A stretch of DNA of 43,517 nt from Opitutus sp. (GTDB lineage Bacteria > Verrucomicrobiota > Verrucomicrobiia > Opitutales > Opitutaceae). Positions 1-43,517 of this stretch are shown here, piece after piece. Both the position numbers and the translations under genes were made by a program. The stretch's first letter is position 1; every line of letters begins with the position of its first letter. The stretch is taken from contig PNJQ01000028.1 of NCBI GenBank assembly GCA_013821985.1, positions 1 to 43,517 on the forward strand, written 5' to 3'. Below the pieces are notes generated by a model that saw only the letters and a list, made by a program, of their open reading frames with translations, was not told the origin of the DNA and did not search any database.

Positions 1-591
1 GTCGTCACACTCCACGGCGGTGCGATCACGACGACGCGGACGCGCACGTGCGCGGCGATCGGTCGCGTCGCGCCGGAAGACGTGGCGGTGCATGGCTTGG
101 AAGCGGCCAGCGTCGCGGCGGATGCGCCGTTCGCGGACGAGTGGGAATATTTCGCCCGTCTCCGCGAGTCGGGACCGCTCGCGGCGCACTTCGCCTCGGC
201 GGAGAATCACCTTTTGAAATCGGTCTGGCCTTACGCGCGCAACGTGCCGGATTTTTCGCACGCCGGGCACACGACGAATTCGTGGGGCGCGTGGATCGAC
301 ACCGGCCGTTTGCTGCCGCAGTTCTTCCCGCAGTTTGCGGCAGCGAAATTAGAGCGGCTCGTGGCCGACCTCGGACTGCAGGCGGAACTCGATTCGCTCG
401 CGGGCACGCGCTGTCCGGTTGGGCGCCGCCGTTACCACGCCGCGCTCTATGACGCTCTGGCCGGTGCGCTGCTGCTGCTCACGTTGTTGCGCCGTCCGGA
501 ATTCGCGGCGGCGACGATTCCGTGGCTGCTGCAGATGAGCACGCTCGACCCCGAGCGGCGCGGGGAGATGCAGCAGGGGGATCTGTTTTAA
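1..591 (+). CDS. 3'-5' exonuclease of the DEDDh (RNase H-like) type, C-terminal part
   Basis: The frame is open from base 1, so the gene starts left of the window and its first acidic motif is missing. The visible ~196 residues keep what looks like the end of a DEDDh exonuclease: an ENHLLK segment at the place of the second motif and, about 55 residues from the end, H-A-A-L-Y-D followed by ALAGALLLL, matching the HxAxxD third motif that completes the two-metal site. Such proteins trim DNA or RNA 3' ends, either as polymerase III epsilon-like proofreaders or as stand-alone nucleases. The stop codon shares the tetranucleotide TTAA with the stop of the convergent glycosyltransferase gene. The family call rests on the third motif and overall layout; the substrate cannot be told. 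Confidence 0.55.
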   Translation, partial: VVTLHGGAITTTRTRTCAAIGRVAPEDVAVHGLEAASVAADAPFADEWEYFARLRESGPLAAHFASAENHLLKSVWPYARNVPDFSHAGHTTNSWGAWIDTGRLLPQFFPQFAAAKLERLVADLGLQAELDSLAGTRCPVGRRRYHAALYDALAGALLLLTLLRRPEFAAATIPWLLQMSTLDPERRGEMQQGDLF

Positions 592-1358
592 TCGAGCGGG
601 TAGTTTCTGAAGCCGGTGCGCTGTGCCAAAATTCGCAGAACGAACATCGGGTTGTGCACGAGGTAGCGTTTCCAAAGCCTGCGCGGCTCAGTCGCAAGGC
701 GGTGGAGCCATTCCAATCCGTTTCGCTGCATCCAGCGCGGGGCTTGGCGCACGCGGCCGGAATGAAAGTCGAACGCTGCGCCGACGCCGATGAGAACGGA
801 GGCATCGAGCTTGTCCCACGCTCCCGCCATGAATTGTTCCTGCTTGGGCGTGCTCAATCCCACCCAGACAATGTCGGCCCGGGATTCGGCGATCTGCGCA
901 GAGAGGCGAGCGAACTCGCCCGGTGTCAGTTCGCGAAATGGCGGCGAATGGGTCCCGACGATTTGGAGCCCAGGAAATTTCGCGCACAATCGATCCCGGA
1001 GTTGATCCGCGACGCCGGGGACGCCGCCAAAGAAAAAATGCCGCAGTCCCGCGACGCGGCCTGCGTCGCACAGGGCGAACAGCAAATCGGGTCCGTAGAC
1101 GCGAGTGATTGTGCGGTAACCGTGGGCGCGCCCGAGCCAGACTAACGGCATTCCGTCCGGGGTCGTGAACAGCGAGCAGTTGTAGGCGCGTCGCAACGCC
1201 GGGTTGCTGCGGGCAAGGTTCACGTTGTAAGCCGTCGCGCAGCAAACGTATCCACGTTGGCGGCGGGCATGTCCGTCCACCAAGTCCGTCACGGTTTGTT
1301 TGAGCGACAGCGCGTGCACGCCGGTGCCGAGGACGTTGAAGCGCGGGGGCGGAGTCAC
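588..1358 (-). CDS. WecG/TagA/CpsF family glycosyltransferase
   Basis: About 256 residues, the usual size for this family, which transfers N-acetylmannosamine(-uronate) or a related sugar to a lipid-linked acceptor in surface polysaccharide synthesis. Visible family marks are an N-terminal VLGTGV/HAL segment, TPDGMPLVW, the RVYGPDLL motif, the FFGG-(GxP) loop, the ADIVWVGLSTPKQE block and GVGAAFDFHSG followed by RAPRWMQRNGLEWLHRL-type residues. The frame is open far upstream into the MFS gene, but similarity begins just after a GTG at 1358, which I take as the start; there is no clear Shine-Dalgarno. It lies 41 bases after the MFS stop on the same strand, so the two are probably cotranscribed. 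The function is sure at family level; the exact sugar is unknown. Confidence 0.85.
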   Translation of the reverse strand: MTPPPRFNVLGTGVHALSLKQTVTDLVDGHARRQRGYVCCATAYNVNLARSNPALRRAYNCSLFTTPDGMPLVWLGRAHGYRTITRVYGPDLLFALCDAGRVAGLRHFFFGGVPGVADQLRDRLCAKFPGLQIVGTHSPPFRELTPGEFARLSAQIAESRADIVWVGLSTPKQEQFMAGAWDKLDASVLIGVGAAFDFHSGRVRQAPRWMQRNGLEWLHRLATEPRRLWKRYLVHNPMFVLRILAQRTGFRNYPLD

Positions 1359-1399
1359 GGGACGAGCTTGGGCAAGTGTCGGGTGCGAAGCAAACGCGC

Positions 1400-2632
1400 T
1401 CAGTGCGCCGCGGCGAACTGGGCTTCCTCGGCGGCGCGACGGCTGCGGAGCATGGCGACGAAGACGACGAGGTTGACGAGCAACAGGATCGCGAAGCAGA
1501 ACGGTGCGCCGCGCACGTCGATGAGCAACGTCATGAGCAGGATGAGCACCGTCCGGAGCGAGCGTTCCGCCACGAGAAAGAACACGTGCACGCGCCCCAT
1601 GATCGCGTTGGGCACGGACTCGAGCACGATGACGTTGCGCGCGACGCGCACGCCGGCGTTGCCGAGACCGAGCAGGAGCATCGCGAAGTAAAACGGCGCA
1701 ATGCGCGGCCAAACGACGAGCAGCGCAAGGGCGACGAGAAAGACGGCGGCGAGCGCGACGGTGGTTCGCGCGTGGTTCAGGCGCGCGGTGAGGAACGGCA
1801 CGCCGATGCCGGCGCAGAGCGCACCGAGGGCGAAGATCATCTCACCGCGTCCATAAACCGCGGGGCTCGCGTGCAGGGTTTGCGCGACGTAGATCGGGAA
1901 CAGGTAATTGCCGACCATGATGCCGAGGAACGGCACGAACGAGCAGAGCAGGAACGTCGAGAGCGCCGGGCGCGCGCGCAGCCAGGCCCACGCCTCGCCG
2001 ACCGCGCGCCAGGCGTTGGGCGCGGGTGCGGCCTTGGACTCGGCGGTCTGATGCGTCGCCTCGTAAGGAATCGTCGATTGGAGCACGAAGCTGATCGCGT
2101 AACTCCCGGCGTCGAGCAGGAGGATCGTGGTGAGGCTGACGTGGTCGAGCATCAGGCTCGCGAGTCCGCCGGCGAGCATCGAGGCCGTCTGGCCTTGGAT
2201 TTCCATCGCGCTCGTGAGGGATTGGTAATGCGCGCGGCCGAAGATTTGCTGGATGAAGGCGAATTTGGCGGGAAAATGCAGCGTGTAGTAGAACATCCCG
2301 CAGAAATAGACGGTGACGAGTTGCCACGTGGCATATTCACCGCGGAAGAAGCCGAGCAGTGCCATCGCGAGGGTCGCGGTGGCGCCAAAAATTTCGCTCA
2401 ACAGCAGCATCGTCTTGCGCGAATGCCGATCCACCCACGCGCCGTAGTAGGGCGCGAAAAGAAAGATCGCCAGCGTCGTGAGCGCGGTCGCCCACCCGTA
2501 GATCTGCGAACCGCCGGGGCGGTTCACGAGCAGCCACGGCACGGCGATGATCGTGATGCCCGAGCCGATCGACGACGTGAGATTGGCGGCGATGAGACGC
2601 TGCGCGCGCGGATCGCGGAGGAGGGCGTTCAT
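1400..2632 (-). CDS. MFS transporter (EntS/MFS_3-like exporter)
   Basis: 410 residues with about 12 hydrophobic segments, the normal architecture of the major facilitator superfamily. Between the second and third segments is GAWVDRHSRKTML, the typical MFS loop 2-3 motif (G-x-x-x-D-R-x-x-R-[RK]). The short SSIGSGITIIAVPWLLV start and the middle cytoplasmic loop rich in Ala/Pro (about residues 190-205) fit the MFS_3 group, which includes the enterobactin exporter EntS; these are usually drug or siderophore exporters. The start is ATG at 2632. It precedes the WecG-like gene by 41 bases, so it may belong to the same transcript, but no siderophore genes are present. Substrate unknown. Confidence 0.8.
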   Translation of the reverse strand: MNALLRDPRAQRLIAANLTSSIGSGITIIAVPWLLVNRPGGSQIYGWATALTTLAIFLFAPYYGAWVDRHSRKTMLLLSEIFGATATLAMALLGFFRGEYATWQLVTVYFCGMFYYTLHFPAKFAFIQQIFGRAHYQSLTSAMEIQGQTASMLAGGLASLMLDHVSLTTILLLDAGSYAISFVLQSTIPYEATHQTAESKAAPAPNAWRAVGEAWAWLRARPALSTFLLCSFVPFLGIMVGNYLFPIYVAQTLHASPAVYGRGEMIFALGALCAGIGVPFLTARLNHARTTVALAAVFLVALALLVVWPRIAPFYFAMLLLGLGNAGVRVARNVIVLESVPNAIMGRVHVFFLVAERSLRTVLILLMTLLIDVRGAPFCFAILLLVNLVVFVAMLRSRRAAEEAQFAAAH

Positions 2633-2727
2633 CGAGCGGTCAGGATTGGGTCACCACGAAAGAGAGACAATCGGAAGAGCTGGCCACGAAGAGGCACAAA
2701 GAAGGTTTGTCCTGCCTCCGGAGTGTT

Positions 2728-2747
2728 CCGCGCGCCTAGAGGCGCGG
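2728..2747. repeat. Small GC-rich hairpin in the M28-MFS gap
   Basis: An imperfect inverted repeat (CCGCG..CGCCT against AGGCGCGG, a two-base bulge) sits between the stop of the M28 gene and the start of the MFS gene, both on the minus strand. A stretch just beside it (about 2650-2706) carries CCACGAA and CCACGAAG words of the same flavour as the larger inverted repeats near 41 kb. It could act as a transcription attenuator or simply be a dispersed repeat; no T-run follows it on the minus strand. Confidence 0.4.
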
Positions 2748-2809
2748 TGGGAATTTCAGCGGCGAGCGATTTTTTGGGCCTTTTCGTGGCAACGTTGGAT
2801 TGGTTCCGC

Positions 2810-4195
2810 TCACAGCCCGTGCCGATCGACGAGATAGACGAGCGCGGCCATGGCGGCGGCGCCGAGTTCGAGTTCGCGCTTGTTCACCTTGTCGATCGTG
2901 TCGGCGCGAGTGTGGTGAATGTCGAAGTAGCGCTGCGCCTCGGGAATGAGGCCCGCGACGGTGTTGCCCTTGGCCATGAGCGGGCCGACGTCGGCGCCGC
3001 CGCGGCCGGCTTGGAAAATGAAGACGCCGTAGGGTTCGAAGAGCGGTTTAAAGCGCGCGGCCTTGAGGTGCGCGTCGCCCGCAGCGTTGCCGATGTTGAA
3101 GCCGCGGGCGGAGTAGCCGCCTCCGTCGGTTTCGAGCGCGAGGACGTGGTTCTCTTTTTTATCGCCGGCGATGCGCGCATATTCGAGCGCGCCGCGCAGG
3201 CCGTTTTCCTCGTTGGCGAAGAGCACGCAACGGATCGTGTGCTTCGGCTGGTAACCGATCGCCTTCAGAAGGCGGAGCACCTCGATCGATTGAATGCAAC
3301 CGGCGCCGTCGTCGTGCGCGCCGGGCGAGACGTCCCATGAATCGAGGTGGCCGCCGACGAGAATGACTTTTTCCGGAAACTCGGAACCCCGGATTTCGCC
3401 GATAACGTTGGCGGAGGGCGCGTCGGGGAGCCAGCGCGAGTTGATCTGCATCGTGACGGTGAGTTCCGCGTCGGCCCGGAGAGCGGCGCTCAGTTGGTTC
3501 GCGGCGAGCGTGCTCAACGCGGCGGCGGGAATGCGCGGCGCGTCGGGAAGGTAAGTCGTGTTGCCGGTGTGCGGGAGGTCGTCGAGCGCGTGCGTGAGCG
3601 AGCGGACGAGGACGCCGACGGCGCCGCGTTTCGCGGCTTCGGCGGGGCCACGGTTGCGCTGTGCACCGGCTTCGCCGTAGGCCTGGCCGGGGATGACGTA
3701 GCGCGGGTTCATGGCGCCATTGAAGAAAACGATTTTGCCTTTCACATCCGCATTTTTGAGCGCCTCGACGGACGGGAGTTCGATGACGGGCGCGGTGAGG
3801 CCGGCGGGATCGGTCGGCACGGAGCCGCCGAGGGCGAGCGCGGCGAGCGGGGTGCGCGTGCCGGCGGTGAGAAACTCGACGCGCTCCGGCGCGCCGCGTT
3901 CCCAATGCGGGACCATGACGGGTTGCAGTTCGGTGCGGTCGCAGCCGAGCGCGCGGAGCTGGGCCTCGGCCCATTTCGTCGATCCCTCATAGGCGGCGGA
4001 GCCGGAGAGTCGGCCGGGAAATTTCTCCGTCAGCTCGCGGAGTTGTTCGAAAGCGGGGCTGTCAACGAGCGCGGCGTCGTAGATGCGGCGCAGCATTTGC
4101 GCATCCCCGAGGTCGATGGGGGGCGCGGGCTTTTCCTGGGCGGGGAGGGTGGAGGCGAAAACCACCGACGCGGCGAGGAGCGGAAGAAGGCGCAT
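2810..4195 (-). CDS. Secreted M28 family zinc aminopeptidase with PA domain
   Basis: 461 residues. An N-terminal signal peptide (residues 1-19, ending LPAQ) sends it out of the cytoplasm. Residues ~110-245 resemble a protease-associated insert (KGKIVFFNGAM, GAVGVLVRSL). The catalytic part carries the full M28 metal set: H283 in GGHLDSWD, D295 in HDDGAG, the E329-E330 pair in NEENG, D357 in ETDGGG, and H428 in the HHTRADT stretch near the end. These enzymes are co-catalytic two-zinc aminopeptidases or carboxypeptidases of the periplasm or medium. Length and domain order match the glutamate carboxypeptidase/plasma-type M28 group. It probably works with the S46 and M13 peptidases in this window in peptide breakdown. 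Start ATG at 4195. Confidence 0.9.
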   Translation of the reverse strand: MRLLPLLAASVVFASTLPAQEKPAPPIDLGDAQMLRRIYDAALVDSPAFEQLRELTEKFPGRLSGSAAYEGSTKWAEAQLRALGCDRTELQPVMVPHWERGAPERVEFLTAGTRTPLAALALGGSVPTDPAGLTAPVIELPSVEALKNADVKGKIVFFNGAMNPRYVIPGQAYGEAGAQRNRGPAEAAKRGAVGVLVRSLTHALDDLPHTGNTTYLPDAPRIPAAALSTLAANQLSAALRADAELTVTMQINSRWLPDAPSANVIGEIRGSEFPEKVILVGGHLDSWDVSPGAHDDGAGCIQSIEVLRLLKAIGYQPKHTIRCVLFANEENGLRGALEYARIAGDKKENHVLALETDGGGYSARGFNIGNAAGDAHLKAARFKPLFEPYGVFIFQAGRGGADVGPLMAKGNTVAGLIPEAQRYFDIHHTRADTIDKVNKRELELGAAAMAALVYLVDRHGL

Positions 4196-4360
4196 CGCGC
4201 GAGATTTCGCCGGCGCGGTGCAGTGCGCAAGCGGGGAGTTACGACTGGCCGCACAGCGGGGTGCCGGCGCAGGCGGAACACGCGGGCGGGCGGAGGGAAA
4301 TCACACCGCGTGGATGATTCTCGCCCGTCGCCGATGGGCGCCTTTGCGCGAGGCGAAAGG

Positions 4361-5332
4361 TCAAAACCACTTCCGCCGCTTCAGATAGATGTAAGTGAGC
4401 AGCGTGAAAAACAGCACCACGCCGAGCGCGCCGCCGTAGCCGAAGCGCGAGCGAAGCTCCGGCATGCCTTCGAAGTTCATGCCATACCACGTGCCGACGA
4501 CCATGACGGGAATCGTGATCGCGGTCAGCGCGGTGAGAAACTTGATGCCCTCGTTCGCCTCGAAGGCCGCTTTGTTCAGGTAGATGTCGAACGCCATCAT
4601 CAGGCGTTCGTGGTAGCTGTTTGCGATGTCCTCGAAGCGCACGAGGTTGTCGCGCAGATCGCGATAATAGGGGAGCAGCGTGTTGCGAATCATCTTCGAG
4701 TCGCCGCGGGCGAGGCGGTCGATCACGTCGCGCTGCGGGCGCACGATCTGGCGGAGCTTCGAAAAATCCGAGCGCGCGTGCAGCATCTCCTGCATGAAAG
4801 ATTCCGACGTCGATTTGCGCAGCATCACGTCCTCCAGTTCCTCGAGCTCCGTGCGGAGTTCGTCGAGCACGGGCGCGAAGTTGTCGATCATCAGGTCGAG
4901 CATCGTGTGCGCGATGCGATCGGGACCGCGCGGAGCGAGGGCGGTGTTTTTCGCGGCGCGGTCCTTCAGCGTCGTGACCGACCGCAGCGGGTGCCGGTGG
5001 TAGGTGACGAAGAAATCCTTGCCCAGGAACATATCGAGTTCGGTCGTGGCGAACTTCTCCTTGCGCGTGAAATCCACGGCGTGCGTCACCATGAACAGGT
5101 AATCCTCGTAGTCCTCGATCTTCGGCAGGTCGCTCGGCGCGACGCAGTCCTCGATGGCAAGCGGGTGGAACTGAAAGACGCCCTCGAGGATCGATTTCGT
5201 TTCCTCGTCCGTCGGGTTGTCGAGATCGACCCAGAGAATGAGGCCCTTGTCGGCGCGAACGAGGCGCAGCGCCTCCACTTCGAGGTCGCGACCGACCAGC
5301 TTGCCGTCGCTGAAAATGAAGGAATGAATCAT
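4361..5332 (-). CDS. corA: CorA family magnesium/cobalt channel
   Basis: 323 residues, close to the classical CorA length (316 in E. coli). The large N-terminal cytoplasmic domain is followed by two C-terminal membrane helices; the first ends in VGTWYGMNFEGMPEL, containing the selectivity-filter YGMNF motif that defines the family. The short C-terminus ends in basic residues (KRRKWF), as expected for a cytoplasmic tail. The frame is open 76 codons further upstream, but similarity starts at the ATG at 5332 (MIHSFIF), which I chose. It is transcribed divergently from the S46 peptidase gene, with 170 bases between the starts. The role is Mg2+ (also Co2+/Ni2+) uptake as a pentamer. Confidence 0.93.
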   Translation of the reverse strand: MIHSFIFSDGKLVGRDLEVEALRLVRADKGLILWVDLDNPTDEETKSILEGVFQFHPLAIEDCVAPSDLPKIEDYEDYLFMVTHAVDFTRKEKFATTELDMFLGKDFFVTYHRHPLRSVTTLKDRAAKNTALAPRGPDRIAHTMLDLMIDNFAPVLDELRTELEELEDVMLRKSTSESFMQEMLHARSDFSKLRQIVRPQRDVIDRLARGDSKMIRNTLLPYYRDLRDNLVRFEDIANSYHERLMMAFDIYLNKAAFEANEGIKFLTALTAITIPVMVVGTWYGMNFEGMPELRSRFGYGGALGVVLFFTLLTYIYLKRRKWF

Positions 5333-5502
5333 GCGCTCGCGAGGATGCTGCGCTGCGCTCCGGCGGTGGCAAGCCCGGGCTCGTCCGCGGCCGCGGGGGT
5401 TCGTCGCGGCGAATGCGCCGGCTGTCGCGAATTGGCCCGGCTTGGCCCAAAACGGGATTGTCTCGCGCGCGGCCGGCCGCGTTACTCGATGCTCCTTTCC
5501 CC

Positions 5503-7575
5503 ATGAAACTCCCCCGTGTTTTGCGAATTGTTTCCCTGGCGGCCGCGGTCGGTGCCGCACTGATCGTGCGCGCCGACGACGGCATGTGGCTGCTGAATAA
5601 CCCGCCGCTCGCGCAATTGAAGGAGCGCTACGGCTTCGAGCCGTCCGCCGCGTGGCTCGAGCACGTGCAGCGTTCCGCGGTGCGCTTCAACAACGGCGGC
5701 TCCGGTTCGTTCGCGTCGGCGGACGGCCTGATCATCACGAATCACCACGTGGGTTTCGATGCGATCTTCAAGCTCAGCACCAAGGAGCACGATCTGCTCA
5801 AGGAAGGCTTCCATGCAAAGACCCGCACCGAGGAGCGCAAGTGCGTCGATCTCGAGTTGAACGTGCTGCAATCGATCGAGGACGTCACCGCGAAGGTGAA
5901 CGCCGGCGTGCGCGCCGACATGTCGCCGGCCGAAGTGCTCGCCGCGCGCAACACCGCCAAGGCGGCGATCGAAAAGGAATCCTTCGACGCCACCGGTCTG
6001 CGCAGCGACGTCGTGGTGCTCTACCAGGGCGCGCAATACCACCTCTACCGCTACAAGGTCTATACGGACGTGCGGCTCGTGTTCGCGCCCGAGGAACAGG
6101 CGGCGTTCTTCGGTGGTGATCCGGACAACTTCGAGTATCCGCGCTTCAATTTGGACATCGCCCTCTTTCGCGCCTACGAGAACGGCCAGCCTGCGAAGGT
6201 GGAGCATTTCCTGAAATGGAATCCGGCCGGCACGCAGGAGGGCGATCTGGTGTTCCTCGCCGGCCATCCCGGCACGACGCAGCGGCTCATCACGATGGCC
6301 GAACTCGAATATGCGCGCGACATCCAGGTGCCGGGCGCGCTGCGCTGGATGAAGAGCCGCGAAGTGCTGCTGAACAGCTTTGCCAAACGCGGGCAGGAAA
6401 ACGCGCGCCAGGTGCAGGACGAAATTCGCGGCATCGAAAACAGCCGCAAGGTCTATGACGGCCGCATCGGCGGACTGCTCGATCCGGAGCTGGTTGCCGC
6501 CAAACAGGCCGAGGAGGACGCGCTCCGCAAGTTTGCGCAGGATAAACCGGAACTCGGGGCGAGCGACGCCTGGGACAAAATCGCCGAGGCGCAGCGCGTC
6601 ATCGCGAGCACCGCGGTGCGGAACAGTTTCCTCGAGACGTATTTCTTCAACTCCGACCTCTACAAGGTCGCGCGCGACCTCGTCCGCTCGTCAATCGAGG
6701 GCGCCAAGCCGAACGGCGAGCGCCTGCCTGAATATCGCGATTCCGCCAAAACGACCTTCGAACTCGCGCTCTTCTCCGCGAAGCCGATCCACCCGGAAGT
6801 GGAGAAACTGAAGATCGAGCACTACCTCACGCTCATGGCGATGGAACTTGGAGCGAATGATCCCGCGGTGCAGACCGCGCTTGGTGGCAAATCCCCTGCG
6901 GCCCGCGCGGCCGAACTCGTGCAGGGCACGCAGGTGCTCGCTGTCGCACACCGCAAGGCGCTCTACGGCCAGCCCGCCGCCGCACTGGCCAAGACGAACG
7001 ATTCGATGGTGCAGCTTGCGCTGGCGATGGAGCCGTTCGCCCGCGCCACGCGCAAGACCATCGATCAGCAGAACGAGGCGAAGCAGCAGGCGCACGCGCG
7101 CATCGCCAAGGTCCGTTACGCGAAGGACGGCGACAAAGTTTCGCCCGACGCGACGTTCACGCTGCGCCTGTCCTACGGCGCCGTGAAAGGCATCGATGGT
7201 GCCGGCAACCAGGTGCCCGCCTACACGAAGCTCGGCGGCATGGCGGAGCGCGCGGCGGAGCGCGGCAACGTCTCGCCCTACAATCTGCCCGAGAGCTGGG
7301 CGGCGGCGAAGGGCCGGCTGAACGCCGACGTGCCGTTCAATTTCATCAGCACCTGCTACAGCATCGGTGGAAATTCGGGCAGCCCCGTGATGAATCGGAA
7401 CGGCGAGTTCATCGGCATCATCTTCGACGGCAGCATCGAGACGCTGGTGTGGAACTACGCGTTCACCGAGGCGCGCGCCCGTTCGATCAGCGTGGATGTG
7501 CGTGGCATCATCGAAGCGATGCGCAGCGTTTACGGCGCGGATGCGCTGGTGGACGAGTTGCTCGGGAAGAAGTAA
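5503..7575 (+). CDS. S46 family dipeptidyl-peptidase (DPP7-like)
   Basis: 690 residues with a signal peptide (about 1-24, ending VRADD). S46 peptidases are chymotrypsin-fold serine enzymes of the periplasm that remove dipeptides from peptide N-termini. The triad is visible: H82 in GLIITNHHVG, D218 in NFEYPRFNLDIALF, and S625 in GGNSGSPVMN. Eighteen residues after the serine, G643 in FDGSIE stands where DPP7 has Gly and DPP11 has Arg (S648/G666 and S655/R673 in the Porphyromonas enzymes, from memory), so a hydrophobic P1 preference is expected rather than Asp/Glu. The WLLNNPP start after the signal is typical. The ATG at 5503 is chosen because the signal peptide starts there; the open frame extends 30 codons upstream without similarity. 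Confidence 0.93.
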   Translation: MKLPRVLRIVSLAAAVGAALIVRADDGMWLLNNPPLAQLKERYGFEPSAAWLEHVQRSAVRFNNGGSGSFASADGLIITNHHVGFDAIFKLSTKEHDLLKEGFHAKTRTEERKCVDLELNVLQSIEDVTAKVNAGVRADMSPAEVLAARNTAKAAIEKESFDATGLRSDVVVLYQGAQYHLYRYKVYTDVRLVFAPEEQAAFFGGDPDNFEYPRFNLDIALFRAYENGQPAKVEHFLKWNPAGTQEGDLVFLAGHPGTTQRLITMAELEYARDIQVPGALRWMKSREVLLNSFAKRGQENARQVQDEIRGIENSRKVYDGRIGGLLDPELVAAKQAEEDALRKFAQDKPELGASDAWDKIAEAQRVIASTAVRNSFLETYFFNSDLYKVARDLVRSSIEGAKPNGERLPEYRDSAKTTFELALFSAKPIHPEVEKLKIEHYLTLMAMELGANDPAVQTALGGKSPAARAAELVQGTQVLAVAHRKALYGQPAAALAKTNDSMVQLALAMEPFARATRKTIDQQNEAKQQAHARIAKVRYAKDGDKVSPDATFTLRLSYGAVKGIDGAGNQVPAYTKLGGMAERAAERGNVSPYNLPESWAAAKGRLNADVPFNFISTCYSIGGNSGSPVMNRNGEFIGIIFDGSIETLVWNYAFTEARARSISVDVRGIIEAMRSVYGADALVDELLGKK

Positions 7576-7724
7576 CGGGGCGCCGTCTGGGGTCACGGAC
7601 ATGAAGCCGACCGGTTGGCCGCTTTCGGGCCGCCTGTCGGCAGCGTGTCATCTGCGGCGCCGGCGGCGGCTTGGGTGGCACCACGCGTTGGACAATCGCG
7701 CGAAAACACCCACGCTCCGCGGCG

Positions 7725-8177
7725 ATGCGTTACTGGGATGATCTGCAGGTCGGCGAGAAATTTGGCACGGCGGAATACGCGATGACGGCCGAGGAAATCG
7801 TCGCGTTCGCGCGGCAGTATGATCCGCAGCCGTTTCACACCGATCCGGCGGCGGCGCAGCAATCGTTTTTCGGCGAACACGTGGCGAGCGGCTGGCACAC
7901 TGCGGCGGTCAGTATGCGCCTGATGGTGCAGGGCGAGATGGCCGTCGTGGGCGGCGTGATCGGGCATGTGATCGAGGAGCTGCGCTTTCCGCGCCCGGTG
8001 CGGCCGGGCGACCGCTTGCGCGTCGTGCAGGAGGTCGTGGAGAAGACGGAGTTTCCCGGCCGGCCGACCCATGGGCGGATCAAGCTGCGCTGCCGCACGT
8101 TCAACCACGACGGCAAGCTCGTCCAGGACATGACAGCCAATCTCGTCATTCAGCGGCGCGGCGCGGGGGCGGTCTGA
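7725..8177 (+). CDS. MaoC-like (R)-specific enoyl-CoA hydratase/dehydratase
   Basis: 150 residues, a single hotdog-fold domain, the usual size for stand-alone MaoC proteins. The catalytic Asp/His motif is present: D33 and H38 in QYDPQPFHTDP, followed by the ASGWH helix segment; the C-terminal half has the RFPRPVRPGDRLRV pattern. Members hydrate trans-2-enoyl-CoA or similar thioesters in fatty-acid or branched acid metabolism. The ATG at 7725 gives MRYWDDLQVGEKF, the standard family beginning. It follows the S46 gene by 149 bases with no link in function. Specific substrate not inferable. Confidence 0.88.
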   Translation: MRYWDDLQVGEKFGTAEYAMTAEEIVAFARQYDPQPFHTDPAAAQQSFFGEHVASGWHTAAVSMRLMVQGEMAVVGGVIGHVIEELRFPRPVRPGDRLRVVQEVVEKTEFPGRPTHGRIKLRCRTFNHDGKLVQDMTANLVIQRRGAGAV

Positions 8178-8284
8178 ATTGGCCGGTCCGGCTCGCCGTC
8201 AAATTTCGGCGGTTTGAGCCGAATCGCTCCGGGTCGGGCGCAATCGGCTTTCGCCGCTTCGGCGATGTCGCGCAGAGTGCGCGT

Positions 8285-8812
8285 ATGAATCTACCCCGTC
8301 TCTCGCTCTGCGCGTTGGTAATGTTCGCCGGCCCTGCGGTGGCGCAAACGATTCCGCCGCGTGCCCCGTTCCCCGCGGCAACTGTCGCCGCGTCAGCCGC
8401 GCCGACTTCCCCGGCGAAACTCACGCCGGACGAAATCGCCGCCGAGCGGGAACGATTCGCCCGGGAAGTGCTCGCGACGATCGCGGGACGCGAAAAAGAG
8501 CCGGCCGAAACGGTTTTCAAAAACATTCAGGGATTCAAAGGCGTGCCCGCGGGCCGGCTCGTCGCGATCATGAACCAGGGTTACGCGCGCTCGCTCGGCG
8601 TGAGCTGCACGCACTGCCACGACACCGCCGCGTGGGACAGTGATGACCAGCGTCCGAAGCGGGCGGCGCGCGAGATGCGTGAGCTCACGGCGAAGCTCAA
8701 CCGCGAATTGTTGCCGCTGCTCAAGCAACTCGACAGCAAGAATCCCGTCGTGAATTGCACCACGTGTCATCGCGGCGAAGTGAAGCCTGCGACGGATCTG
8801 GCGCGCCGTTGA
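8285..8812 (+). CDS. Diheme c-type cytochrome of the photosynthetic reaction-centre cytochrome family
   Basis: 175 residues with a signal peptide (1-20, ending AVA-Q). Two heme attachment sites are visible, C108-THC-H112 and C158-TTC-H162. The segment before the first, with M96 about 12 residues ahead of the CxxCH in a helix (IMNQGYARSLGVSC), is the arrangement of the reaction-centre cytochrome subunit family (CytoC_RC), where the helix Met is the sixth heme ligand. Non-phototrophic Verrucomicrobiota and Acidobacteriota commonly carry such short versions, which are half the length of the four-heme phototroph subunit. It should be a periplasmic electron carrier; partner unknown, and no photosynthesis gene is near. 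Start ATG at 8285. Confidence 0.85.
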   Translation: MNLPRLSLCALVMFAGPAVAQTIPPRAPFPAATVAASAAPTSPAKLTPDEIAAERERFAREVLATIAGREKEPAETVFKNIQGFKGVPAGRLVAIMNQGYARSLGVSCTHCHDTAAWDSDDQRPKRAAREMRELTAKLNRELLPLLKQLDSKNPVVNCTTCHRGEVKPATDLARR

Positions 8813-8967
8813 ACCGCAGCCCGCCCTCGGGTGAAGCGCGTCGATCCGGAAGCCGGGCGCAATTCAACCCGCGCGATGCGCGGCTCAGCGGCGGATGACG
8901 GGACTCGTCGCAACGAAATCGCCGCGTTGGCGGGAATCTTTGTCATCGTTCGATTCTCCCACTTCCC

Positions 8968-9615
8968 ATGAAAATATCCCGCTGGTCGTTGGTTTTCTTT
9001 CTTGCCGGTCCACTGGGTGCGGCTGAACCCATCGCGCCCGATCTCACCACGCTGGGCCGCACAAACGCCGGCTGGGAGCTGCCGCGGTTCCCTTCGCTCG
9101 GCCAGTCGGCGAATTCGGACCGTCCCAACTCCATCACGGCGGGCGCGACCACGGGAGCTTACGTCGCGGGGGTGGAGTTGGCGGAAGGCACGATCGAGTT
9201 CGAGGCGCGCGGCCGCGCGGCGGACGGTTCGTCCTTCGTCGGCGTAATGTTTCACGGGGTCGATGGCACCACCTACGACGGCGTGTATTTTCGGTCGTTC
9301 AATTTCGGCCATGACAACCCGGTGAAACGCGACCACGCCGTCCAATACATCGCGATGCCCGAGTGGCCGTGGCACCGCTTGCGGCGCGAGCGGCCGGAAG
9401 AGTTCGAGAATCCGGTGACGCCGACGCCGAAGCCGGACGAGTGGTTTCGCGCGCGGGTCGTGGTCGAGGAAGGTCGGGTGCGCGTGTTCGTCAACGACGC
9501 GACCGAACCCAGTCTCGAGGTCGAGCGCCTCAGCACCCGCGGCCGGGGCAAGGTCGGTCTGTGGGTCACGGGTTTCGGCGACATCGCGAACCTGAAGATT
9601 ACGCCGAAATCCTGA
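8968..9615 (+). CDS. Secreted concanavalin A-like (LamG/DUF1080-like) protein
   Basis: 215 residues with a clear signal peptide (about 1-18, ending LGAAEP). The rest is beta-rich: ELAEGTIEFEARGRAADG, SSFVGVMFHGVDGTTYDGVYFRSFNF, WFRARVVVEEGRVRVFVND and RGKVGLWVTGFGDIANLKI follow the strand order of LamG/DUF1080-type jelly rolls, seen in sugar-binding and 3-keto-disaccharide hydrolase-like proteins. No catalytic residues can be named. It stands alone: 155 bases after the cytochrome and 244 before the agmatinase gene. I regard it as an exported carbohydrate-binding or structural protein; enzymatic activity is uncertain. Confidence 0.65.
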   Translation: MKISRWSLVFFLAGPLGAAEPIAPDLTTLGRTNAGWELPRFPSLGQSANSDRPNSITAGATTGAYVAGVELAEGTIEFEARGRAADGSSFVGVMFHGVDGTTYDGVYFRSFNFGHDNPVKRDHAVQYIAMPEWPWHRLRRERPEEFENPVTPTPKPDEWFRARVVVEEGRVRVFVNDATEPSLEVERLSTRGRGKVGLWVTGFGDIANLKITPKS

Positions 9616-9859
9616 CGCGGCGAAGGAAGGGCGGGACCGCTGGACCGGCTGCAGCGCGATCGGTGTCCATCCGGCGGTCGCGTCCACTTTCAACGCTTCG
9701 AGGCGCCTCTTTTCTTAACATTCATTTTCGCCCGTGGGGCGCGGCAAATTGCGCCATCCCTCGGAAGCGAGCGGCCGCGGATGATAAAGAATAGCGAAAC
9801 GCGGCTGGCCCGGCTTTGCCGGCTTGTGCGATCGCGGGCGGTGGAACAGCGTCGCGGCT

Positions 9860-10672
9860 GTGACTTTGGGCCAACCCACGCTGCTCGGCCTGCCTTACGA
9901 CGCGAGTTCGTCGTTTCTCAACGGCGCTGCGCGGGCTCCGACGGTGATTCGCGCGGCGCTGGCCTGCGAGTCGAGCAACGCGTGGAGCGAAGCGGGCGTC
10001 AACCTCGGCGCGCCGGGGGTGCTCGGCGAAGCGGGCGACCTCGCGCTCGGGACGGATGCCGCGGCGACACGCGCGGAAATTGAACGCGGCGTCGGCCAGG
10101 TGCTCGCCTCCGGTGCACGGCCGATTTCGCTCGGGGGTGATCACTCCGTCACGTATCCGATCTTGCGAGCGGTGCGGGCCCGGCACGCGCGATTGACCGT
10201 CCTGCACCTCGATGCGCACGCGGATCTCTACGACGAGTTTGAAGGAGATCGTTTTTCGCACGCATGTCCGTTCGCACGCGTCATGGAGGAGCGGCTGTGC
10301 GACCGGCTTGTGCAAGTCGGCGTGCGCACGTTGACGGCGCACCAGCGCGCGCAGGCGAAAAGATTCGGCGTGGAAATCATCGAGATGCGCGCCTGGGCCG
10401 AGGGCGTGCGACCGCGGTTGGACGGGCCGGTCTATCTCTCGCTCGACCTCGATGGACTCGATCCGGCGTGCGCGCCGGGCGTGTCGCATTGGGAACCGGG
10501 CGGCCTGACCACGCGCGAAGTCATCGGGCTGATTCAAAATTTGCCCGCGCCGTTCGTCGGTGCGGACGTGGTGGAGTTGAATCCGGTGCGCGACGTGAAC
10601 GGCTTTACCGCGACGGTCGCCGCGAAACTGGTGAAGGAGATCGCGAGTCGGATGATTGAAACAGCGATCTAG
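9860..10672 (+). CDS. Agmatinase/arginase family ureohydrolase
   Basis: 270 residues from the GTG at 9860. The binuclear manganese site of the ureohydrolase family is complete: H95 in GGDHSVTYP, D118-x-H120-x-D122 in LDAHADLYD, and D196-x-D198 in SLDLDGLDP, plus VELNPVRD near the end. The FSHACPF segment resembles the agmatinase SHGTPF loop, so agmatine to putrescine plus urea is the likeliest reaction; arginase or formimidoylglutamase activity is not excluded. The frame is open to a TTG at 9824, and a TTG also lies two codons after the GTG, so the start is uncertain by about 12 residues. No other polyamine gene is near. Confidence 0.8.
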   Translation: MTLGQPTLLGLPYDASSSFLNGAARAPTVIRAALACESSNAWSEAGVNLGAPGVLGEAGDLALGTDAAATRAEIERGVGQVLASGARPISLGGDHSVTYPILRAVRARHARLTVLHLDAHADLYDEFEGDRFSHACPFARVMEERLCDRLVQVGVRTLTAHQRAQAKRFGVEIIEMRAWAEGVRPRLDGPVYLSLDLDGLDPACAPGVSHWEPGGLTTREVIGLIQNLPAPFVGADVVELNPVRDVNGFTATVAAKLVKEIASRMIETAI

Positions 10673-11005
10673 GAATGTCGGGCGGGTCTCCCGCGGCGGC
10701 GACAGGCGTCGAGGAGGCCGAAGCCCACCCTGAGCCGTCGTGTCACGGACGTTGCATTGGCCGAAGGCGGGTGGGCCGGCTCCAGTGCCCGCCGGAGAAT
10801 GCGCGCAGGGAGCTGCGCGCTGAAGAATCCGCCTTCGCTAAAGGTCCGGCCGGCAAGCCTGCACGTCCAACTCGGACACGGCGGCGAACCCTTGAGCGGC
10901 GAAGTTCGGAGGCCCCGTCCTGCAAGGGCACACCGGTAAGGGAACATGACGCCGCGTTGCACCTTGCGGCTTGTGCGGGCGGGGCAGACCGGCATCGTCG
11001 CGCGC
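10673..11005 (+). other. Gene-free, palindrome-rich leader before the permease gene
   Basis: 333 bases without a convincing gene. Several self-complementary pairs lie here: 10723-10730 with 10769-10776 (GCCCACCC/GGGTGGGC), a perfect 7-bp stem with a 6-base loop at 10801-10820, and CCCTTG/CAAGGG about 30 bases apart further on. This looks like a structured transcript leader for the permease gene, but no known riboswitch consensus was recognised. High GC makes chance stems likely. Confidence 0.3.
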
Positions 11006-12391
11006 ATGACTCCGGCCGACCCCGCCGCGAACCCACCACGCGCTGCGCTGGCGAGCGGCACGGTCGTTTCGAGTGCGCCCGCCGCGACCGATCCATCGCG
11101 CCTGCCGCGGCATCTCGGAATCTGGAACGCCGCGCTCGTGCTCGTGACGTTCACGATCGGCGTCGGAATTCTCCAGTCTCCCGGCGTCGTGGCGGCGAAC
11201 ACCGGTTCGATTACGCTGTCGTTGCTCGCCTGGGTGGTGGGGGCCGTCGTCGCGTTGTGCGGTTCGCTCGTGATGGCGGAGTTGGCGGTGCGCACGCCGC
11301 GGTCGGGCGGCACGGTGGTGTTTCTCAACCAGACATTCGGGCCGCGCGCGGCGTTTCTGTTCGGTTGGACGTCGATTTTTCTCAATCCAGTGTCGGCGGC
11401 GGCGATCACGCTGGTGAGCACGCGCAATCTCGGGGCGATCCTCGGTTTCGGGACGGGCGCGCAGACGGTGCTCGGGCTGCTGTGGGTCGGGGCGATCATG
11501 CTGCTCAACATGCGGACGAGCCGCACGGTGGGCTGGCTCGCGGGTGGAGCGGGCGTGTTCAAGATCGGCGCGCTCATTACCGTCGTGGCGCTGTGTTTCT
11601 CGGGCGAAGGCGCGAGCGAATTCGCGGCGACGCCCTTGGCGATGGAGCACTCGTTGCTCGTCGGATTCGGACTCGCGGTGGTGGCGACGATGTTCGCCTA
11701 TGAGGGGTGGGACGGGCTCGCGCTTGTGGCGGGCGAAGTCAAGGCGCCGCGGCGCACGTTGCCGCGCGCGACGCTGCTCGGCATGGGGCTCATCCTCGCG
11801 GTCTATCTCGCGGTGAACCTCGGATTCTTCCACGCGTTGAGTTTCGCGGAAGTGGCCTCGACGCCGGCGCTGGCGGCCACGGCGATGGGACGTGTGCTGG
11901 GCGACCAGGCGGCGAAAATCGTGACGGTGTTCGTCGCGGCGAGCGCCGCGAGCACGGTGCTGAGCTCGCTCCTCTGCAATCCGAAGATCGCTTTCGCCCT
12001 CGCGGAGGAGGGGCATTTTTTCCGGCCCGTGGCGTGGGTGCATCCGCGCTGGAAGACGCCCGTGGTGGCGATCGGCCTCTACGGCACCATGACGCTGCTC
12101 TACATTGGATCCGGCGCGGGATTCGACTGGCTCACGCGCTATTTGATTCTCGGCTTCACGCCGTTCTACGGCCTGGCGGCGATTGCGGCAGTCATCCAGC
12201 GCCGGCGCGCGCCGCTCACACCCGGACAGTTCGCGATGCCGCTCTACCCGCTGCCGGTCGTCGGCATGTTGCTCTACGTCGTGGGCGGACTCGCCAGCGG
12301 ATTCATCGGCGATCCGGTGGCGGCGATGGGCGGAGTAGGGATTCTTGCGGCGGGCTTGCTCGTCTTCGAGATTCGGAGAAAGCTCGCATGA
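11006..12391 (+). CDS. APC-superfamily amino acid permease
   Basis: 461 residues with about 12 membrane segments. The first segment contains the APC substrate-loop motif TFTIGVGILQSPGVVA (compare G-x-G-I in the family), and the central region FGLAVVATMFAYEGWDGLALVAGEVKAPRRTLPRA is the highly conserved segment 6-7 block of the LAT/SteT-type exchangers. It should import or exchange neutral amino acids at the inner membrane. ATG at 11006 is preferred over a possible start 20 codons upstream, which adds a basic stretch with no similarity. The 333-base leader upstream is palindrome-rich. Its stop overlaps the start of the DoxX-like gene (ATGA), so the two are translationally coupled. Confidence 0.85.
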   Translation: MTPADPAANPPRAALASGTVVSSAPAATDPSRLPRHLGIWNAALVLVTFTIGVGILQSPGVVAANTGSITLSLLAWVVGAVVALCGSLVMAELAVRTPRSGGTVVFLNQTFGPRAAFLFGWTSIFLNPVSAAAITLVSTRNLGAILGFGTGAQTVLGLLWVGAIMLLNMRTSRTVGWLAGGAGVFKIGALITVVALCFSGEGASEFAATPLAMEHSLLVGFGLAVVATMFAYEGWDGLALVAGEVKAPRRTLPRATLLGMGLILAVYLAVNLGFFHALSFAEVASTPALAATAMGRVLGDQAAKIVTVFVAASAASTVLSSLLCNPKIAFALAEEGHFFRPVAWVHPRWKTPVVAIGLYGTMTLLYIGSGAGFDWLTRYLILGFTPFYGLAAIAAVIQRRRAPLTPGQFAMPLYPLPVVGMLLYVVGGLASGFIGDPVAAMGGVGILAAGLLVFEIRRKLA

Positions 12392-12795
12392 ATGCCCCGG
12401 CGGAAAAAATCGTGCGCATCGCCGTCGCGGTGATCCTGGGTCTGCACGGTGCGCATCGCGCGGTCACGGGCGGATATCTTTTGTTCGGCCAGTTTCTCGC
12501 GGCCAAGGGATTTCCGGCGGGCACCGGACTCGCCGCGCTCATCACCATCGGCGAACTGGTGGGCGCAGCCGCGCTGTTGTTGAATCGCGGAGTGTTTTGG
12601 GCGTGTTGCGGCCATGCGGTGGTGCTGGCGGGCGGAATTGTGCTGGTGCACGCGCCAGCGGGCTGGTTCGTGGTCGGCGCGGGCCGCAACGGCGTGGAGT
12701 TCAGCGTGCTATTGCTCGCTTGTCTCGCGGCGCTCGCCTGGCCGCACCGACCGTGGCGCCGGGAGGCGGCCGCGCCATCGACTCTCCGCTCATGA
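12388..12795 (+). CDS. DoxX-like small membrane protein
   Basis: 135 residues with four hydrophobic segments, the fold and length of the DoxX family. The first helix has LGLHGAHRAVTGGYLLFGQFLAAKGFP, the usual DoxX opening (R/H residue in helix 1 and a G-F-P after it), followed by ALITIGELVGAAALL with the family's conserved E in helix 2. DoxX proteins are inner-membrane proteins tied to redox stress or thiosulfate:quinone chemistry, but most have no assigned job. It overlaps the permease stop and the next start by ATGA junctions. Confidence 0.75.
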   Translation: MNAPAEKIVRIAVAVILGLHGAHRAVTGGYLLFGQFLAAKGFPAGTGLAALITIGELVGAAALLLNRGVFWACCGHAVVLAGGIVLVHAPAGWFVVGAGRNGVEFSVLLLACLAALAWPHRPWRREAAAPSTLRS

Positions 12796-13151
12796 ACACC
12801 GCCGCCACCCTCTCCGTCGCGCTCGTCGCGTTGCTTCACCTCTACTTCCTCGTGCTGGAGATGTTTCTCTGGAACACACCCTATGGCCGGCGCGTGTTCG
12901 GGCTCACGCCGGAACGCGCCGCGGCCAGCCATTCGCTCGCGAAGAACCAGGGGCTCTACAACGGATTTCTTGCGGCGGGGCTGGTGTGGGGACTCGCGCG
13001 CGGTGCGTCCGGCGCGGACGTGAAGTTGTTTTTCCTCGGCTGCGTGGTCGTGGCGGGCGTGTTTGGCGCGGCGACGGCGAACCGGAAGATCCTGTTCGTT
13101 CAGGCGCTGCCCGGGGCGGTGGCGTTCGTGCTGGTGTGGCTGACGCGATAA
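12792..13151 (+). CDS. DUF1304 family membrane protein
   Basis: 119 residues, four predicted membrane segments. The family signature is plain: LLHLYFLVLEMFLWNTPYGRRVFGL near the start, then KNQGLYNGFLAAGLVWGL in the second helix. DUF1304 proteins are small, widespread and without known function. The ATG at 12792 overlaps the stop of the DoxX-like gene (ATGA), so it is coupled to it. A transport, lipid or redox role could be guessed from the neighbours but the sequence does not show one. Confidence 0.85.
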   Translation: MNTAATLSVALVALLHLYFLVLEMFLWNTPYGRRVFGLTPERAAASHSLAKNQGLYNGFLAAGLVWGLARGASGADVKLFFLGCVVVAGVFGAATANRKILFVQALPGAVAFVLVWLTR

Positions 13152-13190
13152 GCGGTTGCCGGCGCGGGGCCGCGTCGCACACTGCCGCGC

Positions 13191-13655
13191 ATGGAATCGC
13201 TGTCCTCGCTCCTGCCGATTATTCAGCTCGCGATCACACCCGTGATTTTGATTTCGGGCATGGGCGCGCTGATGATTGTGCTGACGAACCGCATGGGCCG
13301 CATCGTCGATCGCACGCGGCAGCTCGCGGAGACGGTGCCGATGGCGACGGGTGACGACCGCCGGCACCTCGAGGAGCAACTCGACATCCTGTGGGGCCGC
13401 TCGCTGCTGATCCGGCGTGCGGTGACGGCGAACGGGTTAAGCATGCTGCTGTCTTGTTTATTGATCGTCGCGCTGTTTGCCGCGGCGTTGTTCGGCTGGG
13501 AAATGCGCGCGGTGGTGATCGCGCTGTTCGCGGCGAGCATCCTCGCACTCATCTGGTCGCTGGTCGTTTTCCTGCGCGACATCTTCGTCGCGCTGCATGC
13601 GCTGCATTTGCAGGTCGAGCGGGCGCGCGCCTCCAAACCGCCGGCGATGCCATGA
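13191..13655 (+). CDS. DUF2721 family membrane protein
   Basis: 154 residues with three likely membrane helices. The N-terminal helix reads LPIIQLAITPVILISGMGALMIVLTNRMGRIVDRTRQL, the conserved opening of DUF2721, in which a helix is followed by a basic amphipathic stretch RxxRIVDRxR. A central HLEEQLDILWGRSLLIRRA connects to two close C-terminal helices. No function is known. It begins 39 bases after the DUF1304 gene and its stop overlaps the start of the next small membrane gene. Confidence 0.85.
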   Translation: MESLSSLLPIIQLAITPVILISGMGALMIVLTNRMGRIVDRTRQLAETVPMATGDDRRHLEEQLDILWGRSLLIRRAVTANGLSMLLSCLLIVALFAAALFGWEMRAVVIALFAASILALIWSLVVFLRDIFVALHALHLQVERARASKPPAMP

Positions 13656-14023
13656 GCGCGGAACGATTTGTCCTTGCGGCGGGCGCCTACCATTTGGCGC
13701 TGGGCGTGTTTCACCTGGCGTTCTGGAAATTGTTTCACTGGCGCGAGGAGTTGCCGAAACTGTCGACGATCAATCGGGGCGTGCTGCAAGTTCTGAACGT
13801 GATGCTCAGCTACGTCTTTTTCGCCGTGGCGCTGGGGCAGCTTTTCCATGCCGAGTCATGGACTACCTCGATATTCGGCCGGGTGGCACTCGCGCTCATG
13901 GCGGGGTTTTGGCTGCTGCGCGCGGCTTTGCAGCCCTTGTTCTGGCCGCGCACGACGCTCGGATGGGGGATCTGCGGCGGATTTCTGTTTGGCGCGGCGC
14001 TGCATTTTGCGGCGCTCACCTGA
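13652..14023 (+). CDS. Small four-helix membrane protein of unknown function
   Basis: 123 residues with about four hydrophobic segments. Features seen are GAYHLALGVFHLAFWKLFHW in the first helix (several His in or next to the membrane), the loop ELPKLSTINRGVLQVLNVMLSYVFFAVA, and a C-terminal TLGWGICGGFLFGAALHF helix. I do not recognise the family; the layout resembles DoxX/DUF1304-size proteins. Its ATG at 13652 overlaps the DUF2721 stop. It ends eight bases before the convergent HAD gene. Confidence 0.65.
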   Translation: MSAERFVLAAGAYHLALGVFHLAFWKLFHWREELPKLSTINRGVLQVLNVMLSYVFFAVALGQLFHAESWTTSIFGRVALALMAGFWLLRAALQPLFWPRTTLGWGICGGFLFGAALHFAALT

Positions 14024-14031
14024 ACCGCGGT

Positions 14032-14673
14032 TCAACCGAACAGCGCGGCGCTGACCGCCGTGAGATCGGGAAAAATCCGCGTCGCCCCGTGCGCGCGCAA
14101 TTCATCGGCGGAGTGCGTGCCGGTCGTGACGCCGAAGAAGCCGAGTCCGCCGTTCTGCGCGGCGGCGAGGTCGAAGACGGAATCGCCCACCACGACGGTC
14201 GAACTCGCCTCGGCCCCGAGCGTGCGCACGGCATGCGCCGAGAATTCCGCCTGCGGCTTCAGCCAGGCGGTATCGCCCGCGCCGAAAATTTCCGCGACCA
14301 GCGGCGTGAGGCCGAGGTGGCGGCAAACTTCGCGTGAAGCGTCGCCGCGTTTGTTCGTGAACACGGCGCAGGTGACGCCGTGCGTGCGGCAGCGTTCAAG
14401 CAGCTCCTTTGCGCCCGGCAGGAGTTTCACGTCCTGGAGATTCGTGGCGCGCCAGTGCTCGAGGTAATAGGGGAGAATGCGCGCGACGTTCTCCGCCCCG
14501 GCGAGATCGGCGATCGCGTCCTCCAGCCCGCGGCCCACCGCGTCGCGCACCTCCTGCATTGTCGGCGCCGGCAGACCGATCTGCCGCATCGCGTGCGAGT
14601 GGCAGCGGTGAATGGCGCCGAAATGATCGATCAGTGTGCCGTCGAGATCGAGAAGGACAGTGCGGTAGCGCAT
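14032..14673 (-). CDS. HAD-superfamily phosphatase (phosphoglycolate phosphatase-like)
   Basis: 213 residues. All four HAD motifs are visible: the nucleophile D9 and acid/base D11 in LLDLDGTLIDH, the Thr of VFTNK (motif II), the Lys in AWLKPQ (motif III), and GDSVFDL (motif IV). The cap is a small helical C1 cap between residues ~20 and 80 (HSHAMRQIGLPAPTMQEVRDAVGRGL), typical of Gph/YieH-like phosphatases. The likely reaction is dephosphorylation of 2-phosphoglycolate or another small sugar phosphate. The ATG at 14673 (MRYRTVLLDLDGT) is the natural start although the frame stays open 32 codons upstream. Confidence 0.88.
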   Translation of the reverse strand: MRYRTVLLDLDGTLIDHFGAIHRCHSHAMRQIGLPAPTMQEVRDAVGRGLEDAIADLAGAENVARILPYYLEHWRATNLQDVKLLPGAKELLERCRTHGVTCAVFTNKRGDASREVCRHLGLTPLVAEIFGAGDTAWLKPQAEFSAHAVRTLGAEASSTVVVGDSVFDLAAAQNGGLGFFGVTTGTHSADELRAHGATRIFPDLTAVSAALFG

Positions 14674-14774
14674 GCGGAGCGTCGAACATTGCCCTCGTGG
14701 GCGCGTTCGCGAGGCGGAAATAGCCGGCAAGCAGGCTCTGCCAGTCCGGAGGCGAAACTGCGGGAGCACGGCGC

Positions 14775-15689
14775 TCAGGATTTTTTATCCGACGAGTTCG
14801 CGGGCGCGCTCGAGGCGGCAGAGGGTGCCGCGGGTTCGGGGTCCTGCGTGCCGTGGTCGAGGACGATTTGCCACGCACCGTCCGGGGATTTGCGCCAGAC
14901 GGTGACGAACTTGCCGGTGGCGGAAAACGGCTTGTCCGCGACGGTGGCCGCGAAGCGATATGGACCCCACACGAAGCCGAAGCCGCCCGACGCGGCTTCG
15001 ACCAACAGGGCGGGCTCCGCGAAAATACGCGCGTCGGCCGGAATGGCGCTCATCGCCTGTTCGAATTCGGCGCGGCCGTGCGCGTTGAGAAACATGATCG
15101 TCGCGTCGTCCGCGACATGGGCGAGAAAGGCCGGGCGGATGCCGTCGTGCGCGGCGTGTGTCGTGAAATGGCGCTCCGCCTCGCGCAGGCTGCCGGTGAG
15201 ACGCGCGGGAGCGGCGGGCGCGAGGGCGGGCGAGTTGCCGGAGGCAACGCCGGCCTTCGGCGCCCAGTTTTCGAGGAAGAGTTTCCACTCGCCTGCGGCG
15301 TTCCGTTGCCAGAGCTGGACGAAGCGGCCGTGATTGGTGATGGGCTCGCCGGTGGATCTGCGCGTGAATTCCAGCCGGTAATCGCCCCACACGTATCCGC
15401 TGTCGCACGACGCGGCCTCGTGCACCACGAGCGGGGTGGCGAAAAATTTCGCGGTCGGCGACACACGGTTGGCCACAGCGTGGTCGAGTTCCGCACGTCC
15501 GCGGGCGTGCAGGAACATAATGATGCCGTCGTCGGCCAGCGTGGCGCGATAGGCGGATGGGAGGCCGGCGCCGGCGGCGTGGGCGGAGTAGTCGCGGACC
15601 GCGGCGGCGAGTGAGCCGGGCGGCGCTTCCGCGGCGAACATTGAGGCGGAGGCGAGGAGGGAAAGTGCGAGGAGCGGGAGCCGTTTCAT
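14775..15689 (-). CDS. Secreted protein with two tandem SnoaL/DUF4440-like domains
   Basis: 304 residues with a signal peptide (1-19, ending SMFAAEA). Two related halves follow, about residues 25-150 and 170-285. Matching landmarks are LADDGIIMFLHARGRAELDHA versus VADDATIMFLNAHGRAEFEQA, then DSGYVWGDYRLEF versus GFGFVWGPYRFAA, then HGRFVQLWQRNAAGEWKLFLENW versus TGKFVTVWRKSPDGAWQIVLDHG. Each half has the length and strand order of the NTF2/SnoaL cone fold used by DUF4440 proteins. A Pro/Ala linker joins them and an acidic/Ser-rich tail ends the protein. Such exported domains bind small hydrophobic ligands or are pseudoenzymes; no active site can be claimed. Start ATG at 15689. Confidence 0.75.
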   Translation of the reverse strand: MKRLPLLALSLLASASMFAAEAPPGSLAAAVRDYSAHAAGAGLPSAYRATLADDGIIMFLHARGRAELDHAVANRVSPTAKFFATPLVVHEAASCDSGYVWGDYRLEFTRRSTGEPITNHGRFVQLWQRNAAGEWKLFLENWAPKAGVASGNSPALAPAAPARLTGSLREAERHFTTHAAHDGIRPAFLAHVADDATIMFLNAHGRAEFEQAMSAIPADARIFAEPALLVEAASGGFGFVWGPYRFAATVADKPFSATGKFVTVWRKSPDGAWQIVLDHGTQDPEPAAPSAASSAPANSSDKKS

Positions 15690-15836
15690 CGGGGCAAGGG
15701 TGGTGATTCCCCGCTCCGCACCACCGGGAATAGACCAAGCCTGTCGTGCGTGCGGCCACTACGGCGCTTCGGCCGACCACGCCGGGCGAACAAAATGGGC
15801 TGGAGCCGTGTCCCCGGGCCAGCGATTGTCCTCCCG

Positions 15837-16991
15837 ATGCCCGATTCCTTCTCCCCCGCTCAAGCCGAGGCCCGTGTGGCCGACGGCGTGCTCGTGGTGA
15901 AAATCGGCGGCGCGTGGCGGCTGACGCAGCCGCTTCCCGCCTGGCACGACCTCGTTCCCGCCGCGATGAGCGAGCACAGCGGCGGCCCGATGCCGCACAC
16001 GGTGCGCATCGAAGCCGAGGCGATCGACGAGTGGGACAGCTCGCTGCCGCTGCTGCTGCGGCAGGCGCGACGCGGTGCCGAGTCGATCGGGGCGAAATTC
16101 GAGACCCACGGCCTGCCGGCCGGCGCGGAGCAACTCGAGCGCATGCTGGCGGAAGGCACCGGGAAGGCGCCGGGCAACGCCGAAACGCCGCCGCCGCCGG
16201 ATCTTTTCACCGCGGTGGGCAATGTCGTCAACGGCACGGCGGGAGAGTTGCGGGAGTTTTCGCGATTGATCGGCGAATGTTCGTTCAGCTTCGGCCGGTT
16301 TGTCCGCGGGCAGGCGCAGTTCCGCTGGCGCGACTGCCTGCTCGAGATGCAGCTCAGCGGCGGACAGGCGCTGCCGATCGTCGGCACGATCGCGGTGCTG
16401 ACCGGCGTGATCCTCGCGTATCAGGCGTCGGCGCAACTGCGGCAGTTCGGCGCGGACATTTTCGTGGCGGACATGGTCGGCATCGCGATGGTGCGCGAGA
16501 TGGGACCATTGATGACGGCGATCGTGCTCTCGGGGCGGACGGGCGCGGCGTTCGCCGCAACGCTCGGCAGCATGAAGGCGAACGAGGAGATCGACGCGTT
16601 GCAGACGCTCGGCGTGTCGCCGGTGGATTTTCTCGTGATGCCGCGGATCCTCGCGCTGTTCGCGATGCTGCCGCTGCTCGTGTTGTTCGCGAATGCGCTC
16701 GGCATTTTCGGCGGGCTCGTGATCGCGTTGGGCATCCTCGACATCCCGGCGAACCTTTATTGGGCCGAGACGAAATCGTTCGTCGATCTGTCCGACTTGT
16801 TCACGGGCCTGATCAAGGCCGCGACTTATGGCGCACTCATCGGTCTCTCGGGCTGCCTGCGCGGCATGCAGGCCGAGCGCAGTGCGGGCGGCGTCGGCCA
16901 GGCGGCAACGCGCGCAGTGGTGACCTCGATCTTCCTCATCATCGTGGCCAACGCGATCTTCGCGGTGCTGTTCAATATCCTCGGATGGTAA
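15837..16991 (+). CDS. MlaE-family ABC permease with N-terminal STAS domain
   Basis: 384 residues. Residues ~1-110 form a STAS-like domain (VADGVLVVKIGGAWRL, then EAIDEWDSSLPLLLRQ with the D-S-S of the family); residues ~150-384 are the MlaE/YrbE permease with about five hydrophobic segments and the conserved blocks GQALPIVGTIAVLTGVILAYQ, MVREMGPLMTAIVLSGRTGAAFAA and GSMKANEEIDALQTLGVSP. In E. coli the STAS part is the separate protein MlaB; here it is fused. The permease moves phospholipid between the inner membrane and the periplasmic MCE protein. ATG at 15837 opens the operon MlaE-MlaF-MlaD-lipoprotein and overlaps the MlaF start by 7 bases. Confidence 0.9.
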   Translation: MPDSFSPAQAEARVADGVLVVKIGGAWRLTQPLPAWHDLVPAAMSEHSGGPMPHTVRIEAEAIDEWDSSLPLLLRQARRGAESIGAKFETHGLPAGAEQLERMLAEGTGKAPGNAETPPPPDLFTAVGNVVNGTAGELREFSRLIGECSFSFGRFVRGQAQFRWRDCLLEMQLSGGQALPIVGTIAVLTGVILAYQASAQLRQFGADIFVADMVGIAMVREMGPLMTAIVLSGRTGAAFAATLGSMKANEEIDALQTLGVSPVDFLVMPRILALFAMLPLLVLFANALGIFGGLVIALGILDIPANLYWAETKSFVDLSDLFTGLIKAATYGALIGLSGCLRGMQAERSAGGVGQAATRAVVTSIFLIIVANAIFAVLFNILGW

Positions 16992-17806
16992 CGCCAACCC
17001 CGACCTCCCCCGTGTCCGTTCCGGCCGCCGCCGGAAAATTCGCCATCGAGGTCGAGGGACTCGAGGCGCGTTACGACGACCGCGTGATCCTCGAGCATGT
17101 GTCGTTTGCTGTGAAGCGCGGGGAGATCTTCTTCGTCATCGGCGGCTCCGGCTGCGGCAAGAGCACGCTGCTGCGCAATCTCGTCGGCCTCAACCAGCCG
17201 GCGAAGGGCACGGTGCGCTACTTTGGCCGCGACTTCACGCACGCGTCGTCGGCGGAGCGCAAGGAACTGCTGCGGACCTTCGGCATCCTTTATCAAGGCG
17301 GCGCGCTGTGGAGCTCGATGACGGTGCGCGAGAACATTGCCCTGCCGCTCGAACTCTACACCCAGCTCAGCCGGCGCGAGCGCGACGAGGTGGTGGCGCT
17401 CAAGCTCGCGCAGGTCGGCCTCGCGGGTTACGGGGATTACGCCCCGTCCGAGCTGTCCGGCGGCATGCGCAAGCGCGCCGGTCTCGCGCGGGCGCTCGCG
17501 CTCGATCCCAAGATTGTGTTCTTCGACGAGCCGTCGGCGGGCCTCGATCCGGTGACCTCGCTCAAGCTCGACGAGCTCATCGTGCAGATCCGCGACACGC
17601 TCGGCACGACCATCGTCGTTGTCTCGCACGAGCTCGCCAGCATCTTCGACATCGCCGACCGCGTCATTCTGCTCGAACGCGAGACGAAGGGTGTGATCGC
17701 CGAGGGTGACCCGCGGACGCTGCGCGACCGCAGCGACGATCCGCGCGTGCGGGAGTTTTTGAATAGACGCAAAGAACCCGTTGGATCAAAAGGAGCCTCC
17801 GCGTGA
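16985..17806 (+). CDS. mlaF: MlaF-type ABC transporter ATP-binding protein
   Basis: 273 residues with a complete ABC ATPase: Walker A at 53-61 (GGSGCGKST), signature LSGGM at 157-161, Walker B ending D181-E182 in VFFDEPSAGLDP, and the H-loop His at 215 (VVSHE). The SAGLDPVTS continuation and the long region between 220 and 260 with DRVILLE match the Mla/MCE-associated ATPases. It powers the lipid-transport permease encoded just upstream. The ATG at 16985 overlaps the MlaE stop, and its stop overlaps the GTG start of the MCE gene, so all three are coupled. Confidence 0.92.
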   Translation: MVTPTPTSPVSVPAAAGKFAIEVEGLEARYDDRVILEHVSFAVKRGEIFFVIGGSGCGKSTLLRNLVGLNQPAKGTVRYFGRDFTHASSAERKELLRTFGILYQGGALWSSMTVRENIALPLELYTQLSRRERDEVVALKLAQVGLAGYGDYAPSELSGGMRKRAGLARALALDPKIVFFDEPSAGLDPVTSLKLDELIVQIRDTLGTTIVVVSHELASIFDIADRVILLERETKGVIAEGDPRTLRDRSDDPRVREFLNRRKEPVGSKGASA

Positions 17807-18813
17807 AAACCCGTTTCAGTCCCGCCGTTGTCGGCATGTTCGTGCTCGGCGCGGTGCTGTTGCTGCTTCTCGCGTTCATTTCGTTCGGCGGCACGAACTT
17901 CTTTTCGAAGCCGACGCGCTTCGTGGTCTATTTCAATGAATCGGTCAGCGGCCTCGATCCTGGCGCCGCGGTGAAGGTCACCGGCGTCCGCATCGGCCGC
18001 GTGGCCGCGATTAATGTCCGTTACGATTCATCGACGCGCGCGGCGCAGGTTCAGACAATCTGTGAGATCGACCGCAACGTCCTCATCGACCGCGACGGCA
18101 ACACCATTGAGCTGACGAATCCCGTCGAGCTGCAGAATCTGATCGATCGCGGACTGCGCGCGAAACTCAACCTGCAGGGCATCACCGGCCTGTTGTTCGT
18201 TGAACTCAGCTTCGAGGACCCGCGCGAATATCCGCCCTCGACGAAATTGCCCGCCGAAACCTATCCGGTCGTGCCGGCGATCCGTTCCCCGATTTCCGAG
18301 GTGCAGAACAGCCTCGTCGAGATCGTCGCCGACTTGAAGCAGGCCAACATTGCCGGTCTGAGCACGGACCTCCGCGCGCTCATCGGCACGGCCAACCGGA
18401 AGCTCACCGACCTCGACGTGAAGGAATTATCCGGCCGCATCGCCGGGGCCGCGGAGGCCGTGGAAAAGTTCGTCAGCTCGCCCGACGCGCAGCAATCGCT
18501 CGGCAATCTCAATGGCGCGATCGCCGAGCTGCGCGCGCTGCTCGCGAAGGTCGATGGGCAGGTCGGCCCGGTGAGCGAGGAGTTCAAACGCACGCTCGCC
18601 GAAGCGCAGGGCGCGTTGCAGTCGATCGATTCCGCCGCCGTCACCGCGCGCCGCTTCGTGCAGGCGCAGGGCAATCTCGGCGAGGACCTGACGCGCACGC
18701 TGCAGGAAATTTCCCAGGCGGCCGAGGCGATCCAGCGCCTCGCCGAACTGATCGAGCGCAATCCGAACTCACTCGTCGTCGGCCGCAAGCCGGCCGGCGC
18801 GCCGCAGCCGTGA
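17803..18813 (+). CDS. MlaD-like MCE-domain lipid transport protein
   Basis: 336 residues. A single N-terminal membrane helix (about 8-28) is followed by one MCE domain (about 35-145; FNESVSGLDPGAAVKVTGVRIGRV, then GLRAKLNLQGITGLLFVEL) and a long C-terminal helical region (about 180-320) rich in Ala, Leu, Glu and Gln. MCE proteins form hexameric rings in the periplasm that bind or shuttle lipids. The coiled tail is longer than in E. coli MlaD (183 residues) and fits a needle-like tube. The GTG start at 17803 overlaps the ATPase stop and is preceded by a good Shine-Dalgarno (AGGAG, 7 bases away), which decides the start. Confidence 0.9.
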   Translation: MKTRFSPAVVGMFVLGAVLLLLLAFISFGGTNFFSKPTRFVVYFNESVSGLDPGAAVKVTGVRIGRVAAINVRYDSSTRAAQVQTICEIDRNVLIDRDGNTIELTNPVELQNLIDRGLRAKLNLQGITGLLFVELSFEDPREYPPSTKLPAETYPVVPAIRSPISEVQNSLVEIVADLKQANIAGLSTDLRALIGTANRKLTDLDVKELSGRIAGAAEAVEKFVSSPDAQQSLGNLNGAIAELRALLAKVDGQVGPVSEEFKRTLAEAQGALQSIDSAAVTARRFVQAQGNLGEDLTRTLQEISQAAEAIQRLAELIERNPNSLVVGRKPAGAPQP

Positions 18814-18876
18814 TCGACGCGCGCGGACCCAACCTCGGCGCCTAAAGCTCCTCCCACCACGAACCCACTTTCTCCC

Positions 18877-19473
18877 GTGAAAACGCACCGTTTGTTCCTG
18901 TTTCCTGCCATTGGCGCGCTGGTGGCGATGATGGGTCTCGCCGGCTGCAACATCCTGCCCGAGCCGCAACCGGACAACACGCGCTTCTACGTGCTCGAAA
19001 GCAGCGCGCCCGCGCCGGCGTCGGGCGCTGCGGCGGTGCGACTCGGTTTGCGGCGGGTCGACGTGCCCGCGTATTTGAAATCGAAGGCGATGGTCGTGCG
19101 CAGCGGCAACAACGAGCTGCGCTACCCCGAGAACGCGCGCTGGGCCGAACCGCTCGATGCGGGTATTGCCCGCGTGTTGCGCGATCAACTTTCCGCCAAG
19201 GCGAGTGTCGCCGCGTATCCCTTCCCCGCTCAAGTGGAGCGCGACTTCGACATCGCGGTGCAGATTATTGCCGCCGAAGGTCACGACGACGGCGTGCGCT
19301 TCACCGCGCTGTTCGAATTGTCGCGCGCGAGCGATTCCGCGGTGGTGGTGCGTCGGACTTTCACCGCCCCCGTCGTTGCGTGGAATGGTGATTACTCTCA
19401 GCTTGCCGCGCAGTTGAGCGTGGCCGTCGCCGGTCTCGCAAACGAGATTCTGGCCGCCGTGCCGGCGAAGTGA
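18877..19473 (+). CDS. PqiC-like ABC-transport auxiliary lipoprotein
   Basis: 198 residues. The signal ends in a lipobox L-A-G-C with C24, so it is probably anchored in the outer membrane. The mature part has the ABC_trans_aux/PqiC signature: NTRFYVLESSAPA, RLGLRRVDVPAYLKSKAMVVRSGNNELRYPENARWAEPLDAGIARVLRDQL and later QLAAQLSVAVAGLANEI. In E. coli PqiC (YmbA) partners the MCE protein PqiB and likely closes the lipid tunnel at the outer membrane. The GTG start at 18877 is 63 bases after the MCE stop. No MlaA or MlaC is seen. Confidence 0.85.
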   Translation: MKTHRLFLFPAIGALVAMMGLAGCNILPEPQPDNTRFYVLESSAPAPASGAAAVRLGLRRVDVPAYLKSKAMVVRSGNNELRYPENARWAEPLDAGIARVLRDQLSAKASVAAYPFPAQVERDFDIAVQIIAAEGHDDGVRFTALFELSRASDSAVVVRRTFTAPVVAWNGDYSQLAAQLSVAVAGLANEILAAVPAK

Positions 19474-19535
19474 GGCGGGGCGGGAACCGGCGCGCGGACC
19501 GGACGAGCGTGTGCCCGGCAGCGCTTTAAAAAAAT

Positions 19536-19615
19536 CCTGTAGCCGGGGTCGCTGACCCCGGAATGACCGGTGCCGAGCAAACGCGCCGACCGGGCTCAGC
19601 GAGCCCCGCTACAGG
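19536..19615. repeat. GTAG-headed REP-like hairpin pair (BIME type)
   Basis: Two 26-base elements face each other, at 19536-19561 (plus) and 19590-19615 (minus), 28 bases apart. Each reads CTGTAG and then a GC-rich stem: 8 bp with a 3-base loop in the first (GGGGTC-type arms), 6-7 bp in the second. A GTAG tetranucleotide before a palindromic hairpin, in outward-headed pairs, is the arrangement of RAYT-mobilised REP elements. It lies just after the lipoprotein gene and may also serve as its terminator or mRNA end. Confidence 0.8.
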
Positions 19616-19680
19616 AGAACTGAAAAGGCGCGCCCTAGTTTCCGCTGGCGCTGCGCGGCAGCGTGGTTATCGCTTGCGGC

Positions 19681-19980
19681 ATGGCGAGCTCCGGAGACAC
19701 CCCCTCCTTTACGGTCATCCAATTTTCTCTGGAGACGGGGGCGGACAACCGGCCGACGCAGCGTTCGACGAATTGCGGCTCATTCGTTTCGGTCGAGGAG
19801 GCGTTCCTCAGCGCGCGCTGTCTCGCGAACGACAAGTGGAACGCGCTGAAGGAAAGCGGAGCCTTTGGTTCGCCCACAATCATCGACACCGAGTGGGGCT
19901 ACGACCTGAGACTCGGCCCGCTCACGGTGCACCGTTTCTGGGTGCACGAGAATTTCAGCAGTCAGCGGTTGCTGAAGTAA
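19681..19980 (+). CDS. Hypothetical protein, about 99 residues
   Basis: From the ATG at 19681 this frame gives 99 residues (105 from a GTG at 19663). No domain is recognised. The composition looks like a real protein rather than a high-GC shadow: it has Thr, Phe, Asn, Ile and Trp throughout (DTPSFTVIQFSLET, SARCLANDKWNALKESGAFGSPTIIDTEWGYDLRLGPLTVHRFWVHENF) and its codons are less GC-biased than neighbours. It sits between the REP pair and the convergent dapE-like gene. Absence of a signal peptide or membrane helix suggests a cytosolic protein. Confidence 0.55.
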   Translation: MASSGDTPSFTVIQFSLETGADNRPTQRSTNCGSFVSVEEAFLSARCLANDKWNALKESGAFGSPTIIDTEWGYDLRLGPLTVHRFWVHENFSSQRLLK

Positions 19981-19995
19981 GCGGCGCGAACTTGA

Positions 19996-21024
19996 TCACT
20001 TCGCCTGCGCCAGCAGTTCCGTCGCGAGGCGGACATTGCCGTCGATCGCGCCGCGCAATTCCGCGAGCGAAAGGAATTCGTGATCAGTGTGTGCGACATG
20101 GATCGAGCCCGGGCCGTAGAGCAGCGGCGTGCCCCAGTTCGAGAGGAACGGCACGTCGGTCGCGTAGGAATACACCGCGGTCTCGAAACCCGGCACCGTG
20201 TGCAGTTTCACGACCGGCACGAACGCCGTCTCTTCGACGCGCACGCGCGCACCGACGCGCTCGGCGATGAGGCGGCGGACTTCGTCGGCGTCACCGACCG
20301 TGCGGAAAAACAGTTCTGCCTGCGCGTGCGGCGGGATGACGTTCGGCGCCACACCGCCGCTGAGGAGGCCGATGTTGAAATGCGTGCGGCCGAGAATCGG
20401 ATCCGCGGGCCACTCGGCGCGGCGCAGCGTCTCGAGGCAATCGAGCAGCTTCTCCGTCGCGGATTCGCCGAGTTCCGGATAACCGGAATGCGCGGCGCGC
20501 CCGCTCGCGTGCAGCTTCACGCGCAGACCACCGCGCGTCGCGGTGCCGAGGCGCAGATCGGTCGGCTCGCCGTTGATGAGGAAGCGCGATTTGTTCGGCA
20601 GAGTGTTCGCGGCTTTCGCGCCGTCGCTGCCGCGTTCCTCGCCGACGACGAAGAGCAACGCGACGCGCTTCTCGCCCTGGGCGCGGAGGCGCTCCGCAGC
20701 GGCCACCTGCGCGGCGAGGATGCCCTTCGCGTCGCACGCGCCGCGGCCGATGAGTTTGTCGCCTTCGACGCGACTCGGAAAAAACGGCGGCACGCAGTCA
20801 AAGTGCGTGGAGAACGTCACGTGTGGTTCGCCCACGGTCGCGAGCAGGTTGACGCGACCGTGTGCCACGGGTTGTTCCTGCACTTGCCAGCCGAGCGCGC
20901 GAAGATCGGCGGCGAGTTTTTGTCCGCAGGCGGCTTCGCTGCCCGTGGTGGATTCGATGTCCATCAGGCCGCGCGCGAACGCGACGGCGTCGAAGTTGTT
21001 TCCGCCGGAAAGCGCGGCGCTCAT
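19996..21024 (-). CDS. dapE: M20-family deacylase, probable N-succinyl-diaminopimelate desuccinylase
   Basis: 342 residues. The two-metal M20 site is visible: H74 and D76 in STHFDCVPP, D98 in RGACDAKG, the catalytic/ligand pair E129-E130 in GEERG, E153 in GEPTD, and H312 in AHTDHEF. The lid domain begins around 165 (GLRVKLHASGRAAHSGYPELG). On sequence alone it could be ArgE-, LysK- or DapE-like and it is shorter than E. coli DapE (375). Its stop-start overlap with dapD points to desuccinylation of N-succinyl-LL-diaminopimelate in lysine and peptidoglycan precursor synthesis. The ATG at 21024 overlaps the dapD stop. Confidence 0.8.
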   Translation of the reverse strand: MSAALSGGNNFDAVAFARGLMDIESTTGSEAACGQKLAADLRALGWQVQEQPVAHGRVNLLATVGEPHVTFSTHFDCVPPFFPSRVEGDKLIGRGACDAKGILAAQVAAAERLRAQGEKRVALLFVVGEERGSDGAKAANTLPNKSRFLINGEPTDLRLGTATRGGLRVKLHASGRAAHSGYPELGESATEKLLDCLETLRRAEWPADPILGRTHFNIGLLSGGVAPNVIPPHAQAELFFRTVGDADEVRRLIAERVGARVRVEETAFVPVVKLHTVPGFETAVYSYATDVPFLSNWGTPLLYGPGSIHVAHTDHEFLSLAELRGAIDGNVRLATELLAQAK

Positions 21025-21875
21025 CGGATCCAGGACTCGAGTTCCGTGCGCGCGTCAGTGCGGTCATCGCGATATTTCACGATCACGGGTGTGGCGACCG
21101 ACAGGCCCCACTCGGGGCCGGGAGCGCGTTTGACGGTGCGCGCGCCGGGCACGACGACGGCGCCGGCGGGGACGACGACGGGCTGGCCGGGTGCGGGCGC
21201 GATGATGGTTTGGTGGACGAGATCGTAGAGCGGTGTGGAACCGGTAAGGATAACGCCCGCGGCGATCACCGCGCGGGTCTTCACGATGGCGCCTTCGTAG
21301 ATGCCCGTGTTGCCGCCCACGAGGACGTCGTCCTCGATGATGACGGGCAGCGCGCCGACCGGCTCAATGACGCCGCCGATCTGCGCGGCGGCGCTGAGGT
21401 GGACGCGCTTGCCGATTTGCGCGCAGGAGCCGACGAGCGCGTGGGAGTCGATCATCGTGCCCTCGTCAACGTAGGCGCCGACGTTCACATACATCGGCGG
21501 CATGCAGACGACGCCGCGCGCGAGGTAAGCGCCTTCGCGGATCGCGGAGCCGCCCGGCACGATGCGCACGCCGGCCGCGAGGCCGGGGCGGCGGACCGGC
21601 ATCGTGTCCTTGTCGTAGAAGGGAAACGCGCCGCTCACGTCCGCCATGTCGCCATGGCGGAAGCCGAGCAGGATCGCCTGTTTCACCCACGGGTTGACGC
21701 GCCAGCCGGTCGGCGAGGCGGCGTCGGGCTCGGCGGCGCGCACGGTGCCGGCGGCGAGCGCGATGCGCACTTCGGACCAAAGCGCGCGGGCGGCGGATTT
21801 GTCGGCGGACGGGCCGGCGGCGAAGAGTTGCTCGGCTTGGGCGCGCAGGGCGGTGAAATCGAAAGCGTGAGACAT
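21021..21875 (-). CDS. dapD: 2,3,4,5-tetrahydropyridine-2,6-dicarboxylate N-succinyltransferase
   Basis: 284 residues, near the 274 of E. coli DapD. The C-terminal two thirds are a left-handed beta-helix: repeated hexapeptide-like stretches such as GAYLARGVVCMPPMYVNVGAYVDEGTMIDSHALVGSCAQIGKRVHLSAAAQIGGVIEP, where MYVNVGAYVDEGTMID is the DapD hallmark. It uses succinyl-CoA to succinylate tetrahydrodipicolinate in the succinylase branch of diaminopimelate/lysine synthesis. It is the first gene of a two-gene unit with the dapE-like gene and is transcribed away from panC, with 79 bases between the starts. Confidence 0.95.
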   Translation of the reverse strand: MSHAFDFTALRAQAEQLFAAGPSADKSAARALWSEVRIALAAGTVRAAEPDAASPTGWRVNPWVKQAILLGFRHGDMADVSGAFPFYDKDTMPVRRPGLAAGVRIVPGGSAIREGAYLARGVVCMPPMYVNVGAYVDEGTMIDSHALVGSCAQIGKRVHLSAAAQIGGVIEPVGALPVIIEDDVLVGGNTGIYEGAIVKTRAVIAAGVILTGSTPLYDLVHQTIIAPAPGQPVVVPAGAVVVPGARTVKRAPGPEWGLSVATPVIVKYRDDRTDARTELESWIR

Positions 21876-21908
21876 CGGTGAATCGCGCGCGAGGTGGCAG
21901 CGCGAGGC

Positions 21909-21937
21909 TTGATAAAGTGTCTCGCGCCCGGTTAGTT
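21909..21937 (+). promoter_or_regulatory. Possible sigma-70-like promoter before panC
   Basis: TTGATA at 21909-21914 and TTAGTT at 21932-21937 are separated by 17 bases and lie 18 bases before the panC ATG. The first hexamer is close to the -35 consensus; the second is a weak -10. It lies in the only gap between two divergently read genes, so at least two promoters must fall in or near these 79 bases. Confidence 0.3.
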
Positions 21938-21954
21938 CAAGTCACTTCCCGGTC

Positions 21955-22797
21955 ATGAAAAAAATCGACACGATAGGGGCGATGCAGGCGGAGACGGCGC
22001 AATTGCGCCAGGCAGGGCGGCGCGTGGCGCTGTTGCCCACGCTCGGCGCGCTGCATGCGGGGCACGCCAGCCTGATCCGGCTGGCGCGCGAACGCGGTTA
22101 TGACGTGGTCGTGTCGGTGTTCGTCAACCCGCTGCAGTTCGGCGCCAGCGAGGACTTCGGCAAGTATCCGCGCAGCGTGGCCGCGGACGCCGCGCTGTGC
22201 GAACGCGAAGGCGCGGCGGTGATGTTTGCTCCGAGCGCGGAGGAGATGTTTCCAAAGAATTTTTCCACGACCGTGAGCGAGGACCGCGTGAGCAAACCGC
22301 TCTGCGGCGTCTCGCGCACCGCGTTGTTCCGCGGCGTGCTGACTTGCTGGTTGAAGCTGATCCACATCGTCCAGCCCATGGCGCTGGCCATGGGCGAAAA
22401 GGATGCCCAGCAAATCGCGGTGGTCCGCAAGGGCCTCGCGGACCTCTCGCTGCCGATGGAAATCATCACCGGCCCGACGGTGCGCGACGCCGACGGGCTC
22501 GCGCTCAGCGCTCGCAACAGCTACCTCACACCCACGCAGCGCGACGAAGCACTGGCAGTGAACCGCGCGTTGCGCCGTGCAAAAGAGATGGTCGAAAGCG
22601 GCGTGCGCAGCGCGGACCGCGTGGTCGCCGAGGCCACGCACATCATCGGGGAAAAGCGCCGCCTGCGCGTGATCTACATCGCGGTAGTCCATCCGGACAC
22701 AATGGAAGCGATGCGCGAGGTCGTCCCCGGCCAGTCTTTGATGGCGGTCGCCTTCTGGGTCGATGAGGTGCGGCTTACGGACAATATTTCCCTCTGA
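21955..22797 (+). CDS. panC: Pantoate--beta-alanine ligase (pantothenate synthetase)
   Basis: 280 residues, the standard length. The nucleotidyltransferase HIGH-type motif is HAGH at 34-37 in LPTLGALHAGHASL, followed by FVNPLQFGASEDFGKYPR, MALAMGEKDAQQIAVVRK and DADGLALSARNSYLTP, all hallmarks of PanC. It joins D-pantoate to beta-alanine with ATP in the last step of pantothenate (coenzyme A precursor) synthesis. The ATG at 21955 gives the family's usual start. panE follows on the same strand but after a 395-base gap. Confidence 0.96.
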   Translation: MKKIDTIGAMQAETAQLRQAGRRVALLPTLGALHAGHASLIRLARERGYDVVVSVFVNPLQFGASEDFGKYPRSVAADAALCEREGAAVMFAPSAEEMFPKNFSTTVSEDRVSKPLCGVSRTALFRGVLTCWLKLIHIVQPMALAMGEKDAQQIAVVRKGLADLSLPMEIITGPTVRDADGLALSARNSYLTPTQRDEALAVNRALRRAKEMVESGVRSADRVVAEATHIIGEKRRLRVIYIAVVHPDTMEAMREVVPGQSLMAVAFWVDEVRLTDNISL

Positions 22798-23192
22798 AAA
22801 GCGGGTCTCGCGCGGGTGTGAATAACTTGTCGGCAGTCGCGGGCTCGTCCTGAGACAGCACTTATTTCCGCCGTGAGGGCGGTCCAGCGGTGCCGGGCGA
22901 GAGGTCGCGCCATTGTTCGGGCCCTCGGTAAGCCGCGACGCGCAATAACCCGCAGCCCCAGACGGGCTAACGAAATCCGTCGCGCGGCCGACGCACCGGT
23001 GGAGACGGGAACCCGGGTAATTGCGCATCGGGGAATTCCCCGCTGGGTCGCACCGGCGGCTTACGGGCGAGGTGCGACAGCGGGACGGACGCGGGGACAA
23101 AAATCAGTTGTGAGGAAATCCGGAGTTTCGCTGCCGAAGCCCCGGCGTCTAAGAGGTTGAGTTTTACGCTTCTTGCGCTGTTTTTCGGAATC
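22798..23192 (+). other. Palindrome-rich gap between panC and panE
   Basis: 395 bases with no protein gene that I would defend. It begins with a CCGCC-gtga-GGGCGG hairpin at about 22873-22887 that could end the panC transcript, and includes a perfect 14-bp palindrome (CGGGGAATTCCCCG) at 23029-23042 and a nearby CGGGAACCCGGG. A TTATTCACA word (minus) near 22815 matches a DnaA box but stands alone. Possibly a leader or small RNA; no known RNA family recognised. Confidence 0.35.
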
Positions 23193-24146
23193 GTGAACAC
23201 CCCCTTTCCCAGCAAACCCCGCATCGCCATCGTCGGCTCCGGCGCGCTTGGCACGTATTACGGAGCGCGGCTCGCGAAGGCGGGTTTCGATGTCCATTTT
23301 CTCGTGCGCAGCGGCCGGGCGGCGGTGATGGCCCGCGGTATCCGGCTGAAAACTCCAACGGAGCGCGTGCAGCTCAAGAAAGTGCATGCCTACGCGACGA
23401 CCGAGGAAATCGGTCCATGCGATCTCGTGATTGTCGCAGTCAAGGCCACGGCGAACGACGCGCTGGCGAAACTCCTGCCGCCGCTCGTGCATGCGCACAC
23501 CGTCGTGCTCACGCTGCAAAATGGTCTCGGCGTGGAGGAACCGGTCGCGGAAATCGTCGGACCGCAGCGCACCGCGGGCGCGATCTGTTATATCGGCGCG
23601 ATGCGCACCGGGCCCGGCGTGGTCGAGTGCACGTTTCCCGGCTTGATGATGATTGGTGAGTTTGGCCGCCCCGCAGCCGATCGCACACGCGCGATCGCGG
23701 CGGTGTTCAACAAAGCCGGCGTGAAATGCGAGTCGCACGACAACCTGGAGGAGCAACGCTGGCGCAAACTCGTGTGGAACGTGCCGTTCAACGGCATCGC
23801 GATCGCGGCCGGCGGTATCACGACGGATGTCATCATGGCCGACGAAGGTCTGCGCACACTCGCGCGACGGCTGATGGAGGAGATTGTGGAAACGGCCGCG
23901 AAGTTCGGGCACCAGATTCCGCGCTCGTTCATGGACCTGCAGTTTGAGCGCACCGCGAAGACGGGCCAATATCGCCCGTCGAGTCTCGTCGATTTTCAGG
24001 AAGGCCGCCTGGTCGAACTCGAGGAGATCTGGGGCGAGCCGGTGCGCCGCGCGAAATCCGTCGGCGCGGCGGTGCCGCGGTTGGAGATGCTCTACTGGCT
24101 GTTGCGGCACAAGATTGCGACGCGCAAGGGCGCGAAGAAGCGCTGA
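23193..24146 (+). CDS. panE: 2-dehydropantoate 2-reductase (ketopantoate reductase)
   Basis: 317 residues from the GTG at 23193. The N-terminal NADP-binding motif GSGALGTYYGARL is followed by VRSGRAAVMARGIRL, LVIVAVKA and TLQNGLGVEE, all typical. The C-terminal ApbA_C domain has the catalytic-Lys helix EEQRWRKLVWNVPFN and the SSLVDFQEGRLVELEEIWG segment. It reduces 2-dehydropantoate to pantoate, the substrate of PanC. An upstream TTG at 23157 would add 12 residues without similarity (MSFTLLALFF-type), so the GTG is preferred, though uncertain. Confidence 0.9.
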   Translation: MNTPFPSKPRIAIVGSGALGTYYGARLAKAGFDVHFLVRSGRAAVMARGIRLKTPTERVQLKKVHAYATTEEIGPCDLVIVAVKATANDALAKLLPPLVHAHTVVLTLQNGLGVEEPVAEIVGPQRTAGAICYIGAMRTGPGVVECTFPGLMMIGEFGRPAADRTRAIAAVFNKAGVKCESHDNLEEQRWRKLVWNVPFNGIAIAAGGITTDVIMADEGLRTLARRLMEEIVETAAKFGHQIPRSFMDLQFERTAKTGQYRPSSLVDFQEGRLVELEEIWGEPVRRAKSVGAAVPRLEMLYWLLRHKIATRKGAKKR

Positions 24147-24260
24147 GGGACGGGCGGAGAAAATCTTCGGCCAGCAGTTGTTGCGGCCGTCTCGCCGGTT
24201 GGATGACGCACCGCCGATTGCGGGTTGCGACAGGCGGCGGCGCGGACAAGGGTGGGTCTC

Positions 24261-26291
24261 ATGCGTTCCCGAAAAGCCCTGTTCGTTCTCGCCGCTGGTG
24301 CGCTCGCGTTGTGCGCCCGGGCCGAAATAAATCCCGCCACGTTCGATCGGTCGGTGAAGCCGCAGGACGACTTCAACCTGTTCGTCAACGGCACCTGGTT
24401 GAAGAACACGCAAATTCCCGCCGACGCCGCGCGCTGGGGCGCGTTCGATGAGTTGCGCGAGCGCAACTGGCAGGCGTTGCATACCCTCGCGGAGCGTGTC
24501 GCGACGAAGGGCGCCACCGCCGCCGAGATCGAGCGGCTCGTGGGCGATTACTACGCCAGCGGCATGGACGAAACCGCAATCAACGCCGCCGGAGTGACGC
24601 CGCTCGAGCCCGCCTTCGCGCGCATTGCCGCCGCACAGACGCCGGCGGAGATTTTTTCCACCATCGCGTTTCTGCATTCGCGCGGCTTGCGGGCGGCGTT
24701 CAACGCCGGCGTGAGTGCGGACGCGAAGGACAGCAACTCGCAGATTTTCCAGATGCGCCAGGGCGGCTTCGCGCTGCCCGGCGCCGGCCGCGATGCGGAT
24801 CGCGACTATTATTTCAACACCGACGAGCGTTCGCAGAAAATCCGCGCGGAATACGTGAAACACATCGCGAAGATGCTCGAACTGTCCGGTTGGGACGCCG
24901 CGGCGGCGCAAGCCGGTGCGGAAGGCGCGATGCGCATCGAGACTGCGCTCGCCGGGGTGTCGCTGCCGCGCGGCGCACTGCGCAACCCCTATGCGAGCTA
25001 CAATAGGATCCCGGTCGCCGACCTCGCTGCGAAAGCGCCCGGGGTGGACTGGGCCGGTTACTTCCAGACGGTCGGCCTCGGCGAATTCAAGGAGCTGAAT
25101 CTCGCGCATCCGAAGTTCTTCGCCGGATTCGCGAGCTTGGTGAACGAGGCGCCCGCGACCGATTGGCAATCCTACCTGCGCTGGCGCGTCGTGAGTTCGC
25201 TCGCGCCGTTTCTCACAACGGCGATTGAGGAGGAGAACTTCCGTTTCTACAGCGGTGTCATCGCCGGCGTGCAGGAGCGCAAGCCCCGCTGGCGCCGCGT
25301 GCTCGCCGCGACCGATGCCGGCATCGGCGAGGCGCTCGGTCAGCTCTACGTCGCGGAATATTTTCCACCCGAGGCAAAGACGCGCGTGCTGAAACTTGTC
25401 GAGGACCTGCGTTCCGCGCTCGGCGACCGCTTGCGCGCGCTCGAGTGGATGGACGAGACGACGAAGGAGAAGGCGCTGGCGAAACTCGCCGCGTTCACCG
25501 TAAAAATGGGCTATCCCGACAAGTGGGAGGATTACAGTTCCTTGAAACTCGATCGCGCCTCCTACGTCGTGAATCAGATGCGCATCAGCGAATTCGAGCA
25601 GAGGAAAAATGTCGCGCGCCTCGGCCAGCCGACGGACAAAGCGGAGTGGGGCATGACGCCGCCGACGGTCAACGCCTCCTACAGCTCGACGAGCAATGCG
25701 ATCACGTTTCCCGCGGGCATTCTCCAGCCGCCGTTCTTCGACGCGAAGGCGGACGACGCCGTGAACTACGGTGGAATCGGCGCGGTCATCGGCCACGAAA
25801 TGACGCACGGCTTCGACGACTCCGGCCGCCGCTACGATCATGCGGGTAACTTGACGGACTGGTGGACGAAGGAATCGAGTGAGGAATTCAACAAGCGAGC
25901 CGCGAAGATCGTCGCACAATTCAGCGCCTATCCGGTGCTCGACGGCACGCTGTATTTGAAGGGCGAGCTCACGCAGGGCGAAAACATCGCCGACCTCGGC
26001 GGCGTCAAGGTATCGTTCCTCGCGCTGCAAAAAGCGCTCGAAGGGAAGCCGCGCGAGAAGATCGACGGCTGGACGCCGGAGCAGCGGTTCTTCCTCAGCT
26101 ACGCCTCGATCTGGCGCGACTTGCAGCGGCCGGAAGAGCAACGCCGCCGCGTGAACGTCGATCCGCACTCGCCCGGCAAGTGGCGCATCAAGGGCCCGCT
26201 CTCGAATCTCGACGAGTTCTTCGCGGCCTTTGACGTGAAGGAAGGCGACCCGATGCGCCGTCCCGCCGACCAGCGGTTCACGATTTGGTGA
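24261..26291 (+). CDS. Secreted M13 (neprilysin/PepO-like) zinc endopeptidase
   Basis: 676 residues with a signal peptide (about 1-18, ending CARAE). The M13 zinc site is complete: H512, E513 and H516 in GHEMTHGFDDSG, and E574 with D578 in ENIADLGG. The substrate-binding NAYYxP-type motif is NASYSSTSNAITFPAGILQPPF upstream of the zinc site. The protein ends in the usual hydrophobic-W tail (RFTIW). It should cut short peptides in the periplasm. The ATG at 24261 is preferred because the signal peptide starts there. It precedes an OPT transporter by 213 bases, a sensible partner for uptake of the peptides made. Confidence 0.93.
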   Translation: MRSRKALFVLAAGALALCARAEINPATFDRSVKPQDDFNLFVNGTWLKNTQIPADAARWGAFDELRERNWQALHTLAERVATKGATAAEIERLVGDYYASGMDETAINAAGVTPLEPAFARIAAAQTPAEIFSTIAFLHSRGLRAAFNAGVSADAKDSNSQIFQMRQGGFALPGAGRDADRDYYFNTDERSQKIRAEYVKHIAKMLELSGWDAAAAQAGAEGAMRIETALAGVSLPRGALRNPYASYNRIPVADLAAKAPGVDWAGYFQTVGLGEFKELNLAHPKFFAGFASLVNEAPATDWQSYLRWRVVSSLAPFLTTAIEEENFRFYSGVIAGVQERKPRWRRVLAATDAGIGEALGQLYVAEYFPPEAKTRVLKLVEDLRSALGDRLRALEWMDETTKEKALAKLAAFTVKMGYPDKWEDYSSLKLDRASYVVNQMRISEFEQRKNVARLGQPTDKAEWGMTPPTVNASYSSTSNAITFPAGILQPPFFDAKADDAVNYGGIGAVIGHEMTHGFDDSGRRYDHAGNLTDWWTKESSEEFNKRAAKIVAQFSAYPVLDGTLYLKGELTQGENIADLGGVKVSFLALQKALEGKPREKIDGWTPEQRFFLSYASIWRDLQRPEEQRRRVNVDPHSPGKWRIKGPLSNLDEFFAAFDVKEGDPMRRPADQRFTIW

Positions 26292-26358
26292 CGCGAGCTG
26301 ATGGGGAGGCGATTCGGCGCGCGATGTTTCGCGAGCTGGTCACGCGAAGAAATTGACG

Positions 26359-26380
26359 GGCGCGGACGAAAGTTCGCGCC
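26359..26380. terminator. GAAA-tetraloop hairpin after the M13 gene
   Basis: A 9-bp stem (GGCGCGGAC with GTTCGCGCC, one G-T pair) closed by a GAAA loop, 68 bases after the M13 stop. The stem is strong and the loop is a stable GNRA tetraloop, but only a short T-poor stretch follows, so intrinsic termination would be weak; it may just stabilise the transcript end. Confidence 0.4.
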
Positions 26381-26504
26381 TGTTGCCGGAAATTCGGCCG
26401 GCGCAAGCCTGCGCGTCACCGGGGCTTTCGCGGACGGGTGAGTCGCGAATGCTGGATTGCGCCGCTCGGGGCGGTTCGGCACGCTCCGCGCGCTTTCCTT
26501 CCCC

Positions 26505-28799
26505 ATGTCGCAATCTTCCTCCCCGAAATTCGAGCCGTTCATCCCCGCGTCGGCCAATCTCCCCGAGTTCACCCTGCGCGCGGTGCTGACCGGCACGATC
26601 CTGGGCATCGTGTTCGGCGCGTCGTCGCTTTACCTCGTGCTGAAGGTTGGCCTGACCGTCAGCGCCTCGATTCCCGTGGCAGTGATTTCGCTCACGCTGT
26701 GGCGCGGGCTTTCCAAGCTCGGCGTGCGCGACGCGACGATCCTCGAGCACAACATTGCGCAGACGGCGGGCTCGGCCGGTGAATCGTTGGCGTTCGGCAT
26801 CGGTGCCACGATGCCGGCGATCATGATTCTTGGTTTCGATCTCGAGCTCACGCGCGTGACGTTGGTGGCGCTCCTCGGCGGATTGCTCGGCATTCTGATG
26901 ATGATTCCGCTGCGCCGCGCGCTGATCGTGAAGGAACATGGCGTCCTGAAATATCCCGAAGGCACCGCGTGCGCCGCGGTGTTGAAGGCCGGCGTCGATG
27001 AGGCGTCGCGCGCCGCCGCCTCGCCCAGCGCGAAGGCGGAGATGCTCGCGGCCGAGGCGGCGGGCTTGGGTAAGTCTCCGGGGGCAAAGGTCGTGTTCGG
27101 CGGGTTTGCGATCGGCCTGCTCTACAAAATTGCGATGGCCGCGTTCAAGGGGTGGAAGGACATCCCCGAAAAGGTCTTCGGCGCGCCGCTCAAGGGCGGC
27201 TCGGTGGGCGCGGAAATCTCGCCGGAACTGGTGGGTGTCGGCTACGTGATCGGTCCGCGCATCGCGTCGATCATGTGCGCGGGCGGCGTTCTGTCTTTTC
27301 TCGTGTTGATCCCGTTGATCCGGTTTTTCGGCGAAGGCGTGCCGACGCCGATTGCGCCCGGCACGATCCCGATCGCGGACATGGATCCCTACGACATCCG
27401 CCGCTCTTACATCCTCTACATCGGCGCGGGCGCGGTGACGGCGGGCGGTATCATCAGTCTCATCCAGGCGCTGCCGACCATCTGGCACAGCTTTGTCGCC
27501 GGCGTGCGCGACGTGAAATCCGCTCGAGTGGAAACTGGAACCGAAGGCGCCGTGCCGCGCACGGACCGTGACCTGCCGCTGAAATTCATCGGGATCGGCA
27601 TCGTGGTGTTGATGGCGATCATCGTGATCGCGAAGCCGCTCCAAATGAATCTGCTCGGCGCGGCGCTGATCGTGGTGTTCGGATTTTTGTTCGTGACGGT
27701 GTCGTCGCGGCTCACGGGCGAAATCGGCTCCTCGTCGAATCCGATCTCCGGCATGACGGTGGCGACGCTGCTGTTCGTGTGTCTGATTTTCCTGCTCATC
27801 GGCTGGAACTCGCCTGCGTATTACGTCACGGCGCTGTCGGTCGGCGCGATCGTCTGCATCGCGGCCTCGAATGGCGGCACGACTTCGCAGGACTTGAAGA
27901 CCGGCTTTCTCGTCGGCGGCACGCCACGGTTGCAGCAATACGCGATCCTCGTCGGCGCGTTCGCTTCGGCAGTGTTGCTCGGGCCAATTTTGCTGCGATT
28001 GAACGACGCGGCGACGGTCTATGTGCCGATCGCGCAGATGGCGCCCGCGGGGCTCCGCACCGAGGTAGCGGCGCTCGATCCGGAAAAGCGAGAAGGTTTG
28101 CAAGGCCCGCAGGCGCGCGACGATAGCGCGCAGTATCGCGTCTGGCACAAGAATGACGCGCAAGGCGGTCCGGTCGGAAAATATCTCGTGAACGATCGCG
28201 GCGAGGCCGTGTGGTTCGTCGATCCCGGCATCAACGGCGCCTACAGCGAGCGGCCGGATGGCACCAAGGTGACGAAGTTCGCCGCTCCGCAGGCGCGGCT
28301 GGTTTCCTACATCATCAAGGGCATCCTCGACCAACAGCTCCCGTGGGCGCTCGTGCTGCTCGGGGTGATGATCGCGGTGGTGTTGCAGATGAGTTTTGTG
28401 CCCGCGCTGGCGTTCGCGGTTGGCGTCTATATTCCGCTCGCGGCCTCAACGCCGATTTTTGTCGGCGGCCTGATTCGCTGGCTGGTCGATCGGCGCACGC
28501 GGGCGAAGGCGGCCTATGCGCACCTGACCGACGAGCAGTTCGTGGCCGAGAGCGACAAGAGCCCCGGCGTGCTGCTCGCCTCCGGCTATATCGCCGGCGG
28601 CGCGATTGCGGGCATCGCGATCGCGTTCTTCGCCGGCGTGCTGAGCGACTTCGACGCCAAGGTGACGGCGTGGTCGGCCGCACATAATCCGTTCTACGGT
28701 GGCGAGTGGGCGAACCTCCTCGCGCTCATCCCGTTCGCGGGCATCTGCGTGTTCCTCTACCTCGTGGCGCGCGAAAAGCTACTCGTGACGAAGCGCTAG
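26505..28799 (+). CDS. OPT family oligopeptide transporter
   Basis: 764 residues with about 14-16 membrane segments, as in the OPT family of proton-coupled peptide (or metal-chelate) importers. The beginning PFIPASANLPEFTLRAVLTGTILGIVFGASSLYLVLKVGLTVSASIPVAVISL is the usual bacterial OPT opening, followed by EHNIAQTAGSAGESLAFG. A long hydrophilic insert lies about residues 520-600 (GLRTEVAALDPEKREG to PDGTKVTKF), which carries DRGEAVWFVDPGINGAY; such inserts are common in this subgroup. ATG at 26505 selected. Its neighbours (M13 peptidase before, M28 and S46 elsewhere) fit peptide uptake. Confidence 0.9.
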   Translation: MSQSSSPKFEPFIPASANLPEFTLRAVLTGTILGIVFGASSLYLVLKVGLTVSASIPVAVISLTLWRGLSKLGVRDATILEHNIAQTAGSAGESLAFGIGATMPAIMILGFDLELTRVTLVALLGGLLGILMMIPLRRALIVKEHGVLKYPEGTACAAVLKAGVDEASRAAASPSAKAEMLAAEAAGLGKSPGAKVVFGGFAIGLLYKIAMAAFKGWKDIPEKVFGAPLKGGSVGAEISPELVGVGYVIGPRIASIMCAGGVLSFLVLIPLIRFFGEGVPTPIAPGTIPIADMDPYDIRRSYILYIGAGAVTAGGIISLIQALPTIWHSFVAGVRDVKSARVETGTEGAVPRTDRDLPLKFIGIGIVVLMAIIVIAKPLQMNLLGAALIVVFGFLFVTVSSRLTGEIGSSSNPISGMTVATLLFVCLIFLLIGWNSPAYYVTALSVGAIVCIAASNGGTTSQDLKTGFLVGGTPRLQQYAILVGAFASAVLLGPILLRLNDAATVYVPIAQMAPAGLRTEVAALDPEKREGLQGPQARDDSAQYRVWHKNDAQGGPVGKYLVNDRGEAVWFVDPGINGAYSERPDGTKVTKFAAPQARLVSYIIKGILDQQLPWALVLLGVMIAVVLQMSFVPALAFAVGVYIPLAASTPIFVGGLIRWLVDRRTRAKAAYAHLTDEQFVAESDKSPGVLLASGYIAGGAIAGIAIAFFAGVLSDFDAKVTAWSAAHNPFYGGEWANLLALIPFAGICVFLYLVAREKLLVTKR

Positions 28800-28868
28800 G
28801 GCCATTAAGCCCCCAATTCCAAACAGGGCTATCGTATCGTGCGGTGTGCTGCGTTACCCAGTGCACCC

Positions 28869-29777
28869 ATGAAATTCTCCCGCTGGGTCACTCCCCTGAT
28901 CCTCGCAAGTTTCACCGCCGCCACTGCGTGGTCGCAGGTGGTAGATTTCGTCTCGGTCAGTTTTCGGCAACAGATGGTGCAAACGGGAACGGCGACAGTT
29001 GGCCTGAGTTCCGGAACTCCCTTCACTTTTCGCGCCGGTGTGGACGGTAACAACCTAGGCCAAACGAGCCCGATCTCCGCTGCCACCATCACGCCGCCCT
29101 CGGGCTCACCACTTAGTCTCACGGCCTCGCTCTTTGGGGGGAACTACGAGTGGGAGTATGTATCCGGGGGTTACTCCACGCTGAACGACCTCCTCGTGGC
29201 ATTCCCCGCGAATGGCGGCAGCTACACGCTTGCGCTGACCGGAACGCCGAACGGGAACACGGGAATCGTGGTTCCCGGCTTTTCGTCGACTGTGTTGCAG
29301 GCGCCGGTGTTGACGCTCAGTGGCGGAACATGGAACGGCGGTGTCTATCAACTCACGCCCGGGAGCGGACTCGGCGTCGAGTTCAACTCGCCCTTCTCGT
29401 CCTCTCCGGGAGGCACCGACGCTTTCCATTACTACGTGGACGCGAACGGGAACTTCAACGGTTCGATCACGACGCCGGAAGGGTTTCTCAACTACAATTC
29501 GGAGACATCCTCGTCCGTGAGTGGCTCGATTTCCACCTTCAACATTGGCGCGAGTTCATTCAACGCCGGCCAATCCTACACCTTCCTCGTCTCCTACGAG
29601 CAGATCCTCTCGTGGGATGCGACCGCTTACGGCAATGCCGTCACGGCCGTGGGTCTCTTCGAAATTAGAACCTCGTTCACCGTCCAAGCGATTCCCGAGC
29701 CGTCGACCTACGCCGCGCTTTTCGGCGCGGTGGGCTTGCTCGGCGTGGTGGCGCAGCGTCGTCGCCGGGTGGTCTGA
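28869..29777 (+). CDS. PEP-CTERM sorting-domain surface protein
   Basis: 302 residues. An N-terminal signal peptide (about 1-22, ending TAWSQ) and a C-terminal sorting signal IPEPSTYAALFGAVGLLGVVAQRRRR: P-E-P motif, hydrophobic helix, Arg cluster. PEP-CTERM proteins are cleaved and attached by an exosortase and are often exopolysaccharide-linked. The body is Ser/Thr/Gly/Asn-rich and beta-like, with no known domain; it lacks charged residues compared with its neighbours. ATG at 28869 is the signal peptide start. An intrinsic terminator follows. No exosortase gene is in the window. Confidence 0.88.
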   Translation: MKFSRWVTPLILASFTAATAWSQVVDFVSVSFRQQMVQTGTATVGLSSGTPFTFRAGVDGNNLGQTSPISAATITPPSGSPLSLTASLFGGNYEWEYVSGGYSTLNDLLVAFPANGGSYTLALTGTPNGNTGIVVPGFSSTVLQAPVLTLSGGTWNGGVYQLTPGSGLGVEFNSPFSSSPGGTDAFHYYVDANGNFNGSITTPEGFLNYNSETSSSVSGSISTFNIGASSFNAGQSYTFLVSYEQILSWDATAYGNAVTAVGLFEIRTSFTVQAIPEPSTYAALFGAVGLLGVVAQRRRRVV

Positions 29778-29800
29778 CGCAAACGCCTGCGCCTCTCTCA

Positions 29801-29829
29801 AAGCCGCGCCGAATACGGGCGGCTTTTTC
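29801..29829 (+). terminator. Intrinsic terminator of the PEP-CTERM gene
   Basis: AAGCCGC at 29801-29807 pairs with GCGGCTT at 29819-29825, with an 11-base loop, and is followed by a T-run ending 29828. It lies 24 bases after the stop codon. The bicupin gene comes from the opposite strand and its stop is just beyond, so the hairpin sits in a convergent junction. Confidence 0.75.
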
Positions 29830-29834
29830 ATTGT

Positions 29835-30845
29835 TCACTCCTCGCCGTCGAGCCAGTCGGCGTCCGTGGCGCGGAAGATTTTGCGCGGTTTGGCGTGCCC
29901 GTATTTGCCCGACTCGGAGTAACACCAGAAATCCGTGGGCGGATCGTCGGCCACGACGAAGTAAAGCAGGTCCGCGTCGCCGGTGTTCGTGAACGCGTGG
30001 GCGACCTGAGGAGCGGCCATCACGCAGTCGCCCGGCTCGACTGCGAAGCGCGCGTCGCCGAGGCGGAATTCTCCCCGACCTTCGAGGAAGACGTAGAATT
30101 CCCATTGGAGCGCGTGCCAGTGCATCGGAAACAGGGCGGAACGAGGCGGCACCCGACCGAGTTCGAGATCGAAGGGATGCCCGCCGGCGTTGAGCGGCTC
30201 CCGGTGTTGCGCACCGAACGCGAGCGACACGCCGCGAAACGCGCCGCGATATTTGCCCTTCGGCGATTGCCAGGCTTCCCACGCGATTTCGTCGAGATGG
30301 CGTCGCCGTGCGGAAAACGGCATGGACGGCGACGGCAGCGTCGGTGCGGCCGGCGGCGGCGCTTCGGGCGTGTCCTCGCCCTCAAAATAGTCCACCGGCG
30401 TCATCTTGAAAAAGACGCTCGGCGTCCGCAGGCCCCATTTTTGCGAGTCGGGATACCAGCAGCCGTCGAGCGGCGGATTATCCGCGACGATGAACACCTC
30501 GAGGTCGTCGGCGCCGGTGTTGATCAACTGGTGCGCTTCGCCGGCTGGGTGGAGGAAGCAATCGCCCGGCCGGACTTCGCGGCGCTCGTCGCCGACGCGC
30601 ACCGTGCCCGTGCCCCGGCGGACGACGAATAATTCCCACTGCACGATATGCGCGTGATGTGGGCAGACCGCCGCGCCGGGAGGTATGCGGCGCACTTGAA
30701 AATCGAAGGGGTGTCCGCCGCCCCACGTGCCGACGTTGCGAATGCCACCGAGGGCGAGGGAGACGTTCTTGCAGAACGAGTGGAATTTCCCGGTGGGCGA
30801 GCGCTGCTCGATCTCAGGCACGTCGCGGAGATTGATCTTCGTCAT
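29835..30845 (-). CDS. Bicupin protein (two tandem cupin_2 domains)
   Basis: 336 residues, with two cupin domains of the same design at about residues 15-150 and 190-330. Each has GGHPFDF/DL before the barrel, then H-x-H-x4-E in the first cupin motif (HAHIVQWELF; HWHALQWEFY), and PGDCFLHPAGEAHQLINTG or PGDCVMAAPQVAHAFTNTG for the second motif. Both metal sites therefore look intact. The shared end NPPLDGCWYPDSQKWG / DPPTDFWCYSESGKYG suggests an internal duplication. Cupins of this kind can be sugar isomerases, dioxygenases or binding proteins; nothing here decides. Start ATG at 30845. Confidence 0.8.
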   Translation of the reverse strand: MTKINLRDVPEIEQRSPTGKFHSFCKNVSLALGGIRNVGTWGGGHPFDFQVRRIPPGAAVCPHHAHIVQWELFVVRRGTGTVRVGDERREVRPGDCFLHPAGEAHQLINTGADDLEVFIVADNPPLDGCWYPDSQKWGLRTPSVFFKMTPVDYFEGEDTPEAPPPAAPTLPSPSMPFSARRRHLDEIAWEAWQSPKGKYRGAFRGVSLAFGAQHREPLNAGGHPFDLELGRVPPRSALFPMHWHALQWEFYVFLEGRGEFRLGDARFAVEPGDCVMAAPQVAHAFTNTGDADLLYFVVADDPPTDFWCYSESGKYGHAKPRKIFRATDADWLDGEE

Positions 30846-30887
30846 GGGCGGGGCGGGGTGCGCGGCGAAGCATGCGTGAACGGCGAA

Positions 30888-31045
30888 GTGGCGCGCAAGC
30901 GCGCATCCTACGGGAGACCGGTTCGTCTGCGGCGGGCGGTGCAGCGGAGTAGGGGCGCGGCTTGTCCGCGCCCGCGTCGATCGGGCTCTCGCGGGCGCCT
31001 GAAGTTGGTTGGTCGCTCGCGGGCGCGCACGAGGCGCGCCCCGAC
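30888..31045. repeat. Three REP-like hairpins between bicupin and nrfA
   Basis: Element 30888-30911 (minus; GTAG head at its right end, GCGCGC stem with a TT loop). Element 30949-30974 (plus; GTAG head, 8-bp GGGCGCGG/CCGCGCCC stem with a 5-base loop). Element 31021-31045 (minus; GTCG head, 8-9 bp stem). The last two form a pair with heads outward, like the other pairs in the window. They lie just after the nrfA stop and before the bicupin start, so they would also fold in the nrf transcript end. Confidence 0.75.
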
Positions 31046-31070
31046 ATCAGTCGAGGAGCGAGCGCAGCTT

Positions 31071-32522
31071 TTACTTCAGCGCGGGCGCGGTGCCGCCGGA
31101 GCGCGCCTTCGCGATTTCGAGCTCGCCTTGGCGGGCGTAGTCGATCGCTTCGGCGAGGATGCGCGCGGCTTCCTGCGAGGCATGGAAGCCCATCGAGTTC
31201 TCCGCATAGACCCAGTCGAGCCGCCACTGCGCTTTGCGTTGCAGCGCGCGCGCTTTCTCGAGTTGCGCGTCGGTCGCGCCGGCTTGGCGCGCGGCGACCA
31301 GCGCGTCGATCAGGGCGACGAGAGCTTCCTGCCCACGGGTCAGCAGGGCGCGATTGCGATCCTGAATGATGATGACGCGCGACGTGAGTTCGGTTTCGGA
31401 AACGCGGTGACACGTTTGGCACGCGGCGGCGAGGTTGAGCAGGGGCGAGCGCACGTGATGGCTACTGACCTTGATCGCGCCTTCGCGTTGATAGGGCATG
31501 TGGCAATCGGCGCAGGCCACCCCGCTGCGTGCGTGGATGCCCTGGCTCCACATTTCGAATTCCGGGTGCTGTGCCTTGAGCACGGCGGCGCCGGTCTCGG
31601 CGTGGACCCAGTCCTTGTAGCCGGCGTCGTCGTAATATTTTTCCTCGTGCTCGACGCGGAGGCCGTTGTCCCACGGGTGCGTGACGAGCTTCTGGTCTCC
31701 CTTGAAGTAATATTCGTTGTGGCACTGCGCGCAGACGAGCGAGCGCATCTCCTGGCGGTTGGCGTCGGTGTTGGGCTCGTAATTGCCTTCGCGGCCTTCG
31801 CTGCGCCAGCGTTCGATGCTGGGGAGGTGCGGTGTGGGATAATCGGATTTCGCGAGCGCGCGGATGCCGTTGAGGAAGGCCGGGCGTGAAACGCGGAGGT
31901 TCATCGTCTCGGCGTCGTGACAGTCGATGCACGACACCGGATGTTCCACGAGTTTCGTCACCTCGGTGTAGGGCTGCGGCGAGATGACCTCGAAGCCCTT
32001 TTGGATCTGCGCTTCGCGGTGTTCCGGACCAGCGGGCGCTCCCGCGGCGAGGCCGGCCTTGATGTAGGCGGGGATGACGGAAGCGTGACACTGGAGACAC
32101 GCGCCGGGCTGCTTGAACTTATGCACGCGCTCGGTCTCGCGCTGGTCGGCGAGCATGTAGGCGTGGCCGCGCTCTTCGCGATAATCGATCGAGAATGCGT
32201 AGCCGGCGAAGATGCGGCGCCACACCGGGTCCTTGTCGAGATGCTGGAACGCCTCGCTGCCGCCGTATTTCGTGAACTGCTTGTCCACCGTGCGGCGGTA
32301 GCTGTCGAACTGGCGCGGATAATTTTTTCCCCACAGTGCCGGATCGGTGACGGTGTCATCGACATTGACGACGCGGAACACGTGCTGCGTCGCCTCCGCC
32401 TTGCGCGCCACGATGTTCTGGTAAAGCAGCAGCACGCCGAACGTGACGACGGCGAAAAACGCGATGAGCCCGACGTAGGCGAGGGGAGTGAGGCCGCGGG
32501 TGGAGGTGAGACGGGAGTTCAT
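31071..32522 (-). CDS. nrfA: Ammonia-forming cytochrome c nitrite reductase, catalytic subunit (CxxCH active-site variant)
   Basis: 483 residues, near the ~480 of E. coli NrfA. It reduces nitrite to ammonium with six electrons in the periplasm. An uncleaved N-terminal helix (about 13-34) probably anchors it. Five heme motifs are visible: C142LQCH, C198IDCH, C264AQCH, C337ADCH and C368QTCH. The first is the active-site heme, which in most NrfA is CxxCK; here it has His. The rest of the active site is present: SRP with R213, NEYYF (E270, Y271, Y272) after heme 3, and the K316-AQ-H319 stretch. It is read together with nrfH, 22 bases after the nrfH stop. No nrfEFG lyase genes are seen. Confidence 0.94.
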   Translation of the reverse strand: MNSRLTSTRGLTPLAYVGLIAFFAVVTFGVLLLYQNIVARKAEATQHVFRVVNVDDTVTDPALWGKNYPRQFDSYRRTVDKQFTKYGGSEAFQHLDKDPVWRRIFAGYAFSIDYREERGHAYMLADQRETERVHKFKQPGACLQCHASVIPAYIKAGLAAGAPAGPEHREAQIQKGFEVISPQPYTEVTKLVEHPVSCIDCHDAETMNLRVSRPAFLNGIRALAKSDYPTPHLPSIERWRSEGREGNYEPNTDANRQEMRSLVCAQCHNEYYFKGDQKLVTHPWDNGLRVEHEEKYYDDAGYKDWVHAETGAAVLKAQHPEFEMWSQGIHARSGVACADCHMPYQREGAIKVSSHHVRSPLLNLAAACQTCHRVSETELTSRVIIIQDRNRALLTRGQEALVALIDALVAARQAGATDAQLEKARALQRKAQWRLDWVYAENSMGFHASQEAARILAEAIDYARQGELEIAKARSGGTAPALK

Positions 32523-32544
32523 GGCAGAGAGGGAAAGGAAAATT

Positions 32545-33021
32545 TCAAATCAGCGGGCCGTGGCCGACGTCGCGGTGGCAATGGACGCAGTCGAGCATCT
32601 CGCGGCGCTGGCCGGGATGGGTGTTGATGCCGGAGACAATCTGCTCGTGACAGGCCACGCAGTTGCGCTGGAGCACGGTGGAGTTTTTCGGACGGATCAT
32701 GATCGGCTCGTGGAAATCCTGCAGCGTGAAACCCTTCGAGTGCCAGTAGCCGTTCTCCGCCTTGGTGAGGTATTTTCCGATGAAGTCGTGCGGCGTGTGG
32801 CAATCGTTGCACGTCGCGACGGCGTGGTGCGGCGACTTGAGCCAGCCGTCGTATTGCTCGCGCATGATGTGGCAGTTCACGCACGCCTTCGGATCGCTGG
32901 AGAAATACGAGAGACCCTCCGCGTAGTAGAAGGTGTAGGTGCCGAGACCGGCCAACATCCCGATCACGCCCGCCAGAGTGAGAGCGAGAAAGCCGTGCTT
33001 GCGGTTCAACGGCGTGGGCAT
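32545..33021 (-). CDS. nrfH: Cytochrome c nitrite reductase membrane subunit (tetraheme NrfH)
   Basis: 158 residues. One N-terminal membrane helix (about 11-32) is followed by four heme motifs: C47VNCH, C71NDCH, C121VACH and C145VHCH. The first is CxxCHIM, where M53 is the likely sixth ligand of the NrfH quinol-site heme. NrfH takes electrons from menaquinol and hands them to NrfA, which is encoded next. The spacing of 22 bases and the order nrfH-nrfA are the classical arrangement. Start ATG at 33021. Confidence 0.94.
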
Positions 33022-33156
33022 CGGGGGGAGATTACGCGCGTCCCGCGGTCGAGGTCAAAGCCTTCGCGCACGCATTCGTCCGTCGGTCAAAGCGGGCGGG
33101 CGGGCATCGGGCAAACACCGGCCGGGCCGCGCGACTGACCGGTAGAGTGCGGCGGT

Positions 33157-34818
33157 TCAGCCCAAGTTGCAGGCCGGACCCGTTAGGGTGAGGCTGGCGT
33201 AGGGCAGCTCCGCGACGAGGCGCCAGCTGTGGTCCGCGACGGCGCCGCATTGCATGGTGCCGCCGAGTTCGGCGACGCGCCGTTCGATGTTGCGCAGGCC
33301 GTCGCCGCTGCCGGTGCCGCTGCTCGATGGACTGACGCCATTATTGAGCCACTCGAGCTGGAGAAATCCCGGCGTGGCGGAGAACCGCAGACTCGCCACC
33401 GTCGGACGGGCGTGGCGGACCGCGTTGCTGGCGAGTTCGCGGCAGATGAAGTAGAGGTGCGTTTGCGCGTCGCGCGAGAGGCCGTCGAGCGCGCCGTCGG
33501 GAATCGCCAGTTCGAATTCGCAGCGCGCGAACTGTTCGAGGTGGCGCTCGATGCGCTCGAGCGCGGTCTCGAGGTCGCGTTCGCGCAGTTCCTCGGGCTC
33601 GAGTTCGAGGATCAGGTTGCGCAAGTCGGAGGAGGCCTGCTGAAGCATGCCGTTGATCGCGGAGATCTGCTCCGCGCGCGGGGCGAGGCCCTGTTCGGCG
33701 GCGGTTTGCACGGCGGCGAGCTGAAGCCCGGCGGCGTAGATGGATTGAATCGGACCATCGTGGATGTTGCTGGCGAGCCGGAGACGCAGCGTCTCGTTGG
33801 CCTCGGCATCGCGGCGCGCGAGGTCGGGGTTGGCGCGCTCGAGCTGGCGGCGCATTTCATCCTCGAGCATTCGGCCCCAGCGGAGCTGCCCGGCGATGAG
33901 GCGCGCAATCTCGCCGAATTCCGTGCGGGCGTTGAGCAATCCGGTGAGATGGGCGGGCACGCGGCTTTCGAGGCTGCGCGTGATCAGGCCGAGCGGTCGC
34001 AGCACGAGATACGCCACGACGGCGATGAGGAGCGCCACCGCCACGATCGCCCCGAGACTCACGTAGATGACGCGGCGAATGAACGCCTGGCGCGCCGCCT
34101 CGAGGAGATCAAAATTGAAGCGCACATCGAGCTGCACCAGCGGCGCGCCATCGGGGCCGTGGAGCACTCGGCGGAACTCGTGCAGCAGACCGGTGGCGGG
34201 CAACACGGCGTCGGCGGGATGGACGGAGATGCGCGCGCCGACGATCGTGTTGAGCTGGGCAATCCAGGCCTCGTCCCAGCGCCGGCCGAGCAGCAGGTAG
34301 CCGCGCACGGGCGTCTGGTGCCGCCAGAATTTCGCGTCCTGAATCGCGGCACCGAAGATCTCCCACAGCACGCCGTCGATCAGGGTGAAGTAGCGGAACG
34401 TGTAGCGGTCGTTCATCGCCCGCTGCAACGCGGCGGGGCTCGCGAACGGAACCGGCAGGCGGCGGTAGTCCTTGTCGATCGTGTGGACGAGTTGCAGCTG
34501 CGCATCGAGCACCCAGATCGCGTCGCCGCCGTTGGGAATGCCGACGATGTTATCGACGTTGTCGGCGGCCCACCGGGGATCGGGCTTGTCCATGAACTGC
34601 ACCATGTCGTCCCACCACGCGTAACTGGAAACGAGGGAATCGAGTCCGGCGCCGTGGAGATTTGTTGCCGTGTCGAAGCGCGCTGCGCGTTCGGCGGAGA
34701 GGTCGCGCAGCAGGCCGTTGATCTCGTCACGTCCGTCCTCGAGCACAGCCCAGTAGAGCGTCGCGAATCCGGCGCAGACCAGCAGGGTGACGAGGGCGAG
34801 TCGGCTGAGGAGATTCAT
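33157..34818 (-). CDS. Membrane sensor histidine kinase with CHASE4 domain (NarL-type kinase group)
   Basis: 553 residues. TM1 at about 4-24, a periplasmic CHASE4 domain (about 55-205; AWWDDMVQFMDKPDPRWAADN is the hallmark), TM2 at about 250-272, a HAMP-like linker, then a HisKA_3 helix with LASNIHDGPIQSIYAAGLQL, the phosphorylated H353. The ATPase has its N-box at ELASNAVRHA (N465) and a GDGLRNIERR box at about 505-514; the usual D-x-G-x-G stretch is replaced by LNNGV. Its partner response regulator is not in the window. It lies 135 bases before nrfH on the same strand, so a role in sensing nitrite, nitrate or redox state is an inference. The ATG at 34818 is preferred because TM1 begins there. 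Confidence 0.85.
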   Translation of the reverse strand: MNLLSRLALVTLLVCAGFATLYWAVLEDGRDEINGLLRDLSAERAARFDTATNLHGAGLDSLVSSYAWWDDMVQFMDKPDPRWAADNVDNIVGIPNGGDAIWVLDAQLQLVHTIDKDYRRLPVPFASPAALQRAMNDRYTFRYFTLIDGVLWEIFGAAIQDAKFWRHQTPVRGYLLLGRRWDEAWIAQLNTIVGARISVHPADAVLPATGLLHEFRRVLHGPDGAPLVQLDVRFNFDLLEAARQAFIRRVIYVSLGAIVAVALLIAVVAYLVLRPLGLITRSLESRVPAHLTGLLNARTEFGEIARLIAGQLRWGRMLEDEMRRQLERANPDLARRDAEANETLRLRLASNIHDGPIQSIYAAGLQLAAVQTAAEQGLAPRAEQISAINGMLQQASSDLRNLILELEPEELRERDLETALERIERHLEQFARCEFELAIPDGALDGLSRDAQTHLYFICRELASNAVRHARPTVASLRFSATPGFLQLEWLNNGVSPSSSGTGSGDGLRNIERRVAELGGTMQCGAVADHSWRLVAELPYASLTLTGPACNLG

Positions 34819-34936
34819 CCGGAGTGGGGCGGAAGCTACCGCGAGGTGCGGGAGGGTCAATCCGGCTTCCGCCCGCCGGCGCAGGCGCGGCCACAGGGCG
34901 CCTTCCGCGGGTGCGTGTTTCACCCGAAAATGCAAT

Positions 34937-34965
34937 CCGGGCGGCGGAGGTCCTCCGTCGCCCGG
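34937..34965 (-). terminator. Strong hairpin between hsp20 and the kinase gene
   Basis: Almost perfect 14-bp inverted repeat (CCGGGCGGCGGAGG against CCTCCGTCGCCCGG, one mismatch). On the minus strand it is followed by ATTGCATTTTC, which is a weak T-run, so it may end the hsp20 transcript before the kinase gene. Confidence 0.45.
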
Positions 34966-35045
34966 TGGTTACCAACGGCGTCCTTGCCACGAGCGCGCGC
35001 CGCGGACGCGATGACCAAGGGGGCGCGCGTGAACTGCCGGAGTCG

Positions 35046-35510
35046 TCAGTTGATTTTCACCTCCACGACTTTGGCGCGCGCCTTCTCGTTCTTTGGGAGG
35101 CGCAGCAGCAGCACGCCTTCCTTGAACTCGGCCGCGATCTTCGTCGCATCGGCATTTTCCGGCAGAGTGAAGCTGCGGAGGAACCGGCCATGCTCCCGCT
35201 CGATGCGGTGATACTTGCGGTTTTTCTCCTCCTTCTCCGTCTTGCGCTCGCCCGTGATGGTGAGAACACCGTCCTCGAACGTGACGTGCACGTCCTCCTT
35301 CTTCATCTCGGGCAGGTCCGTCTTGATGAGGAATTCCTTTTCATCCTCGGTGATATCCACCGCGGGAATCCAATCCGACGCGGAGAGTTTCTCCTCGCGA
35401 TTCGGATCGATGATCCGGAGTGGGTCCGGCGCGAACAGAGCCGCCATGCGATTCTGCATGTCCTCCATTTCGCGGAATGGGTTCCAGCGAACGATCGGCG
35501 CGGGTTTCAT
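35046..35510 (-). CDS. Hsp20/alpha-crystallin small heat-shock protein
   Basis: 154 residues, one alpha-crystallin domain (about 50-140): VDITEDEKEFLIKTDLPEMKKEDVHVTFEDGVLTITGER, then RSFTLPENADATKIAAEFKEGVLLLRLPK, followed by the short tail. The N-terminal arm MKPAPIVRWNPFREMEDMQNRM is typical of bacterial Hsp20. These are ATP-independent holdases that bind unfolding proteins. The ATG at 35510 is chosen by the strong Shine-Dalgarno AGGAGG ending 6 bases upstream, even though the frame is open 11 codons earlier. A 7-bp hairpin (35535-35552) lies in the leader. Confidence 0.92.
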   Translation of the reverse strand: MKPAPIVRWNPFREMEDMQNRMAALFAPDPLRIIDPNREEKLSASDWIPAVDITEDEKEFLIKTDLPEMKKEDVHVTFEDGVLTITGERKTEKEEKNRKYHRIEREHGRFLRSFTLPENADATKIAAEFKEGVLLLRLPKNEKARAKVVEVKIN

Positions 35511-35534
35511 GGGCAACCTCCTGGGTTTATTCAA

Positions 35535-35552
35535 GGCAGCCACGCGGCTGCC
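35535..35552 (-). promoter_or_regulatory. Hairpin in the leader of the hsp20 gene
   Basis: GGCAGCC pairs with GGCTGCC over a 4-base loop, about 25-42 bases before the ATG. It does not include the Shine-Dalgarno, so it is not a simple ROSE or fourU RNA thermometer; it could be an mRNA stability element. No sigma-32-type CTTGAA/CCCCAT pair at the right spacing was found. Confidence 0.35.
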
Positions 35553-35730
35553 GCGCTATTGTCGCACTAACCGCGGCGCGGCGCTGCGCGTCTTTTGGCC
35601 GGCGGCGGAGCGAGTTTGTAACCAAGAAATGCGCGGGCCTCGGGGTGTAAGCGCCGAACCGCTGCTTTGGTTCGGACGGCCCGCCGGCCAGCGACGCGCC
35701 CGTCAGGGACCCAGCGGATGTCGCGGGCAG

Positions 35731-35760
35731 TAAAAAAGCGGAGCCGTTTGGGCTCCGCTT
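35731..35760 (-). terminator. Intrinsic terminator of the triple-repeat protein gene
   Basis: A 10-bp perfect stem (AAGCGGAGCC at 35736-35745 with GGCTCCGCTT at 35751-35760, 5-base loop) which on the minus strand is followed by a run of T (35732-35737). It comes about 43 bases after the stop codon of the 574-residue protein (minus), so it should end that transcript. Confidence 0.85.
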
Positions 35761-35802
35761 CGTTGAAAGGAAGGACGCGGCGGCGCGTTGCCTCTTCCGG
35801 CG

Positions 35803-37527
35803 TTATTCTTCGCCGCCGTCTTCTTCCCCGGCGTCGGAACCGTCGTCAGATTTCTTGCGGCTGCGCGCGCGCTTGGCCTTCGAGTCCTTGGCGTTGAGCC
35901 AGAGCTCGCCCTTGGCGTTGCGGTTCAGCCAGAAAATCTCGCCGTTGTGTTCGCCAAAGGTCGGCTTCGTCTTGGTGTCGTCCGGGATGTTGAGGCCGGC
36001 CGCGACGAGCGCTTCGAGAATCTCGATCGCGGGGCGGTCAAGTTGCTGTGCGAGGTCGTCGATTTTCGCCGCGAAACCGTCACCGCGTTTCTTCGGCTGC
36101 AGGAGCAGGCGGACGGCTTCGAGCGCGCCGGCGGGCACGCGTGCGGCCGCCGCGGCGCCGCTGTTGATGATCGGCGGCAGATCGCCCGGCTGAGCCAGAG
36201 CGGGGGCCGCGATTGCCTCGGATTGTCCGGCCGCCTCGCGCGGGGCTCCGGCGTTCGATTCGCTCTCCCCGCCTTCGTCGCCCTGCTCACCGGTGCCGGT
36301 GTCGCCTTGGCCGCGGCTCTTGCGGGTGTTGATCCAAATCTCCCCGCGGTGATTCTTGTCCATCCAGTAGAGGAAGCCGTTCTCCTCATGGAAGAGCGGC
36401 TTTTCCGCGCCGTCTTCCTTCAGTTTGAGGCCGACTTCGGCGAGCTGCGCGAGCAGGCCGGCGTCGTCGGTCTTCAACGCCTTGGTCAGATAACCGAAGC
36501 TGCCCGACCAACCATGGCCGCGCCGGTTGCGACGCATCATGCCGCGGACCTTGTCGAGGAAAGTTCTCGGCGCGGACGACGATGGCGCCTGCGCTTGGGG
36601 CGTTGGGGCGGAGCCGCCCTCCCCGGGTGCGCCGGCGTCGCCGCCGGGCGTTTTCGCATCGCGCGAACGTTCTTCGCGACGCTCGCGGCGTTCGTCCCGT
36701 CGCTCGTCGCGCCGCGGTTCACGCTGCTCCGCGTGGGAGCCGCCGCCGCTGCTCGGCATTTCTTGCGGCGCTTCCTCATCGGTCAGGCGCTTGCCTTGGG
36801 CGATGCGGAAAACAGGTTCGGGTTTCTCGCGCGTGTTGATCCAGATTTCGCCGCGCCGATTGATGTTCACCCAATAAAGGTCGCCCTCGAATTCGACATA
36901 GACGGGCTTGGCGTTTTCGTCGGCCGGGATTTGCAGGCCGCACTCGACCAGCGCGCCCTTGATGTCGGCTTCCTCCATCTTCCATTTCTTCGCGAGATAA
37001 TCGGTGCCTACGCTCATGCCCGGACCGCGCTGATTGCGGCGCATGTGCGGACGGAGCGCGTCAAAGAAAGTCGGCAGCTCGTCTTCGGCCGCGAGCTTCT
37101 CCCAATCGTCCTTCTCGCCGTTCTCGTCTTCCGGCGCGTCGGGGTCCTGATCGCGCGATGTATCGACCGGCCGGCGGAAACCGTCGTCCGCGCCGGGCTT
37201 TTCCTCGGCAAGGAAAACATCGGCGGCGTCCTCGGCGGCCTGCGCTGCGCTCTGGCTGCTGCCGGCCTTGAACTTGGCTTCGAACTCGGCGCGCAGCTTG
37301 TCGGCTTCCGCGCGGGCGGCGGCGGCGGCGGCATCCTCGAGCGTCCAGTCGCGTTGCGTCGTGCGACGCACGAGGCCGGTGAACGCGAGCAGGTTGTCGG
37401 GTTGCGTGTGAAAATTGATGATCTCCCAACCTTCCTGACCGAGGTCGTTGAGAAATTTTTCCAGCAGAGCCGGCGACGCGAAGCCGCCCTTGCCGCTGGT
37501 GATGACTTTGTATTCCCAGTTGGACAT
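35803..37527 (-). CDS. DUF4177-like protein with three 80-residue repeats (unknown function)
   Basis: 574 residues from the ATG at 37527. Residues 1-56 are a DUF4177-like head (SNWEYKVITSGKGGF, EGWEIINFHTQPDNLL). An acidic/Ala stretch (60-150) leads into three repeats, at 154-233, 323-402 and 468-547, that align end to end with no gap. Fixed positions in the repeat are R6, RG14-15, G17, L25, L40, GL44-45, KP54-55, G62, W66, N70, GE73-74, W76 and N78. The first half of each looks like a helix-turn-helix (AKKWKMEEADIKGALVECGL; QQLDRPAIEILEALVAAGL) and the second half a two-stranded wing. The first two are joined by an Arg/Glu-rich linker (RREPRRDERRDER-type, 265-290). I do not recognise the repeat. 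Nucleic acid binding is an inference. Ends with an acidic tail. Confidence 0.8.
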   Translation of the reverse strand: MSNWEYKVITSGKGGFASPALLEKFLNDLGQEGWEIINFHTQPDNLLAFTGLVRRTTQRDWTLEDAAAAAARAEADKLRAEFEAKFKAGSSQSAAQAAEDAADVFLAEEKPGADDGFRRPVDTSRDQDPDAPEDENGEKDDWEKLAAEDELPTFFDALRPHMRRNQRGPGMSVGTDYLAKKWKMEEADIKGALVECGLQIPADENAKPVYVEFEGDLYWVNINRRGEIWINTREKPEPVFRIAQGKRLTDEEAPQEMPSSGGGSHAEQREPRRDERRDERRERREERSRDAKTPGGDAGAPGEGGSAPTPQAQAPSSSAPRTFLDKVRGMMRRNRRGHGWSGSFGYLTKALKTDDAGLLAQLAEVGLKLKEDGAEKPLFHEENGFLYWMDKNHRGEIWINTRKSRGQGDTGTGEQGDEGGESESNAGAPREAAGQSEAIAAPALAQPGDLPPIINSGAAAAARVPAGALEAVRLLLQPKKRGDGFAAKIDDLAQQLDRPAIEILEALVAAGLNIPDDTKTKPTFGEHNGEIFWLNRNAKGELWLNAKDSKAKRARSRKKSDDGSDAGEEDGGEE

Positions 37528-37617
37528 GAGGCGCCATGCAACCCGCAACCCGACCCCTGACGCGAGACTAAACTCCGCTCGCGCAGGAGCGGGGAAGGGT
37601 GCGGTCAGAAGCGGAAT

Positions 37618-37707
37618 CTGTAGGAGCCTGCTTGCAGGCGATAAGGAACGTTCGCACCGCATTCCGCTTCGAGATCTTTTTTATCGCCTGCCAGCAGGCT
37701 CCTACAG
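37618..37707. repeat. REP-like GTAG hairpin pair (26/27 identical arms)
   Basis: Arms at 37618-37644 (plus) and 37681-37707 (minus) are 27 bases each with one mismatch, 36 bases apart. Each reads CTGTAGGAGCCTGC-tt-GCAGGCGATAA, that is GTAG followed by a 6-bp hairpin. Within the pair a second inverted match, GAAGCGGAAT / ATTCCGCTTC, joins 37608-37617 to 37661-37670. It lies between the esterase stop (minus) and the start of the repeat-protein gene (minus). Confidence 0.85.
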
Positions 37708-37725
37708 CGACCAAAGGCGCTCGTT

Positions 37726-38886
37726 CTACCGCACGCGCGTCGTCGCGCGCAGAAAAGTCTCGACGGCGAAGTCGGCCAGTTGTCCGCCCGGGCCGTCGAG
37801 ATGGTAGTCGAAGCCGTGCGTCGCCCACGGCAGCGAGAGAAAATAATGTCGCACGCCGGCCTCGGCGAGGCGCGCCGTGAGCCGTTGGCTGTGCCGATGC
37901 CAGACGAGCGCGTCGGGCACGCCGTGGATGAGCAGCGTCGGCGGCGTGCGAGCGTCGATCATCAATTGCGCGCTGGCGGAATCGTAGAGCGCGCGGCGCT
38001 CGGGCGTGTCCGGCGGACCGCCGAGGTATTGGCGCATGAGGTTGACGGAGTTCAGCGCGTCGTCCTCGCGCGACACGCCCCACGCGAACTGCATGTCCTG
38101 CGGCGCGTAGAACGACACCACGCCGACGACCGCCGGATCGCGTGCGCCGTAGGCGACCGCCGTGGCGATTTGTCCGCCCGCCGAGCGGCCGACCAGCACG
38201 AGGCGCGACGCATCGAGGCCAAGGCGCAGCGCGTTTTCCTTCAACCACGCGATCGCCGCCAACACGTCATCGCGCTGCGCCGGCCAGCGATGGCGGGGCG
38301 CCAAGCGATACGAAACCGCCGCCACCGCGTAGCCGCGCGCCGCCCAGCGGTGATGCCACTCGGCGAGCTGCGAGCGGTCGCCGCCATCCCAGCCGCCGCC
38401 ATGCACGACGACGAGGCAAGGCGTGAGTTCCTCGCGCGGCGCCGCAGCGCGATAGAAATCCAGTTTCATTTCATCTCCATCGCGGCGCGCGAAAATCTCA
38501 GTCGTCACTGGCGCGCGCGGTGGTGACGGGTGCCAGTAAAGGCGCGTCAGCGCGAAAGCCGGGGCACTGAGGCTTCGTGTGGGTCCGAACGCCGCCTGCA
38601 TTTCGCCCGGCAAGCGCTGTGCGAGGCGGAGCGCCTGCTGGACCGGGAGCGCGAGAAACACCATCGCGACGACACACCCCGCCAGACCGAGTCCGCGCAG
38701 CGGGCCGTCGAGGTTGATCCAACACAACACCGCGAGCCCGAGCGGCAGGAACACGAGCACATGACCGAACTCGCCCACTGCGATCGCGACTTTCCACAAG
38801 CTGACCCACGGCGGCGCGGGCCGCCACGTGAGCAACGACGCGAGTGCGACCAGAATCGACAAGGCGGGAAGCAACACGCGCAGCAT
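37726..38886 (-). CDS. Membrane-anchored alpha/beta hydrolase (BD-FAE/esterase-lipase type)
   Basis: 386 residues. Residues 1-~95 hold three hydrophobic segments (about 3-20, 33-58, 66-88); the rest is an alpha/beta hydrolase of the HSL/BD-FAE group. The oxyanion motif is HGGGW at 162-166, the nucleophile S235 is in GRSAGGQ, and D325 (HGVPDALV) and H357 (ATHGFDYH) complete the triad. Enzymes of this group hydrolyse short acyl esters, including feruloyl or acetyl groups on polysaccharide. The membrane part would keep the catalytic domain on the periplasmic side if the third segment exits there. The ATG at 38886 is the earliest and gives the hydrophobic start. Substrate unknown. Confidence 0.83.
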   Translation of the reverse strand: MLRVLLPALSILVALASLLTWRPAPPWVSLWKVAIAVGEFGHVLVFLPLGLAVLCWINLDGPLRGLGLAGCVVAMVFLALPVQQALRLAQRLPGEMQAAFGPTRSLSAPAFALTRLYWHPSPPRAPVTTEIFARRDGDEMKLDFYRAAAPREELTPCLVVVHGGGWDGGDRSQLAEWHHRWAARGYAVAAVSYRLAPRHRWPAQRDDVLAAIAWLKENALRLGLDASRLVLVGRSAGGQIATAVAYGARDPAVVGVVSFYAPQDMQFAWGVSREDDALNSVNLMRQYLGGPPDTPERRALYDSASAQLMIDARTPPTLLIHGVPDALVWHRHSQRLTARLAEAGVRHYFLSLPWATHGFDYHLDGPGGQLADFAVETFLRATTRVR

Positions 38887-38950
38887 GACAGGTTCTACGC
38901 GCGGACGCGCCCGACGGACGACTCAATTTCGACGCGGTGCCGCGGTGTGG

Positions 38951-39026
38951 TGTGGGAGCCTGCTCGCAGGCGATTCGACGCACGCCGACCACGGGCGTCT
39001 CGCATCGTTGGGAAGCAAGCTCCTAC
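38951..39026. repeat. REP-like hairpin pair before the RsuA-type gene
   Basis: Arm 38951-38976 (plus, GTGG head, GCCTGC-tc-GCAGGC stem) and arm 39008-39026 (minus, GTAG head, GGAGC/GCTTCC-type stem), 31 bases apart, heads outward. The first arm matches the 37618 element closely, so they belong to the same family. It lies in the gap between the divergently read esterase and pseudouridine synthase genes. Confidence 0.75.
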
Positions 39027-39158
39027 AAGGAGCGCGACTGGCGCCTGCTGTGGGCGCGTTTTCACCGCGGATGGCACGGCACGGGCGTCCGCCTTGCGAG
39101 CGCTTTGGGTCGGGCTTGCGATGGCTGCGTTCCGGGCTCTGTCTTTGTTTCAACGATC

Positions 39159-39854
39159 ATGTCCCGCCGTCTCGATCAACTTCTCGCCAATCTCGGTTAC
39201 TGCTCGCGTCGCGAGGCGCGCGACTGGATCGATGCCGGGCGCATCGAAGTTGGCGGACAGATCGCCGACGATCCCGGCCAGAAATCACATCCGGCGGCCG
39301 TGCGCGTCGATGGCGAGCCACTCGACCATCCCGAGGGCCTGTTGCTCATGATGAACAAGCCGCTTGGCCGCGTCTGCTCGCACGATGCCGGCGAAGGTCC
39401 GAGTGTCTATGAGTTGTTGCCGGAGCGCTGGCGCCGCCGCAACCCGGTCGTCACGACAATTGGCCGGCTCGACAAGGAAACGAGCGGGCTGCTCCTGCTC
39501 ACCGATCAAAGCGCGCTCGTGCACCGGCTCACGTCGCCGAAGCACAAGGTCCCAAAGATTTATCGCGCTACGCTCGACGCCGACATCCCAACCGATGCGA
39601 AAGAAATCTTCGCGCGCGGCACGTTGATGCTGAAGGGCGAAACCGAACCGTGCGCTCCGGCGGAGTTGCAAGGGCTCGGTCTGCGCGAGGCGGAGCTGAC
39701 ACTCACCGAGGGACGCTATCACCAGGTGCGACGAATGTTCAGCGCGCTCGGCTGCGAGGTGGTGACGCTGCACCGCGTGCGTTTCGGCCACCTCGAACTC
39801 GGCGAGCTCGCGCCGGGCAAGTGGCGCGAGTTGCCGTTAAACGAGTTCGGCTGA
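39159..39854 (+). CDS. RsuA-family 16S rRNA pseudouridine synthase
   Basis: 231 residues. An N-terminal S4 RNA-binding domain (about 1-50; RRLDQLLANLGYCSRREARDWIDAGRIEVGG) precedes the pseudouridine synthase domain, in which GRLDKETSGLLLLT contains the catalytic D105. KVPKIYRA and GRYHQVRRMFSALGCEVVTLHR are further family marks. The size and the short S4-PUS layout fit RsuA, which modifies U516 of 16S rRNA, rather than RluB/E/F, although the distinction is not proven. The start ATG at 39159 follows the usual MSRRLDQLL opening. The gene's 3' end faces the FAH-family gene. Confidence 0.92.
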   Translation: MSRRLDQLLANLGYCSRREARDWIDAGRIEVGGQIADDPGQKSHPAAVRVDGEPLDHPEGLLLMMNKPLGRVCSHDAGEGPSVYELLPERWRRRNPVVTTIGRLDKETSGLLLLTDQSALVHRLTSPKHKVPKIYRATLDADIPTDAKEIFARGTLMLKGETEPCAPAELQGLGLREAELTLTEGRYHQVRRMFSALGCEVVTLHRVRFGHLELGELAPGKWRELPLNEFG

Positions 39855-39896
39855 CGCGGCGGACCGTGTGGGGCGCCGCCGTCCCTCCCGGCGACG

Positions 39897-39973
39897 GTAG
39901 GGGCCGTTGCCCTCAGCGGCCCTTCGGTATGGCGCTCATGCGGGGAAGGACGGTTGGGGCAACCGCCCCCACC
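39897..39973. repeat. REP-like hairpin pair between two convergent genes
   Basis: Arm 39897-39922 (plus, GTAG head, GGGCCG/CGGCCC stem) and arm 39948-39973 (minus, GTGG head, CGGTTG-ggg-CAACCG stem), 25 bases apart and heads outward. It sits between the stops of the pseudouridine synthase and FAH-family genes and could fold in either transcript as a bidirectional end signal. Confidence 0.75.
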
Positions 39974-39995
39974 GAACGGCAGGCCAGAAGCGTTC

Positions 39996-40787
39996 TCACT
40001 CGACCGGATTGCTCAACTTGCCGATGCCTTCGATCTCCACCTCGATCGTGTCGCCGGGTTGCAGCCACACCGGCGGCTTGCGCGCAAAGCCCACGCCCTC
40101 GGGCGTGCCGGTGAGGATGAGCGTGCCGGCGGGGAGCGTCTTATCCGCGCTGAGAAACTCGATGATGGCCGGCACGTCGAAGATCATGTCGGCGGTGGAC
40201 GAGTCCTGCATGACGCTGCCGTTCAAAATGGAGCGGATGCGCAATGCGTTCGGATTTTTCAACTCGTCGGGCGTCACGAGCACGGGGCCGAGCGGGCAAA
40301 ACGTATCGAAGCTCTTTGCGTGGTTCCACTGGCCGCCGCCGAAGTCGCGCTGCCAGTCGCGCGCGCTCACGTCGTTGGCGCAGGTGTAGCCGAGGATGTA
40401 GTCGAACGCGTCGGCGCGCGCGACGTTGTGCGCGTCTTTCTTCAACACGATCGCGAGCTCCGCCTCGTAATCGACCTTCGTGCTCGCCTGCCGGCGTGGG
40501 ATGCGAATCGGCTCGTCGGGGTTTTGCACGGCGCCCGGCAGCTTCATGAACCAGATCGGGCGCTCCGGCGGCGGTTTGCCGCCCTCGGCGGCGTGCTTCG
40601 CGTAATTGAGCCCGATGCAGACGATCGTTGTCGGAGCAATCGGCGCGAGACGTCGGCCGAGCGGCACGCTGCGCTCAGTCGGACGCGAGTAGCCGAACAC
40701 ATCGCCCTCGATCAGTCGCGCGGTGCCGTCGGGTTGCAACGCAGCGTAAGCCGGGCCTTGGGGCGAGAGATGTCGGATGATTTTCAT
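39996..40787 (-). CDS. Fumarylacetoacetate hydrolase family protein
   Basis: 263 residues, the normal length for bacterial FAH-fold enzymes. The metal ligands are E108 and E110 in DYEAELAIVL and D139 in NDVSARDWQ; KLPGAVQNPDEPIRIPRRQ, GGGQWNHAKSFDTFCPLGP and LLTGTPEGVGFARKPP are the usual surrounding motifs. Members include fumarylpyruvate hydrolase, acylpyruvases, 2-hydroxyhepta-2,4-diene isomerases and oxaloacetate decarboxylases, so the substrate is open. The ATG at 40787 (MKIIRHLSP) gives the family start. It is transcribed convergently with the RsuA-type gene. Confidence 0.9.
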   Translation of the reverse strand: MKIIRHLSPQGPAYAALQPDGTARLIEGDVFGYSRPTERSVPLGRRLAPIAPTTIVCIGLNYAKHAAEGGKPPPERPIWFMKLPGAVQNPDEPIRIPRRQASTKVDYEAELAIVLKKDAHNVARADAFDYILGYTCANDVSARDWQRDFGGGQWNHAKSFDTFCPLGPVLVTPDELKNPNALRIRSILNGSVMQDSSTADMIFDVPAIIEFLSADKTLPAGTLILTGTPEGVGFARKPPVWLQPGDTIEVEIEGIGKLSNPVE

Positions 40788-41415
40788 GAGGGGGCAGTGA
40801 GCGGTCAGCGGTCGGGCACGAAGAATGAGCAATGATTGCAGGCGAGGGCGAAGGGAAAACTCCGCATGACGCAACCGGCGGAGTATTTCATGAACCTCGC
40901 TTCTCCAGAAGAACTCACCACGGATGGCGCGGATAACACGGATGGAGGGGATGAAGAATTCGTCTCGGATGGATTCACGCCGCGAATGAATCTCCGGTGC
41001 CCCAGTGACGCTCCATCTGTGCCATCCGCGAAATCCGTGGTTTCAACTGCTCGTGATTGGATTCGTCGCCGTGTCAGGCGATCGGGTAAGTCTTTGCGGG
41101 TTTCCTCTGCGCTCTTCGCGGTCTTTGCGTTTAAACGCGCGGCAGGTAGACGCTGGAAAGAACCACGAATGGATATGAATGCACACGAAGCGAGAGGCGC
41201 TAAACCATGCCCGTGACCAAAACGGCCTCCGTTGAGCGGTGCGCGAGAGTTTCCAACTCTGCGGACTTCATTCGTATTTCTTCGTGTCCATTCGTGGTTC
41301 AACGGGGTGATTCCGCCGCGCGCGCGGCTTGCGTTTCGGTTCGCGGCTCGCTCACTGGCGAACGATGGCTCCGCCGCGCCGCAAAAACATTTTCCGCCTC
41401 GCTCCGCCGCCGCCG
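40788..41415. other. Gap with two pairs of degenerate inverted repeats
   Basis: 628 bases without a defensible gene. Pair 1: 40917-40947 (plus) with 41011-41041 (minus), 26 of 31 positions matching, both rich in the words ACCACGGAT and GCGGAT, with a small inner hairpin (GGATTCA/TGAATC). Pair 2: 41160-41179 with 41281-41300, 18-20 positions matching, around ACCACGAATGGA. Between them, 41088-41130 is another stretch with CTTTGCG/CTTCGCGG words. This looks like an accumulation of dispersed palindromic repeats; it is upstream of the GreA-like gene. Confidence 0.7.
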
Positions 41416-41985
41416 ATGACGATTTACGTCCGCCGCGGCTACGGACGCGTGCTCGCGGAGGAATACGCGGCGTTGAAGGTGAAGCGCGCTGCGCTCGTCG
41501 AGGACAAGATCGAGGCGCACAGCCAGGGCGATCTCCGCGAGAACTTCGGCTTCAAGGCCGCGAAGGACGCCATTCGCGCCGTGGACCGAAAGATGGACGA
41601 CCTCGACCGCTTCTCGCGCCGAAATACGTTCATTGAAGTCGATCCCGCCACGTGGCTGACGAAGCCGACGGACTTTGTGCAACTCGGTCACGTCATCCAA
41701 ATCGAGAAGGAAGACGCGGGCACGAAGCGGAAGCATCGTTTCAAGTTCCTCGTTGCGACCTACGGCGAGACCGCAACGGACGCGGAGAGCGACCTCGAGT
41801 GTCTCCCGCACAATTCCCCGCTCGCCGCGGCGCTGCTCGGACTGGCGATCGGCAGGCCCGCGCAAGTGCAGTTACCCGCGGGCCCGGCCATTCTCACCGT
41901 GCTTTCGATCCGAAACCCGACGCAAGCGGAGCTCGATCGGTTGCTCGCACCGATCAAAGCGCCGGAGATGGACGGCGAGGAGTAG
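41416..41985 (+). CDS. GreA/GreB-like transcript-cleavage factor family protein
   Basis: 189 residues. A helical N-terminal part (about 10-85; EEYAALKVKRAALVEDKIEAHSQGDLRENFGFKAAKD) carries the Gre acidic tip DLREN with D39 and E42, the residues that bring metal to the RNA polymerase active site. The C-terminal part (about 95-185) fits the FKBP-like Gre_C domain (GRPAQVQLPAGPAILTVLSI at the end). Length is above GreA's 158, with an insert around the first third (MDDLDRFSRRNTFIEV). It may rescue backtracked polymerase or be a paralogue with a modified role. ATG at 41416 preferred; an ATG at 41365 would add 17 basic/proline residues. Confidence 0.8.
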   Translation: MTIYVRRGYGRVLAEEYAALKVKRAALVEDKIEAHSQGDLRENFGFKAAKDAIRAVDRKMDDLDRFSRRNTFIEVDPATWLTKPTDFVQLGHVIQIEKEDAGTKRKHRFKFLVATYGETATDAESDLECLPHNSPLAAALLGLAIGRPAQVQLPAGPAILTVLSIRNPTQAELDRLLAPIKAPEMDGEE

Positions 41986-42042
41986 GCGTTTTTTTCTTAA
42001 CCACTGATGCTCCCCCTACCGGCTGCGCTTGGAAGTCCCCTT

Positions 42043-42159
42043 CGCCTAATCGGCTCCGGTGGAGGTTTCGGGGAGCGGCTAATCGCCGCAGGATATTTGT
42101 CTGGGTTACCGTCGGCGATTAGCCGGCCCCCGAAGCCAAAGGGCTCCGACGATTAGGCG
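42043..42159. repeat. Long nested palindrome (~46-bp arms)
   Basis: Arm 42043-42088 and arm 42113-42159 are inverted copies (about 34-36 of 46 positions match, with perfect ends), separated by a 24-base loop. The inner 13-bp ends (CGGCTAATCGCCG / CGGCGATTAGCCG) and the outer ends (CGCCTAATCG / CGATTAGGCG) are exact; the middle is degenerate. This could fold into a long hairpin. It lies in the 329-base gap between the GreA-like gene (plus) and gcvP (minus), which otherwise holds no gene. It lacks terminal transposon hallmarks or target duplications that I can see. Confidence 0.7.
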
Positions 42160-42218
42160 GAGCCGCACTCTGTAGCGCGGCCGTTAGGCGGAGCATTCGT
42201 GGTGAAACCCGGATTGTG

Positions 42219-42330
42219 ACGGCCTCAAGCCTTCGGCGCCTCTGCGTAGGCCCCAAGCCTACGCGACTGGCGTCGCATAGGTCTCACGCCTGCGCGGTCG
42301 GAGCGACAAAGGCGTCAAGCTTGCGCCGTT
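42219..42330. repeat. Four degenerate ~30-bp tandem hairpin repeats overlapping the gcvP stop
   Basis: A core like AGGCCTCAAGCCTnCGCG appears four times, starting near 42219, 42247, 42278 and 42309 (spacing 28, 31, 31 bases). Each core is itself a small hairpin, e.g. GTAGGC-cccaa-GCCTAC in the second. The last copy contains the gcvP stop codon at 42315-42317, so the final residues of that protein come from repeat DNA. It may be a tandem transcription-end or processing element for gcvP (minus). Confidence 0.65.
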
Positions 42331-43517
42331 CCGGCATACGCTTCCATGCCCACGCACGAGCACACGAGATTCCGGTCGCCGTAAACGTTGTCGATGCGAC
42401 CGACGGCGGGCCAGAACTTCGCGGCGCGCGTCCACTGGTCGGGGAACGCCGCCGTCTCGCGCGAATACGGGTGCGGCCACTCGGTCGCGGTCACGACGGC
42501 GGCGGTGTGCGGGGCGTGCTTGAGCGGGTTGTTGAGCTTGTCGCTCTCGCCGCTCGCCACGGCTGCCATCTCGCCGTGGATCGAAATCAACACGTCGCAG
42601 AAACGGTCGAGCTCGGTCTTCGTTTCGCTCTCGGTCGGCTCGATCATCAGCGTGCCGGGGACGGGAAACGACATTGTGGGTGCGTGATAACCGTAATCCA
42701 TCAGGCGCTTCGCGACGTCTTCGACTTCGAGGCCGTGCTTTTTCCACGGGCGGAATTCGAGAATGCACTCGTGCGCGACCAGGTTGCTCGCGCCCTTGTA
42801 GAGCACGGGGAAGAAATTCTCGAGACGCTTGGCAACGTAGTTGGCGTTGAGGATCGCGAACTGGGTCGCGCGCGTGAGGCCGTCGGGTCCCATCATGCGG
42901 ATATACATCCACGAGATGACGAGGATGCTCGCACTGCCGTAAGGCGCGGCGCTCACCGCGCCGATGGCCGTGCCGGGTTGCGCGATCGCAGGTGCACTCA
43001 CGGCGTGACCGGGGAGGAACGGCACAAGGTGTTTCGCGACGCCGATCGGGCCCATGCCCGGGCCGCCGCCGCCGTGCGGGATGCAGAACGTCTTGTGCAG
43101 ATTCAGGTGACAGACGTCGGCGCCGATAAAGCCGGGCGACGTGAGGCCGACCTGCGCGTTCATGTTCGCGCCGTCCATGTAAACCTGGCCGCCGTGCGCG
43201 TGGATGATTTTGCAGATGTCGCGGATCGAGGTTTCGAACACGCCGTGCGTCGAGGGATACGTGACCATCAACGCGGAAAGATTCGCGGCGTGCTGCGTGG
43301 CCTTCGCCTTCAGGTCGGCGACGTCGATGTTGCCGTTCGCGTCGCAGGCGACGGCGACGACGGTCATGCCATTCATCGCGGCGCTGGCGGGGTTGGTGCC
43401 GTGCGCGCTCGTCGGGATCAGGCAGATGTTGCGGTGACCTTCGCCGCGCGACTCGTGGTAGGCGCGGATGACGAGGAGACCGGCGTATTCGCCCTGCGAG
43501 CCGGCGTTGGGCTGGAG
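42315..43517 (-). CDS. gcvP: Glycine dehydrogenase (decarboxylating), P-protein, C-terminal part
   Basis: The frame is open from the right edge of the window, so the N-terminal half is missing; 400 residues are present. GcvP is the PLP-dependent decarboxylase of the glycine cleavage system, handing the aminomethyl group to GcvH. The visible part starts [14 protein letters not shown] and has [15 protein letters not shown], then [21 protein letters not shown], in which the PLP-binding Lys is encoded at 43092-43094, then [18 protein letters not shown] and [17 protein letters not shown]. All family blocks of the C-terminal half are intact. gcvT and gcvH would be expected to the right. The C-terminus overlaps a tandem hairpin repeat. 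Confidence 0.96.

What the first reader, a model, noticed from the sequence alone, without database searches (positions are those of the whole stretch)
35803..37527. Undescribed triple 80-residue repeat in a DUF4177-like protein
Three repeats (residues 154-233, 323-402, 468-547) line up without a single gap and share about 15 fixed positions, including R6, RG14-15, GL44-45, KP54-55, W66, GE73-74 and W76. Each looks like a helix-turn-helix followed by a beta wing, and the first two are joined by an Arg/Glu-rich linker. I know of no family with this pattern. The head resembles DUF4177 and the tail is acidic. Gapless duplication with a stable period suggests a constrained module, perhaps for nucleic acid or ribosome binding.
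Basis: partly seen in the sequence, partly recalled or inferred. Interest (0 to 1): 0.75.

Follow-up and report, generated by a model that had tools for sequence, protein, structure and literature searches.

The report
Orphan triple-repeat protein with upstream tag
A protein found so far in one family of soil and water bacteria carries three copies of a compact domain that matches no named family, and most copies of its gene are preceded by the same short DNA signature, which suggests a nucleic-acid-binding protein that controls its own production.

Summary
Window 37527-35803 (minus strand) encodes 574 aa: a DUF4177 head and three gapless 80-aa repeats (38, 28, 25 of 80 identical; z 11-14; 19 positions shared by all three). 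The 'stable period' does not hold. In the window's family (Opitutaceae) 77 of 100 genomes searched have the repeat, 70 with exactly three copies. The copies separate by position in a tree, so the triplication is old. AlphaFold2 folds the repeat confidently (pLDDT 95.8) and gives all three copies the same element order. No family library or PDB sequence matched it convincingly, and Foldseek found no confident fold, so 'winged helix' rests on element order. The nearest lead is the IF2_N helix-turn-helix core.

New: a sharply bounded bipartite ~40-nt element precedes the gene. In 100 family genomes all 48 model hits at E<=1e-4, one per genome, lie at this gene. It shows no RNA pairing. The window's own copy is a diverged variant that the model misses.

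Best explanation: a nucleic-acid-binding protein autoregulating through this element. Binding is inferred; the predicted recognition helix is acidic, which argues against classical DNA reading.

The parts
35803..37527 (-). CDS, 574 aa: DUF4177 head, three 80-aa repeats, basic then acidic tail
   Evidence: relatives; dN below dS in the repeats
37408..37518 (-). DUF4177 match (residues 4-40)
   Evidence: Pfam PF13783, 26.8 bits vs cut-off 25; located in the genome
36829..37068 (-). Repeat 1 (residues 154-233)
   Evidence: AlphaFold2 pLDDT 95.8
36562..36828 (-). Linker 1, Arg/Glu-rich, low confidence in the model apart from a helix at residues 275-290
   Evidence: sequence
36322..36561 (-). Repeat 2 (residues 323-402); net charge positive in 19 of 20 family proteins
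35887..36126 (-). Repeat 3 (residues 468-547); Arg pair of the loop not kept
35806..35886 (-). Tail: basic KRARSRKK stretch followed by an acidic end
37534..37573 (-). Window copy (clade variant) of the upstream bipartite element, 6 nt before the ATG
   Evidence: not found by model R1, so assigned by position, spacing and conservation among close relatives

Best explanation
It is an Opitutaceae-specific, normally single-copy protein that presents a DUF4177 head and three tethered copies of one small helix-turn-helix-plus-beta-hairpin domain. Most likely it binds nucleic acid, chiefly through the Arg-rich R-R-N-x-R-G-x-G loop and the W-x-N...R-G...W-I-N-x-R hairpin of repeats 1 and 2. One target is the bipartite element upstream of its own start codon, so it limits (or tunes) its own expression. 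Repeat 3 and the head would serve assembly or a second partner. Shown by computation: repeats, fold confidence, old triplication, purifying constraint, and the element's presence and gene-specificity. Inferred: binding, autoregulation, which repeat binds, and whether the element acts as DNA or as unpaired mRNA leader.
For: Repeats constrained and ancient: R1, R2 and R3 rows each form one side of a branch (99/99, 95/52, 99/99), 59 rows; 70 of 77 positive genomes have exactly three. Loop R10 is 20 of 20 in R1 and in R2, position 11 is R or K in 19 of 20 (R1) and R in 19 of 20 (R2), N12 20 and 19 of 20, G17 20 and 20 of 20; W66 and N78 are invariant in all 59 repeats. Upstream element: the strict pattern gave 14 hits in 14 of 100 genomes, spacer always 12 although 8-14 was allowed, reversed-pattern control 0, and every hit is next to this gene by its coordinates. 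Sequence-only model R1 (37 elements): 48 hits at E<=1e-4 in 100 genomes, one per genome; 45 lie before repeat 1 on the same contig (454-574 nt, measured over the 49 such hits at E<=1e-3) and 3 at contig ends that hold the truncated gene start. In 103 genomes of the order no hit outside the family reaches 1e-4; the best is 9.6e-4. Bases upstream of the element are unconserved in the 50 standard copies. No pairing predicted, so a sequence-read site is likelier than a hairpin.
Against: No binding data. Predicted helix 3 is acidic (mean net -2.55, -2.5, -1.1 over residues 31-43 in R1, R2, R3) and the protein is net acidic (-8 to -34 over 20). Foldseek best TM 0.43, none confident. A gene-specific site may belong to an unknown other regulator. 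The window's own element is a diverged variant not found by model R1. One of 62 upstream regions (L154) lacks the element. In one reading frame the element varies most at third positions, as coding sequence would, though coding is unlikely.
Confidence: 0.38

Rival explanations
1. An RNA- or ribosome-associated factor: the repeats carry IF2_N-like cores and act on rRNA, mRNA or the initiation complex; the upstream element would be an unpaired mRNA leader bound by the protein.
For: Of 4 weak out-of-family hits among 350 genomes, 3 fall in the N-terminal domain of IF-2. IF2_N is a weak Pfam hit in 4 of 59 repeats, best E 0.021. hhalign gives probability 53.6% over 28 columns against at most 0.54% in 20 column shuffles. 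A DUF4177 protein of B. subtilis, YjzH, is listed as recovered with RNA (PMC12456014, passages seen). An S4/pseudouridine synthase gene is nearby in 11 of 25 loci. The element lies 6-39 nt from the ATG in 59 of 61 copies.
Against: The IF2_N similarity covers only the helix-turn-helix core and no other HTH family was tried as a control. OmpW scored the same (4 of 59, best 0.022) and DUF2635 slightly better (2 of 59, best 0.018). The neighbour is on the other strand and not universal. No RNA structure in the element.
Confidence: 0.27
2. A scaffold whose repeats bind proteins; the upstream element belongs to another, unidentified regulator or is an unusual promoter.
For: Net acidic protein, acidic helix 3, long low-confidence linkers, no relative orientation in the model (pTM 0.24). 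Tandem winged-helix proteins can be protein-binding (recalled).
Against: Near-invariant Arg-rich loop in R1 and R2. A dedicated regulator with one strong site per genome is less simple than autoregulation.
Confidence: 0.22
3. A classical sequence-specific transcription factor that reads DNA with helix 3 and controls many genes.
For: Helix-turn-helix-wing element order.
Against: Acidic helix 3. No second element at E<=1e-4 in any of 100 genomes; the two extra hits at E<=1e-3 lie in glycosidase-like coding sequence.
Confidence: 0.08

Closest known systems
DUF4177 (Pfam PF13783)
   Same: Head matches above the cut-off; model order strand-helix-strand-strand, the order described for PEG 446 in PMC11322243 (passages).
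   Different: The DUF4177 matches listed outside this gene family mostly lie in short open frames (one of 479 aa); here the head sits on a 574-aa multi-repeat protein.
IF2_N (Pfam PF04760), N-terminal domain of initiation factor IF-2
   Same: Strand-helix-helix core of about 28 residues with the LAK..-L...L...G pattern.
   Different: The repeat adds a first helix, an Arg-rich loop and a three-stranded part; no GTPase in this protein; no significant Pfam match (best E 0.021).
Winged-helix domains (for example the tandem modules of SelB; recalled)
   Same: Predicted order helix, strand, helix, helix, strands.
   Different: 15-residue loop after helix 3, acidic helix 3, no confident Foldseek match.

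Membership tests
DUF4177 (PF13783) | Profile score above the gathering cut-off | tested here: met
   26.8 vs 25 bits, residues 4-40, profile 1-44 of 65
DUF4177 (PF13783) | Beta-alpha-beta-beta fold | tested here: inconclusive
   Order E6-10 H19-29 E34-42 E45-55 is right, but pLDDT there is about 63-73
Sp36 (NCBIfam NF053529) | Score above the curated cut-off | tested here: not met
   23.8 vs 50 bits
IF2_N (PF04760) | Score above the gathering cut-off | tested here: not met
   Six-frame search of the window's genome, this gene included: 0 matches over the cut-off; 4 of 59 repeats at E<=1, best 0.021
IF2_N (PF04760) | Attached to the IF-2 GTPase | tested here: not met
   No GTPase family among the Pfam hits of the 574 aa
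Winged helix | Secondary-structure order | tested here: met
Winged helix | Structural superposition on known members | tested here: inconclusive
   Foldseek best E 0.13, TM 0.43, no such chain in the 50 rows shown of 717; VIA-align library not available
Winged helix | Basic recognition helix | tested here: not met
   mean net charge of residues 31-43 is -2.55, -2.5, -1.1; not all winged helices need it (recalled)
Autoregulated nucleic-acid-binding protein | Conserved site at its own gene only | tested here: met
   48 of 48 hits at E<=1e-4 in 100 genomes
Autoregulated nucleic-acid-binding protein | Protein binds that site | not testable with these tools
   needs a bench assay

The most novel reading that the evidence does not exclude
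A new nucleic-acid-binding domain, confined to one bacterial family, whose triplicated form is wired to its own gene by a dedicated bipartite site. Its two half-sites, at fixed spacing (about 21 bp centre to centre, two helical turns if it acts as DNA), are read by two different repeats, and site and repeat 2 have changed together in one clade.
Probability: 0.25. Interest if true: 0.78.

Novelty: new variant of a known kind. Interest (0 to 1): 0.55.

Why it matters
Orphan genes kept by most members of a bacterial family are hard to approach. This one now comes with a compact, confidently predicted domain, a residue-level signature, and a short candidate target sequence, so its function can be tested directly in one binding assay. 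If confirmed it would add a nucleic-acid-binding domain and a self-contained regulatory circuit, and give a lead on what the widespread DUF4177 domain is attached to.

Tried and rejected
Chance repeat or antisense artefact: rejected. The repeat pairs score far above shuffles, dN is well below dS in the repeats on the minus strand, and relatives keep that frame. The plus-strand ORF 35788-37560 is taken as its shadow.

Known domain: no library match over the repeats reached its cut-off or E<0.01. Pfam was run on the protein and on 59 repeats, NCBIfam and PHROGs on the window protein only, PDB sequences with protein and profile. PADLOC was not searched. Foldseek against PDB and viral models gave nothing confident; the full-length model had pTM 0.24, so one search carries little weight.

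Phage or plasmid cargo: no tblastn match in the phage or plasmid records and none confirmed in viral contigs with repeat 1.

Operon partner: the alpha/beta hydrolase gene is within four genes in 9 of 25 loci, the S4/pseudouridine synthase gene in 11, Hsp20 in 4 (rough gene picking, one of 26 loci dropped because no target was found). tblastn adds copies of some of these in L003, L004 and L007. No constant partner.

The element as hairpin: the GGCAT-TTGGG-ATGCC inverted repeat is not kept by compensating changes (by eye), and RNAalifold gives 0 pairs. As sigma-54 promoter: the spacing is off by one (by eye, consensus recalled). As a -10 box: no -35 conservation in 50 standard copies. As coding: the distance to the ATG falls in all three frames (26, 22, 13 of 61), and in the frame whose third positions vary most, 31 of 61 copies have no start codon after the last upstream stop.

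Repeat 2 and element changing together: across the split between nine element-variant species and four nearest others, mean identity is R1 0.785, R2 0.445, R3 0.487; between those four and farther species R1 0.596, R2 0.563, R3 0.466. This is one event, the groups were chosen after the fact, R3 is also low, L006's element was not seen, one of the four (L014, element in L085) has an odd element, and L130 (a genus mate of another of the four) has a variant-like element. So it is only a hint.

Papers: DUF4177 appears in 6 papers of the library; passages of three were seen. Searches on Opitutaceae with winged helix, Opitutus with autoregulation, and Opitutaceae with DNA-binding protein and hypothetical protein found 0 papers. 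Searches gave listings only and nothing from them is used.

Full report
Observation. The three 80-residue segments align without gaps with 38, 28 and 25 identities, z-scores 13.8, 12.1 and 11.4 against 20,000 shuffles each; the next-best ungapped 80-aa diagonal in the protein scores 19 against 139-186. Nineteen positions are shared by all three. The period is not stable.

Relatives. A scan of 84,980 species' genomes that reaches close relatives only gave 8 loci, named Opitutus, Candidatus Didemnitutus, Ereboglobus, or only Opitutia or Verrucomicrobiota. In the order, 14 of 177 genomes match, all in the window's family, where 14 of 15 drawn have it. With the repeat profile, 34 of 387 genomes of the phylum match at E<=0.01: 30 of 37 in the family and 4 weak hits among the other 350. 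Of 100 family genomes 77 match: 70 with three repeats, 5 with two, 1 with four, 1 with one (the last two in assemblies 86% and 83% complete). L008 and G091 share a contig of the same length, which ties the unnamed family f1 to Ereboglobus, hence Opitutaceae. Absence beyond the phylum was not tested in depth.

History and constraint. In a tree of 59 repeats from 20 proteins, R1, R2 and R3 each form one side of a branch (80 columns, several long branches, the R2 branch only 95/52). So the triplication predates the sampled members, and the copies have stayed distinct. Between orthologues the repeats and the head have low dN while the linkers evolve fast. Nineteen of 20 proteins keep three repeats and one (L021) has two.

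Fold. AlphaFold2 with 24 repeats gives mean pLDDT 95.8 and pTM 0.84, with H2-8, E18-21, H22-29, H33-42, E58-60, E63-69, E75-79. In the full-length model (8 sequences, mean pLDDT 64, pTM 0.24) all three segments show the same order, with low-confidence linkers, so the modules look like beads on a string. Foldseek finds no confident PDB neighbour (717 hits at E<=10, best E 0.13, TM 0.43; the 50 rows shown include roadblock-like chains and no chain described as winged helix) and none among viral models.

Family filing. The head is DUF4177. The repeat has no match over a cut-off. IF2_N is the most consistent weak lead: 3 of the 4 out-of-family profile hits lie in the N-terminal domain of IF-2 (L055-L057, read by eye from the GTPase motif and a NusA-like neighbour); 4 of 59 repeats hit IF2_N with best E 0.021, but OmpW does as well and DUF2635 reaches 0.018; and profile comparison aligns 28 helix-turn-helix columns with probability 53.6% against at most 0.54% for 20 column shuffles. 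No other HTH family was compared, so this marks an HTH-type core rather than membership.

Residue signature. In repeats 1 and 2 the loop after helix 1 reads R-R/K-N-x-R-x-x-G with R10, N12 and G17 nearly invariant, and the hairpin keeps W66, R72 and N78; repeat 3 has lost the Arg pair. Helix 3, which reads DNA in classical factors (recalled), is acidic. Repeat 2 is the most basic copy on average. The protein as a whole is acidic.

Upstream element. Listing upstream regions side by side showed a block close to GATTAGGCTSGGCAA-N7-GGCATYTGGGATG. The strict pattern GGCTSGGCA-N(8-14)-TTTGGGATG occurs 14 times in 100 family genomes, once in each of 14 genomes, always with a 12-base spacer, and each time next to this gene; the reversed control gives none. 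With 66 loci examined, the start was found in 62 and an element in 61 of these (the matrix was trained on the same regions, so this count is not independent). It lies 6-81 nt before the ATG. The 45 bases before it show at most 0.2 bits per position, apart from the last (0.7), in 50 standard copies. A sequence-only model from 37 copies found 48 hits at E<=1e-4 in 100 genomes, one per genome: 45 before repeat 1 on the same contig and 3 at contig ends with a truncated gene start. Eleven of these 48 genomes gave no row to the model (G091, G510, G534, G567, G570, G574, G576, G578, G580, G586, G587); G091 and G570 have a near-identical row in it. At E<=1e-3 there are 54 hits: 4 more at the gene and 2 inside a glycosidase-like gene. 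In 103 genomes of the order the best hit outside the family is 9.6e-4. The window and ten relatives carry a variant (gTTTAGnCTSGCGTC...GCGGGATGC, some with CCGGGTTG) that the model does not find at this gene in the window's genome; its assignment rests on position, spacing and conservation in an alignment of six sequences, the window included.

Mechanism. The element is specific to the gene, sharply bounded and without predicted pairing, with fixed spacing between its halves. The encoded protein has HTH-like modules with an Arg-rich loop. The simplest joint reading is autoregulation by the product, as DNA operator or unpaired leader. Against it stand the acidic helix 3, the acidic protein and the lack of any binding data. 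The RNA/ribosome rival keeps real weight from IF2_N and from the DUF4177 protein YjzH, which one proteomics paper lists among proteins recovered with RNA (PMC12456014, passages only).

Verdict. The repeat is real, conserved and unnamed in the libraries searched, and the upstream element makes its function testable.

Noticed in passing
window 37620-37705 and 38952-39026: Two inverted pairs of GTAGGAGCCTGCT-like sequence (two exact, two with one mismatch; 4 matches vs 0.48 expected, 1 of 100 shuffles reached 4), like REP elements, beside the genes flanking the finding.
   Followed up: partly
window 35788-37560, plus strand: A 590-aa open frame antisense to the gene, probably a shadow of high G+C codon use.
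   Followed up: partly
window 31071-33021, minus strand: Cytochrome c552 (PF02335) next to a NapC/NirT-type cytochrome (PF03264), the layout of an NrfAH nitrite reductase (the layout is recalled).
   Followed up: no
window 33157-34935, minus strand: CHASE4 sensor histidine kinase with HisKA_3.
   Followed up: no
window 28839-29777, plus strand: Protein with a PEP-CTERM sorting motif.
   Followed up: no
window 38937-39854, plus strand: S4-domain pseudouridine synthase, recurring near the gene in 11 of 25 loci.
   Followed up: partly
L203 about 1253-1285 and L202 about 1262-1294: Partial matches to the upstream element inside a glycosidase-like coding sequence (GKGPSIWDAF) in two genomes of one genus; probably chance.
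   Followed up: partly
L021 (G164): A member that keeps repeats 1 and 2 but not 3, with a long Pro/Ala-rich tail in its place.
   Followed up: no
window 3347-5506, plus strand: A 719-aa open frame with no Pfam match at E<=1e-4; not checked for being coding.
   Followed up: no
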